DNA of 64,000 bases from Brachypterus glaber (taxonomy: Eukaryota; Arthropoda; Insecta; Coleoptera; Kateretidae), in contig OY294048.1 of NCBI GenBank assembly GCA_958510825.1, positions 34,561,026 to 34,625,025 of the forward strand, given 5' to 3'. Position 1 is the first letter of the stretch; every line of letters begins with the position of its first letter. This document shows positions 1 through 64,000 of this stretch, in pieces. A model generated the notes under the pieces. It ran no database searches. It was given only the letters and a program-made list of their open reading frames with translations, and was not told where the DNA came from. Both the position numbers and the translations under genes were made by a program.

Positions 1-612
1 AAATATTCTTAAAAAAAGCTTTAGATCGTCAGCGTACAATAAACATAACATATCAAGAATATCGACAATGTCATTTATAAAAAGAATAAAAAACAAAGGT
101 CCCAACACTGACCCCTGTGGTACACCGGATGTTATAAGGATAAGAAATGATTTTAAACCGGAAAATAAGACATACTGATAACGATCACCAAAATATGATT
201 TAAAAAATTTTAACAAGTCCTCAGAAAAAGAAAAGAAAACATCAAGTTTTTCAAGTAAGATATCATGTTTAATTCCTTCGAAAGCTTTTGTAAAATCCGT
301 ATATATTACGTCAGTTTGAAAACCCAAGTGTATGGATTCCTTTAAAAATTGTGTAACACAAAACAAGTTAGTAGTCGTTGATCGATGTTTAACGAATCCA
401 TGCTGTTTTTCAGAAATTAAGTTTTTTAAATGAGCATATATACGAGAATGCAGGACAATTTCAAAAACCTTGGAAAAATTGTTGATTATAGTAATCGGTC
501 TGTAGTTTGAAATTTCAGAACAATCTCCTTTTTTAAAAATGGGAGTTATCTTTGACATTTTCCAACACTCTGGAAACACACAAAGCTTAAGAGATAAATT
601 GAAAAGGGGAGA
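1..612 (-). CDS. Partial LINE reverse transcriptase (Jockey/CR1 group), runs off left edge
   Basis: Read on the minus strand, one frame is open from about 612 to the window edge and gives the core of a non-LTR retrotransposon reverse transcriptase, which copies element RNA into cDNA at a nicked target. In order it shows FKKGD followed by NYRPI (RT block 1), the QHGFVKHRST block, DFTKAFE near 277-298 (motif A, with Glu where family members normally have the second Asp), [11 protein letters not shown] near 108-127, and YADD near 25-36 (catalytic motif C). The N-terminal endonuclease part is absent: homology stops near 612, where the matching sense passes to another frame, so this is a 5'-truncated or decayed copy. 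The C-terminal part lies outside the window. The RT call is firm; the clade is an inference from the motif style. Confidence 0.85.
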
Positions 613-1051
613 ATAGGGACCACTTTAATAATTGTTGAACAAAAATTGTATCTGTGCTTTACAAACAGTGGTTCGGAAGGTACTATAAGCCGGTGGTCCA
701 CAGAAGGTAGTATGCACAATGGGCATTTGGCCTGCGTGCAGGTGATATTATCATGCATTACTGTGGTATTATCCCTCTTCAATGCAACTTTGCCAACTTT
801 TTTGGCACAGTGTAGTTCTCTCATATATATTATTAGTTGGAGCGGAATAACCCATACATAAATTTAATTTAATTTAAAACACATTTTATATATTATATAA
901 AGTTACAGAACATACACTGGGCATTGCAATCTTGTTTCGATAGAACATACCTATAATTGAAAATTGAATTTTTAGATTAAATATTAACTTTTGTGCAATC
1001 TATTTCGTTTATCCTTTGTAGTTAGGTATTTACAAACGAATATTAAAAATC
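613..1051. other. AT-rich interval, no feature recognised
   Basis: No coding signature or clear repeat. The short overlapping ORFs on both strands around 546-861 extend across the broken end of the RT fragment and show no domain. Confidence 0.4.
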
Positions 1052-1750
1052 TTTTTTCACTACCAGCCTAAAACCACATCTTAATTACTGTTCTTTTCAT
1101 TGGTAGAAATATTATTTCTCTACCTATGACGTCAGAGGTTCTAAAAATAATAAAATTGCACCATGGTTAATAATGAATTTTTATTCAGCTATTTTGGCAT
1201 CTGACGTTTCACTTAATTATTAAATCACGTTGCTATTTACAAGTGTCTTTAGGCACCAAATTTATTTATTGCATGATAAATTAAAAAATATTAACTAAAT
1301 TAGTACCTATAAAATATGTTTTACAAAAAACATTTCAAAAAGTGAAAATCATTGGTCCATCATATTCAACCATAGATTATACAACCCATATATTACCGTA
1401 AGGATCATAGATTACTAGAGGTACAACCCCCATATATCGATTTTTGAGGCAATAGATTCTCCCTCACAGTTTTCGCCTGTCCCCTTATATCTGGGGGAGT
1501 ACCAGAATCATCACTTTGCATTTCACTTTCCATTTTTATATATTTTATCACACTTAACACGGAAACACTTTCTAACTTAATAATTTTAGCAGATCACCAG
1601 AAAATTTCTACCAGAAATGTCAAGTTATTCATTTCTTTTTTTAATGGCCGCGAACGGCCAGCGTGATATTTTAAATTTATAAGCTTTTTCATTAAATTTT
1701 AGTAAAATAAATAAATAAATAGCTAATTAATTGTACTGGTAGTGAAAAAA
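1052..1750. mobile_element. Candidate TIR element, about 700 bp
   Basis: A 15-bp inverted pair, TTTTTTCACTACCAG at 1052-1066 and its complement at 1736-1750, brackets an AT-rich interval with no ORF. This fits a MITE. The TIR is short and no target duplication was verified, so the call is tentative. Confidence 0.35.
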
Positions 1751-1897
1751 ATACTATATTTTCCACGTGAGTGAAGATTTAACATTTTAGACCGCGTCTT
1801 GCGGGCTTCGCGCTAGCGCGCTCATCCCGCAATTTGACGCAGGTCAAAAATGTTAAACTTCTCTCACTTGGTAAATAATATACTATTTCCCTACGAC
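1750..1897. repeat. Stem-loop repeat (ACTAGT/GAGCC-type family, member A)
   Basis: Imperfect palindrome with arms at about 1764-1798 and 1836-1871 around a GC-rich tip (GCGGGCTTCGCGCTAGCGCG). It is edged by AATACTATATT on the left and AATATACTATTT on the right, the same edge style as the stem-loops near 12.5, 31.7, 41.1, 56.9, 58.6 and 59.7 kb. Confidence 0.6.
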
Positions 1898-1901
1898 AGA
1901 C

Positions 1902-2988
1902 AAATATATCGTCGGCTTACAAGTAAAAGGCACTAAGTCACTTTTTTGCAAAAATGGGATTTTAATAGCACTGTAGTTAATTTTTGATGATCTATGTATG
2001 GTTAAACCGAACTAACTTCTAGGTGGACTGCCAAGGGAGTTACCCCCTATACAAAACGCACCAATTTGATTTTGATTAAAATTTTATCTGGCAATATGCA
2101 CTAAGTCACTTAGTGCACTTAGTGCGTTTTACTTGTAGATTATTTCAAATGTTTTTGCACTAAGTGACTTTCTAAAAAGAGTTAATTTATAAAAATATGA
2201 TTGCTTGAATCATTTATATGATACAATAACTCGTTATTTATTGTACTGACAAACGCATTCAAATTTTAACTGATAGATTATTTTAATTTTGCTCTTAAAT
2301 TCTTGGTTACTACATAAATAACAAGAATATAAGAAAAAAACTAAAGTTCGTGGCAAGTTCGGAAAACAGCCCTTAGAATTGCACCGTGAAGTGTTTTATC
2401 ATTAATAATGATTCATTATAATTATTGACTTTAGGAGATGCTTCTTTGCCGGCACAGCCGATGGCCTCTGAAAAGTGTCTTAGTTCTGGCATAGTAAGCA
2501 GTTTCATATAATTAATACTAATTAATTTTATTAATTATGGAAACGTTCTTTAAACAATCAAAAAGTCCAAACCCTTCTTTTAAAAATCTAGTTTTTGAAA
2601 ATGTATGTAAACATCTTGTTTTCTACTTTATAGTTATACATTATGTTTAATTAATAAAAGGGTTTTAATTTTAAATAGTTGTTTTTTTATATCATTTTAT
2701 TGACTTAGTGCTCTTTACTTGTCAGCCGACGTCGTGGGCCTACAAGTAAAAGGCACTAAGTCCATGTCTTTTTTCAAATTTAGTTGAATTAAACTACTTC
2801 AATTTTTCTTTATTTACCTGCAAATGGAACATCATTATGTCCAAACATGTCATTGCAATTTGAGGTAGTTTTTTTCCAAAAACAGTTATTACAAAAATTA
2901 AAAAACAACAATGAAAGTTAAATTTGTCAATATCTCAAAACCATGTTTTTGGACTTAGTGCTCTTTACTTGTAAGTCGACGATATATT
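1902..2988. mobile_element. Pair of adjacent TIR elements sharing 30-bp ends
   Basis: The left end (1909-1940) carries CGTCGGCTTACAAGTAAAAG followed by GCACTAAGTC. The complement of that block occurs at 2701-2730, immediately followed by a second forward copy at 2733-2761, and a final complement lies at 2951-2981. The interval thus reads as two abutting elements, about 820 bp and 250 bp, or as one element with an internal palindromic junction. Further partial ends (cactaagtcacttagtgcac) lie near 2096-2140. No ORF is present. A diverged copy of the right end recurs at 48,680-48,765. Confidence 0.65.
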
Positions 2989-2990
2989 TA

Positions 2991-4004
2991 TAATATTAAT
3001 AAATGTACATGAATATTTTTAACATCATCATTATCAGTCCCAAGCCTGGTTTGAGACAGCTCTCTATCCACCCTATCCCTAACCAATTCTTTTTTTATTA
3101 ACATTTCTTCACCCTACATCCTTTAATATTTGTGAGCAGTATTTAATTCTATGCCTTTATTCTTACTCTCAGCTCGCTTTCTGATACATCTTTAAGCTCT
3201 TATGTCTTGTTTCCTTCTCCTAACTAAATAGATACATTAAAACGTAAACTTTTTTTAGAATCACACATAGTCATGTAAATATATGTATTTATGGAATAAC
3301 ATACCGAGGCATACCTCGGTATGTTATCCCTTTGGGATGACATCCCAACATGAAAAAGATTTTAATGTTATAACTTAAAGTTTCATTAAATCATACATGA
3401 ATTGCAAAATTGCCTGTAATATGCAAATTACCCATATGTATGCATGAGCCGTTGAAAGACAGAATGATATAAGTACATATTTTCCTGCGACAGTCTATTT
3501 ATACCGTGTGTTATTTATCACGTGATGTACATGACCCCCCTTTGCTTGTCCCTTATCTCCTGCAGGCACTGTAAATAATTTGCTATTTTTATATCGGCTA
3601 AATTTTTGATAATGTTTTTTCACATATCTCGAAGGTTTAGACCTTCATACTTTAAATCTCACTTTAATCTATAGATAAATTATTATTATTATAATAGATA
3701 AATTATTATTTTAAAAGACAAACAAAAATTATATATGGCACCACATTTTTTTCTAATAAAAAAATCTCCTTCAGTTTCCCATACCTGTCCTTGGTTATTT
3801 AAAAATTATATTTTAAATGGATTTTCAAGATTATTTTTGCTCGAGGGCCGATTTTATCCCTGACGTCATCTGCAGTTTTGCGACGATGAAAATGGCCAAA
3901 AAATTTTGAAATTTAAAAAATACATAAAAGAAAAGAAAACTAAAAATATATTTAAAAACTGTAAAGCTTTTATAAATAATATTTAAAAGTATATACAATA
4001 TTCC
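2991..4004. other. Unannotated AT-rich interval with one perfect hairpin
   Basis: Contains a perfect 12-bp stem with a 4-nt loop at about 3299-3326 (AACATACCGAGG and its complement), followed at once by a GGGATgaCATCCC repeat. Nothing else is recognised. Confidence 0.4.
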
Positions 4005-4080
4005 AAGGGGGCGGCCCGGCCGCCGGCCCCCTGTTATGAGTCAGGAGGGCTATAGCCCCCCGGCCGCCAAAGTCGGAGCC
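4005..4080. repeat. GC-rich palindromic island
   Basis: A block of GGGGGCGGCCCGGCCGCCGG type followed by AGCCCCCCGGCCGCC. It can fold on itself and stands out sharply in composition from its surroundings. Origin unknown. Confidence 0.5.
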
Positions 4081-4387
4081 GATGTCTATTCTTATGTACA
4101 CTGGTCGGATAAAAATATTCATTTACCGGGGGCACGCAAAAATAGTTAAAAGAAAAACAACTTTTTAGGTAAATAAACATTTTCAACTACATATTTCATA
4201 TTTCATCAATGGGTCAGTCATGTCGACGCTGCTATTGCAAAGTAAGTTACCTGGAACATGAGAAAAAAAAACAAGTTTTGAAAAAAAGGACTGTTTTTTT
4301 TTTCATTTTCAAATAATGTTTAATTTTTAGAAAAAAGAAATATTGAGAAAAATTATTTTTAATTTTTGTTATATTATATTATTAATA

Positions 4388-5115
4388 CAGCCTGTTCCAG
4401 AACTCGCCTACCGAAATTTAAGAGGTGATTCTACATCCAAAAATATGAAAAAAAGTTTCTATAAAGGTTGGTCCGGAAATGAGCCCTAAGGGAGCTACGG
4501 CCCTTCGAAGATGACGTATTGAATGGGGAACAAAAAAAAGCACCAAAAAAATTTTAATGCTGCAGGGTGATTCTTCATTTAAAACTGAGCAAAAAAGTAT
4601 TATACACCAAAACACCTAAATTTAATATTAAAGGAGTAATAGCCTTTTAAAAAGTAACGTTTTTGGTGGCACAAAATGTTACTTCCTCTTAATTGCATTT
4701 TTTTTGATAACGGTTGCTCCTACAGTGTTACACTATATGATATTTTATATGTATTTTTACTCTAGAAATCTATATTTTTTACAAATCCAAAAAACATACA
4801 CATAGAAAAGTTTGGGGCAAAAATGTTTTAAGCCTCATATATTTTGTCCGTCTGGGCACGCCTCTGGATAAATTAAAAAAATAAATTAACATAAACTTAT
4901 TGCCCTTATTAATACTAGTATACATGCAAAAGCTCGCCGCTCTAGCTTAAACGGTACCCGAGTTATTAATTAAAAACCTTATTTTTATTACAATTTTAAA
5001 GGGCCCTAGATCCCTTAGGGCTCATTTCCGGACCAACCTTTATAGGAACTTTTTTTATATTTTTGGATCTAGAATCACCTCTTAAATTTTGGCATGCCAG
5101 TTATGGATCACCCTG
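4388..5115. mobile_element. Foldback MITE, CAGGGTG-type ends, TA target
   Basis: Inverted arms of about 110 bp: 4388-4500 carries AGAGGTGATTCTACATCC and GGTTGGTCCGGAAATGAGCC, and the complement lies at 5005-5115 and ends CACCCTG before TATA. The termini and TA flanks fit Tc1/mariner-like MITEs. There is no transposase. The same family recurs at 33,150-33,792 and as the outer element at 55,624-56,735. The minus-strand ORF at 4418-4615 is only a reading of the arm. Confidence 0.75.
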
Positions 5116-5116
5116 T

Positions 5117-5473
5117 ATATTATAAAAAATGTAGTTTAGAGTTACTATTTACTTTAAAAATTGGTTATGTAATATACTGTTTTTCGTTTTCTATCCGAGA
5201 GTCTGGCTGCACCGCCGGACAACCGGGAAACTGCCCGGTAGGCCACCTCAAAAATCAAAATGTGGCCACTCAAAGCCAAAACTTAATTGCTGTTTATTTA
5301 CTTAAAAAATGTTTTTTTTATTTTGTTATTTTTTAAAAATTGTATTATTCTATAGAATTTGTTTAATAAAAAAAAATAAGTTCTCAAATCCGCGCTACCA
5401 CTGCGTAAATTGAAAATTGAGTTGTAGTTCTAAAATACATTTTTTCAAGATGCTTGGCCACTCCGACCATTTG
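5117..5473. other. No feature recognised
   Basis: AT-rich. Only a small GC hairpin near 5225-5243 (ACCGGGAAACTGCCCGGT) is seen. Confidence 0.4.
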
Positions 5474-5752
5474 CCCGTTTTTTTTACGCGTGAAACACCG
5501 GTTATTAAAATCGACCTAAAAATAATTTTTTTTTGCAATTTCGGCTTAAGAATATCATGAAACGTCGAGAAAATTTGAAAAAAAGTGGGTGTTAAAAAAT
5601 GTCTCTCTGTCGGTCTGTAAACCTTATAAGTTTTTAACGGAATGTCCAATTTGAAAAATTCTTTCACCAAACGATTCAGGACCTTTTCTAATGGAGCTCT
5701 CTACAACTAGAATTATGAAACAAAAGACGTCTACCCTATCTCTATCTCATTT

Positions 5753-5843
5753 GTGCTACACTTTCCAGCCAACCAAATAAATACTGTATTTTTTTTTCAT
5801 ACAACAAATACAGTATTTATTTGGTTGGCCGGAAAGTGTAGCA
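5753..5843. repeat. Perfect-armed hairpin 1 inside R1
   Basis: Arms of about 38 nt at 5753-5790 and 5806-5843, with one mismatch, around a 15-nt loop. The arms carry CCAACCAAATAAATACTG. Confidence 0.75.
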
Positions 5844-5951
5844 CTGAGCGGCACGAACGAACATAGCTAATGTGAATCTGTAGAATAAGATAATTCTACT
5901 AAAGTTTAGATGGCGCCACGAATTTCTTTAATTAAAATAATATAGTTACAG

Positions 5952-6025
5952 CTTTCGCCCGGCCAAGTAAATATTGTATTTGTTCAACAAAGAACAAATA
6001 CAAAATTTGTTTGGTTGGGTGGAAG
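5952..6025. repeat. Hairpin 2, diverged sister of hairpin 1
   Basis: Arms at 5952-5985 and 5992-6025 resemble those of hairpin 1 (CTTTC, then GGCCAA, then GTATTTGTT) but carry several mismatches and a 6-nt loop. It sits about 110 bp from hairpin 1 in the same inserted block. Confidence 0.65.
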
Positions 6026-6360
6026 TGGGAGTGTATGTATGTCTTCTATCCTTTTTGGGTAGAACTTTTGTCCCTGTCTAATCTAACGGGAGAAATCGCC
6101 ATTGCGTCACATCAAATATGGTTAACATTAGCTTAGGGCAAAGGGGGCAAAATAGACAAAATCTATAACTTTTAGCGATATCTCACTTATTAATTATAAC
6201 AGTGCAATTTTTTTCCATAAATTAAAATAATGTTTAATTCCCTACAAAACCAGGTGTAATCATTTTTATCGTAGAACTATTAGTTTCCTATTTTAATAAA
6301 TTTTGATATATTTTTTCATTTTTAATTAGATGTCAAATTTTGACACTAGTAAAACTTCAA

Positions 6361-7046
6361 TCAAAGCTAAAATTTATTTTAAATTAATTTTTCGTTTGGA
6401 CTTTTCTGATAATGGTACCATGGTGCGGCCAGAAAAACAATCCGATAAAGCTACAAAGAAAAAAATAAAAGAAAATGGTCCAAAACTACAGGAAAAGTGA
6501 AGTCAATTTGATATCTTATTTTATAAACTTCCTCATTCTTCCAGCGGTATAGAAAAGGTACCCATTTCACATTTTTTGAAAATGTGTAACCCGTAGACCA
6601 TCAGGCTCCCAGTCTAACACTGTTCTGTCCTGTATTAAAACTACGTTCTGGATTTTAAAAACTGGAAGCAACTTTAGGTGAAATCCACAATGTTTACATG
6701 TTAATGTAGCAACAACCGATTCGGTTGAATAATTTCTAAAACAGTTCATAAACAACAAAATATTATGCATGTCAAGAAGATATTTGCACTTTGGTTTGTT
6801 AACAAGATTTCAGTGTATTCAAGTCCACAAGGCAATATGTTTTACCTGTTTGTCCTGCATAAATTATAAATTAATTAACTAGTAGATACACAATGTATAA
6901 TATAATTTCAAAACGTATTTACTAGGGACAGGGCAGATCTAAAGTCGAGGTATGGAAGGAGTAATTGGAATATTTTGTGTAAATTCACCAAAAATTGGTT
7001 TTATTCTTTAAAAATCATCTCAAACAATAATAAACTTGTTTAAATT
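6361..7046. other. No feature recognised
   Basis: AT-rich single-copy-looking sequence within this window. Short ORFs show no domain. Confidence 0.35.
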
Positions 7047-7595
7047 CTTGCATTTCATACTACAATGTGTGTATTGCATACAAAATGTTGTCATACTAAC
7101 ATAGAGACCGTGCTGGTACATATGAATCCCCACACAACATGTGTTTATTAATACTAGCATGTTATAGTAAAAATTACTGTAACATTTGGTAAAGCATATC
7201 ATACTAATAGTATGGTATACTTTGAGTTGTTGTTAAGTTATATTACTGATCTAGTTTAAAGTATGTTACAGTATTCAGAAAAATTACAATCGGTAAATAA
7301 TACCAAAATTTTGATAAGTAATAATATAAAGATTTTAACCACAAACAATTACACACTGACAAAATAATCGATCCTTTTTTTACTTTTGTCTGTACTTAAT
7401 ACTGTAACATACTTTAAGCTAGATCAGTAACACAACAACTACAACTTAAAGTTTACCAAACTATAACTGTGATATAATTTACCAAATGTTACAGTATTAA
7501 TAAACACATGTTGTGTGGGGATCCAAATGTACTACCACGGTATGACAACATTCTGTATACAATACACACATTGCAGTATTTAATATCACAAGTAA
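7047..7595. mobile_element. Foldback MITE with about 200-bp imperfect arms
   Basis: The left arm (7047-7265) contains CAATGTGTGTATTGCATAC, CCCCACACAACATGTG and ACTGTAACATTTGGTAAA. The right arm (7395-7595) carries the complements in reverse order. The spacer of about 130 bp is AT-rich. The arms are diverged at many sites, indicating an old element. No ORF. Confidence 0.75.
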
Positions 7596-7902
7596 AGTAT
7601 TAAATACCAATGGTGGCGATATAAATAAAAAATATGCATTAACAAATATCATTCAGTATTAAAAATACAACATTTTCTGAGTGTATGGGCGCCATTCTTA
7701 TGTTTCATAAATGTCCAATAGCACAACTTCCAGAAATCAATAATTTAGGTGCTAGAGCAATCTAAAAATTTCGAGCACCGGTGCACCAAAGTGCCCGAAA
7801 TATTTTGTGCAGAATGTCAAGGTAAATAAAACCAATGTGAAATTTGAAAAACTGATTCGTGTAAGTATATTATCATTTTACCTCTGTAAAAAAATATATA
7901 AC

Positions 7903-8230
7903 AAATAGTTATTTATGGTACTAGTGGGTAAAGTAAGATATTGCCCACTAACCTGCGAGGCGTCAGCCAAGCAGGTTAATTTTCGAGAGGGCAATATCGG
8001 TTTACCCATGAGTGCCATAGAAGGTTTTATCCAATAAAAAGGTTAGGAATTCATTTTTTTATTAAAAATTTTAATGACATTTACAAGAAAATAATTTGAC
8101 AAGTGACAGTTAAGTGGGTAAAATAAATAATTATCCAGTCAATAAAGTAAAAGCCACGCGGGGCTTTGTATTGAGTTTATCTATTTAAAATAAAGCAGGT
8201 AATTGTCTTATTATCTGTATGTATTGGATA
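7903..8230 (+). mobile_element. MITE family D, copy 1
   Basis: Near-identical to 23,531-23,856 in the same orientation. It starts AAATAGTTATTTATGG and ends CTGTATGTATTGGATA. The first 130 bp form a palindrome (TGGTACTAGTGGGTAAA against TTTACCCATGAGTGCCA) around a GC-rich tip, CCTGCGAGGCGTCAGCC. The 33-bp right end also occurs alone at 31,635-31,667. Confidence 0.8.
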
Positions 8231-8957
8231 CAATTATTTATTTGGACTTATTTTGTTCCATTAAAAAACAACTTGATAGGTACAGGTGGTTTATTTGCCA
8301 TTAATATGGTTTATTTTCCATTAAAATATGAAACGTTAAAAGGAAAAGATTAGTTAGTTCCTCAAATAGAAATAATTTTTACTTAAACTACGTACTTAAA
8401 CTAAAAGACCATACTGTTATTTCTACGAAATAATTTTGTTAAATTATACTTGACTTCTGTCGAACTATCATGACGCTTAAAATCTAATAAAAGTGCTTAA
8501 TTTTTACTTAAAATGAATTTACTTCTGGGTATTAAATTCAAGAATTTTAAATATTATCCCGATTTTAAGAATAGGGTGCTTGAATTTACCACTTTCTTTT
8601 TGTGTATCAATAGCATACAGGCTTGGAAAAAAACACTGATTTCAGCATAGACGATTGGGATAAAATAAAAGTCATTTTGTTAAACTACCCAACACATGTA
8701 AAATAATACAAAGTCACACGATTGATCTCTGAGTGGCAATTCTAAGGGAGCGTATCAAAAGAGTATCAACTTTTGACAAGACATTGCTATTTTGGATCAA
8801 GACCAATCTAGCCAACTGTCAAATTACTGTTTAAGGTCATATTTTGCCAAACTTTAAACGCCTTGACATAGTAACATAAAATATGTTCAAAAAGAGAATT
8901 TAATAATCTACAAAATGAGTATTCTTATCATTTACTCTTGCACCTACTGCTTCCATT
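8231..8957. other. No feature recognised
   Basis: AT-rich, with no coding signal. Confidence 0.35.
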
Positions 8958-9915
8958 GTGGCCATACCAAATATAGGTACCATCGCGGCCAATAAATCCA
9001 GCTACACCCAAAAATGATTCATATTAAACCAACTTTAAAATTTTACAGACATCTGTAATACTTAACTTAAATTTTAAATTTTGACAAGAAATATCAAATT
9101 GACACAAATAATTAAACTGACATATATATTTTTTTAATAATGCCTTTTTAAAAGCGAATTAAAAAAAGAAGCAATTCTAAAAGCAAGACTAAATAATGGT
9201 TTTAGTATAACAGCGATAGCTAATGAATTGGATATTTCAACGAATACGGTTTGCCGCGCGAAAAATAGAATAGAAGAACAAGGTGTAATATCTAAATAAT
9301 TTTTCACATTTTGGTTGAACTCAAGTTTTTGTATAAAATTAAAAAAACGGGACATTACCTTCCAAATATAACCAAACCACGAAATGAGGACTAGTATTTT
9401 ATAATAATAAAGAATAATTCTTTAAATTTATTCCTGTTAAATTTTAAGTAAGAATTCTTTTAAGAATGTTTATGGAAAAAAAGTCAAGCAGTATTTTAGT
9501 TCCGTCACGATATGCCTAACATGTATTCGTTAAACATGGCCATCACCAAGGAGTTTTAACAGTATCTTCCGAAAACCATCATCTGCTGCGATTTTTCTGT
9601 TATACATATTTTAGACCACCTTCTACCAATATCCACTGTAAGTTAGCTTTGGCCATTCTTTGAAACTTAAACTGACCTCAGGACTAGCGAGTATTTAGAC
9701 ATTGACTTTCTTATATTTATATATTGATATTAATAAAACTGAAATAAAGTTGTTTATGTATTATTTCAAAATGACAGCCTAACCCTATTTTTTAACAATG
9801 ACAAATAACTCAGATGACACGATCTACGCAACTTTAATTTTAAATATTGGGTAATCCGCAAGGATCTTTGATGTAGCTGGATTTAATGGCCGTGATGGTA
9901 CACTATTTTGTGGTC
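8958..9915 (+). mobile_element. Degenerate DNA transposon with subterminal inverted repeats
   Basis: About 45-bp inverted repeats, 8958-9006 (GTGGCCAT, then CCATCGCGGCCAAT, then AATCCAGCTACA) and 9872-9915, bracket 870 bp that includes a helix-turn-helix coding remnant. The pairing is imperfect (about 75-80 percent by eye), so the element is old. No DDE catalytic domain is visible, so it is an internally deleted or decayed copy. Confidence 0.6.
9147..9299 (+). pseudogene. Helix-turn-helix N-terminus of a Tc1/mariner-like transposase, decayed
   Basis: The frame gives a 50-residue segment: LKKEAILKARLNNGFSITAI, then ANELDISTNTVCRAKNRIEE, ending VISK-stop. The pattern of a charged helix, G-F-S-I-x-x-I-A, then I-S-x-N-T-V, is that of the DNA-binding HTH at the start of Tc1/mariner or IS630-type transposases, which bind their own TIRs. 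An ATG at 9140 is out of frame with it across a run of five T, so at least one frameshift separates start and domain, and a stop ends it before any catalytic part. It lies inside the inverted repeats at 8958-9915, which supports a transposon origin. Family assignment is inferred from the motif alone. Confidence 0.55.
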
Positions 9916-10500
9916 TTATTAGGCTCTTATAACTTTTGTTTTAAATGTTTTATGATCTATCTAGCAATTACCTAATTATTAAGGATTGTCCGAGGGGTAA
10001 ACCGCTGACAACATTTTGTACATCTTTAGGAGGAAATCTTCAAAGATGTACAAAATGTCATAATAAATGGACCACCTATACCTACTAGCACTACACCTAT
10101 TCCAAGTTTGGTCAAAATCCGTTAATTGAATGCAAAAAGGTAGCACGCTAGGCGCGAAATACCTCATATGGAAAAAAGTTAAATAATAACGTTGGCATTT
10201 TTTCTGGCCAAAGTTACGGTTTGTGGATTTATTATATTCTCTAAAATTCAAAAACATAATATGTTATATACCTTCATAGAATATGTTATGTGAACTTCTC
10301 AGAATGTAATACCTAACTTCATCGAACTTTAAATAACATTGTATTGCATAATGTCTTGTCAATCGTTAAAAAATGATGCCTACGTCAACTTATGTAATTA
10401 CTTATATACATTATACTTATACACATTAAAATTATAAAATTAAAAGTATTTTTCTCTTCAGTAGATTACTACACGTGCAGTTGCACAGATACTCACCCTA
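9916..10500. other. AT-rich interval with one hairpin
   Basis: A hairpin at about 10,008-10,053 pairs ATTTTGTACATCTTT with its complement around AGGAGGAAATCTTC. The words GAGGGGTAAACCGC beside it recur with a related block at 21,721-21,810, so this is part of a dispersed repeat. Confidence 0.5.
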
Positions 10501-10570
10501 AAGTTTGTTTTTCAATTGCAATCTGTAAAAAGCGAGATGCGAAAATCGAATTTGCCATATCCATGTATCA

Positions 10571-10935
10571 ATGGTATAGCCACTCTATCTAGCGATGGCT
10601 TTAGCCACCGTCTTAAGAGTATAGCCATGTCAAAAATAACATTCTCCATTCCTCCCTCATCCATGCAGCAACAGGCACGATGGAAGCAGCTGGAATCTAG
10701 TTAGACAGAAGAGATGACACACACACCAAATGTAAGTGCTTTTCGCTTTTCCTTCATTAGTTCACCCGCAAAATGTTCAACCGCTTTCCACATTAACTTA
10801 ACCTGTTTCTGAGAGACCCTTCACGTTCTGACACTTTTATCGGCTAAATAGAAGCGTCAGAATATGAAAGGTCTCGGCTTTTTTTTTCAACTGTTATTTT
10901 TGACGTGGCCACGCGTGGCTATACTTGGAAAGTAG
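10571..10935. repeat. Inverted repeat with internal hairpin
   Basis: GTATAGCCATGTCAAAAATAAC near 10,619-10,640 is mirrored near 10,889-10,923 (GTTATTTTTGACGTGGCC, then GGCTATAC). Inside lies a 20-bp-arm hairpin at 10,813-10,832 and 10,857-10,876. The plus ORF at 10,516-10,704 overlaps it and is probably not a gene. Confidence 0.5.
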
Positions 10936-12435
10936 GTGACCATCCTAAGAACGCCTAAACTATCTTAAAATTAGTTTGTCAATTTGAGGTTATGTATTTG
11001 ACGTTTACTAATTTTTTGACAGCAGATATGTAAAATTAGCTGATTGCCACTTTCTAACCGTTGTCACAGGCAACGGGTGGGAAATAGGCACTAACCGTTA
11101 ACTAGGTCTTAGGAAAACTTTTTAAACTGTATTTTTACCCCTTGGCCTGCCGAATAATTGTGTAAAACTGTAAAAATATATTTTTTGGGCCCCATTTCGC
11201 CACCTTTATTTGAGGCTTCTAGCACCCAAAGAAACCCGATTCAGGACCTGGCGATTTGAAAATAGCTTAATTTGTACTTTAAAAACTACATAAAATACAT
11301 CTGGGAAAAATAATAAAATAAAAATGGTCACAATCTCTTAGACTAGGTTCTACGACGGCCGACGGCCCTAGATAGATTGACTCTAATCGATGGAATGCGA
11401 GAGAGCCATCTACCCAGTTTTATCAGTTCCTACCGCAATGTCTTATTTGATGTCCTAGTTTATTGAAATGTTTCATTTGATGGTTAACGTAATTTGCCAA
11501 TAATTTAAAATTTATTTCTTGACAATACTTTTTGTTTTAAAATTCATCGAATTGATAATGATAAGTTAACTTTAGTGACATTTTAGGACTAATAAAAAAG
11601 CTGTCTGGATAGTGTTTTCTTTAATTTGCACATTAACAATGTTAATTTAACACGTTAAGCTCTACGAGGGAGATCGGTGTCCCTCACGACTACTCGGTTT
11701 TTAGACATTAATTAATAATTATAAAGTAAAAAATATTTTCTTTTCACTATTAGCTTTAAATGTCACCATTATATAGCTAGTTTTTAATTCTATAAATTAA
11801 ATTTATTTACCTAGGTCAGTAATATATAAAATAATCTGCTACTAGTAAATAATTAAATCAGCTGATTTCTGTCAATTTAGTAGTTTCAGTTCTTTGTCCA
11901 ATTTTAACTAATTAAACCCAAGAAAATAGCTTTTTCTTCAAGCGTACTAAAATATTCATATTTTATAACTGAACACACTAGCTAGAAGTGATCTATTTTT
12001 ACAGTAAAAAAATGAGTTCATTGTTGTACGCCGTAAAAAAAGTTAGTTAGCAAAACCACCACTGGCGGCAGCACTCTTTGAATTTGATGACAGCCATACT
12101 TCAAACTTGTTTGTTTATTATGTAAACAGGTGCTTGACTCGAGATTCTGTGCAAAAACCTTGTGTGAAATTGATTAAAAATGATTGAAGAAGAATATATG
12201 GTTTATACACCTACAAATCTCTCCGAAATTGCAAATGCTACATTAGACAACTTACCATCGAAATCGCGAAAAGTGTACGATTTAGCCTAAGAAAAAAATT
12301 TAAAATGAGCTAAGGAAGGTTTAAGTTCATTTCGAATGGGTTTTATTGGCCTATTTTAATAAAAAAAAACATACTTTTTTACTGAATAAATTAAATTCAA
12401 AAATTAATATTTAAAAAAATATACACTCAGAGGAT
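10936..12435. other. No gene or clear repeat recognised
   Basis: AT-rich. A slightly GC-richer patch lies at 11,340-11,420, and a small hairpin (GAGGGAGATCGGTGTCCCTC) near 11,668-11,687. Confidence 0.35.
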
Positions 12436-12530
12436 AAGTGCTTTTTTTACTCGTCTGTAGTTTCCGGACTCCGCTTCGCATCATCCGTAAATTCTACAGA
12501 CTACAGACAATATACTATTTTTACTACCTA
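12436..12530. repeat. Stem-loop repeat (member B)
   Basis: GTCTGTAGTTTCCGGA faces TCCGTAAATTCTACAGAC around CTCCGCTTCGCATC. The right edge is CAATATACTATTTTTAC, the edge shared with other stem-loop repeats in the window. Confidence 0.55.
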
Positions 12531-12596
12531 ATTAATTGCTAGCTTACATATTATCTACCGTAGTCAAGGCTTGTTTACCAGGACAACTAATAAAAT

Positions 12597-12649
12597 CATT
12601 TATTATTGACCGTTGTTAACCATTATTTATTGTTGACGGTCAATAATGA
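12597..12649. repeat. Short hairpin
   Basis: TCATTTATTATTGACCGT at 12,597 faces ACGGTCAATAATGA at 12,636-12,649. Confidence 0.5.
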
Positions 12650-13377
12650 AAAAATTCTCAGACAACTACTAACTTTTTCAACATATTTTTTAAACTGACA
12701 GCTATGTCAAAATAGTTTTTAAACTATAGTTCTAACTGATATTTGGAGTAACTAGCTTTAGGCAGTAGAAAAAATATTTTTATTCGATTGTTTCTAAAAG
12801 CGACACTTTTTGTTCATGTTTTACGGCCAAAAAGTTTTTTTCGCCAGCTAACTAAGACTTGTAATTTTTTAGCTTTTAAAAAAAAAGATTCTTTACCTTT
12901 ACTGTAATATTTATAAAGAAATATGACCTTTTAGTCTTGAACTAACTGTTCTTTTTGACCAGATACAGTTATTATAATCATTTCATACAAAATAAATTAT
13001 TTTTCTAAAACATAACCTCAAAATATAAAGTTAACTGATTAATCTCTATTTATCCACTAAAATAAATTAAAAACACAATATTTCAATCGATTTCAATTTT
13101 AAAATCCACTTTAATATTTATAATATTCATAGAACGGTTTCAAAAGTATTATTATTTTTATAACAGACACATTTAAACAGAAATTAATTAACTAATCACC
13201 AAGCTATAGCTTTTTTAAATTTGAAGATGAAACCGCACGCAAAAGAAACGATTCAATTGTTTTTTAGCGATTTGATTGGATAGCAATTTGTCATGGATAA
13301 CTAGATAAGTAATATTTTTTGCAATTTCAAATTAGGTATATTTTAATAATTTATTATAATTAGCAACAATCGAATAA
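12650..13377. other. No feature recognised
   Basis: AT-rich. Confidence 0.35.
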
Positions 13378-13536
13378 AAAATATTGTATAATACACGGGC
13401 AAAAAGTTTAATTTCGATTTCGTAGGTTTATTAACCTCGGGCCGTCCCCATCGGCCGGTCCTCGTCTTCTAAAAACCTACTCAATCAAAAAACTTAACTT
13501 TTTGCCCTTGTATTATACATAACTATTTCGTTTTAG
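13378..13536. repeat. Stem-loop repeat (member C)
   Basis: Outer arms TGTATAATACACGGGCAAAA (13,385) and the complement ending 13,521 are nearly perfect. Inner arms pair TCGTAGGTTT with AAACCTAC. The tip is a CCTCGGGCCG and CGGCCGGTCCTCG block. Confidence 0.7.
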
Positions 13537-14020
13537 TTACCAAAGTTTTGGTCATACGTTTGATATTTACCTATCTTTTGATTTCGGAATGCTTTGGTGA
13601 CGTACGGTTGAACAATTGGTATTAAAATCTGAAACCATGCTTTCAGAGCGGTTATAGCGGTTGGTTATTAATATATTACATATTTTGTAATATATTACAT
13701 ATTTATCTAATATCTTTCTCATATGTAAATATTCAGAGTATAAACGGTTATTTTTTACATCTTCCATTTCTATTTACGAATTAAATAATTTATTATGCAC
13801 CTAGTATTATAAATAACTATTATGCACCATGTATGAATTTTAGAATCTAGAATTTAGAATTTGTTGCTGCTTATAAGAAGTTACACAAATGTATTTTTCA
13901 GTTTTAGAGTTGTCGGTTATATAATTTAACATTGTTAACGTAGCCTAACACTTATAATATAAGAGAAATATTTAAAATGTGCAAAAATTTCAAGATGTTC
14001 AAAACTGGGGCAACATCCCG
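13537..14020. other. No feature recognised
   Basis: AT-rich. The minus ORF at 13,567-13,767 has no recognisable domain. Confidence 0.35.
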
Positions 14021-14205
14021 GATAGTGATACTATGTACGCCCAATGGACTTATGTTCATGGACGGCTGTAAGTCCATAGGATGCCCATTTTTTCTCTATG
14101 GACGGCCCATGGACATCCGTTCAGAGTCCAGGTGACACAACTGTGGACATCCATAAGGTGTCCGTTTAAACCATCCATCCAGCATCCATAGGACTTGCTT
14201 TTTTG
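14021..14205. repeat. Cluster of TGGACATCC / GTCCAT motifs
   Basis: In about 185 bp the words CCAATGGAC, CATGGACGG, AAGTCCATAGGA, CCCATGGACATCCG, TGTGGACATCC and CATCCATAGGAC recur in both orientations. A matching patch (AATGGACGTCCAAACGTCC) lies at 15,715-15,760, facing this one across the LINE insertion. This looks like the subterminal repeats of an older DNA transposon. Confidence 0.5.
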
Positions 14206-14540
14206 CTTACTTAACTGGTTTTTGCGACTGTGAAAAACTGTTATTTAACTTGCAATGTTTGTTGTTGTTTGTTTGTTTGTTTAGGGCAAATCTGCCAAAG
14301 GCTTTTTCGACCACTTAGAATATAGTTTGTAAGCTAAAATTTGGTACATATGCTCTTCTGACAATACAATTTTAAATAAAACTTACCCCCCAACCCCCAC
14401 CCCTAAAATTTAAAAAATCCATTTATTACCCATATAATTTAAAACTTAAATTAGGTTACATACTCATCCAGTGATAATCAAATTTTAAAATAAATTTTAC
14501 ATCCCCCCTTATGTTCCCATCACCCAGCGTATAAGGCTAA

Positions 14541-14575
14541 GAATAGAATAGAATAGAATAGAATAGAATAGAATA
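14541..14575. repeat. (GAATA)n microsatellite, LINE 3' tail
   Basis: Seven consecutive GAATA units. On the minus strand they follow the stop of the LINE fragment by about 135 bp, the usual place for the short tandem tail of a Jockey/CR1-group element. Confidence 0.8.
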
Positions 14576-15597
14576 GTTTATTAGTCATGTATGGCTATAT
14601 AAAATAGATATGTCATACTTAAAAGCTAAAATACATAATGGTACTTAAAAATAGTACAAAAAAAAATGTTAAAAATAAATAATGTTACATACACAAATAA
14701 ATATAAACATTAAGACAATATAAATTCGTTTACAGAATAAAAACATTTTTCCAGAAGAAATCTTTTAACTTCTTTTTTAAAATTGTTAGGATTAGGTATA
14801 TCCCGTAAATTTTTTGGTAATTTATTATAAAATTGTATACAGTTGTATAACGAGAATTTTTTAAAAAAGCTAGTTTTGTGCTTTGGAATGCGCAAATCGA
14901 AACCAGATCTGGTAGGATAGAAATGCACGTCCGAATTAACTACAAACTTAGTATAATTACGTTTCACAAAAAGGACGCATCTGTAAATTAACAAACTAAC
15001 AACTGTAAGAATATTTTTATGTTTAAAGGTTTCTTTGCAACTTTCCCTAAACTCCAAATTAAAAATTAAACGCACAAGCTTTTTTTGTGCAATAAGGACA
15101 ATACTTTTAACACAACCCCAGCTGATTACATTGTAAGATAAATATGAGAATGCTAAAGAGTAATAAATATTTAACAGTCCTGCCTAATTTAGATCGTCTC
15201 TCATCTTTGAAATAGCAAAGTACGCACTGTTTAGTTTTTTGCATACAAAATTAATGTGACCCTCCCAAGAAGGATTGCCATCAAACATTACGCCTAAGAA
15301 TTTGGTATTTTCACTAAATGTAATAGGTACATCAAAGTTAATAAGGCTTTTTCTATTATAAAAATTAATAGCAATAGTTTTGGAATTGTTTAATATTAAT
15401 TCATTTCTTTGACACCATGTTTCAAAGTCTTGCATTACTTGCTGTATTTAAGTACGTAGCTCTTCCAGAGATGTAGCAGAAAGTAAAATTGTTGTATCAT
15501 CCGCAAACAAAATTATTAAACCATTGCGTATATGAAGGGGCAGGTCATTAATGAAGATTAGAAACAAAAGAGGACCCAAAATTGATCTTTGATCTAA
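14576..15597 (-). pseudogene. Decayed LINE reverse transcriptase and C-terminal domain (Jockey/CR1 group)
   Basis: On the minus strand a single frame runs from about 15,597 to 14,710, with two in-frame stops (TAA at 15,448-15,450, TAG at 15,184-15,186). It starts inside RT motif B ([17 protein letters not shown]), passes FADD at 15,495-15,509 and the thumb-like NSKT and KFLGV blocks (15,184-15,435), and ends with the C-terminal region containing SYNVISWG and FYNKLPKNLRDIP. The 3' UTR and a GAATA tail complete the element. Everything 5' of motif B is missing, as expected for 5' truncation during target-primed reverse transcription. The stops show it is inactive, but the frame is otherwise intact, so it is not very old. 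Confidence 0.85.
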
Positions 15598-16030
15598 TTG
15601 ATCTAATTTTACAAAAAATGTTTTGGATTTAATTAATCTATCCTATAAGTTTACCCTCTCTCTGTTTCACCCACTTAGAATAAACGTAGAGAGCTGAAAT
15701 TATGGGCGTAAAATGGATAGTGAATGGACGTCCAAACGTCCATTGGGATATCATAATATTATATCATTGACTTGTATCTAGATTACTTAAATTGAATGAA
15801 GTATATTCTGAGATAAATTAAAACATTTTCTGATTGGGAAGGATTTAACAGCTCTTTTACACTTTTTTATTAATGGTAAGTTACGCGGCAGTTTGTAACA
15901 AAGCTTAGAACCCCAGGAATTGTGGACATTTTGGCTTCTGTTTATTCTGTGTAGATTAACCTATATCTATGCGAACTGTCTTAAGTGTTCTCGACTGATT
16001 TTATGATTTTCTAAAAAAAGTAATTTGAAA
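15598..16030. other. No gene; contains right-hand TGGACGTCC patch
   Basis: The patch at 15,715-15,760 mirrors the cluster at 14,021-14,205. Nothing else is recognised. Confidence 0.35.
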
Positions 16031-16077
16031 AAATGCAATATAGTATCCACAGTGAATAGTATATAATGTAATGCGTA
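16031..16077 (+). repeat. Dispersed 50-mer (ATGCAATATA...CAGTGAATAGTATATAAT), copy 1
   Basis: The same block recurs at 17,837-17,882 and 52,699-52,750 on this strand and at 45,296-45,347 on the other, with about 80-90 percent identity by eye. It is likely the conserved end of a transposon family. Confidence 0.6.
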
Positions 16078-16639
16078 ATATTATAGTATATTCAATATGC
16101 TGTAGAAGTAAATAAAACAATCGCTCACGCGGCAGCTGGCGCGTGGTTTCATTGGTTAGAACACTCGAATGTTGCGAGAGTAGGGATGTAGAAAATTAAA
16201 CAGGTCAGTATGTGAGTACTTGCGAAGAAGCGTGCAGTGCATTGCAATGGACCGTTATATAGAAATATTTTGTTTTGAGTTCTACTAAATCCGTTGTTGT
16301 CACGTGCGTTTGTTTACGCTTACTTCATTTTGAAGTTGAATATACTCTAGATGTTATTAGATATCTTTACGACTTGTTTGATATTTACAATTATGGCGAA
16401 GGCGCTACTATTGATATAAAGATTTTCTAAAATATTTGGTATTTTTGAGCTATATTCCCCTCAAAATCAAACGTTAAAAAAATCAGATAATGATTTATAG
16501 GAAATATATCATTTTACTAATTTATAATTGAAACTATTTTAAAGTTAAACGAATTTAAAATTCGAACTTTTTATTTTTATACTATTCTATCAAATAACTA
16601 TTTACCTAGCCCTGTAAGGTTAACTAGTACTTTTATAAG

Positions 16640-17002
16640 GACTTTGACTATTTTGACTCCTCTCGATTATACGAAAGCCTTTAATTGTATCGATCATCAA
16701 ACAGTATTAGCTATAAATGCTTTTCAGCTAACGCGGCTGATTTACTTGCTAATTATTTAAAAGAAGGACTACAAGCAGTTAATTATAATGGTAATATATC
16801 TACTTATCTAAGTTTAACTTGTGGAGTTCCCCAAGGCTCGATTTTAGGGCCGTTACTTTTTATTATATATATTTTTAATTTTATTAACGCATGTACGCTG
16901 ACGATAGTCAAGTTAAAATGTAATTTAAACCAGATTCCAAATATAAAGTTTATATCTCATCCCCTTCAAAAGTTACGGTGGGTGTACCGTTTAAAAGAAT
17001 AA
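16640..17002 (+). pseudogene. Decayed LINE reverse transcriptase fragment
   Basis: Frame-broken remnant of an RT palm domain. LDYTKAFNCIDHQ (motif A) lies at about 16,662-16,700, CGVPQGSILGPLLFII (motif B) at 16,819-16,866, and YADD appears at 16,894-16,905 in a different frame from motif B. At least two frameshifts are needed to connect the three. Nothing upstream of motif A or downstream of motif C is recognisable, so only about 350 bp of the element survives. It differs in sequence from the other three RT fragments. Confidence 0.75.
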
Positions 17003-17012
17003 CCCTGTAAAC

Positions 17013-17110
17013 AAAGCAGTAACTCTATTTGTAGCCTAGCGACGTTTTGACGTTAACTCTGATGTAATAATTTGGAAATGCTGCTATGAGACAATTAGAG
17101 TTACTGCTTT
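17013..17110. repeat. Hairpin
   Basis: AAAGCAGTAACTCTATTT at 17,013-17,030 faces AATTAGAGTTACTGCTTT at 17,093-17,110. Confidence 0.6.
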
Positions 17111-17836
17111 CTAGCGTAGAAAGCAGTCGTCATTTTTTCTATTTCATAAAGGGGTCAAGGCAAAATTGACGAAACGTTACGAAGGGGGAGGGGGGGTCAA
17201 AAACACCCGCACACAAAAAAAAATCTCGAGTGCGGTAGAGCAGACTAGTCAATTCTTACGTATTTGGGTCGCTGAATCTGAATCTGAGGTCAGAATTTAA
17301 AGTTACCATTCAAAATGGCGGTTCCAATATTCGCTTGAAATTTGGTACTCGGGGGTTTTTGGGGTGGCTGATTTTGAATCTGGTGCCAGTTTTCCAAAAA
17401 ATTCAAAATGCCGGATTAGATTTTTTAAAACTTATTCTAAAAGCCACACTTATTGTGACTGATTCCTTCTTTTATTTTTTATCATAAGTCTTCTCATTTA
17501 GGAGAAATTAAAGTTTTTCGGAAAAAGTGACTTTTTAATCAGTGGGCTAGTGCCACCCCTGTAAAACTGTATATGACGGAAAAGCGTCGATAGAATATAA
17601 AGATCTATTGCACTTCTATAACTTTAGCTTAAATAAATACATTTAATTAACACGTTTTCTGCGTTAGCAACTTTTTGGTTCCCAGCTCAGACTGCGTTTT
17701 GAGGCATATATTTACACAAAACATATACTATTCAAACCTGTAAAAATATTTACTGTGCGATTTTCAATTTACTCTCTTGCTTGATGAAACAGACCATAGT
17801 TAAATTATTTTAACTTTCGTAAAATAAGTCTTTGGG
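17111..17836. other. Unannotated, with phrases of a dispersed repeat
   Basis: The words GGGTCGCTGAATCTGAATCTG and TTCAAAATGGCGGTTCCAAT resemble those at 30,365-30,440 and 61,246-61,620, suggesting an old copy of that repeat. No ORF. Confidence 0.4.
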
Positions 17837-17882
17837 AAAATGCAATATACTAACCACTGTGAATATTATAAAATGGTATGCG
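17837..17882 (+). repeat. Dispersed 50-mer, copy 2
   Basis: Same block as at 16,031-16,077. Confidence 0.55.
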
Positions 17883-18039
17883 AACCATTATATACCTTCA
17901 AGACTTGATTCCTATGAAAAAGTTTTCGACGGCGCGCCGCGGCTTGAAGTAGATGGGGTATAAACAATCTCCCAAGCCTAGTGGTAAGAAGAGTTAAATA
18001 TTATAGATAAGAGTCTAATTACCCCAACCCCAAAACAAC

Positions 18040-18660
18040 AAAAATCTTAAAAAATCGTATATTTTAGTGAAAAAAATTGAAAAATATTTTTTTTTAAATG
18101 TATGGTTCAATAGATAATTTTATTTGCTTTAAAATAATGTATCCCTTGCGACTTTACAATCACGCTGAAAAAACTCTGGAAACATTCTAATAACATTTTG
18201 TAATCATGCTGTTACCAGAGTATTTCCAGAGTGTATTTGTGCCCTTTATCCATAACGTTCCCAGAGTAAAATCAGAGCGTTTTCAGAGTGTTTTCGTTTG
18301 GACTTTTTTTTTTTTTAAGTCCAAACGAAAACACTCTGAAAACGCTCTGATTTAAAAAAAAAGTCCAAACCCACTTTGGATCTACTGTGAATCAAGCCTG
18401 GAACCACTCTGATTCAACTCTGACAAAATGGCACAAAACCACTCTGGAAACACGTTGGCAGCAGAATGTTTTCACTCTGACTCTGTTTCCAGAGTGTTTC
18501 CAGAGTAAGTTGAAGGTCGCAAGGGATCACATGACCCCTTTCCATTTAAAAAAATACCCTTCTTTGCCCCCCTGACCACATTTAAAAACTACAAATATCG
18601 AATATATGCCAAAAGATAGTTTAAGTTGTCTTATTTAAGTGTTTTAAATTTAAAGTCGGT
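18040..18660. mobile_element. Half of a foldback MITE, interrupted by a nested element
   Basis: 18,040-18,142 and 18,526-18,660 match the right half of the MITE at 55,866-56,581 (shared: TAATGTATC, then GATCACATGACCCC, GCCCCCCTG, GCCAAAAGATAGTTTAAG). The continuous copy near 56,383-56,400 shows the empty site. Confidence 0.7.
18143..18525. mobile_element. 383-bp element packed with CTCTG motifs, nested in a MITE
   Basis: Terminal inverted repeats CCCTTGCGAC and GTCGCAAGGG are flanked by AT on both sides, and the uninterrupted MITE copy at 56.4 kb has a single AT there, giving a 2-bp target duplication. Inside, words of the form ACTCTGGAAAC, CCAGAGTG or CAGAGTGTTTTC occur well over ten times on both strands. 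At the centre a perfect hairpin has 39-nt arms (18,268-18,306 and about 18,315-18,353). Two-base duplications and subterminal motif arrays occur in CACTA/CMC-type transposons, but that assignment is an inference. The ORF at 18,387-18,575 merely reads through the motifs. Confidence 0.7.
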
Positions 18661-18825
18661 ATCTCAACTGGTTCAGATGTTAAGAGGGGTGGGTGGTTGA
18701 CTTTTGGACTTTTTGCACTGTATATGATAACTATAGGTCAACTGTGGAATCAAATGCATATTACATTTTATAACTATAATTTGATTTAGCTCGGCCTAAT
18801 ATTGGTAAAGCAACATTTCGTTAGG

Positions 18826-18930
18826 ATTTATTATTCCATCAATCTATTTTCTAATCATCGTACAGAGTGATATTGGTAGACTGACAGTTTTTTATAATTT
18901 TGTTTAAAATTAAAAATTTCTGTCCTTACT
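18826..18930 (-). mobile_element. 105-bp retrozyme-derived insertion with 11-bp TSD
   Basis: Flanked by ATTTCGTTAGG at 18,815-18,825 and 18,931-18,941. Read on the minus strand, the first part (18,930 down to about 18,888) is an antisense piece of the 354-nt unit at 51.4 kb. The rest (about 18,887 to 18,826) is sense, from the stem III side of the hammerhead (AACTGTCAGTC) to the same 3' end, TTGATGGAATAAT. It therefore has the same two outer ends as the larger copy at 51,298-51,828 but lacks the catalytic core CTGAAGA. Confidence 0.75.
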
Positions 18931-18941
18931 ATTTCGTTAGG

Positions 18942-20224
18942 AGATGTATTTTATAGGTAATATTCTATTATCATTATCAAAAAAATATACAAGAAAAATC
19001 TTGCCATTTAAAATAAAGTTCAACAATTACACTCACACAAAAATTTTCACAATAAATCTATCGCGCAATAAATTTAAAGAAAATTAATTTAAAATTTTAA
19101 AACCCTTTCTAGGTACAAAATATATTTATAGGTGTAAAGAAAGAAAATCTTTTATTTCATAATTTATATCTAAAACCTCGGTAAAACTTTATAATTTCTT
19201 TACACTACAAAAGTTTTAAATACTTTTTTACGTCTAATAATGTTTCACTCACTAATTATACCGTGCATGTCAAAAGTCAGCCCCCTCCTTTAACTTTTGA
19301 ACGGCTTAAGAGATCAACTTGAAATTTAAAACACATAAAATAACCCATGTATATTGAATATGTTTAGGGGGCACAATAGAGGCAGGGGGGTATTTTATCA
19401 GATAGAAAGGGGGTCGTGTGATAAATTACACAGGCACACAAAAAAAAGGTCAGGAACTTTTTCGGAGACCATTGTTTCCTATGTATTTTAAGGCGCTTCG
19501 GATTCAGCTCCTCATAATACATCTCTTGTTTCTTTGTCACATAATAAAAAGACCAAGAATGTTTTCGGAGGCCACTGTACAGTAGTCCCAGAACAAAAAA
19601 GTGACAAAATTCTGTTTTTTTTTTGTATAGTGCTATTTTTTTAAAAACGAAAAAAATTGAAACATTTGAAAAAAAAAAGAAAACTGCCAAATTAGGATGG
19701 TTATAATTTTTCAAAAGTGTCCGTGTTCAGAAAACCTGAGCTGAAATTTGGTATAAAGTCTTCTTTTGTTAATCTTAATGCTGATCAATACCAAAAACCT
19801 AAAATTCAAATTGGCGGAATAAATAATGCCTATATATTTTTATATTTTACCAAAATTAACAAAAATATGGCATAAAACAAAACAATATGAAAACTTCAGC
19901 CCATTTTTTTTTGGATTATTTTCCTTATATGTAATTACTGTAAAAAAATCACGCATTTTTACCTGCCTGTTTTTTTTATTTAGTTTTCAAGAAAAATATT
20001 AAAAATTTGCGAAAAATATCCGATTTTGCTGAAATTTGGTATAAAGGCTTCTTTTATTAATATTAATTCCACTTTTTTTAATTTTCTGGTGTTTTCTGAA
20101 TTTTTCCAAACAGAAGACCTAGCTTAATCGATTTCCCATACACAAAAATACTTAGAAAGTAAATTTACCAAAATCCTTGCAGTCGTTTTCAAAATAAGTT
20201 AACAAATGTAAATATAGAGTTATG
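18942..20224. other. No gene recognised; weak MITE remnants
   Basis: GGGGGGTATTTTATC and GGGGGTCGTGTGATAAATTAC at about 19,384-19,430 resemble the arm of the MITE at 55.87-56.58 kb, so part is an old relative. The minus ORF at 19,364-19,714 overlaps this and shows no domain. Confidence 0.35.
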
Positions 20225-20705
20225 CTCAAATAGTTACATTAAGGGTAACTTCGGTGTGTGAGCCCAAAACTTAGCAGCAAAAATTGCACTATTATGAGTT
20301 TAAGTGTATACTGCTCTCCTTAGTTAAAATGTCCTAACTAACATTGCTATTTTCCCTAAATTTTTCGAATAAATGGCAAAATATCCTGACTTTAAGGTTT
20401 CAAATTCAATTTATCCGACTTTTCCCTGACTTCCCTGATTTACCTGACTGGTGAGAACCCTGGAGAATAGATAAATATGGCATAGAACAACCGGTATATG
20501 CAGATAAGCTGAAAATGAAAAAAATGTTAGTTAGGACGTTTTAACTAAGTAGGGCAGTATAATAAGTTGTATCCACTTATTACTGAAAGGTACATAGAAT
20601 GACAATAATCCACTAGTAAAATTAACGACGGTATTTTAAAAATTACAAAGTCTTCGGTGTGACAGACCGATGTTACAACCAAAACTCTAGGGTTACAATA
20701 ACCAC
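20225..20705. mobile_element. Foldback element with 39-bp arms
   Basis: Arms TATACTGCTCTCCTTAGTTA onward (20,308-20,346) and 20,523-20,561 are near-perfect complements. CTTCGGTGTG near 20,249 and 20,653 may mark outer parts. Between the arms, 20,365-20,462 carries short repeats of CTGACTTCCCTGATT ending GGTGAGAACCCTG, which read on the minus strand start CAGGGTTCTCACC, the end of a different, nested element. Confidence 0.55.
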
Positions 20706-20734
20706 TGCTAAATCGTATTAGATTATTTTTCTGC

Positions 20735-21018
20735 GTGTATGTTCTACATACTGTAATGACAAACCATTCAGCAACTGGTAACTACAATGGGATACCTACG
20801 AGGATCACACAGGTGGGTGGAAAATTATTCAGAAATCCAACAGGAAAAGACCATCTCTCTGGTAGGGGAAATCCCGGCGCAAGACCCATCCTTCATTCAA
20901 AAATAAAGGACGAGCGCTCCGACTCCCATTTAAATTGAATCCCTCACCACAAGAACTCCAAGAGATAGTAGAAGAGTGATAAGTGAAGTTACCAATTAAA
21001 GAACGTACATCTCCAAAG
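20735..21018 (+). other. GC-richer segment, possible exon or element remnant
   Basis: Composition is clearly higher in GC than the neighbours. An open frame at 20,735-20,938 (67 residues) contains GGKLFRNPTGKDHLSGRGNP, a basic, glycine-rich stretch without a recognised domain. An acceptor-like CATTCAG precedes 20,778 and a donor-like AAAG|TGAGTT follows near 21,018, but neither is a strong site. It could be a non-coding exon, a retroelement gag remnant, or chance. Confidence 0.2.
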
Positions 21019-22080
21019 TGAGTTTTATATTATTTTTTTTCTCGTAAACGTCCTTTCGAACAAAAAAACATTTCTACAAAGTTTTCCTTTTTCATGTTTG
21101 AAAAAAAAATATGTATGTATGAGTGAGTTAGGGTCCTGTTACGATTGGTTAAAATGCAATTTTTGGCTTTCATGAGGCTTTTAACATCGTCCTTTTTTTG
21201 ATTTTAATATATTTGACATTGAAAATAAGGTAAACGTAATTTTAATTAAGCTCTTAAATCAAAAATTTCTATAAATAAGGGTATTATTCAACAAACATTT
21301 TGAAAAACTCTTTGATTTTTGAAAATTTTGAGGCAAAAAATTTTATGAAATAATAATAATTAATTATTTATTGATGTTTAGTCATTTATTTTTGGCAAGG
21401 AAATATTAAGAAATATTCTTCTAAACTTTAAATTCTTATTCAAATTTAGATTAGTTTGGTTTTTGTGTTAGGTAAATTTAAACTCTTTCAAGTTTAAGTT
21501 ATTATCGAAAGTTTAATTAAAGTCTTCATTACAAAAAATTAACATTTTTAACTTACTTTTAAACGGTTTGTTTTTCAAAAATAGGAAAATATCTTCTAAT
21601 ACTTTTCTATTTATTTTTAAATTTTTATGACTAGGGAAGAAATGTTTTTATGTGATCAGCTATATCGTAATGTAACTGATTTAAAAAAAAACTGCTGTTA
21701 GCAAAAAAATACTTACTACGAGGGGTAAACCGCAGAGGAATTAAGTTCTACAAATTGGAGGAAATCTGGAGAAAATTTTTGAAGGTTTTCTCCTAAAGGT
21801 GTACAAAAAAAAACAAAAAACTTTTTTTATCGAAAACAAACAATTTTTAAGAAAAAATATTAACTTTGAATAAGAAATAAGGAACCTTTGTTCTAAATTT
21901 AAAGTATATAGCTCAAAGCGTACTTAAGTTATCCTGGTCGACATTTTACAGGAAAGGTTGACAGACAAACCGACAAAAATATTTTTCGTAATCTCTTTAT
22001 AATTAGGTTCGGCATACCGCTGCATTTGTTACCTCAACTTTCTTTTTGGGCCTTTATAAGGCTCAAATTGTCTTTGCTGG
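21019..22080. other. AT-rich interval with a dispersed-repeat block
   Basis: 21,721-21,810 repeats the GAGGGGTAAACCGC and TTTAGGAGGAAATC words seen at 9,990-10,040. Nothing else. Confidence 0.35.
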
Positions 22081-22268
22081 GGTTGAGACCCACTTATTAT
22101 TATATATTTTGAAATGCTGAATCTGTCATAAAAACGACATTTCATGGGCTCATTTTTTTTGCTACACTGAAATAGTATGAGATTTTTATTATTTTAGACA
22201 GTTTTTTCAGTGTAGCAAAAAAATGAGCCTATGAAGTGCCTTTTTTATGACAGATAGGTGGGTCTCAG
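22081..22268. mobile_element. Foldback MITE, hairpin 1 of a pair
   Basis: Left arm 22,081-22,172 (GTTGAGACCCAC, then TGTCATAAAAACGACATTTC, then GCTACACTGAAA) pairs with 22,206-22,268. Arms are about 65 nt with small interruptions. Confidence 0.7.
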
Positions 22269-22318
22269 CACAGACAACTTTTTTTTTGTGGGCCTGTGTT
22301 ATTGACAGAGTTGATACA

Positions 22319-22503
22319 CTCATTACAATAACAGGGTCGGACGGACAACAGGAATTTTAATTATTTCTAGTTTTTGGTGAGTTTCTTTAATACATACGTG
22401 CCGAATATAAAATAACATATAATCTTGCTATATACTATATCTTTGCACTCACCAAAAATTAGAAAATTAAAATTCCTGTTGTACGACCCTGTTATTGTAA
22501 TGA
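22319..22503. mobile_element. Foldback MITE, hairpin 2 of a pair
   Basis: Left arm 22,319-22,382 (CATTACAATAACAGGGTCGG onward to TTTGGTGAGT) and right arm 22,447-22,503 are near-perfect complements around a 64-nt AT-rich loop. It lies 50 bp from hairpin 1. Confidence 0.75.
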
Positions 22504-23389
22504 AAGTAACAACTTAATCACAAAAAAGGGTGACGTAACTTTTGAATAAATAGGATAATTTGAACAACAATATATTCTCTTACTTGTTAATTGAAATCTA
22601 AAGGCAACTGTTTATAAAATTATAACAAAAATAAAAATTTAAAAACGAAAATAAATTTCGAAACATCTTAAAAAATAAAATATTTAAAAAAATGTATTTT
22701 CGATTTTTTTAAAATTTTTTTGAATTTGTAGATTAAACCGCAATCAATAAAGCAGAAAATGTAATATTTATTTAAATTAACCTATTTATTAAAAAGTACC
22801 GGAGGTCACGTGAACCTTTTCAGCGATTAAAAACGTTTCTTCCGATAGATTATTTGATTTTTGGTTTAAAATTGATATTTACATTATAAGTAAACAAACT
22901 ACAAGAAAACAGTTTTCCAAAGGGAATAACGGAAAACCGTGTTTTGGTAACAAACCTGTATGCCAAATTTCAAGTCTCTTGAACAATAAAAAATATAAAA
23001 TAAGATCATTAAGAGAATAGTTATGTAATTATTTTAAAAATTAAAAAATTATTGCCCTTCCGCTAGAGCCGACCCTGCCGTGGAGATAAAAAAATTAGTT
23101 TTAACGTCCTTAAAAAGACCTAAATACCAATTTTTACGTGAAAATTTTTAAATTCTACAATGTGAGTGCAAAATAAGTAAAACCCTGAATACGTCCCTTT
23201 TGTTGTAATGAAAGTATCAACTCTGGTTATTGACGAGACCTTGCTCCTATCGACTGGGCTGTTTTATTTCAAATCAGTTCTTGTAGGTAGGCAGCAAAAA
23301 TTTGATGAAAAACCTAATCAAGAGCAACTATTCACAGTGGATAATTTTCTCTATAACACTGCTCTACAAAAAAAGATTTTTTTTTTATT
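22504..23389. other. No feature recognised
   Basis: AT-rich. A short open frame at 23,208-23,405 has no domain. Confidence 0.35.
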
Positions 23390-24640
23390 TGCCGGGGTCC
23401 TTTGAGTGGCGTCTGGCCATATTTAATGTGCTAGTTTCGGAACCTTTTTCCATTTTTCTGGGTCAGATCGTTTTTGTTTGAGATATATCAATATAGCGCA
23501 TAGTGTTTTTTTTGCCTACACTTGTAGAAAAAATAGTTATTTATGGTACTAGTGGGTAAAGTAAGATATTGCCCATAAGAAAATTAACCTGCGAGGCGTC
23601 AGCCAAGCAGGTTAATTTTCGAGAGGGCAATATCGGTTTACCCATGAGTGCCATACAAGGTTTTATCCAAAGCTTAGGAATTCATATTTTTATTAAAAAT
23701 TTTAATGACATTTACAAGAAAATAATTTGACAAGTGACAATTGAGTGGGTAAAATAAATAATTATCCACTCAATAAAGTAAAAGCCACGCGGGGGTTATT
23801 ATTGAGTTTATTTAAAATAAAGCTGGTAATTGTCTTATTATCTGTATGTATTGGATAAAATATAATTAACGGCTAATATTTTTCTTTGGATTGGTTCTCT
23901 ATTATTATGGCTCTACAAAAAAAATCGGATTTAAAATATCTTTAATCGTTTGTTTTTTATAGGCTTCTAAATTAAAAAAAAAAATATTTTTTTTATATAC
24001 ATATTTTGATAAAAATGTAAGTATCTATAAATACTAAAGATATGATATATGATATTTTTTTAAGAAATATTAACACATAAAAAAAAACAAAAATATTAAA
24101 GTATTTTATTTATTTTTAGAAGAGCAACACAATAAGTAAATTAAATTAATTTTGAAAAAAAAGCAAAACGAAAAATTAAAAAAAAAAACTTTTACTCCTT
24201 GTTTTAAAACATTAAATTAACATTAAATAATTAAAAATAATATTGTTCTGCTTTCAATAACTCCCCGAAAAATCTACTGGATTCAATCTAAAACTTTTTT
24301 ATTTCCCAAACCTCACACGACTTCACTCGACCTCATGTGTGTTAGTGTTGCTTATAAAAATCAGAGCCATGTTTTTAGTATTTATATAAAATTTTCATGC
24401 GAAAAAATATATATTTTTTTTAAATTTAGAAGCCTATAAAAAACAAAGAATAAAGATATTTTTTTGGCTTAGAGCCCTATTAATAGAGAAAAGGCAAAAA
24501 AAATATTTGGACCTAAATAATTTTTTTTAGAAAACTATACGCAAAAAAAAAACACTGTACGCGGTTTCTCAAAAAAACGAGCTGATCGAGAAAAATGAAG
24601 CAAGATTCCGAAAAAGGACTATAATCAACTAAAATGGCAA
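23390..24640. mobile_element. About 1.25-kb palindromic element, interrupted by MITE D
   Basis: The outer parts mirror one another: 23,420-23,530 with 24,520-24,630, and 23,880-23,990 with 24,400-24,490 (GGCTTCTAAATT against AATTTAGAAGCC). A related piece, in part inverted, lies at 39,040-39,510. MITE D at 23,531-23,856 sits in the left arm. No ORF of note. Confidence 0.6.
23531..23856 (+). mobile_element. MITE family D, copy 2
   Basis: Near-identical to 7903-8230, differing by small indels (for example an extra TAAGAAAAT near 23,576). It is nested in the palindromic element above, so D moved after that element. Confidence 0.8.
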
Positions 24641-24654
24641 ATTTTTAGGTGTAG

Positions 24655-25405
24655 AGCTGTGTAATTTATAGATTACACTACACGATAATCTTGAATACAA
24701 ATTAAGTTTTATTGACTTGCCAACGCAAACCAAGAGTTAATCCTGCTAGTAGTAGGTCTACACATTATAAAACCATTAACAGTAGAATTTGAGATGATCG
24801 AGTTCGGAAGACAATGGATTTTTTTTTTCTTAGAAATGACCATAGCGGACTTAATAAAACTTTATTATATACTGTTATATTCTATATAAATTTTCCGTTT
24901 ACATAAATAGTCTATGAATTCTCAATTCAGAAAAAATAGTTGCAGATGTACCTGGTAGGTTATTTTCTAAAAAAATGTAGTTCAGTGTATTAAATATCTG
25001 TCATAATGCGTCAGAATAATAAATTAGTAATAACAAGTGTTTGACAAATAATTTGTCAATACACTAATATGCATATTTTTTGAGAAATCAAGATGCAAAA
25101 AACCTCAGTGACACTTTTTTCCGAAATGGAAATCAATAGACCGTTTCTCTAAATGGACTTAAATTATCTGATCAAAATTTATATAGAATAAGCTAAAACA
25201 GTATATAATGAAGAACTATTAAGTCGGTTGTGGTTATTTCTGATGAAAAAAAGTCTATTATGTTCCGAAACCGACCACCTCAGATTTAACTGTCATTGAT
25301 TTTAAAATGTGTAGACTTCCCACTAACAGGACTGTTGGTTTGCGTTGGCAAGTCACAAAAAGTTATTTTGTATTTAAGATTAGCTTGAGTAGAATAGAGT
25401 GAAAT
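24655..25405. mobile_element. Foldback element, about 750 bp
   Basis: TTGACTTGCCAACGCAAACC near 24,713 faces GGTTTGCGTTGGCAAGTCA near 25,338. GTAGGTCTACACATT faces AATGTGTAGACTTC. Inner parts near 24,820-24,930 mirror 25,140-25,260. Arms are diverged and the centre is AT-rich. Confidence 0.65.
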
Positions 25406-25687
25406 TGGCTTTTTTTCGAAAACGTGAAACGGGTAGGGGGAAAATTTGCATTTTTAGACAAATAAAGTATGTAAAATTTGGGTTTCATATGACTAAATCT
25501 TGACCTGCCAGTTTTGCTTTAAAAATTGTTTTTTTTATAAGAGCTAGGGTAACATAGTTAAGGCGGCGCTCCGGGGCGTTTCAAAAAGTCCCGATTTTCA
25601 AAATTAAAACGCTCGCTTGTTTAAAAGTGTTCCTTGGTAGAAAACGGTGGCAGTTCAAAAGGGAACTAAATCGATAAATATTTAAGT

Positions 25688-25822
25688 GCCTATTCACAGG
25701 CTCGCATAAGAACATAAAACATAACAATGCAATGTCGTGATTGGCTTGATATGCCGCCATGTAAGCCAATCACGGCATCGCATACTTATGTTTTATGTTC
25801 TTATGCAAGCTTTTGGATAGGC
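25688..25822. mobile_element. Compact palindromic MITE, 135 bp
   Basis: Outer arms 25,688-25,723 and 25,787-25,822 (CATAAGAACATAAAACATA and its complement) and inner arms CGTGATTGGCTT / AAGCCAATCACG pair almost throughout. The ORF at 25,581-25,769 on the minus strand only reads this palindrome. Confidence 0.75.
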
Positions 25823-26204
25823 CTTAAGGTAGCTTAAAGCACTCAAAGATTGATAAAAATTGCACCTGTTTTTTGATGAAAAACGATTGTATTTAAAGTA
25901 GGGAAAATTTTAAAAGGTTTCTTTGCTAATAATGTTATTATATTATTATAAAAATATTATTTAGAAACAATACTAGCTAAGCTAAGCTACACAAATTACA
26001 TCCCCCTCTCCTTAGGGTTCAATATAAAAAAATCTATTCTTTGAACATTTCGAAAATATTTCATGTTTACAATTTAAAAAAAAAGTTAATAAAAAATAGT
26101 TTTAAAGAAAACACCTGTATATTTCGATCTAAATGAGATACCAACGCGTACCCAACGTCATTTTACAAAAAAATATTTGCGACAATAAATTTATGTTTAT
26201 TCAA

Positions 26205-27075
26205 CGTTATTAGCTGGGATTGTTTTTGGTAAAATTGAGGTGGGGTAAAGGGGTGAGAGGTAATAGGGTAAAACAAATTAAAAATCTTTATTTATTAAAA
26301 AAATATTTTAAAATAAACAAATTAAAAAAACTAACAATTCTTTATTTAAAAAAAATTGGAAATATTATTTTAAAACATTTTTTTTTTATTATTTGTTAAA
26401 AAATAGTTATTTTCTTAACTAGTGTATTAAGTAGCATTTTATCCACGCGTGACGGCCTCGTGGGCTGATATTCTTAAGTGGATAAAATCACTTAATACAC
26501 GAGTTGAGAATTTAATTTTATCCAACACCTTTTATTTTTAAATAAAAATCTATAATTTTGCGAAAAATTATGTCAAATATATTAAGATTAAGTTTTCTTA
26601 ATACTAAAATAATAGGTAGCCATGGCCTAAGTATGCCTATTAAAAATAAACAATTGCTAGTTTTACATTTCTTACAAACGTCAAAATGGACGCGGTGATG
26701 ACAGAATTTTTAATAAAAACAGTATTTTATTCAAAAACTAAAGAATAATTTGGGGTTTTCTTTAATTTTTATGGTTTAGTTAACGTGCTTCTATTTATAG
26801 AATAGTTATAATACTTAATTAATCAGGTATGTATCAAATTTTGGGTGAGATCAAAAGCTGTACGTAAAAGAGTGGGTGAAAAATTTTTTAGTCACTAGTG
26901 GAAAAAAACTCACTTTTGACATTTAAAATAGTGCTCAAAACAAGTGTTTCTGTGAAGGTGTTGGATAAAAACAATTTTTTTTTAATTATTTAAAAAAAAA
27001 GATTTTTGTTGTATTCATAAATAAAGTACTTAGATGAGAAAGTATTTTTTGTTGGCAGCAGTATTTTATTATTAT
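26205..27075. repeat. GTCY-module family, copy without the tract, split by a stem-loop
   Basis: 26,215-26,400 (TTTTTGGTAAAATTGAGG, GGGTAAAACAA) and 26,945-27,072 (TTTTGTTGGCAGCAGTATTTT) match 32,390-32,640. The stem-loop member E lies between. Confidence 0.5.
26405..26527. repeat. Stem-loop repeat (member E)
   Basis: CTTAACTAGTGTATTAAGTA and ATTTTATCCAC face GTGGATAAAATCACTTAAT and ACACGAGTTGAG around CGTGACGGCCTCGTGGGC. The left edge is AAATAGTTATTTT, as in MITE D. Confidence 0.7.
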
Positions 27076-27261
27076 GTTTGTTACTTATTATTATTATATA
27101 TAATGTATGTGCGTTTAAATATAAATGTTACCTCACCAACAGAATTTTCCCGCCTGCTTTGATCGCTTACACGCTTCACCTAGGATATCCCTTTGAGCTT
27201 CACCGGAGGAAACTTCCACATCAGTCCTTTCAGGTCCATCGATACGCCAAACAGGACAACG

Positions 27262-27343
27262 ATGAGGGGCTGGTTGAACCTCGTGGTAATCTCCACGACG
27301 GTTATGATCTTTATGTTAAATGCTGAGAAAGTTGAGGCGAAAC
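27262..27343 (+). CDS. Candidate first coding exon of a secreted protein (signal peptide, GTAAGT donor)
   Basis: An ATG in good context (A at -3) opens a 27-codon frame reading MRGWLNLVVISTTVMIFMLN then AEKVEAK. It has a short basic n-region, a hydrophobic core of about 15 residues and a polar end, the shape of a cleavable secretory signal. After one base of codon 28 the sequence is C|GTAAGT at 27,344, a consensus splice donor, so the exon would end in phase 1. Upstream, 27,130-27,261 is markedly richer in GC than its surroundings and would be the 5' UTR, with TATATATAA at 27,095-27,103 as a possible TATA box. No second exon was recognised in the remaining plus strand, so the product is unknown. 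A 92-bp GC-rich frame also stays open on other strands, so chance cannot be excluded. Confidence 0.4.
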
Positions 27344-27439
27344 GTAAGTTTTATGTTTTTTAAAGGTAGGACTTTTTTAATGAACTGGCTATTTAAACTT
27401 CCGTCCCTCGAGTGAAATATTGAATCTAAATTGCAATAA

Positions 27440-28165
27440 ATTTACACGGGCTGATATTTTAAAGGGTAGTAGTGGATGGTAACCGAACACTCCTGTTAGT
27501 TTTTCACCGGATGATTTTCGTAAGGGGAGTCCGCTATCTTGAATTTTAGGGGTGAGTGCGGTTATCTCGCTAAATATTCATCTTACAATAAAAATACATA
27601 TTAACAACTTTGTTAAGGAGAAAATTTCCAACAATATTTGCCAAAATCAGTTTTTCATTATAATAATAACAATCGAGTTATATTCAAAAATAGCCATGGA
27701 GGTAAAATTGTTTTATTTTTTATTTTTTAGCCAAATTATTCATCGGATGATAAAAGTGTCTATGAACAAACTTGTAGCTCTTGAAATTCTCTATAAGCTT
27801 CCTATATTATAAATTTTCATAGGTATTTTGGCATGATTACAGAGGATGCAACTCGCCTTCTGTAACCGTACCATAATATTTATGAAAATTCGTAATAATA
27901 TTATATGATGAATAATTTGGCTAGAAAATCAAGAAAACCAACTTCACCCCAACATCGCCATTTTTGAATATTTATAATTCGATTGTTATTAATAAATTAA
28001 AAATAGTTATTTATATACCAAGGAACTAAACTTGCTGGTTTAGTCTCGCTGCATTAGTGTTTCCTCGGGGTTCCCCGTACGCAAATAATCCGGTGAAAAT
28101 CTAAAAGGAATTTTCTGTTACCATCCACTACTCTCCTTTAAAATATTAGCCCGCAATTTCAAAAT
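27440..28165. mobile_element. Foldback element, about 725 bp
   Basis: GGGCTGATATTTTAAAGG and GTAGTGGATGGTAAC near 27,450-27,482 face the complements at 28,115-28,160. CACCGGATGATTTTCGT faces ACGCAAATAATCCGGTG. Inner arms 27,655-27,835 mirror 27,850-28,000. The tip is ATTACAGAGGATGCAACTCG with CCTTCTGTAAC. Two open frames inside (27,552-27,812) are readings of the arms. Confidence 0.7.
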
Positions 28166-28263
28166 AGGAATTTCTCGTTATTTGAGTAGACTAGTAACAT
28201 AACCAAACTCCAGTTTGAAAATTAATTCATGGTTCTGAACGTCTGAACTTCTTATAGTGAAGT

Positions 28264-28702
28264 GGTTAATTATAAAATAATTAAAAAAGGCTTATAATCA
28301 TCGACTTCACGTTAATTTTATTATTGAAAACAATTAGTGTGACCGCGGTTTCGCTATAATAGATATAGCATCTACGGACTTAAATACATATAATGGGACA
28401 TCTTTAACATTCTGGTCATAAATAACACTAAGGACATTACACAATTAATAAATTAGGTTACAGATTACAACCTAATTCATGCCACTGAAAATGCATATTT
28501 TTATTCTGTAACCTAATTTATTAATTGTGTAATGTCCTTAGTGTTATTTATGACCAGAATGTTAAAGATGTCCCATTATATGTATTTAAGTCCGTAGATG
28601 CTATATCTATTATAGCGAAACCGCGGTCACACTAATTGTTTTCAATAATAAAATTAACGTGAAGTCGATTATAAGCCTTTTTTAATTACTTTATAAATAA
28701 CC
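28264..28702. repeat. Near-perfect palindrome with 200-bp arms
   Basis: 28,264-28,463 and 28,506-28,702 are complementary at almost every base (one 3-nt indel near 28,300 and a few changes near the outer ends) around a 42-nt loop. The arms hold no ORF. Such identity over 200 bp implies recent origin or gene conversion between arms. Confidence 0.85.
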
Positions 28703-29761
28703 AAACCCTTTGGTTTAGGTCGTTTTTTTCGCCTGTTTGGTGTTTTTAATGCTAATGGTTTGCGTAGCCCCCCCCCCTATTTTTGACGAAAAATATACCT
28801 TAAAATCTTTATAAACTTATAAAATAATACAGTAAGAATATAAGACTTACACTTAGCTTCTTGTACGTCGGACGTTCAAATAACCAGTCCCTTTTATTTA
28901 ATCTTAAACTGTTCATGGCGGGATTTATGTCAATATAACCTCGTTTCAACATAACTATAGCTGTGTGTACGAAAAGTACTTGCTGATCCCTACTAAGAAG
29001 AACAGTAGATAGTCAAAAAAATGTAGTTGGACGAAATACGCCCACGGTATATTTTTAGGGAGCCTTTAAATAGCAAAGTATACTGATTTTTTAATAATAC
29101 AGTTGTATTTTGTTAACAAAAGCAAATTATATAAGCCATAAAATCTATTTTAATTTGTTTCAATAAAATATACGAGATTAAAGAAAAAATAGATTTGACA
29201 ACTGATTTTACATTAAAAAATGAGAATTCAACTTTTCTGCTAAATCGCTTTCTAAAAGAGCTCTTTTAAAAGGCATTTTTGCATTATTTTTATCGATTTT
29301 TATTCTCATAACTTAGGAACCGTTTAACCTATGGGCATGAAAATTTTACTATAAAGAATAAAAAAATTTAAATATATTTTAAATATTTAATAACGTTAAT
29401 AACGTTAAACTAAAATCAACTTTTTGACCAGGGGCGTAGTAATTCATTTAAAAACTATCTCATTTTTTGACGTAAAAACAGCTGTCAAATCATTTTTTTT
29501 TAATTTCGTATTTTTTTATTAAAAAATAGGTATGTTTGCTTTTTTCGCGTCGCGAAAAGATTTATTAATATTATAAAAAATATTATTCATTATTAACACT
29601 CAAGTGACACATGACTGCATAGCGGGGAAAAGGGATTCATCAAATATTCTATTGGTTTACTGAATGTGTTTGGCTTTACTGTATTCTAATATTATGTTTT
29701 TATGCACAGACAAGATAAGCAACCTCGGTTTGGTTGATTTGGGAAAATTTTAACTATTGTT
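28703..29761. other. No gene; contains half of a dispersed foldback family
   Basis: 29,290-29,450 (ATAACTTAGGAACCGTTTAACC to GACCAGGGGCGTAG) matches the element at 53,310-53,710. A C9 run lies near 28,769. Confidence 0.4.
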
Positions 29762-30115
29762 TACACTTGTATTACACTGATATGTCAACACTCGATTGAC
29801 TTTGTATGAACACCAAATTTCCACTCGTGTTTTTGATACTTACAGTAGACTTCCAGTGTAGACTCGGTGTAACAACCTCTCTTTTAAATTTACGGTGGGA
29901 TTCCAGTGTGATACGGTGTAACACCTGTTGTTCAAATTTAAAGTGGGAATTTGGTATAAACACGGTGTAACGCAGAAGTTTTTGGTCGTCAGTGTAGACA
30001 CGGTGTAACACCTTTTTTTTTAATTTACGGTGGGATCCAGTGTGATACGGTGTAACACCTGTTGTTCAAATTTAACATTTTCACGGTGTGACTTCAGTGT
30101 ATTTGGTGTAATCGG
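29762..30115. repeat. Minisatellite-like array of ACGGTGTAACACC units
   Basis: The phrases ACGGTGGGATTCCAGTGTG, ATACGGTGTAACACC and TGTTGTTCAAATTTAA recur in order with spacing of about 50-60 bp over seven or so degenerate units. The left end near 29,775-29,830 carries partial inverted units, so the array may be the body of a foldback element. The minus ORF at 29,772-30,011 is a reading of the repeat. Confidence 0.65.
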
Positions 30116-31445
30116 GTCCGCTAGGGAGTAAGAAAAGAACTAAAACAATTTAGGTTCTTCGAAAAAATGTTTTTTTTTTCGGGGGTAAATCAACACGTGG
30201 CAGTAAAACCTCAAGGTAGAATTTTATCCTTTTATGTATTTAGTTTCGTCGCCACAGCGAATCTGAATCAGTTTTCCTTTATTCTTAATTTTAAATTGTT
30301 TTTCTTAACCCTTTGAATTACGCATTTTTTTAATGATTGTATTTCTATCAAAATAGTTGCATTATAAGTTATTGGGGTTTGGACTTTCACGAAACTGTTA
30401 CCAGATTTTTAAAATTCAAAATGGCGGATCCAATATACTTTTTTAGACAAATATTTATTATTTATGTTGAATGAATATTTATATTCAATATATTTATATG
30501 TTTTAAAATTGTTAATATTAAATAAAAGTAATTTTTTATTATTTTTTTGTGGAGATCGCCATCTATACAAAGCAAAAATGTGTAACTAACCTCACAAGTG
30601 TTTATAAATTTAAAGATGGTGGCAGTTTTGCCGTGGAAAATAAAATATACAATTGTTAATAAAAAAGGTAAAATTGTGAATAAAATAGTATACAAACCTC
30701 GGCTAACGCCCCTTGGTCAGCTAACCTTCCCTCACAAAATGAAACATTTTCCACATTTGTAATATACTATTAATTCAGATATGCCGAAAGTAAAATAGTC
30801 CCACGTTCGTCCTTTCCTTCGCGACGCATTTTTCCTTTCCTGGCCTTTATTCCAGCAACCTCGAGGCCTCAAATAGCATACTCAAAACCACATTCTTCGC
30901 AATGGCGTAGATATTTTTTCCGTTGGGGGAGATTCGAAAAAATAACATATTTTTTTACATATTTTAATAATTTGGATTGCCATTTAGTCAAAAATTTTAC
31001 TGCTGCAAAAAGTATTCTTTTCTGAAATATTATTTTTTATATTATATACGTTTAAAAAAATTCTTATTTTTGTCTTATGATTCTTCAATGCAACTATTTA
31101 ATTGTGAAATTCACGCAAGTTCAGGCCATGTTGATTGTACTGTAATGACGGATTTGGCTGAAATTTGGGACACTTGTTCCTTACATTAGAAGATTGCTGG
31201 GGGAATTTTATTAAAAAAAACTTCAGGAGTTATGGTTTTCTTCATTTTTCATATAAAAATAATTTTGCGAAAATTTGAATTCTTAGTGAAACAATAAATA
31301 TTTATACTAATTGAAATAAATGAAAACGGTTTTCATAATTGAAAAAGGCATAATTTTCTATACGGTATACGGTCGACTTAAAACTATTTTGTTGCTTTAA
31401 TAATGAGATGAGTGCAATGAACTTTAAAGCCATTTTTGCTTTAAT
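30116..31445. other. No gene recognised
   Basis: AT-rich. AAAATTCAAAATGGCGGATCC near 30,411-30,430 resembles 17,310-17,330. Short ORFs lack domains. Confidence 0.35.
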
Positions 31446-31580
31446 AATTGTTGAATTTTTCCAATATAATGATATCATTTTTAATAGGTACCTATCCATG
31501 TTTCGATTTGTTGATATATTTCTTAATCTCTAAAAGAAATGTTTCCTATTTTCTAAAGTTTATTCTTCGGTATAATATCT
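31446..31580 (+). repeat. Duplicated 135-bp block, copy 1
   Basis: Almost identical to 32,741-32,879 in the same direction. The second copy has an extra ACCT (TACCTACCTATCC) and one or two base changes. Confidence 0.8.
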
Positions 31581-31634
31581 TTTTTTGTGTAACTTTTTTT
31601 TTTATTTTATTATTGGCATATGGTATTTTGGTCT

Positions 31635-31885
31635 AGTAATTGTCTTATTATCTGTATGTATTGGATAATAGTATATTATTCAACGAGCGTATAATATTTG
31701 CTATTAATCAATGAGGGTAAATTTTAGGACACGAGCCGAAAGGCGAGTGGCCTAATTACCCGAATGATTAATAGCTATTATACGCGAGTATAGCTTTATC
31801 CACCGCAGTTTTAAAGTTTAAACGGTTAATTTTTACAGACCCGTGATTAATAGGCTTATTAATCACGGCCGTGGATAAAAAATAT
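31635..31885. repeat. Compound stem-loop repeat (member F)
   Basis: After the 33-bp end shared with MITE D (31,635-31,667), ATAGTATATTATTCAACGAG opens a palindrome (GCTATTAATCAATGAGG against CGAATGATTAATAGC) with the core GAGCCGAAAGGCGAGT at 31,733-31,748. A second, smaller palindrome at 31,790-31,880 pairs TTTATCCACCG with CCGTGGATAAA. An inverted copy lies at 56,755-56,952. Confidence 0.75.
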
Positions 31886-32139
31886 TTTCAAATAGTTTTT
31901 GATGTTTTATTATTATTTGTCAAGTCATTGACATTAATGAAATGTGCACTGTATATGAGTTGCCTACCATGAACCAAAACTTTTGGTTCAAATGTGTGTT
32001 TTTTTTCGGTACCTACGGAGACGTATTTTGTCTTACTTTGGGTGCATTTGTATAAAATTAATTCCTTTCTATAAGAAAATGACTACCCGCCGATTAAATA
32101 TGCTTTCGAGTAAGTCCGTCTAAAAAAAAAACAGATTTA

Positions 32140-32640
32140 TTTATTACTTTCTCCAAGGAAAGTCATGCATTAGTAAAATAAAATTCGAAAAAAATTTATT
32201 GCTTTTTTTACGTTTCTGGAAGTTTTATATCCAAAAAAAATGATTTCCGTCAAAAAAAAAATTCTGTCTGTCGGTCGGTCGGTCTGTCGGTCTGTGTGTC
32301 CGGGAAATTTGTGACCACGATAACTCAAGAACGCTTCGGGCTAAAGACTTCAAATTTGGACCACAGGTTGATTATCCAAAGTTCTAGGCTGAGATTATTT
32401 TTGGTAAAAATCGGATTGGGGTAAGGGCGTAAAATGGGGTAAAAACAATTTTTTTCAAAAACATTTTTTTTATTTATTTTTCGTTTTGCGAAAAAGGAAA
32501 TTTTTTGAAAACATATTTTTTTTTTTTATATATTTTTGTAATTTTTTTGTAATTTATTTTTTTTTCGTTTGTGGATTTAATAAACGTAGGAATATAGGGG
32601 AAAGTATTATTTTGTTGGCAGCAGTATTTTTTTTAACATA
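32140..32640 (+). repeat. GTCY-module repeat, copy 1
   Basis: A tract of GTCT/GTCG/GTCC words at 32,266-32,310 is followed by ATAACTCAAGAACGCTTCGG, GATTGGGGTAAGGGCGTAAA and a T-rich tail ending TTGGCAGCAGTATTTT. Compare 34,360-34,700 and, inverted, 37,350-37,620. Confidence 0.6.
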
Positions 32641-32740
32641 GCATTTTATATTGAGAAGATATTGTGGATATTAAGCATTCAGATTCATTTTATATACCCA
32701 CTTCAAAATTTAATAATGTTTCTATATAATTTAGTTTGCG

Positions 32741-32879
32741 AATTGTTGAATTTTTCCAATATCATGATATCATTTTTAATAGGTACCTACCTATCCATGT
32801 TTCGATTTGTTGATATATTTCTTAATCTCTAAAAGAAATGTTTCCTATTTTCTAAAGTTTATTCTTCGGTATAATATCT
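32741..32879 (+). repeat. Duplicated 135-bp block, copy 2
   Basis: See copy 1 at 31,446-31,580. The sequence that follows copy 1 (TTTTTTTGTGTAACTTTTTT, then ATATGGTATTTTGGTC) resumes only at about 33,255 here, so about 370 bp appears to have entered after copy 2. Confidence 0.75.
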
Positions 32880-33149
32880 TGTAGTATTAGGTTAGGGGCC
32901 ATACTTAAGCCTTTAAGTGTTGGTGGTCCCTACACTGATAGAAATGTTGTTGTAATATAGGCGCCAGCCATATTTTGTAATATGTTATAAAGTAAATATG
33001 TTATACAATACAACAACCAGTTGTAGAACTAAGAAGTAAACAACACAAAATTGTAATAAATACAACAAAAAATGTTATCTCATAGCATAGTACTATACTA
33101 TAGTACAATTTGTGGCTGGCAAATACACGGTGTATTTGAAATAGGGTCC

Positions 33150-33401
33150 AAAATTTTAAGGGGTGATTGTACATCAGAAAATATGAAAAAAGTACTTATT
33201 TTAACCAGGGATGTCCGAAACTGAGGGGGGGGCACATCAGTTTTTTGTCCAATTTTTTTTTGTGTAACTTTTTTTTAATTTTATTTTTGGTATATGGTAT
33301 ATTGGTCAAAATACATAAAAAAACTGTGAAGAAAAAGCTCGTATAGATCGAGGTTCGAAAATCAGTTTAAGAGTACTACGACCTCTTAAAGAGTAACACC
33401 A

Positions 33402-33443
<42 letters not shown>

Positions 33444-33792
33444 GTATTGAAGTTTTTATTGGTGCATTTTTTATTTCCTATTTTTGATGCTCAGAACGCG
33501 AAACTACATATTTTTGCAATTTTCTCGAAAACGGTTGGCCCTACAGTGTTACATAAAGAGTACCTTTTTTATGTATTTTTAATTAAAGATTAATATTTTA
33601 TTATTATAAATAAACCCTATAATAGGGTTCCAGAAATATTAAATGAAAACTACTTTTTAGATGTACCCTTAGAGGGTCGTAGCTCCCTTAGGTCTCATAT
33701 CCGGACCAACCCTTATAGGAACTTTTTTCATAGTTTTTAACGTGGAATCATCTCTTAAATTTCTCGAGTTTATTTCTGAATAACCTTATATA
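33150..33792. mobile_element. Foldback MITE, same family as 4388-5115
   Basis: The left arm carries AGGGGTGATTGTACATCAG and the right arm GGACCAACCCTTATAGGAAC and GTGGAATCATCTCTTAAATTTC. The spacer contains a (CT)n run. The arms are more diverged than in the 4.4-kb copy. Confidence 0.65.
33404..33440. repeat. (CT)n microsatellite
   Basis: About 18 consecutive CT units, followed by GCAG. Confidence 0.9.
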
Positions 33793-33887
33793 CCTAAGTT
33801 ACCATTTAAACAAAATTAATGAAAATTGAGTTTGCAAACATTTTTATTCCAATTTTTTAAATTATTATTTATATTATTTACTATATA

Positions 33888-34096
33888 CCGTGCGATTATA
33901 AAGTGCCGAACACTTTTTGATGCAAAACTGGCATTAGCGATGAGTAAAATGCAAGAAAGCTGTGTGCGTTTTACTGGCCACCGAGCTGTTGTACGTAGCA
34001 ATCACATGGGCTTGTCGCGCACAACTCTAACAGAGGCGTGGCTTCAAACGAAGAGTATTTTCTTTTCAAACAGTTTGGCACTTTATAATCGCACTG
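33888..34096. mobile_element. 209-bp TIR MITE with TA duplication
   Basis: Termini CCGTGCGATTATAAAGTGCC and GGCACTTTATAATCGCACTG, each followed outward by TA, give a clean target duplication. The centre is unusually GC-rich, which creates spurious ORFs on both strands (33,816-34,110). TIR length and TA target fit Tc1/mariner-type MITEs. Confidence 0.8.
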
Positions 34097-34359
34097 TATA
34101 TTATGAATAGTATAAGTAGGTATATTGTATTCTATTTACATTTTCTAGTAATCTGCCTTGCATTAGGTACAATAATCTTAAACCACTTAGTATATTAAGT
34201 TGTAATCTATTTTGATTAATATTCTATATATTCTGTAGGCTTCATGTAATCCACCGTTAAAATTATACATGGTGGGCCATATTAGAGACCCTCGATATAT
34301 TTTGCCAGTTCTGTCACCACAAATAATTGTGACACACTTTGACAGCTAAACTTATAACT
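34097..34359. other. No feature recognised
   Basis: AT-rich. Confidence 0.35.
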
Positions 34360-34700
34360 AAACGTATGTTTTTAGATTTGTCTGCCTGTCGGTCCGTCCG
34401 TCCGTTGGTCCGTCCATCCGTCTGTCCGTCAGTCGGTCCGTCGGTTCGTTCGTCCGCACTCCCGTCTGTGCGTCCGTCAGTCTGTCCATCTGTCCGTCGT
34501 CTGCCTGTCTATCCGTGTGTTATCTCGAATCGAGATTCTCGTTAACTCCATACGTAGAAAATATATCGACCAGCGTTTTTCGTATATTGTTTCTTATCAT
34601 ATTTCAACGAGCTGATTAGATGTTGGGAAGTAAACAGTTAGGGGTAAGGGGGTAATAATGGGGTAAAACTCCTAGTTTTAGCGTTATTTGGTTATAATTA
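34360..34700 (+). repeat. GTCY-module repeat, copy 2 (longest tract)
   Basis: 34,381-34,520 is an imperfect tetranucleotide array of GTCC, GTCT, GTCA and GTCG units, followed by TTATCTCGAATCGAGATTCT, CGAGCTGATTAGATGTTGGG and GGGTAAGGGGGTAATAATGG. The arrangement matches 32,266-32,440 and the inverted copy ending at 37,350. Confidence 0.7.
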
Positions 34701-35312
34701 ATTACACTGTGTGACAAAATCGAGGTTGATCTTTTAGGCATGATATCTAGGTCTAATATAGTCGAGTCGTTTCGCTACTTTAGGTGATTTAAGCAATTTT
34801 TAAAATTTAAAGTTTCCAGTTTACTCTAATATTCATTTTTTAACTGAGGAAAGAGGCTGGATTGCAATCGGGTGCAGAAAAGCCTCTTTACGCGTGCATT
34901 AGAAACAATATTTTTTCTACAAGCGGAGTTAAAAATAAAATATGATTTTATACCTTATTAAATAAATTTTATTTATTAACAGTTAACATTCATCAGGTAA
35001 CATAAATTCTTTATTAAGGTTCACCATTTTCGTTTATAAAAATTTTACAATTAAACTTAAGAAAACAATTAACCTGAACAAATTAGCTTGGGATGCTATC
35101 ATGTTGATCGGTCACCATAGAAACAAGTTTCTTAGACAACAATTCTACACATTTGTATATTTAAGCTACTTGATTTTTTATGAAATAATTATGCTTGCAG
35201 AAAATGCCTTCTTTTGGTACGCATATGAGTGCGCACTCGTTAATTTTTTTTATACTCATGTCCAAAAATGCAACGAAAATTAGATATTTATTTAATATCT
35301 CAGAATATACAG
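34701..35312. other. No gene recognised
   Basis: AT-rich. The ORF at 35,101-35,283 has no domain. Confidence 0.35.
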
Positions 35313-35570
35313 ACCAACGAACTAAAAACTTTTCTCTCTAGAATACGCATACCGTTAATATAAAGTATCGCCAACATCTCGGTTTGTTTGTAAACAAATA
35401 GTAGGTATATTCAGGCCTGAACAATAACAATTACCAGTAACTGTTATTGTTGTCTCTGTTAGAACAAAGCAGTGCGAGTAAGACAGACAAATGTATATGT
35501 TGGCTACGTTTTTGTCAGTTTTTACAAATGAAATTCCTATTCTAGAGAGAAGAGTTATTAGTTCGTTGGT
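35313..35570. mobile_element. 258-bp TIR element with 33-bp ends
   Basis: ACCAACGAACTAAAAACTTT onward (35,313-35,345) and its complement at 35,538-35,570 match with about four differences. The interior also has a short palindrome (TAACAATTACCAGTAACTG and TTATTGTTG). Confidence 0.75.
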
Positions 35571-35599
35571 AAGGCCTACTTAAATTTACTATTTTCATG

Positions 35600-36230
35600 C
35601 AGTAACTTAATCCAGGTGCATGCCAATCGGGGAGGCCCAAGCACTTTTTTGCCCAATTATTTTTTCAGTGTAACTTTTTGGTGGTTTTTTAATTTGTATA
35701 TGATTTTATAAGTAAAAATACATAAAAAAAAGGTAAGATGATGTAAGACTGTTTACGATAAAAATGCAATTAAAAGTAATCTTACGCTTGTATGACTAAA
35801 AATAAAAAAGGATCCATAAAGATACAGGGTAAGGTAAGGTAAAAAAGAGTTTTTATTTAATATCTCTTTAGCCCTATAAACAATAGTAACGAATTTTTGC
35901 ACATGCCTTAACATTGATAAAGGCTATCATTTAATGTAATTTTTATTCGGCAATTTTAAGCAGGGACGTGCAAAATTTTTTTTGTCCCAAACTTTTTTAT
36001 CTGTATTTTTCTTTGACATTTTTTCAATAAAATATTATTCTTTAGTTAAAAATACATAAAAAGGTAGGTGCTCTTAGTATAACACCGTAGAACCAACCGA
36101 GTTCGAAAAAATTGGATTTAAATAGATTTTTTACGTTCTGAGCATCAAAAATAGGATATAAAAATTTCGCCAATAAAAATTTTAATAATTCTACATCAAA
36201 AACTATAAAAAAAGTTCCCATACACAAATG
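35600..36230. mobile_element. Diverged foldback MITE remnant
   Basis: CCAGGTGCATGCCAATCGG with TTGCCCAATTATTTTTTCAG on the left, and AGCAGGGACGTGCAAAATTT further right, are typical phrases of the family seen at 43.2-44.2 and 55.6-56.7 kb. Confidence 0.45.
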
Positions 36231-36237
36231 ACCACAA

Positions 36238-36296
<59 letters not shown>
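36238..36296. repeat. (AAT)n microsatellite
   Basis: About 18 AAT units. The minus ORF with a run of tyrosines is its translation. Confidence 0.95.
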
Positions 36297-37349
36297 TATC
36301 ATAATTAGTGTATTCTAGAACATGGAAAGCCCCAAATAAGTTTCTGGCTTGTGCTAGAGGTTAATGGTTTGAAAAAAAAAATAGTTGAAATATTTACAAA
36401 GTTGACAATATACATACAAAAGGTAGGTATGTTCGTTAATTATTTACTTTAAGCCGTGAATTATGTTTTTAGAGCTTGCTTGATTGATTTCCATAAACAA
36501 AGAATTTAAAGTATAACAATACTCAACAGACTATTGTTATGTTTTACATTCATTTTTAAAAAATCAATCAACGTAACTAGTTAGTACACAAAGAGAACAA
36601 ATATCTTAATTCAAGCATCATGTGAGCTCAATTTTTGAAATCTGGGAATTAATTCTCATGAGAAATTTTTTTCTACGTTATTTTCTGCTATTTTGCATAT
36701 AATTTCAGAAGAATTCACCTAAATTAATTCATTTTCCCTAGAGAATGGTATTTAATCTCTGATTAAAAAAAATTAAGCCTAGGGGCTTTTTCCCACTGCA
36801 CAAAGGATGCGGCGCTTTCACCAAAATTGTAAATGGACCAAAAAAAATATAAACTATAATATATAATAATAAACTATAGTTTACTCGATTTTAAATAAGG
36901 ATGGGTTAATATATTTTTAATTTTGCTGAAATGTTTTTTCAGTGTATTAACCAGCCGAACAGTTGCAAGCACCTTGTCAACACATCGGCACTAGGCACTA
37001 ATTTAAAACGTTATGAAATAGGAAGTTGTGTGAATAGGCAACCATTAATACACCTGCGTGTTACATAATTTATTAAAGTTTGAAAGTCTGTATCTCTAAA
37101 ACCTTAGGTTCTAGCAAAAACTGTATATTACATTATAGGGCTTAAAAAGAGCTTTCATTTGAAATATATTTTTTTGAAATCGGTTTATAAATGAGTTATG
37201 CAAAAAAAAAACATTTTACAGCTTTAAACGCTAATATCTCGAAAACAATGTATTTTAGAAAAAAATTGTTAATTTAAGAAAATCTTTCATGTAAGTGGTA
37301 AATTAATAAAATACAATAATAATTATCCTAATTATAACCAAAAAACACT
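36297..37349. other. No gene; one 100-bp hairpin
   Basis: TTGATTGATTTCC near 36,480 faces AAAAATCAATCAACG near 36,559, with CTATTGTTATG pairs inside. Confidence 0.4.
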
Positions 37350-37620
37350 AAAAATAGGAGTTTTACTCCATTCTTACCCCCTTATCCCCAATCGTTTACC
37401 CCCAAAATCTAATCAGCTTTTCAAAATATGATAAGGAATAATATGCAAAAAACCGCTTGTCGATATCTTTTTTAGAAATGGAGTTATCGAGTTTACACCC
37501 AGACAGACAGACAGACAGACAGACAGACGGATGCAAACATTTTTTTACTGATTTCGACTCAGAAAGGTCTAAAACATCGAGAAAATAGAAAACATGGTCA
37601 TAGATTTTGACTTTTCGGCG
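37350..37620 (-). repeat. GTCY-module repeat, inverted copy 3
   Basis: CTCCATTCTTACCCCCTTAT, then ATCTAATCAGCTTTTC, then a (CAGA)n tract at 37,499-37,531: the same order as copy 2, read from the other strand. Confidence 0.65.
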
Positions 37621-38277
37621 AAGATTTCAATACAACAGTACTCTTAGTAGTACCGATGTAAAAATATCTACGGTTTGTAGTTAATTTGTGTACACTGAAT
37701 TCGAAGTTGTTTTTTGCGGCCTCGTATCTAGTAAATTAGTAGATATCTAAAGGTCGATTCAGGCATAATTATCACTAACTACACTAAACTGAATTAAGAA
37801 ATTAAGAAAATTAAGAAACATAACCTCAAATTCTATAATACATTTTCATGAATAAAATATTATACATCATTTAGTAGTTATTCTATTTTATCATATATAT
37901 TATATAAAATTTAAATTGATCTTAATAATATCTAAGAATTTTTTTGATTAATTACAAGAATACACAATTTCGTATTATTGGCACCTTTTTGCTAATGATT
38001 GGCATCCAGATTTTTTTTATTATTGGCACCTAATTTTTGCTTTGAAGCAACGAAAAAAAAAATTACTACTAGTACCTACTTTTTGTATCGAAATAAAATA
38101 TTTAAATTGGTATATTGCAGCTTTATACATATTAACTAAAGGCTGTAAACAAAAACTCAAATTTATTTTATAAATAAAAAAATCTTAAATATGTCTATAT
38201 TTTTAATTTAAAATATTAGTTACCTAATAATTACGTAATACTAATTTGTATCCATAAAATAATACCTAGTTACCTAG

Positions 38278-38311
<34 letters not shown>

Positions 38312-39039
38312 TATACTTATTTAAAAGAATTATTAGGCTTTTAGGCTAGCAAGTTTTGTTTACAATAAACCTGTGCCAATAATAGGAATTTTATTATAGT
38401 TTAGACACCTATTATGGGTACCCCAAATAAAATATACATAGATTTTTAAAGAAAACTCTAACCTTTCATAAAAAGCTAAATTTAAAAAATTCATTTTTGG
38501 GCATTTTGAGAAAAGCCTTATAGAAGTTAAAATTTTGTAGATTTTTCTCCATTTAAAAACAATTCAAAAACTTATTACAATTCACAGGTCACAGCAATTA
38601 ACTTGTGCGTGTCGATAAACTGACATGCCTATCCTTTTCTCTCTGGCAAATAGCGTTATTTGGGTAGAAAAATGTACACACATTGTGTCTGGTATCATCG
38701 AGTACTTCACAAAGTACTCTTTAATGGCCGCTATTTACATTTCCTATATATCACAAGTCAAAATTTAATTTTTTTCTATAGATGGCAGCACTGTGCTTCG
38801 TATTTCTCACCATTTAGGGGATCCCCACTGTGACACTCTGTATAGGAAATGACTACTTGCCCTGGTCGCACCTAAAGACATTTCGCCTAGTATTTTACTA
38901 AGAAACTTCTAGGATATTGATATTTGCCTTCGAAGTTATTGAGAGTTTCGAGAAGAACCATTAACTGTATGTTTTTGAGTGCTTTAGTAGTGTAGATAAC
39001 ACTCAAATATTTTCAGACATCATTTTATTTGATTCTAGG
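37621..39039. other. No gene; poly(A) run
   Basis: AT-rich. An uninterrupted A run of about 28 lies at 38,282-38,309. GGCACC near 37,980-38,030 is repeated twice. Confidence 0.4.
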
Positions 39040-39510
39040 CGTATTTGGTGCTCTGTTTTCGGAACCTTGCTTCCTTTTTCCCGATCAGTGGTTTTTTGCA
39101 TATACATAGTTGTAGTAAAAATAATTTCTAATTATTTTTTTTTGCTTATGATTGATTCTCTTTTCATAGGTCTCCAAGCCAAAAAAAGTGGATTTAAAAT
39201 ATCTTTATTTGTTTGTTTTATTTTAATGAAACAACAACAATACTAACACATGTGAGGTTTGTAAAAACAGAAAAAGTTTTAGATTGAATCCAGTAACGGA
39301 TATTTTACGGGGAGTTATTGAAAGCAGAATAAAAATATTTTGAATTATTTTATGTTTATTTGATGTTATTTTTATGTTTTAAAGCAAGGAGAAAAAGTTT
39401 TTTTTATTTTTTTTTGATTTTTCGTTTTGTTTTTTTCATATTAAATTTAATCTAGTATCTTAGTTATCTTTTAAAAATAAATAAAATACTTCAATATTTT
39501 TATTAGATAA
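39040..39510. repeat. Copy of the 23.4-24.6 kb palindromic element, one side
   Basis: TTCGGAACCTTGCTTCCTTT matches 23,427, and 39,230-39,500 (AACACATGTGAGGTTTG, GAGTTATTGAAAGCAG) is the complement of 24,100-24,360. Confidence 0.6.
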
Positions 39511-39599
39511 CCCTCTGTAAAATCTCTGTCACTGGATTACATTTAAAACTATTTTATTTTTATAAACCGCATATAAACCGCATATTGCGTATAAAAATT

Positions 39600-40110
39600 A
39601 ATTACCTATGATTGAAATTTGACTAGTGTCAAAATTTGAAATCTAATTAAAAATGTAAAAATACACATTCAATCATCAAAATTTATTAAAATGCCTATAT
39701 CTCAGAAACTAATAGTCTTAAGATATATATGATCACATGTGTTTTTGTAGGGAATGAAACACTATTTTCATATATGTAAAAAAATTGTCCTACTATAAAT
39801 AATAAGTGAGATATCGCAAAAAATTATAGTTTTTGTCCTTTTGCTCCCCTTTACCTTCGCTAATGTTAACCATATTTGATGTGACGCAAAAAGAAAAGGT
39901 CCTGAATCGTTTGGTGAAAGAATTTTTTAAATTAGACATTTCGTTCAAAAGTTATAAGGTTTACATACAGACCAACAAACAGACAGACAGACAGACAGAT
40001 ATACATTTTTTACACCCACTTTTTTCACATTTTCTCGACGTTTGGCATTCTTGACATTCTTAAGCCGAAAATGCAACAAACAAAATATTTTTCGGTAGGG
40101 TGTTTCCACC
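39600..40110 (+). repeat. Dispersed repeat R1, uninterrupted copy B
   Basis: Matches the inverted copy A at 5474-6360 and contains a (CAGA)n tract at 39,978-40,001. It supplies the empty site for the insertion in copy A. Confidence 0.7.
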
Positions 40111-40124
40111 CGTAAAAATCTTTT

Positions 40125-41290
40125 TTGTAGAGCAGTGCAATTGTTGTAAAGTTCTTTTCCTACGATCCTCTATGAAAATGACATTTAGTACACTCTTTTG
40201 TTCTTTAGAAAACGCCTCATATCGCACTAGTTTGATATTTTTATATCACACTCGTGTGATATTTATGTATGGAGGTTTGCCTAATTTTATTTAGATATTT
40301 ACCTCGTAGATTCTACGAATTTTATTCAACTTGTTTTATAAACCATTTTCGACTTTTCACCACAGCCTCGTTCATAAACCTTCCCACTCGCGTGAAATAT
40401 GTCACTTTCCACACTAGTTATGTAATATACTAATACATACTAGACTGGCAATGCATTTTACTGGGCAAATGCCCATACCTTTAAAACTAAGCAATTTTAG
40501 ATAAGTGTTTATATAAACTTTTTCTACGACTGCTTTAGAATGTAAGCAAATACACACACTTTTCAAACACAGAATGAATCCATTCTAACTCTAGATACGG
40601 TATGAACATTCCGTATCAAGTGTTAGAATGAGCACATGAAGTGTCATCTCTTGTTTATAAAAGTAAAGAAAACTATAGCAAAATTAGCAAAAATATGTAT
40701 TTTTTACCATGAAACATTGAATAATTTAATGCAATTTAAAATTTTGCATTAATATTACATAAAGTTTATTAGTTTTTCTTAATATTTGACCAGTTTTTTA
40801 TCAATTTAGTTCAAAAAATTAAAACTGCTCCATCTATTGGTAAATATTTAAAACTAATATCTGTCAAAACAATTTGACATAACCTTTAATTTTTGCATTA
40901 TAATTTGTAAATATGTGCTAAAATTAAATAAAAAATCTTTTTTAACTACTAAATTGATAATATTATTAAATAACATTAATTGCTTTATTTAAAAATATGT
41001 ATTTTGTTTCATTTACAATGTCGAGTCACAAAAAACATTGTTTTTAACCTTGTCCGCAGTTTAAAGCCATACAGTGTTTTATATTTGCAGTCGATGAAAA
41101 AGTATAGTCTACAACACTTATGGAATAGTCATTCCGCGCTCACGGGACCGTCATACTCGCCTGCCGGCTCGTATGACCAACTTTCCGCTCGCGCGGAATA
41201 TTGTCTATTCCATACTAGTTATAGAATATACTATTCTTACAACAGATTATGCTATAACCCATTATTAAAAAATGCTAATAAATAAATTTA
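40125..41290 (+). mobile_element. Composite element Z, copy A (internally deleted)
   Basis: Its blocks occur in the same order, inverted, at 58,500-60,490. They are CTACGATCCTCTATGAAAAT, TATCACACTCGTGTGATATT (a perfect palindrome near 40,244-40,263), CACTCGCGTGAAATATGTCA, AACACTTGATACGG-type arms and the stem-loop H at 41,085-41,240. Relative to copy B it lacks about 530 bp at the 40,375 junction and about 330 bp near 40,440. No domain is recognised in its ORFs, although the frame at 40,980-41,285 is shared with copy B. Confidence 0.7.
41085..41240. repeat. Stem-loop repeat (member H), copy 1
   Basis: ATGGAATAGTCATTCCGCGC faces GCGCGGAATATTGTCTATTC. The core ACTCGCCTGCCGGCTC lies at 41,155-41,170, and the right edge is AGAATATACTATT. 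Confidence 0.8.
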
Positions 41291-41329
41291 TGTAACGGAT
41301 ATCAGATGCGGGATCTGGAGTTGGGTAGG

Positions 41330-41405
41330 GGCTTTTACCGCGCATCCAATACCGCGCGTCCATTACCGCGCTGACAAATACCGTGCATGTCATTTACCGC
41401 GCGTT
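41330..41405. repeat. Minisatellite of TACCGCGCGTCCA units
   Basis: Five units of 13-17 bp (ACCGCGCATCCAAT, ACCGCGCGTCCATT, ACCGCGCTGACAAAT and so on), CpG-rich in an AT-rich setting. Confidence 0.8.
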
Positions 41406-42264
41406 TGTTGTATCATTATAATAATTACTAATGGTTGGTTATCCTGAATACCAATTACCTCCCCATTCTTAAAAGTTGCTTGCGGACCTTAACGCCAACA
41501 ATGTAACAATGGGAAAATTTCATCTTTTGTTTTACTTTTGCGGACTGGAAATAAATAAATAAATACGTGATCTAGAAAATTCTGTTACGAAGAAAATGTC
41601 AACAATGTCAGTAATATCCATATTTAGAAAAACATTTGGAAAACTTCTCAATAACAATTATTACAGAGACGGGTTTTTTATTATGACAGCTAGTTACAAC
41701 TGATCAATTGTTTTTTTTTGTCCTATGCTATTGTGATAGGTTACTACATAAAATTAAACGAATATATACCAATTTTATTTTTTAATTAACCTTTTATTTG
41801 TCAAAAAAATATTCTTACAAATGAATAAAAAGTAGCGTATTATCGACTGACGAGAAATATCTCGATTTTACGCTATTTTAAATCTAGGATTACGCCTCAA
41901 ATTACCTCATGCAAACATTATTTCTCGTCCTTCATCATAATATATATACAGGGTTTCTCAACGAAGCCGACTCGGTCGATATATAGTAAACTATCCACTT
42001 TTTTTAGAGAAAAACTTTAAAGGGAAAAGTTGTATGGTTTTAAACAAGGCATATTTTAAAACTGTTTAAAAATATACGGGATTTCCTTCTTAGGGTGGGT
42101 AACATCTGACTTAATTTTTTTAAATAGAATGTTATATTTTTTATTATTCTATCTTATTCCTCATTAAAATTCATTTATTTTGATACTATATGGGTCTATT
42201 GTTTATAGTTTTTGAGATATATTTTTTTTTGAGAAAAAATGCATTTTTAGTAAAGAGATAAAAA
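41406..42264. other. AT-rich interval before a nest of palindromes
   Basis: TATATACAGGGTTTCTCAAC at 41,943 looks like a MITE left end. No matching right end was found with confidence. Confidence 0.35.
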
Positions 42265-42786
42265 AGTCCAATTTCCTTAATTTTTGTCAAAAGTTGATAA
42301 AATTTTGCAAACTTTTCTTAAAATGGGTGTATCTAATTACTTTATGTGCAAAAAAAATAAATATTTTATACAGGGCGTTTAAAAAAAATATTCAAACTTT
42401 TGGATTTTCAAACATAAAAAAAACAATTTTTTAAATGGAATGCTATATTTTTTATTCAGTCATTAAATGTAGGATAAAATTCTGCGTACAATGATATAAG
42501 ACACTTTATAGATCCGTTTAGCGGTTTTTAAAATAATTGAGTTTAAAATATCTCATATCATTGTACGCAGAATTTTATCCTACATTTACTGAGTAAATAA
42601 AAAATATAGCAATCCATTTAAAAAAATTGAGTTTTTATGTTTGAAAATCCAAATTTGAATATTTATTTTGAACGCCCTGTATAAATTATTTTATTTTTTG
42701 CGCTAAAAGTAATTAAATATACCTTTTTAAAATACGCTTGCAAAATTTTATTAATTTTTGACAAAAAATATTGAAACTAAAAGCAA
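42265..42786. mobile_element. Foldback MITE, CAGGGCG ends, inside a longer palindrome
   Basis: TATACAGGGCGTTTAAAAA near 42,369 and GAACGCCCTGTATAA near 42,671 are the ends of a palindrome whose arms (for example ATCATTGTACGCAGAATTTT and its complement) pair almost fully. The flanks 42,265-42,368 and 42,685-42,780 also mirror each other. Confidence 0.7.
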
Positions 42787-42789
42787 ATA

Positions 42790-43034
42790 AGGGAACGTTC
42801 AAGTATTACGTAACCCAAAATGTACCAAAATTCATACACTTCATACGTCGGTTCTCGCGTTATTTAAGGCTGTAGAGATTCGTTATTTTGGCTACCCCCC
42901 CCCCCTAACACACCCCCTATTAGGGGGGATAGCCAAAATATGAAATCTCTATAATCTATAATAACGCGAGAACCGGGGTATGAAGTATATGAATTTTGGT
43001 ACAATTTGCGTTACGTAATACTTGAACATTCCCT
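42790..43034. mobile_element. Foldback MITE, GGGAACGTTCAAGTATTACG ends
   Basis: Arms 42,790-42,898 and 42,925-43,034 are near-perfect, including GGTTCTCGCGTTATT and CTCTA blocks. The tip is a C13 run facing AGGGGGG. The termini resemble those of the MITE at 44,719-45,030. Confidence 0.8.
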
Positions 43035-43043
43035 AATTGGCCT

Positions 43044-43188
43044 TATTAATTTTGTAAAAAATTTATTCAATGATAAACTATGAGCAAAACACTACAATAG
43101 GGTATTTCGGAAATAACCTATTGTAGTTTTTTCTTATAGTTTATCATTTATTGATTAAATTTTTTTACAAAATTAATAATTAACACTG
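43044..43188. repeat. Perfect-armed hairpin, 145 bp
   Basis: TTATTAATTTTGTAAAAAAT and ACTACAATAGGGT on the left face AACCTATTGTAGT and ATTTTTTTACAAAATTAATA on the right. The loop is about 7 nt. Confidence 0.75.
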
Positions 43189-44212
43189 TTTCCTAAGTAC
43201 GAGTGTAATTCCTTAGGTACTCAAAAATGAGAAAAAAAGTTCCTATAAACATATATCATAATTCCTATAAACATATATCATAAAACAAGGGAGCTAGGCC
43301 CCTTCAAAAGGGGCTTTAATAACTCAGGAACCCATTGTATTATAGCAACGAATTATTGCATGTGATATATCTCTAATAAGGTCTATCAGCCAATGGTATT
43401 TACATGTAGTTACTTCAACCAGGGACGTACGAAATGGGGTGCCCTATCACTTTTTAGCCCCAAACTTTTTTCTGTGTGACTTTTTTGTGGGTTTTTTTTA
43501 TCAGAATAGTATTCCTCAGATAAAGATACATAAAGATACTCTTGTTGTAATACAGTGGATTAACAGTTTTCGAGAAAAATTAAATTTCACGTACCGAAAA
43601 TGAACAATTAAATACTAAATTGTTGAAAACCAAAATTTCAATAACGCAGGGTAAATGAACATTCAAAACTAAGAAAAAATTTCATATACAGGTACTTCCG
43701 TAAATCTATCCTAAGGGAACTATGGTCTCCTAAAAACGGCGCCATGGTAGCTTTAAAAGCAATTTTTGGACCTACATGTATAGAAACATCATTAAAATTT
43801 TGGTTTTTAATCCTCGAAACGTGAGGTTTCACGTTCAAATTAATTTTTCTTCGAACAGGTTTGTCGTACTGTATTACAACAATAGAACATTTTTTATGTA
43901 TCTTTACGTGAGGAATACTCTTCTGAGAAGAAATCCACATAAAAATTACACAAAAAAAAGTTAGGGGCAAAAAAGTGATAAGGCCCCCTTATTTGGTACA
44001 CCCCTGGTTAAAGTAACTATGCAAATACGATTGGCTGATAGGCCTAGAGATATATCACATGCATTACGTTATTGCTATAACAAAAAGGGTTCCTGAGTTA
44101 TTAAATCGTTAGGTCGTTTTAGGACATATATTTACAGTAACTTTTTTTAGGTAAGGAATTACACATTGAAGTTACGTACCATACTTAGGAAACACCCTGT
44201 ATACAATTATCT
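43189..44212. mobile_element. Foldback MITE, about 1 kb
   Basis: The ends TGTTTCCTAAGTACGAGTGT and ACTTAGGAAACACCCTGTAT pair. Inner arms include AACCAGGGACGTACGAAATG against ACACCCCTGGTTAAAG and ATGTGATATATCTCTAATAA against TAGAGATATATCACATG. The ORFs at 43,638-43,970 on both strands span the fold centre and have no domain. Confidence 0.7.
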
Positions 44213-44250
44213 GAAAGCAAAATATACAAAATTTTAATAATAATATTTTT

Positions 44251-44425
44251 GAGGTAAAAGCCGTTTGAGGTAAAATATTTTGAGGTACTTAATGTCCTTT
44301 CGAGGCAATGTCCATGCGAGATTAAATCTTGCGAGGTAACGTTTTTACGAGGTAATACCCTTTCGAGGTAAATTTTTTCAAGGTAAATTTTTTCGAGGTA
44401 AATTTTTTTGAGGTATTTTTTTCGT
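44251..44425. repeat. Minisatellite of CGAGGTAAATTTTT units
   Basis: About ten degenerate units of 16-18 bp, each carrying GAGGTAA, GAGGCAA, GAGATTA or AAGGTAA followed by a T-rich spacer. Confidence 0.8.
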
Positions 44426-44544
44426 GACAGAAATTTTTAAAGATATGTACTTATTTTTTTATGAAACACATCTGTATTCAAGAGATTTTTGTCTAGGACG
44501 TTAACGCGTTTTCTGTCGATTTTGAAAAATTCAAAACTGCTATA

Positions 44545-44712
44545 TTATCGCAGTGGCTGGCGCGTTTGATGACGGATCCAGGGGTTGTGGGTTCGATTCC
44601 CACATAGAGCTTGTAAGGTAAAAAGTGTGTTGTCTGTAGTATAAATATACAAAAATAATCCCGCAATTGCCAATGGCGTATACAAAAAAACTGCCGCATT
44701 AAACACTTTTAG
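44545..44712 (+). mobile_element. tRNA-derived SINE
   Basis: The head contains a consensus Pol III B box, GGTTCGATTCC (44,590-44,600), within the paired TGTGGGTTCGATTCCCACA. An A-box-like TGGCTGGCGCG lies about 40 bp upstream, the spacing of a tRNA gene. The cloverleaf is otherwise incomplete, and an unrelated body of about 100 bp follows. Minus-strand ORFs here (44,493-44,730) are translations of the tRNA-like head. Confidence 0.6.
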
Positions 44713-44718
44713 TGTTTC

Positions 44719-45030
44719 GGGACTGTCCATATATTACGTAACGTGCCTAGGGGGGGGGGGATCATTGAAAATGTGACAGTTTGTGACAGGAAGAGGGAGG
44801 TGGTCTAGGCAAATGTTACTTAACGGAATTTAATATTCATTAACGGAGCATTTTTTATAGTTAGGCTTAGCAGTTGTTTTTTTTATCATAAAGTATATTA
44901 GGAAAAATTTACTAATTTGGATATTGTTACGTGACACCCTGAGGGTGAGTGGGTTTTAGTAAATGTGACAGCTAGTGGGGAGGGGTTATTTTTTTGAAAA
45001 GTTACGTTACGTAATTTATGAACAGCCTCT
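44719..45030. mobile_element. MITE with GGGACTGTCC...TTACGTAAC ends
   Basis: The left end GGGACTGTCCATATATTACG and the right end CGTTACGTAATTTATGAACA pair over about 25 bp. A G10 run follows the left TIR. It lies directly after the SINE. Confidence 0.7.
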
Positions 45031-45295
45031 TACACGTAAACAAATAGGAAAGCCTTTTAATATTCGCAGTATATTTTGTTAGTGCATTGTAGGCATCAAT
45101 TTATAAAAAAAATACAAAAAATACATTTAATAGGTTTATTTTTAGTCAGTGAAATTGTGTATGTAATAATTTACAAATTGGAAAACAAAAATTAAAACTC
45201 TAGTGTGATTGGTGTTTAAAACCATGTGCGGATTACGATTAAATAATAGGATTGTATTAACGCTTTATACATAAAACATGTCATGGAGAAATGCA

Positions 45296-45347
45296 ATGCT
45301 TCGCATTCCATTATATACTCTTCACAGTGGATGGTATATTGCGTTTT
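45296..45347 (-). repeat. Dispersed 50-mer, inverted copy 3
   Basis: TGCTTCGCATTCCATTATAT onward is the complement of the blocks at 16,031, 17,837 and 52,699. Confidence 0.65.
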
Positions 45348-45386
45348 CTTAAATAAAAAATACAAATAAAGGTCCTCACCTTTCGT

Positions 45387-45541
45387 GAAATATACAACTT
45401 TTGTATTTTTAATCCCTGCAATATACGACTTTTGTCTGAATCTCTGAAACTTTTTTTTTTGTAAAATATACAACTTTTGTATTTTAAATCCAAAAAATAT
45501 ACAACTTCTGTTTTGGAACAATGAAATATACAACGTTTCAA
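45387..45541. repeat. Minisatellite of AAATATACAACTTTTGT units
   Basis: Five imperfect units spaced 25-60 bp apart. The minus-strand ORFs at 45,216-45,729 are repeat translations. Confidence 0.75.
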
Positions 45542-45594
45542 GATAGGGGAGGGGAGGTATCCCCAACATCCCCACTGGGGATCTTCCTCTCAAC

Positions 45595-45712
45595 TTGATT
45601 TTTTCCAAAAATTTCGACATCAGATGGACAGACGGATGGACGGACAGACAGACAGATGAACAGGCGGATAGGCGGACAGACAAAAAGACAGAGAGACACA
45701 CAGATGGTCAAA
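45595..45712 (-). repeat. GACG/GACA tetranucleotide tract (GTCY module)
   Basis: Array of GGACAGAC, GGATGGAC and GGCGGAC words, the complement of the tracts at 32.3 and 34.4 kb. The flanking module is less clear here. Confidence 0.6.
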
Positions 45713-46048
45713 TTCAATATCTTAAACAAAATAATTCAAAAATCACATACCCAGTTGAATTTTTTTTTTGTATTTCCTTCTATAGTTAAATGTCCAGTAA
45801 GTACGTATTTTTAATATCTTTTATCTTGGTTTAATATTGTACGTGCAGAAACATAGCATTCACTTTTATTTTGCCCAATAAATATATTTATTAATTTCGT
45901 TTTACAATAGTTTATTTTAAGCTTTAAACAGTAGTTAATTTTAGTGGGGTACTGTTATATAAGGATAATTATCCTATCATTTTTAAGTGTTCGCTTTCCC
46001 TTAAAAAGAAAATCGTCATCTACTCTGGACGTAAAGCCGCTTTGTAAT

Positions 46049-46563
46049 CAGGGACGATCCGAGGGGGTGTGGGGGGGTGTCACACCCCCCACGAAAAGTG
46101 GTAGTCGGCAAAATCAGTCACTAGTAGGCAAAATCAGTTAGTAGTCGGTAACAAAATTTTGTTGGGCGAGGGGTAAATTATTTTTCTGCTAAAAACCCTC
46201 AGGGACACAGCTTTTTTCGGAGGTGAGGTCCCTTTTTTCTTTTTTTGACAGGGGCACCAAGTTTTTTTTTAGAAAACGTTAAGGACAAATCATTTTTTTT
46301 TTCTGAGGGTTTATTCCTTTTTTTGGTAGAGGCGCCAAGTTTGTTCTAGTCGGTCTCCAAGTTTTGTAGAAACCGTCAGAGACAAAGCTTTTTTTTTGAG
46401 GGTTTTTTTTCTTTTGGTAAGGGCGCCAAGTTTTTTCTAGGTAAACAAATTTTCATTTTCTTTTTAGCCATCCAAAATTTTTGATAGGTAGTGTTATTTT
46501 TTTTGTGAGTCGGCAAACATTAGCTTGACACCCCCAAATGACAAAAGGCTCGGATCGTCCGTC
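46049..46563. mobile_element. hAT-type MITE with 8-bp TSD
   Basis: The 8-bp duplication TTTGTAAT lies at 46,041-46,048 and 46,564-46,571. The TIR pairs GGGACGATCCGAG (left, after CA) with CTCGGATCGTCC (right). The interior carries four degenerate tandem units of about 75 bp with GGCGCCAAGTTT and T runs. There is no transposase. An 8-bp duplication with CAG-type ends is the hAT signature. Confidence 0.85.
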
Positions 46564-46571
46564 TTTGTAAT

Positions 46572-47080
46572 TTACCTGTCCCAGGACTGCAGCCTCCAGA
46601 CCCGACAAAGTGTCCTCAATCCCACAATTACTGCAACAATCCCAGTTATGATGAGTGAAGTAAAACACATAAACTTCACCATACCTGAGATCACAGACGC
46701 CCAGCCTGAGTACACTACCATCTCCAAGTAGCCTGTACTCAAGATGTCAGACCAATTAGATAGCAATCAACCAAACTTGACCTAGATAACTACACATGGA
46801 AACGAATCCACTACCATGCTGCCACTACAAATCACTGCCCTAATATGGTGCGTACTTTGCTTAGTTATGGTTTGTGCAGAAAGAGCCGCCCGCCCAGGAC
46901 ATGGCACTAGAGGAATACATGAAGACCTTGTTCAGAAAACTGAACAGGGCCCATCTAGGACAAGGACTCCCAAAGAGCCACCGCCTAGGACATAGAACTA
47001 GAGGAATACATTATGTCCTTTCCGCCATCCACGTCCCATCTGCGGAAATATGTTCAGATAACTGAACAGGGCCTTAATTT
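46572..47080 (+). pseudogene. GC-richer segment with membrane-protein-like coding remnant, unassigned
   Basis: Composition is well above the surroundings. One plus frame, broken by two stops (near 46,731 and 46,785), passes a hydrophilic stretch into an ATG at 46,816 that opens 59 codons to 46,995. This short frame begins with about 20 hydrophobic residues (MLPLQITALIWCVLCLVMVC) followed by an Arg/Pro-rich tail, so it could be a signal peptide or a membrane anchor with a cytoplasmic tail. An envelope-like 3' ORF of an LTR retroelement is one possible source, but no diagnostic motif is seen. The word AGGACATGGCACTAGAGG and GAACAGGGCC recur at 46,897-46,952 and 46,987-47,073 as an imperfect tandem duplication. 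The hAT MITE inserted just upstream. Function unknown. Confidence 0.25.
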
Positions 47081-47164
47081 CTATATATAAATTCATAAAA
47101 TATATTAAGTTAAAATATATTAGAATTAGCATATAGGTTATTAATAAGATAATATTTAACAGTC

Positions 47165-47830
47165 TCGATGACAAAACGTGGAGATCGAAGAAACATTGGG
47201 GATAATAAATATACAACCCCAATGTCAGAACGTGTAGATTTAGGAAATAGAATAATAATTGTATATAAACGAATTTTAGAATAGCTCTAACAAAAAAGTG
47301 AGAACAACCACAATAAATAAAAATTTTCTAATTTGTTGTTTTTCTTGGTCATTTCAATTGGTGTAGTTTTGTTCACTTTTGGAGTGGTATAAGTACTTTG
47401 TGGACCGCAATGGAATTGTAGTGCCTTTCTCGTGCAGTTGTGTTGTACACCTGGATCTCAATGAACTGTGCGGATCAACGTGGATTGTTTCTGCCCTTGT
47501 TACCAGCATCTACTTATATATGCTAATCGTTTTAAGTTCTTGAAGGACCATATTACAATGGCTCGAAGGACTATATTACAAATTCAAGCAATAAACTCAG
47601 ACTTGTAAGTTATACTTTATTTCAGGTAACTCTCTGTACCCGGCAGCCTCATTGGGAATAAACAGGATGGAGGAGACTTTCTGGTCCTGCAGAGAGGGTG
47701 AATTAAAACGGCGATCACTAACTGATTAATGATAATTTATTAGACTAGACTTTCGTTTATATATAATTATTTATTAAATCTACACATTGGGGTTGTATAT
47801 TTATTATCACTAATATTTCTAATACTATAC
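47165..47830. repeat. Foldback-edged segment, LTR-like content unproven
   Basis: GATAATAAATATACAACCCC near 47,200 and GGGGTTGTATATTTATTATC near 47,780 are complements within about 75-bp arms. The interior (47,340-47,700) is GC-richer and has TATAAG, AATAAA and a TTTCAG, loosely resembling a promoter and polyadenylation region. No direct LTR pair was found. Confidence 0.4.
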
Positions 47831-48102
47831 TATACTATTCTAGCATCTAAGAGCTGTGAATAGTATAATAATTTAATAGCTTTATTCATTTAAAATAATA
47901 ATTGTTTCATTGAAACTATAATGACATTTGAATTAAATATTTACATTTAACAGCAATTTAAGCTATGTTTTAGCCAACATACACTAGCTGGGCTGTAACT
48001 TTAAAAATTGTAGCAAAAATGCAAGCTGTGGAAGAAGTATGCAAGACAACAATTTTTTTTTAAATAAGATCTTATTTGAAAAACAAAAAAATAAAACATA
48101 AA
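47831..48102. other. No feature recognised
   Basis: AT-rich. Confidence 0.35.
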
Positions 48103-48210
48103 AAATGCATAAGCAAGTTGCGTATGACTATAATTGTTTGCCAGTCTCGTGCGCAAGTGGTGTACTGCTATTATTTTCTACTAGTCATACGCTGCTTAGG
48201 CGCATGCTAA
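48103..48210. mobile_element. Palindromic MITE
   Basis: GCAAGTTGCGTATGACTA faces TAGTCATACGCTGCTTAGGC, with CCAGTCTCGTGCGCAAGTGG in the loop. The ORF at 48,105-48,344 is not supported. Confidence 0.5.
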
Positions 48211-48679
48211 TGTATCTATGTTTATGGTTAAAATTGTGCTTAATTTTCTACAATTATAGTTCTGGTTTTGGGGAAACCATTCGTTCCCCGAAAGAAGTGA
48301 AAAGATTTATTCAAAGTATTGTTAAAAAGAACACATTGAACTAGGTAGATATATAAAGGGAATAAAGTAATTAAGCAAATATTGGGAAGAGCAACAAACA
48401 ACTTGTGTATTACTAAATTACTAAATTATAAGATTAGATTTTTAAATTTTGACAAAATTGTGTTAAAAATATGATTTTTTAATGAACCTAAAAATAACTG
48501 TCTCGAATGAGCGGGAGAACTTTAAACTACAAATGTTTTTTTACAAAAAAAATATACAACCACCTAAACCGTCAAATAGGTAACATGGTTCAGAAAAGTA
48601 ACACAAAAAACTCTATATTCATACTTTTTGAACACATTAATCCCCCAATATTCTCAATAATTTAATGACCCACTATATT

Positions 48680-48765
48680 GTGGGCTTACAAGCAAAGATC
48701 ACTAAGTCATATAACATGGTTTTGAAATATTGACTTTAACTTTCATTTTAATTTTATAATACTTA
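48680..48765 (-). repeat. Partial copy of the 2.7-3.0 kb element end
   Basis: GGGCTTACAAGCAAAGATCA, then ACATGGTTTTGAAATATTGA: the complement of 2,890-2,985. Confidence 0.65.
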
Positions 48766-49012
48766 CTCGCTGAGAAAAATAACTTCATATAAAGGTTGTA
48801 TGAAAGTTAAAAAAACTTGGTAACGTTGGCAAAAAAGTTAACTAACTTCCTATGAAAGAACATAGAATAGTAAATGTCCTACCTAACTTAGTAGGATAGT
48901 AAATAACGTTATTTTCACGTTAAATGAAACTTCTATTTGGAAGTTCTATTTAACGTCTAAGAGACGTCACCAAATAACTTTCATTCATGTATGGATTACA
49001 TACACATTTTGC

Positions 49013-49273
49013 TTGTATCTTGAAAACGCGAAGAGATACAAAAAAAATAACGAAAAAAACGATCCCCCTAGGCACATACCCCCACATGATTCCATTTTCA
49101 ACAACTTGAGGACACCGGAAGTGAGGATACCAGAAATGAGGAAACCGGAAGTGGGGATGTTCCCAGTGGGAATATTCCCCAAGATGACTGGAGGCACTAG
49201 TTCCTCTAGGCTAAAGCCAGAGGATATCTATGGATTACCATACCAATCCGATAATGTGTATCGAATTAGCTGA
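49013..49273 (+). CDS. Open frame with pentapeptide repeats, hypothetical
   Basis: An 86-codon frame in a GC-richer patch. Residues 1-27 are Lys/Asn-rich, and five tandem 15-bp units at 49,109-49,183 encode RTPEV RIPEM RKPEV and then GMFPV GIFPK. A hydrophilic tail, LKPEDIYGLPYQSDNVYRIS, follows before a TGA. The tandem unit stays in frame, which slightly favours coding, but no start context, promoter, splice signal or known domain supports it. It ends about 90 bp before the LINE fragment and could be a retroelement gag remnant, a last exon, or a minisatellite that happens to be open. Confidence 0.25.
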   Translation: MYLENAKRYKKNNEKNDPPRHIPPHDSIFNNLRTPEVRIPEMRKPEVGMFPVGIFPKMTGGTSSSRLKPEDIYGLPYQSDNVYRIS

Positions 49274-49364
49274 TTAGTAAGTTACTAGTATATATCCTTA
49301 TAAAGACAGCTGTCTTTTAATATTAGTATTCCAAGAACGCGAATTTATTCATTTAAAAAGTTTT

Positions 49365-50560
49365 GTTAGTGGTAGGAAATAACAGTAAAAAAAATCCACG
49401 AAAGATGATTTTATAAAACTGCTGGAGACTATCATAGAGAAACAGGAACTAGGTGAATATGTGGGAGTGACCCTTCTAGATCTTCAAAAGGCATTTGATT
49501 GTGTCCCTCACCATGAGCTTATAGAAAAACTAAAATTTTATAACTGATACATTATGTATTAAACTTTTAAATTCATATCTCAGCAATAGAAAGCAATACG
49601 TAACAGTTAAAGGTAAAAGTTCAACTATCAGAGACGTGACCAGTGGCGTGCCGCAAGGCTCGGTACTTGGTCCGTTGTTGTTCTTGATCTTTATTAACGA
49701 TATAAAAAACTGTCTGCCTTTTTGGGAAACTATTCTATTTGCTGATGACTCTAATATAGTATCTAATAGTACGGATTTTTAAAATACTCTAAGGCTCATG
49801 GAGGGGGGAAAATCAAATATACAAGAATGGTTCTTGGCAAATAGGCTCTCATTAAACAACAATAAAACCATAGATATTATTTTTACACATCGACCTCTGT
49901 TTAACTTTGAAAATCCAGATAAAGTAAAGTACCTTGGCATATTTTTGGATCAACATTTAAACTGGAAACAACACACAGAGGAACTGTCAAAGTCACTGTC
50001 AAAAACAATCTTTGTTTTTCGCAATCTAGTAAAAATGGTTTCTCTAGAGGTATTGAGGGTTGCCTATTTTGCGCTTTTTGAATCAATAGTAAATTATGGT
50101 CTGATTGTGTGGGGTCATGCATCAGGGGTAGAAAGGATATTTGGTCTGCAGAGAAAAGTACTAAGAGTTATTACTGGGTTGGGGTATCGAGATGAGGTTC
50201 GGCACAAGTTTATAGAACTAAATATCATGACTGTCCCCTCTCTCTACATATACAATGTATATGTATATTATACATTACTTTACTTTATGTAAAACAGAAT
50301 CCCGAAAAGTACACTCTGCAAACTAATATTCAGGACTGCAACACCAGAAGTAACAACATTAGACTTTCTATGCTACGACTAGAAAGCAGCAGGTTTGGTT
50401 CAAATTTCTTTGGTCCAAATTTTTTTAACCATTTGCCTGTTGCCGTCAAAAACCGACCTCTAAATGCGTTTAAAGGAAAGTTAAATAATTACCTTTTGCA
50501 GAAGGCTTTTGAAAGTGGGGAAGAATTTTTAAATAGTAATTTAAGCGATCTCGTTTAATG
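49365..50560 (+). pseudogene. Decayed LINE reverse transcriptase with 3' end (Jockey/CR1 group)
   Basis: The frame-broken RT begins near KKSTKDDFIKLLE. It then shows LLDLQKAFDCVPHHEL (motif A, 49,476-49,523), a frameshift near 49,545, [20 protein letters not shown] (motif B, 49,642-49,701), LFADDSN (motif C, 49,735-49,755) and a stop at 49,780-49,782. A 164-codon open stretch (49,798-50,292) covers the region after the palm, with NNNKT, KYLGIFLDQ and SIVNYGLIVWG. A further frameshift leads to the C-terminal end (50,370-50,558), with FFNHLPVAVKN and the stop at 50,558. The 5' half is missing. It is the best-preserved LINE fragment in the window but is inactive. Confidence 0.85.
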
Positions 50561-50680
50561 TTTATTTTTATATTATTGTAATGTCCCTTATTTATTTATT
50601 TATTTTTAATTTATAATATTTTGACGAATGTAAACCCTGTATCATGATTAAATAAATGAAATGAAATGAAAATGAAACAT
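50561..50680 (+). repeat. LINE 3' UTR and (AAATG)n tail
   Basis: A short AT-rich 3' UTR with (TTTA)n ends in AAATAAATGAAATGAAATGA, the pentanucleotide tail that marks the 3' end of the LINE above. Confidence 0.75.
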
Positions 50681-51285
50681 GTGACACCACCTATAGCATA
50701 ACGATGTGCACTGAAACTGAAAAATTACACAAGCTTGTACTAAATAACATCCATAAAAAGTCACATAACAACTTTATATAAACGTTTTTATAACTTCTAT
50801 AGTAAAATTAAGAAATTCTTGATCCTTACTTATATTGAAGTTGATTTAAATAAACCATAGAAAAAATATTATCTCTCCAAAATTTAAATTTATTGTGTAT
50901 AAAACAATTGTCCCTGCAATGTTTTAATGTCACGATTTGAACAGACCATAGTTGAAAATGGTGGTCATTTAGAGCATTTTATGTCACATGGATGTAGTGA
51001 ATTTTAGAATTTGGCCAATAACACAATTAAGTTACCTTTATTTTTTAAATATAAGATTTTTTTCAAAATCACTTTTTTTAATTTTTTGAAATTGCTTTAA
51101 TAGATATATTCGGAACGGCTTATCCGATTTTAAAAAATAAATATGAATTTTAATCAAAATAAAAATACCTTTTAAATAATGCATCACATGACCCATATTG
51201 CTATTTGAGATTTTAAAGTTGGGGTCGCTGGAGCTTAGGGGGTGAGTCTTAGAAACTTACCGATTACATAAATAGAAAGCTTACT
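50681..51285. other. No feature recognised
   Basis: AT-rich, no domain-bearing ORF. Confidence 0.35.
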
Positions 51286-51380
51286 AAAAATATCTAAGGA
51301 CATAAATTTTTAATTTTAAACAAAATTATAAAAATATTAATTTATTATTCCATCAATCTATTTTCTAATCATCGTACAGA

Positions 51381-51438
51381 GTGATATTGGTACTGAAGAG
51401 GGCCAGAAGCCCGAAACTGTCAGTCTACCAATATCACT
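51381..51438 (+). ncRNA. Type I hammerhead ribozyme, copy 1
   Basis: Core CTGAAGA at 51,393-51,399. Stem II pairs GGGC (51,400-51,403) with GCCC (51,409-51,412) around CAGAA. GAAA is at 51,413-51,416. Stem III pairs ACT (51,416-51,418) with AGT (51,422-51,424) around GTC. The predicted cleavage follows C at 51,425. Stem I is formed by TACCAATATCACTC against GAGTGATATTGGTA. Because the upstream strand is an inverted copy, stem I is uninterrupted and lacks the internal loop of copy 2. Confidence 0.85.
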
Positions 51439-51722
51439 CTGTACGATGATTAGAAAATAGATTGATGGAATAATAAATTAATATTTTTATAATTTTGTTT
51501 AAAATTAAAAATTTCTGTCCTTACGAATTCTACGTCTAACCACCCGTTAGTGGTACTATGTGCTTGAGACACACAAGTCTTCAACTTGCTACCATTCAAA
51601 GTCTCCAGATTAGGAGAGGTATGAGTAGTTGTCTACATCTAGAAATAGATGGCGCACAAGTCTACATCAATCTAATGGCTATATTCCTTTTGCGAGTAAA
51701 GTCTAAAAACGTTTTCTTAATC

Positions 51723-51798
51723 AGCGTGCAGAGTTGACTCTTGGTACTGAAGAGGGCCAGAAGCCCGAAACTGTCAGTCTACCAATATCACTCTGTAC
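51723..51798 (+). ncRNA. Type I hammerhead ribozyme, copy 2 (native fold)
   Basis: Core CTGAAGA at 51,747-51,753, stem II GGGC/GCCC at 51,754-51,757 and 51,763-51,766, GAAA at 51,767-51,770, stem III ACT/AGT, cleavage after C at 51,779. Stem Ia pairs TTGGTA (51,741-51,746) with TACCAA (51,780-51,785). An internal loop (TTGACTC opposite TATCA) follows, then stem Ib pairs CGTGCAGAG with CTCTGTACG with one G-U pair. An internal loop in stem I is where natural hammerheads make their tertiary contact with loop II. Confidence 0.9.
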
Positions 51799-51840
51799 GA
51801 TGATTAGAAAATAGATTGATGGAATAATAAAAATATCTAA

Positions 51841-52698
51841 TTGAACTTCTTTTTAGATTTTTGATATCTCTTACAGTTTTCAAGATAATGCTTAGGAAGG
51901 TTAATGGGACACCCTGTATATTTGATGAGACCCATTTTTTGCTTTCCCATTTTTTTTACTAATCAAGGTGTACTTTTTAATACAAAACCAAATTTAAAAT
52001 CTTCTATCTAGCTGCAAGCCAAAAAACGAGAGACTAATATTATTTAACTAACTACGTTTTTATTGAAAGGAATAGTTTTTATATGATGGCAAACATGTAA
52101 TTGGACCAAATTTTTACCTTTTAAATATGCGGAAAGTGAGATAAAGTTCGACTAGGTACAGGAGTTGACCTAAACAAACAAACTCACAAACACGAACTAA
52201 ATAAAACGTGTAATTACTGCGATTTTCTCAAAATATTTTATACAACTTTGAACATTAAAAGTTTTTCAAATAAAAATTTATGATTTGGCCAAACTAAACC
52301 TTTTACATGTTAGTAATAGAGTAATTCCATTAAATGTTAGTTTTTAGATAAATGAGTAATCAAAATGGACCCATTTAAAAACTACTCAAACTTTGCATCT
52401 TACAGGGCGACACAAAAAAAAGAAACTCTTTACCAAAAACCGATTTTTACAAATCCGTCCGTTTATTTAGAAGTCTAGAGTAAAGGTCTGGTTTGAGTAC
52501 CGTGAGTGGGGGCTACTTTGAACGTTTTTTTTTCAAAATATTTAAATAACTATTAATATTGCAGTAATCCTACTATTTCAACTGTTTTTTTTGTGTATAA
52601 GGCTTTAGCTATGTCCAGGCCACATAAGATCTACATCTTATATAAAAGTAAATAAAAAAAATTGTTAAGAAATGTTTTGAAGTTTTTTCTTTAATTTG
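51841..52698. other. No gene; possible MITE end
   Basis: AATGGGACACCCTGTATATT near 51,901 resembles a CAGGGTGTCCC-type MITE end. No partner was found. Confidence 0.35.
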
Positions 52699-52750
52699 GA
52701 AAATGCAATATACCATTTACTGTGAATAATATATAATAAAATGCGTAGCA
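52699..52750 (+). repeat. Dispersed 50-mer, copy 4
   Basis: AAAATGCAATATACCATTTA, then CTGTGAATAATATATAAT. See 16,031. Confidence 0.6.
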
Positions 52751-53309
52751 TCACATACCTTCCCGGCTTGTTTTATATAACCCATAACATCTAAATACTC
52801 ATTCTGCGGTATGCTTTTCGCGCAAACTTTTTATCCGAAATTATAACATAGGGCGGAAAGTGTAATAAATCCGACCCTGCTACTAGAGTATTCCTTAGTA
52901 GGTACCTACGTATAATTATATGGCATCAATGTTAACGTTTTAATTCGTTTGAAGAAAAAAAGTAATTTTCTTTAATTAAAAGTAAACATTTTATCAAACA
53001 AAATTATGTTATATACCATTCATACATTTTTTTGTGTCCAAATTAACAATTAAAATTCTTTGTAACGATTCCAATCAAAATTAATTGGCGATTGTTTTTG
53101 TCGCTGAATTAACATGCTAATAAATCTTACTTACTCATATTGGTGATCGAATTTTAACTTGCACACTGGTCTGGAAATAACGTTCAGCTCAACTTTCATA
53201 TAACCCAAGTTTTTTTTCATAATTTCATTATTTAGAGCTTTAACATCTTTTTAATGCCATTTGTTTTAACAAAAAAAAATAATCATATTAAATAATACTT
53301 GAACGTTCT
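52751..53309. other. No feature recognised
   Basis: AT-rich. ACTTGAACGTTCTC at 53,301 is probably a MITE end of the 42.8-kb type. Confidence 0.35.
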
Positions 53310-53710
53310 CAAACAGTGAGAAAAAAGTTTCTATAAACGTTGGTGTTAAATGGCTTCTTGGGGAATATTATACATTCATAACTGAGGAACGGTTTACTGA
53401 TTGACTTAAAATGTTTACTGTAGTATGCAACCAATAAACATTATCCTTTAATGACATAAAACAAATAAATGTTTAACCAGGGGCGGACACAGTTTTACAT
53501 AAAAATTAAGAAGCACCCATTATCTACGCCCCTGGCCAAAAAGTTAATCTTAATAAAACTTTAAATATTGTAATTTATTGTTTCTATAGTACAGTGAAAA
53601 AATCATGTCAATAAGTTAAACCGTTTCTGAAATATAAAGTGATAAATACTATAAAAATGCCCATTAAAAGTACGCTAGCTCCCTAGCGTATGTTTTTGTC
53701 TTGTAAAACC
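53310..53710. mobile_element. Foldback MITE centred on CCAGGGGCG / CGCCCCTGG
   Basis: TTAACCAGGGGCGGAC near 53,476 faces TACGCCCCTGGCCAAAAAG near 53,528. Outer arms include TGAGGAACGGTTTACTGATT against AATAAGTTAAACCGTTTCTG. Half of the family also lies at 29,290-29,450. Confidence 0.6.
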
Positions 53711-54272
53711 GGTCACAGGGTGTACTTACTTAATTTGCAGAATAATTAACCTAAAAACTTCGTGCCATAGTACCGGCAGAGTATCTTGAGCATTTTTATC
53801 CTTAAAAAATATTAAATGTGTTTAGGTCGAGCCGGAAAATTAAAAAATATTACTTAATATAGCGCCGGTCACAGTAACTTCGGTTACAAATTTGCATATA
53901 TGCTTTTATTTAGCGCGGACATTAAATTAGAAAGTAGATACATACACAAACCCAAATTAGTAATTATTGCAATCATAAATATCTTTTAATTTTTTTTATC
54001 TTACGTTAACGAAAGTTGCCTGTAAATAAATTTTTACACTGCAGCAATCTTACGGCAGTGGCTTTTGTTAAATTTTCTTGGAACCACAAAAATACGGAAC
54101 CTGTTTGCAACGTCCCGATAGAGGGACATGTTGGCAAAACAAAACAAAATGAATTTTAATATTTTTTTTTAATCTTTATTATCCATATTATGCTTGATAT
54201 TTTGTTTACTTTTTGATATAATTTTCAAATAATTTTCAGATGATTTTTAATTTGTTTAAGTTGTGCCGCATA
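53711..54272. other. No feature recognised
   Basis: AT-rich. Confidence 0.35.
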
Positions 54273-55283
54273 CCGGGTGTCCCACCAGGTTCTTGACAAG
54301 CTATATCTCCGTTATTTGAAAAGATAGAATTTTTTGCAAAAAACAGCGTTAAATGGGAGCCGTTGAAGTTTTTATTTACGTATCCAAAACCACCTCTTGC
54401 TTACCCACCCCCTTAAAACCACCCCAACTTTTGTTTTTCAAATAGCATCCTCCCATTTTTATCAAAGCATATGAAAGTACATTTCATTCTGAATATAACC
54501 ATGTATTATAAGTGGTATCTTATCATTTAAGGGGCTCCAAATAACAATTATTATTTATTAATAATAGGGTTGTATTTAAAACAAAGTTGCAGGTGGTACC
54601 AGGAGAGTGGGTTATTAAGGGTGGGTTTTGGATACATTAATCAGTTCTCTTTTAGATATAATCTAACTTGTTTTTGAAAAAAAAAATTATGAAAAATATT
54701 GCATGTGATCTGATCGGGTTGTAATTTGGAGCCTCTTAAAAAAATAAGATATCACTTATAATACATGGTTGAATTTAGAATAAAATGTGCTTTCATATTC
54801 TTTAGTAAAAATAGGGGGGTGCTATTTAAAAAACAAAAGTTGGGGGTGGTTCCAAGAGGGTGGGTAAGTAAGGGGTAGTTTTGCATAAGTCAGCAAATTC
54901 TACTTTGACTCGTATCTACTTTTGTTTTTTTCGATTTTTTTTTATCTTTTTAAACAACGGAGATATAGCCTGTTTAAAACCTGGTGGGACAATATAATTA
55001 ATAAATAATATAGTAATAAATAATAGTTGGTGCCCTTTAAGAAATAAGATACTACTTATAATACATGGTTGAATTAAGAATAACATTTACTTTCATATTC
55101 TTTGATAAAAATGGGGGGGGGGTGCTATTTGAAAAACAAAAGTTGGGGGTGGTTTTAAGGGGGTGGCTAAGCAAGGGGTGGTTTTGAACACGTCAATAAA
55201 AACTTAACGCTGTTTTTTTCAACAAATTCTATCTTTTAAAATAACGGAGATATAACTTGTCAAGAACCTGGTGGGACACCCGG
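54273..55283. mobile_element. Foldback MITE, CCGGGTGTCCC ends, TA duplication, nested third arm
   Basis: Ends CCGGGTGTCCCACCAGGTTC and GAACCTGGTGGGACACCCGG are flanked by TA. The arms (about 300 bp) share AACGGAGATATA, AACAAAAGTTGGGGGTGGTT and ATAATACATGGTTGAAT. A further diverged arm at 54,590-54,990, in the right-hand orientation, gives the element three arm copies. No ORF. Confidence 0.8.
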
Positions 55284-55623
55284 TATATAAGGCAGTAAAA
55301 AAACGCAGGAACAGTGGCATATAGTGCCATATTGCCGCGGTAAAGAAAGGATTAATTAAAGGAAAGTATTCTAGAATTTATATCGGTACTAGTAATTGTA
55401 AAACCATTTAAAATTTGGGCCGCTCTTGTGTTATTTATGTCGTATAACTACCCAGTGGCGTTTCACTGGGCAAGTATTACCAAATAATAATTATTACTAC
55501 ATATGATTATAATCAGAGCTGTAGAAAAAGCGTAAATCTCGGTTTTCGATAAAAATGGTATTCGGGACTTTTTAAGTGTCGATATAAAAAACATCAACTA
55601 ATTAACTTAAATTAAAATATATA
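55284..55623. other. Spacer between MITEs
   Basis: AT-rich. Nothing recognised. Confidence 0.35.
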
Positions 55624-56735
55624 CAGGGTGATTCAGAAATAAGGTACAACATTTTAAAGAGTCCTTCTAGGTCCAAAAATATATGAAAAAAAAAGGTTCA
55701 TAATGTCCAAAACTCTATGCAAAAAAAGTTTGGGACAAAAAAGTGACCCATATTGCACGTCCCTGGTTAAAATTACCAAATAAGAATTACATAAAAGGAT
55801 AGCCTTTATCAGTGTTACGGCATGTGCAAAAAATCGTTACTGTAGTTTATAGGGTTCCAGATATACCGGGTGTCCCAACTCTATTTACCCAGCGATTTTC
55901 TCGTAAACTAAAAGAGATAATCAAGTTCTGAGAAAACCATCTTAAATAAGACAAACTATCTTTTAGCATATATTTGATAGTTTCAGCTCTTGAAATGTGG
56001 GCAGGGGGGCATAGAGGGACATTTTTTTAAATGGAAAGGGGGGTCGTGTGATACATAATTTTAAAGCAAATAAAATTCTCTATTTAACTATATATTTTTT
56101 TTATTTTTTTAAACATTTTTTTTTTGGGTTTAAAACAGGGTTGAAAATGGGTAGTTTTGTCAACATTTCTCTAAAATCTTTTTTAAAAATTACTAATTTC
56201 ATGATTAAAAATCTTAAATTATACTTTTAAACTAATTTTAATTGACATAAATAAAAATTTACAAAAAAAAAACTTAAAAAATCGCATTTTTTAGCACAAA
56301 AAAATAAAAAATCAAAACCTTAAAAAAATGTTTAAAAAATAAAAAAATATACAGTCCAATAGAGAATTATATTTGCTTTAAAATGATGTATCACACGACC
56401 CCCCTTTTCATTAAAAAAAATGTCCCTCTATGCCCCCCTGCCCACATTTCAAGAGCTGAAACTATCAAATATATGCTAAAAGATAGTTTAAGTTGTCTTA
56501 TTTAAAATGTTTTTCTCAGAACTTGATTATCTCTTTTAGTTTACGAGAAAATCGCTGGGTAAATAGAGTTGGGACACCCGGTATTAAATAAAAACTACTT
56601 TTCAGATGTACCCTTAGGAGGGTCTTAGCTCCCTTAGGGCTGATTTTCGGACCAATTTTATAGGATTTTTTTTTTAATATTGTTGGACGTAGAATCACCC
56701 CTTAAAATTTTGTATCTTATTTCTGAATCACCCAG
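55624..56735. mobile_element. Outer foldback MITE (CAGGGTGATTCAGAAATAAG ends)
   Basis: The left part 55,624-55,865 and right part 56,582-56,735 pair (CAGAAATAAGGTAC, then GGTCCAAAAATA). It is the same family as 4388-5115 and 33,150-33,792. It is interrupted by the inner MITE at a TA, so the order of insertion is clear. Confidence 0.8.
55866..56581. mobile_element. Inner foldback MITE (CCGGGTGTCCCAACTC ends), nested
   Basis: Ends CCGGGTGTCCCAACTCTATT and AATAGAGTTGGGACACCCGG with TA duplication. The arms are about 240 bp, near-perfect, and include GGGGGTCGTGTGATAC and its complement. A half copy lies at 18,040-18,660. ORFs at 56,048-56,230 and 56,516-56,698 are readings of the arms. Confidence 0.85.
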
Positions 56736-56754
56736 TATGTATAATATACATTGT

Positions 56755-56952
56755 ATATTTATCCACGGCCGTGATTAGATAATGGACCTATAAATCACGT
56801 CTCGGTAAAAATAAACCGTTTAAATTTTGAAACAGCCGTGGATAAAGTAGTATTGTACTCGCGTGTAATAGCTGCCGGCTGTCGGCTCGTATCGTAAAAT
56901 GCATTCTCATTGATTAATAGCAATTATTATACTCTCGTTGAATAATATACTA
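56755..56952. repeat. Compound stem-loop repeat (member F), inverted copy
   Basis: Complement of 31,668-31,885. The core GCCGGCTGTCGGCTCG is at 56,874-56,889, and the right edge is TTGAATAATATACTATTTT. Confidence 0.75.
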
Positions 56953-57584
56953 TTTTTTAATTTTTTTAGCGAGAGAGAAAAGGCCTCCTTTTCACAGTTG
57001 TTTTTTTGTTTTTTGAAAAAATTAATTAATTGCAACCAGGTTGTTTATTATTATGATTTATCTCTTCCACATAGTAAATAAAAATGTAATTTATACCTTT
57101 TTGAATAATTCTCATTATTGACCTGTTTGAAGTAGAGAAAAATTAAAAAAGCATTAATTAAAAAGCTGATCCAATAATGTAAGCTGTAATAGCGCGCTAT
57201 ACCTATAATGACATGTGGTGTAATTTTATGGGAGGATTGCTGTAGTGGTCTACCGCGTCTGTACATTACAAGTCTATTTGCCTTTTTCAGTTAATTAATA
57301 ATTGAAATTTGGCGAAGGCATAAGTGAAGTGGACACTCCCTATAAAAACAGGTTCGAAAGTCAGTATAAGCCGGTGCTTCCCTCTACTACTAGCCCACAC
57401 AAGTCTTGGACTTAGGGGATGCTTAATTAAGTAGAATAGTACGAGGTTAAAACAAACAAACAAAGAAACAAACACAAATTTTCGTTCTACAGTGGTCTAC
57501 AGTTGAAGCTGAAAAAAAAAACAAGAATAATAAATATACTTCGGTTCCTATAAAAATACGACAAATTAATATAGATTATAGTAT
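56953..57584. other. No feature recognised
   Basis: AT-rich. Short ORFs at 57,051-57,475 have no domain. Confidence 0.35.
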
Positions 57585-58083
57585 ATTAAAGTACTACGTT
57601 TTTAGCGCACTAGTACTTTAGAAAACTCGCCGCAAGCGGCTTGTTTTCTAAACTTGTACTCGTGCGCTAAAAACGTATTATGAAACGAGTGCTTTATACA
57701 ATTTTTTCTATTTTGCTCTTAAATTAAAAAAAACTTACATTTAAATTAATGACTGATTTAGGGATTTTTGTTTCTGGTTGGCATTACAGTTTTCGGCATG
57801 TGCAAAATTCTAAGAACAAATGATATTTTATAGTCATGTCTTCTCTTTTTCACTGCAAGTAACCAAGCCACAATTTTAACACGGTAATAATAACCTAAAC
57901 AAAAAATTTTGTAGAAAATTAAACTTTAAAGTGACCTTGATATTTGCACGGAAAACGTCAAGCGATAGGCTTTTGTCTGATGCCAACCCGAAGAAAAAAA
58001 GTACACACCACTTATGGGCCTATAAGAACACTCAAAATGCGTGTGATTATGAGCTTATAAGAGTCGCAAAATAGAAAAATTTA
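57585..58083 (+). repeat. 500-bp direct repeat with stem-loop (member I), copy 1
   Basis: Matches 61,705-62,227. It opens with TATTAAAGTACTACGTTTTT, has the palindrome AGCGCACTAGTACTTTAGAA with core CTCGCCGCAAGCGGCTTG (57,626-57,643), and ends GCTTATAAGAGTCGCAAAAT. Similarity is about 85 percent by eye. Confidence 0.75.
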
Positions 58084-58499
58084 TTTTTAACATAAAAAAT
58101 GTTTTTTTAGACAGCTAAACTCTAAATTAATTTATTTCTAAATATATTTTAATGGTTAAGAAATAACAATCTACAATTTAAAATACATATTATTTTTCAT
58201 AATTTATGATTAGGTTTGATAAAAAATTATGAATTAAAATCTGTTACTATTCCAAACGTTCTAAGAATAACCAGAAAACTCCGATTGGTTTTAAATTAAT
58301 AAAAATAAACTTTAAATTGGAGTTATTTAATTTTTTTTTCAGTACCGGTATTATTACCGGTATTACCATGACTTTTAAACCGGTGTTCGTCCGGTCGGTA
58401 TTTATAATCCGGTATTTCTGCAATCCCTAATCAGAACTATAGAACTGAAATTAAAAGCGTGGGTACTTATTAAGACAAACGTATGAAACCCGAAACTTT
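58084..58499. other. AT-rich interval
   Basis: A short run of ACCGGTATTATTACCGGTATTACC near 58,344-58,367 is a GGTAATA-type repeat. Nothing else. Confidence 0.4.
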
Positions 58500-58544
58500 T
58501 AATTTTAGTTATAGAGTCCTGATAATGCAATATAGCATGATAGC

Positions 58545-58690
58545 TAAAATAGTATATTCTATAACTAGTATGGAATAGACAATATTCCTCGCGAGCGGAA
58601 AGTTTGTCATACGAGCCGGCAGGCGAGTATGACGGTCTCGCGAGCGCGGAATGACTATTCCATACGTGTTGTAGACTATACTTTTTCTTC
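58545..58690. repeat. Stem-loop repeat (member H), copy 2
   Basis: Core ACGAGCCGGCAGGCGAGT at 58,611-58,628. Edges AATAGTATATTCTATAACTA and GTAGACTATACTTTTTC. Confidence 0.8.
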
Positions 58691-59658
58691 GACTGCAAAT
58701 ATGAAACACTGTATGGCTTTAAACTGCGGACAATGTTAAAAACAATGTTTTCTGCGACTCGACATTGTAAATGTAAAAAACACATATTTTTAAATAAAGC
58801 AATTAATGTTATTTAATAATTTTATCAAATCAGTAGTTAAAGAAGATTTTTATTTAATTTTAGCACATATTTACAAATTACGATGCAAAAATTGAAGGTT
58901 ATGTCAGATTGTTGTGACATATATCAGGTTTAAATATATAACAATAGATGAAGCAGTTCTAATTTTTTAAACTATATTGATAAAAAACTGGTCAAATGTT
59001 AAGAAAAACTAATAAACTTTATGTAGTTTTAACGCAAAACGTTAAATTGCATTAAATTATTCAATATTTCATGATAAAATATATATATTTTTGCTAATTT
59101 TGCTACAGTTTTCATTACTTTTATAAACAAGAGATGGCACTACAGGTGCTCATTCTAACACTTGATACGGAATATTCATACCGTATCTAGAGATAGAATT
59201 GGTTCATTCCATGTTTGAAAAGTGTGTGTATTTACTTATATTCTAAAGCAGTGGTAGAAAAATAATATTTTCTACTTTTTAGTGAATTTATAAGAAAAGC
59301 ATGTCAATTTTTTTATGTTTATATATATATAAATTTTAACGGACCATGGAAGTCGAGTTTTTCATTTAGTGTATGTCTTTTTAAAAATAGAATTTCATTT
59401 AATTTTTACAGCTTTTTCTCGAGCAAGCTCTTGTGATATTACTATAGTAAGTGTAGTTACTAACAATAAAAATAAATTTTCAATATAATTTTCAATATAA
59501 TATTTTCTTAGGTTTAACAATAACTCGACCTTTTATTAAAAACATTTTCTTTGAAGTGGGCATTTTATTTGAACATATAATTTTAATATAGTGATAAAAA
59601 AGTGTGGCTGCTTCGTAATATTAAAGTATGCCTTTACGTAATGACAGCACATAAAAAG

Positions 59659-59795
59659 TTAGTATATTACATAACTAGTGTGGAAAGTGACATATTTCAC
59701 GCGAGTGGGAATGTTTACGAACGAGCCGCTAGGCGAGTAAGAAAACCCCACAAGTGTATGAAATACACTTTCCAACGAGTTATGTACACTATTTT
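59659..59795. repeat. Stem-loop repeat (member G)
   Basis: AGTATATTACATAACTAGTG, then TGGAAAGTG, faces CACTTTCCAACGAGTTATG. The core GAGCCGCTAGGCGAGT is at 59,723-59,738. A left half survives at 40,380-40,430. The ORF at 59,602-59,823 reads through it. Confidence 0.8.
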
Positions 59796-60490
59796 TCCTT
59801 CCTACGATCCCGAAAAAATATAAAGTTTCTTATTTTAAAATTTTCTAATTTTTATTAATTTTTAAGAAAAGCAAAGCACAAAATAATTATAAAGAGCATA
59901 CAAATTTATATATGTAGTTATGTAAAACAGGAAATATGATTTTCATTTAGCTTTAGTTTTCTTGGTTTTATATTTAATACAATACAATAATGGGTTGCCT
60001 AGTCCTAAATAAATTTACTTATTAAGTTAGATTTCTGTTGTTATGCTGCCATATAAGACAGTAAAATTGTACTGTTTTACATTTCATAAGAAAAATACTG
60101 TGTATTTTGATATTTTTTATGTAATATAAGGTAACTAAATAAAAAATTAAGTAATTTATATAAGATCTAGACTGTCTAGACTAGACAGTAATGGTCAAAA
60201 TAGTAACGTTACAACTATAGTTTCCACTTTTGGCATGAAAAACAGAAATATTTGGATTAAAATATATAAAAGGCTGTGGTGAAAGGTGGAAAATGGTTTA
60301 TAAAACAAGGTGAATAAAATTCGTAGGGTCTACGAGGTAAATATCTAAATAAAATTAGGCAAACCTCCATACATAAATATCACACGAGTGTGATATAAAA
60401 ATATCAAACTAGTGCGATATGAGGCGTTTTTTAAAAAACAAAAGAGTGTGCTAAATGTTATTTTCATAGAGGATCGTAGGAAATAGTATA

Positions 60491-61245
60491 TTTTATAACT
60501 AGTATGGATTAACGAAGTTTATTTGAAATATTTTTTTTTTTTAAACAGTTACGGTTTTTCTAATGTTCTGGATATTATCAAGTGAACAATTTTTTTCTAA
60601 TATCCCAGTCATTGCTGTATCTGAAACTAAAATATAGTAATTGTGTCTTAAAAAAAACTACAATATTTTATCAGTCGAAGCTGTCAAGGGTAGAGGAAGA
60701 TTTGGGTTTTAGATACGACATTTCTTTTTAGTAGGCATATGTGGCTAGTGTAAAGCAATACAATGGAATTTTTGCAGATGGGACAAATTCTCTTAGCAGG
60801 ATAGTATTGTCTTTGTGAGTGATATTTTTTCGTTACTGGGTAACATACTCAGTTGCGATGAGTATGAAAATAAATTTTGTAAAGAAATCTTCATAAAAAC
60901 TACCAAACACCACATAAAAGCCTGAATGTCTTTACGTCACGCTTGTAAATACTTAAGTTTTCAGACCCTCTCTGGATATACCACTTCAAAAGCTTTTTTA
61001 TCAAACTGTCCTGCACCCCTTATAATTGATTTATGATTTGTTACCTTTTGGAAAAAAAAACGAAACACTAGTAAAAAAATGGATTGTTTCTGAGATATAT
61101 AATGATTTAGTTATTTAAAAATAGAAGTAAAAATCGTCAAAAATTTAATTTTATCCCTTTCCATTATTCTGGTTGTCAAACGCCTATTTTTGACTGAACC
61201 GTGTGTTGTAAAATAAACAAAATGTTTGGATAGGTTTTAAATAAT
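60491..61245. other. No feature recognised
   Basis: AT-rich. Confidence 0.35.
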
Positions 61246-61680
61246 TCGGGTGCGCTGATTCCGAATCCGGTGGGTGTCACCTCGCACATGTTGAGAAATT
61301 TGAGGTTAAATCCAACTATGACCGAAATATATGATTTTTATTTCACAAAATAAAGTTTTGTCATTATAGATACAAATTATATTGTAGCATTGCTAAATAA
61401 ATACCTGCTTACTTACTTATTTTGTGTGCGCTGAATCCGATTCCGGTAGATTCGACTTGGTAACTATTAGGGAATTTCATATAAATTAAGTCAAAGCCAA
61501 CTTCGATGAATTAATATGTTTTTATATTACAACCCCGTTTTTTTAGTGAATGTAAAATATTTTGACAATTATTAGATAATTTGAGTATGCAGAATCCAAA
61601 ACCTTCTATCTGATGGGCAAATTTAAGATAATTGAGGCCAAGCCAATTATGAAAATTTTTCTAGATGTCTTGGCGCAGGA
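61246..61680. repeat. Degenerate tandem repeat, period about 160-180 bp
   Basis: TGCGCTGATTCCGAATCCGG (61,251), TGCGCTGAATCCGATTCCGG (61,427) and ATGCAGAATCCAAAACCTTC (61,585) open three units, each followed by a phrase such as GAAATTTGAGGTTAAATCC. Confidence 0.6.
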
Positions 61681-61704
61681 TTCCGGAAGAAAATTTTCGT
61701 TTAA

Positions 61705-62227
61705 ATATTATATTAAAGTACTAGTTTCCTAACATACGTTTTTAGCGCACGAGTAGTTTAGAAAACGAGCCGCTTGCAGCGAGTCTTTTAAAGTACTAGC
61801 GAGATAAAAACGTGTTATGAAACGAGTTCTTTATACAATTTTTTCTATTTTTCTCTAAAATTCTAAAAAACTTGCATGTAAATTGATGACTGATTTAGGT
61901 ATTTTTGTTTTGGGTTGGCATTAGTTTTCACCATGTGTAAAATTCTAAGAACAAATGATATTTTGATATATTTTATAATCATTTCTTCTCTTTTTTACTG
62001 CAAGTAACAAGGCCACAATTTAAACACCTTATAAAATAACCTAAACACAAAATTTTGTAGAAAATTAAACTTTAAAGCGACGTTGACATTTACACGGAAA
62101 TTATCAAGCGATAGTCTTTTGTCTCTTGCGAACCCCAAATAAAAAAAGTAGTAACCTCTTTTGGGCCTATAAAAACACGCAAAGTGCATGTGATTATGAG
62201 CTTATAAGAGTCGCAAAATAGAAAAAA
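61705..62227 (+). repeat. 500-bp direct repeat with stem-loop (member I), copy 2
   Basis: See 57,585-58,083. The core GAGCCGCTTGCAGCGAGT is at 61,767-61,784. The Penelope-like element inserted at its right end. Confidence 0.75.
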
Positions 62228-62230
62228 GCT

Positions 62231-63205
62231 ATTGAGTCATTTCCATTAAAACCTAAAATTTGGCGCAGATACGTAGACGATGTATATGCTATTTGGCCCC
62301 ATGGCATGGAAAGCCTTCAAGGTTTTCTAAATCACCTCAATTCCCAACATAAATCTATACGGTTTACGATGAAAATTGAGAACAACGGATCACTTCCCTT
62401 TTTGGACGTTTTGGTTTACAAAACGGAAAATGGCTCAATAGGACACTCGGTATACAGGAAGAAAACCCACACTGACAGATACCTAAACGCATTTTCACAT
62501 CACCATCCCTCTCAAAAACGCTCGGTAGTTAATTCACTTGTTCATAGGGCTTTCATGATTTCAGACAAGAATTCCCTAGACACAGAACTCCTTAAACTAA
62601 CCAAAGCCTTGACCATGAACGGTTATACCAAAAAAGACATTAATAAGACCATATACAAATACAGAAATCCCAGACCCAAACAACAGGACAATAGTGACAA
62701 TGACAGACAGACACAAGTTATACTTCCCTATGTAAGCGGTATCACGGATAAAATAGGTAAACTTTTGAAGAAGTCAAATATTAAGCCTATATTTCGGTCC
62801 AACCAAAAATTAGGTCAATGTTTGACTTCAACAAAAGACAAAATACCTCTGAGTTCAGAAGGCGTATATAAAATACCCTGCTCCTGTGGTACGGTTTACA
62901 TAGGTGAAACTAAGAGAAAAATTTCTACAAGACTTCAAGAGCATGAGCGCAATATAAGAAAGAAACAAATTTCCTTATCGGCAGTAGCCGAACATGTACA
63001 TGAAACAGGTCATAAAATCAATTTGTCTGAAACAAAACAAATATTAACAGAAAACAGAAAAATGCCAAGGAAGATACGGGAATCGATAGAAATCATCAAG
63101 CATCCTAACAATATCAATCGGGACACTGGTTACCACTTACCTGCAATATGGAAGTCTTTGATAGGAAAAACCTCGTCACGGGTGAATAACCACAACTCGT
63201 CATAA
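62231..63205 (+). CDS. Penelope-like RT C-terminus plus GIY-YIG endonuclease, partial
   Basis: The frame is open from the truncation point, with the first ATG at 62,306 being internal. WRRYVDDVYAIW (62,267-62,302) is RT motif C with the YVDD catalytic pair, followed by LPFLDVLV (motif D region) and YRKKTHTDRYLNAFSHHHPS, characteristic of Penelope RTs. Counted from the ATG at 62,306, a linker at about residues 120-180 leads to the GIY-YIG endonuclease: GVYKIPCSCGTVYIGETKR (186-204) with GVY and YIG signatures, then RLQEHE (209-214), AEHVHETGH (228-236) and the RESIEI Glu near 259. RT and nuclease together nick the target and prime cDNA synthesis in the nucleus. N-terminal RT motifs are missing, so this copy cannot be active. 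The frame has no stops before 63,203-63,205. Confidence 0.92.
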   Translation: MESFPLKPKIWRRYVDDVYAIWPHGMESLQGFLNHLNSQHKSIRFTMKIENNGSLPFLDVLVYKTENGSIGHSVYRKKTHTDRYLNAFSHHHPSQKRSVVNSLVHRAFMISDKNSLDTELLKLTKALTMNGYTKKDINKTIYKYRNPRPKQQDNSDNDRQTQVILPYVSGITDKIGKLLKKSNIKPIFRSNQKLGQCLTSTKDKIPLSSEGVYKIPCSCGTVYIGETKRKISTRLQEHERNIRKKQISLSAVAEHVHETGHKINLSETKQILTENRKMPRKIRESIEIIKHPNNINRDTGYHLPAIWKSLIGKTSSRVNNHNSS

Positions 63206-63229
63206 ATAGTGACACAAGTTGATTCGAAA

Positions 63230-63298
63230 TTTAGTTTCAGATTAATCCCTGAAGATGTCTATAGTAGTAAGAGACGAAACGTCGGAAAGTGAAAATCC
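63230..63298 (+). ncRNA. Hammerhead-like motif of the Penelope element
   Basis: CTGAAGA (63,249-63,255), GAAA (63,276-63,279) and GTC (63,281-63,283) are present in hammerhead order. Stem II would pair GTCT (63,257-63,260) with AGAC (63,272-63,275), leaving one extra U. Stem III is only one or two base pairs. Stem I would pair TCC with GGA and, beyond an internal loop, TTTCA with TGAAA. Penelope-like elements are known to carry minimal hammerheads of this kind. The extra base and tiny stem III make activity uncertain. Confidence 0.55.
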
Positions 63299-63345
63299 AT
63301 TAACACGGTCTAAACCCGAAAGTGAAAGTTCTTTATAGAAAAAAG

Positions 63346-64000
63346 TATATTAAATCCTTAAAAATGGTCGCCATGTTTTTCTCGAGATATCCCATTTTAA
63401 AAAATAATTATGGTTTGAAAGTTTTAATAGATATAAATATATATTTTTATTTAATCAGTTCAGTAAAATTATATTAAATTTTGGTTCATAGCGCTACAGT
63501 GTCAACAAAGTTTAAATTTAAGTTACTATTGTTGCTTCTGATATTCCTTTGAATCTTGTACAAAAAAATATAATATAAAAACTATTATACACCACAAAGA
63601 AAGGTTTTATTCAAAATATGACACAGTTTTTATGCCTTATTTCCTAAAAATAAAAACCATTTTTTGGCAACATATATAGCGTATATACATGCGTATATAT
63701 GCATAAAGGCGCCATTAAATAAGATAAAGTTATCCTTTTCCTTTTTTTTAACGCCGGATCTTTTTGTATCTGTGTGTGTATAACAGTCTATTTTATCAAT
63801 ACACATATATGTAGGATGTTATTTCAGTTAAAACGTTTAACAGTTTAACTAACTTTTGTTAGTTGCCTCAAGGCAAGAAATTGGCTTAACAAGAAATTAC
63901 TTGTTAAAATCCATTTAACAATATTCTAATACAATTAACAGGTAAATGCACACAGATAAACTAAAATTAAATGCCCTTGTTAAGTTAAAGACTTTGATGT
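63346..64000. other. No feature recognised
   Basis: AT-rich to the window end. Small TTAAC/GTTAA-type repeats occur near 63,830-63,990. Confidence 0.35.

Follow-up and report, generated by a model that had tools for sequence, protein, structure and literature searches.

A non-coding hammerhead retrozyme of the beetle Brachypterus glaber with insertion ends of the Penelope type

How does a non-coding repeat whose RNA is predicted to cut itself return to DNA, and whose enzymes would carry it there? Retrozymes are abundant in animals. Those with type I hammerheads form a recognised metazoan class, for which circular RNAs have been described, and Penelope-like elements (PLEs) have been named as a strong candidate for their mobiliser on the grounds of shared hammerheads, tandem copies and co-existence (PMC7229834); the accessible text of a review describes retrozyme repeats as having no conserved motif that helps to deduce the helper (PMC7761336). 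Here the question is raised by a 530-bp insertion in a stretch of 64,000 nucleotides of the Brachypterus glaber genome (the window, 30% GC), which a preliminary description had read as a retrozyme with two hammerheads. The ends of some forty separate insertions of this family supply a helper mark for the return to DNA. Altogether, our analysis makes it highly probable, at roughly 85%, that the family is a metazoan retrozyme, non-autonomous and non-coding, that relies on Penelope-type machinery for its insertion, with RNA cleavage, a circular form and the helper as predicted components of that reading. The link to PLEs was itself proposed earlier; what is new is the anatomy of the insertions and its agreement with that of a young PLE in this genome.

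The insertion occupies positions 51298-51827 and lies between two exact copies of a 13-bp target-site duplication, TAAAAATATCTAA (51285-51297 on the left and 51828-51840 on the right). The duplication had been recognised before with a length of 12 bp; its first bases can be assigned to the element too, which accounts for the shorter reading. As previously described, the insertion is non-coding, and no stop-to-stop frame of at least 110 aa overlaps it. It is not a simple direct repeat but is built head-to-head, with its arms pointing at each other. On the left, an inverted arm (51298-51392, minus strand) runs from an end site that we call B, at about unit position 97, to the hammerhead and is the antisense of 51426-51523; its outer end is of class B. 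The inverted repeat extends over 98 nt (51295-51392 against 51426-51523, 99% complementary), and the arms form a near-perfect hairpin of 98 bp whose loop is the hammerhead core. This core (core 1, 51393-51425, plus strand), with predicted cleavage after C51425, is made up of CTGAAGA, a stem II of GGGC/GCCC, GAAA and a stem III of ACT/AGT. It is followed on the plus strand by a complete 354-nt unit (51426-51779), which reaches from one predicted cleavage site to the next and includes core 2 (51747-51779, plus strand). The last 50 nt (51780-51829, plus strand) lead from the predicted cleavage site to a second end site, A (...GATGGAATAATA); this terminus is identical in other insertions, and its last 2 nt are common to the right target duplication.

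Both cores were recognised in the fold and by a descriptor consisting of CTGANGA, stem II, GAAA, stem III, the cleavage base and a stem I of at least 4 bp. The full descriptor has exactly two matches in the window, at 51393 and 51747, and none in 150 dinucleotide shuffles, which bears out the reported pair of cores 354 bp apart. The open-ended helix is stem I, and the hammerheads are therefore type I. They had been called identical, which is true of the cores, and the sequence is identical from the cores to the end of the second copy, but the whole ribozymes differ. Because the left arm is an inverted copy, stem I of hammerhead 1 is fully paired in the fold and lacks the internal loop present in stem I of hammerhead 2 (5' strand about 51716-51746, 3' strand 51780-51803). 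Hammerhead 1 is a chimera, in which the inverted arm provides the 5' strand and so completes stem I.

A covariance model had been suggested as a check on the hammerheads, and here the outcome was negative: neither core reaches the cut-off of any Rfam model. The nearest model for both, the RAGATH-1 hammerhead (RF03152), gives 24.0 bits for core 1 and 21.7 bits for core 2 against a cut-off of 56.3 bits. Small RAGATH-1-like hammerhead variants were reportedly tied to PLEs by Lunse et al. in 2017. When up to 4 substitutions were allowed, 134 cores of the family were found, and 124 of them retain the invariant positions. The evidence supports the window insertion as a further metazoan retrozyme, with self-cleavage predicted from its sequence. 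Over the whole window, the Rfam scan at gathering thresholds returned a tRNA match alone, a weak one at 44539-44611 (30.3 bits, cut-off 29). A genome search with RF00163, in which 73 of 69,482 first-look candidates were scored, found one other locus above the cut-off, a type I hammerhead with CTGATGA that matches Rfam Hammerhead_1 at 45.8 bits (L001 1501-1547; G000:C10:30938340-30938386) and is by eye unrelated to the retrozyme.

The genome searched comprises 648 Mb in 842 contigs. A core pattern of 33 nt, in which one letter is free and another two-way, has 3,050 matches in it (1,550 forward and 1,500 reverse), and the backward pattern, used as a control, has none. A search with the unit, which scored the 40 best candidate places out of 808, gave 204 matches; among the 150 of these listed, 28 places, the window's included, are 100% identical with full score over 354 nt, and many units in the best 40 places are 99-100% identical. 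Tandem copies elsewhere in the genome, which the preliminary description had expected, are present and reach nine consecutive full units (as in the array at C2:9911534-9914769). With 354-bp type I units standing singly or in tandem, target duplications at most sites examined and thousands of core-pattern matches, the proposal that the retrozyme moved as a retroposon is upheld. Among the matches listed on contig C1, we observed two core variants, GGCCAGCAGCC in the majority and GGCCAGAAGCC, that of the window's copy, in the minority, as well as three spellings of unit positions 100-105.

A second insertion of the family lies in the window itself (18827-18930, 104 bp), between 12-bp target-site duplications ATTTCGTTAGGA (18815-18826 on the left and 18931-18942 on the right). 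It is composed of an inverted arm from A, which is the reverse complement of 51414-51478 (65 of 65 nt identical), and a direct arm ending at B, which corresponds to 51484 to about 51525 (95.7% over the 47 nt aligned, the mismatches falling beyond the end, inside the duplication). Its outer ends are the two end sites of the window insertion with their roles swapped. A third copy (L009/L010), of 2.5 kb and with a 9-bp duplication, likewise ends in B on one side and in A on the other. It contains a nested insertion of about 1.7 kb with an AAATA-repeat end (L009 8196-9909), and this retrozyme copy is thus older than the insertion nested in it.

To describe such ends across the family, we placed site A at about +50 from the predicted cleavage point and site B (...TTCTGTCC) at about +97, scoring ends at +44 to +64 as A and ends at +84 to +108 as B. 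Most resolved ends fall at +46 to +55 and at +94 to +100, respectively, and outlying ends within the classes are an A end at +64 in L070 and a B end at +87 in L032. The first sample of 42 insertions, drawn by likeness to the window's subfamily, comprised the 40 scored loci of the unit search, the 18-kb copy of the window and L009. Two arms are present in 36 of the 42, and 34 of these 36 combine an A end with a B end, 17 as BA and 17 as AB (p = 9.7e-9 for at least 34 of 36 mixed, given independent ends at one half each), with classes partly set by hand in L025 (B from a 17-nt fragment), L009 and L041 (flanks added). The exceptions are L057, which is A/A with a 13-bp duplication, and L030, which is A/+75 and lacks a recognisable duplication. 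In five insertions there is a single arm, ending at A in L036, L045 and L060 and at B in L056 and L066, and a sixth outside the two-arm set, L061, runs into N. A second sample, of 10 loci on contig C1 with the commoner core variant, was picked for opposite core directions with the ends unknown; 8 of the 10 are A/B and none is A/A or B/B, the exceptions being L113 (A/+71, no convincing duplication) and L119 (+25/B, 12-bp duplication). Taken together, the samples contain 46 two-arm insertions: 42 with the A/B combination, a single A/A, no B/B, and three in which one end lies outside both sites. A pattern for read-through of site B has 638 forward and 600 reverse matches genome-wide.

Target duplications were resolved by script in 36 of 41 insertions (all but L009), with lengths of 7-17 bp and a mode of 12-13 bp; the shortest (7-8 bp) could partly be due to chance. 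Among those that the script missed, L025 and L069 (L047 in an earlier pass) have 12 bp each by that earlier pass, none was found in L030 or L041, and the left side of L061 is N. Because the duplications vary from site to site, the copies represent separate insertion events. The inverted arm and the Penelope-type ends, which the preliminary description had overlooked, tell how the element moves.

The standard of comparison for these ends is a putative PLE in the same window (62229-63334, plus strand), 5'-truncated, with one arm and with its 3' end at a site A of its own, between 11-bp duplications ATAGAAAAAAG (62218-62228 and 63335-63345). Its open frame (62222-63205, plus strand), which starts a few bases outside the insertion, would encode, judging by homologues, the end of a reverse transcriptase and a C-terminal part. 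A minimal hammerhead core without a stem III loop, CTGAAGATG...CGAAACGTC (63249-63283, plus strand), precedes site A by 53-54 nt. The naming as a PLE draws on the homologues, the hammerhead and the insertion ends. Homologues number 2100, and among the 120 listed many have PF00078, which we take to be the reverse transcriptase, and a few have PF01541, which we take to be GIY-YIG; PF26215 is also listed. The best named relatives among those listed come from ants, bees and a leafhopper, with lizard and lamprey proteins lower, and a direct Pfam scan of the window's PLE piece returned no family. All 122 copies scored, out of 5,541 candidates, are at least 99% identical as protein, and the PLE family is therefore young.

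We viewed 700 nt of 21 PLE copies, namely the window's and 20 of the 122 scored copies, picked for short frames. Their 3' ends fall on two sites, A at +53/54 from the predicted cleavage point (12 of 21) and B at +83 (9 of 21). No inverted arm is present within the fetched part in 10 of the 21; the other 11 have one, and all 11 are mixed (7 B/A and 4 A/B), with duplications of 12-18 bp. The retrozyme and the PLE thus follow one unusual end rule despite unlike site sequences. Two fixed ends shortly downstream of the cleavage point, and an inverted arm with the tail on one end only, are Penelope-type features, and the retrozyme has both, the latter in 34 of 36 and 8 of 10 insertions against 11 of 11 in the PLE. 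A start-site region with sequence in common with the PLE at 62229-63334 was not found, and comparison of the retrozyme unit with the 3' region of this PLE gave no significant likeness (score 29; 50 shuffles, mean 22, best 35). The distance from A to B is about 46 nt in the retrozyme and 30 nt in the PLE. The non-coding element inserts like a PLE but is not one.

Two further comparisons were made at these ends. A candidate shared fold, with A in the loop of a 7-bp helix and B 3' of the helix in both elements, amounted to one weak helix in each and was not used. In the retrozyme we noted a flank preference of the form AAC / duplication / GTT (C at -1 on the B side in 15 of 30, G at +1 on the A side in 14 of 30), and because it recurs only partly in the PLE (C in 5 of 11, G in 2 of 11), it was not used as evidence either. 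As for the surroundings, the stretch directly upstream of the PLE (62104-62226) is 80-87% like window positions 57958-58079 and like L019 170-281 and 2933-3056, which indicates that the PLE adjoins another repeat. Frames at 49783-50558 (plus strand) and 14710-15183 (minus strand) of the window resemble by eye the ends of non-LTR reverse transcriptases, and a Pfam scan of 49783-50289 and 14713-15183 gave no match.

The arms also bear on the template. As the predicted cleavage junction lies within 65 of 76 arms, most templates would have been circles or uncut multimers. In L066, whose one arm measures 3,328 nt or 9.4 units, linked variants at positions 157 and 254 mark units 2, 4, 6 and 8 and are absent from the other five full units, an alternation that is simply explained by reading round a 708-nt circle, with recombination of dimers as the alternative. 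In L024, a variant at 321 is present in all three covered places, in both arms, and in no other insertion compared, as if both arms came from one source. The array of L041 is heterogeneous, so that not every template can have been a single circle. Inner ends of the arms at +300 to +350, which corresponds to the 5' strand of stem I or the core, number 34 of 76 where 10.9 are expected, and this cluster may reflect pausing at the hammerhead. The far end of one single-arm insertion (L045 254) falls on unit position 4, very near to where cleavage is predicted, which is what an enzyme running off cut RNA would leave.

We infer an order of events whereby genomic units would be transcribed and the hammerheads would cut the RNA into 354-nt units able to close to circles, or multimers would stay uncut. 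The reverse transcriptase/endonuclease of a PLE would bind the stretch just downstream of the cleavage point and cut both strands of an AT-rich target about 12-13 bp apart, making both 3' ends available as primers. One strand would begin copying at A (about +50) and the other at B (about +97), and each cDNA would run back towards or through the hammerhead, sometimes for several rounds, until both meet and join. This would leave an inverted, head-to-head insertion that ends in A on one side and in B on the other and is flanked by a target duplication. We lean slightly towards a more general form of this mechanism, in which PLE-type insertion would be asymmetric, the nicked strands priming at the different sites A and B; a self-cleaving RNA with a hammerhead and a two-site module, often read round as a circle, would suffice as its substrate, and animal retrozymes would be circular-RNA parasites of PLEs. 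The two sites could be divided between the protomers of a dimer, although one start site per protomer is a guess. Whether the enzyme came from the PLE described above is a separate matter. Supply by another PLE family would be a sub-case of the same explanation, to which we give a chance just short of even: it would agree with the lack of sequence likeness between the unit and this PLE and with their different tail lengths, yet this PLE is young and obeys the same end rule.

An inverted arm could also arise if a single cDNA folded on the hammerhead hairpin and copied itself as a second strand. The hairpin formed by the arms of the window copy, with the core as its loop, and the excess of inner ends at the hammerhead are what such self-priming would leave, and palindromic junctions of a rotifer PLE have been ascribed to self-priming on an antisense template (PMC3846280). 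A cDNA folding back after a start at A has no reason to stop at B, however, and all but two of the 36 two-arm insertions are mixed; moreover, the arms often join at distant unit positions (216 with 324, for example) rather than at one hairpin. We therefore prefer a model in which each strand primes once, both of them on sense RNA of one kind, as it fits the observations better; fold-back is disfavoured as the sole route by the mixing of A and B and by the unequal arm junctions, and we consider it improbable.

Inversion of a 5' part is known from other retrotransposons as well. Twin priming inverts 5' segments and leaves target duplications of 7-20 bp, products similar to those seen here, and the 18-kb copy taken alone would fit a LINE-type retrotransposon that inverted its 5' part in the manner of L1. 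Across the family, both arms have fixed outer ends, at A or at B, a poly(A) or simple-repeat 3' end is lacking, and the arms of one insertion often overlap in the parts of the unit that they cover, for which reasons we rejected L1-like twin priming as the sole cause and regard it as very improbable. We give even less credence to a satellite-like repeat spread by DNA recombination with the hammerhead as a passenger. Multi-unit arrays such as that of nine units do exist, a 708-nt dimer repeat is obtainable by unequal exchange, and recombination is possible behind the growth of single arrays; for the dispersed copies examined, however, this explanation is refuted by duplications that are site-specific and differ and by the fixed ends, which need retro-insertion, and it sits badly with the conservation of invariant positions in 124 of 134 cores. 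Two-strand priming by Penelope-type machinery remains our preferred reading.

How far does this anatomy depart from known systems? The metazoan non-LTR retrozymes of Cervera and de la Pena 2020 (PMC7229834) are alike in their type I hammerhead and short non-coding tandem units. Their units measure 150-450 bp and form dimers to multimers, against 354 bp and up to nine here; duplications, when present, exceed 4 bp and PLEs occur in the same genome, as is the case for both here. The accessible text of that paper describes tandem repeats and contains no head-to-head arms, fixed A/B ends or pairing rule. Plant LTR retrozymes are likewise non-coding, with two hammerheads able to release one unit, and differ in having type III hammerheads, LTRs, a primer-binding site, a polypurine tract and 4-bp duplications (PMC7229834, PMC7761336); the present family, with type I hammerheads and duplications with a mode of 12-13 bp, falls outside their definition. 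PLEs differ in encoding a reverse transcriptase and a GIY-YIG endonuclease and in having minimal hammerheads, whereas the retrozyme is non-coding and its stem III, of 3 bp, is closed by a loop.

In agreement with the proposed mechanism, the PLE Poseidon of Anolis also has two reverse-transcription starts downstream of a type I hammerhead (PMC11167929). In vitro, the Anolis PLE protein uses two adjacent internal start sites, and it both cuts and extends the two target strands; the 30-40-bp 'tail' of genomic copies corresponds to the interval between these start sites (PMC11167929). Starts are most frequent at +111-118 of the ORF, with cleavage at +26 (PMC11167929); by our subtraction, this start is about 85-92 nt after the cut. 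Hammerhead cleavage is not required for insertion in vitro, and the start site is the same for top and bottom strands in that assay (PMC11167929). In rotifers, Penelope of Adineta vaga is alike in its inverted copy at the 5' end and its tail on one pLTR; inverted pLTRs, a tail optionally on one inverted pLTR and duplications of 8-10 bp, among them one of 9 bp, are described there (PMC3846280). The accessible text of these two accounts does not state that the two ends of one insertion nearly always differ (PMC11167929, PMC3846280). In our literature search, which covered titles and abstract openings of openly available papers, no paper reported Penelope-type ends in retrozymes.

The rule of one A and one B end constrains PLE insertion itself, pointing to two coordinated priming events rather than fold-back. 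It is tempting to speculate that retrozymes parasitise PLEs as SINEs do LINEs; if this is true, the A/B pair is the missing diagnostic mark of the helper. Finally, we note a minimal hammerhead-like motif, CTGAGGACGAGG...CCTCGAAACGTC, at L017 6792-6823, which resembles that of the PLE, differs from it in stem II and may mark another PLE family.
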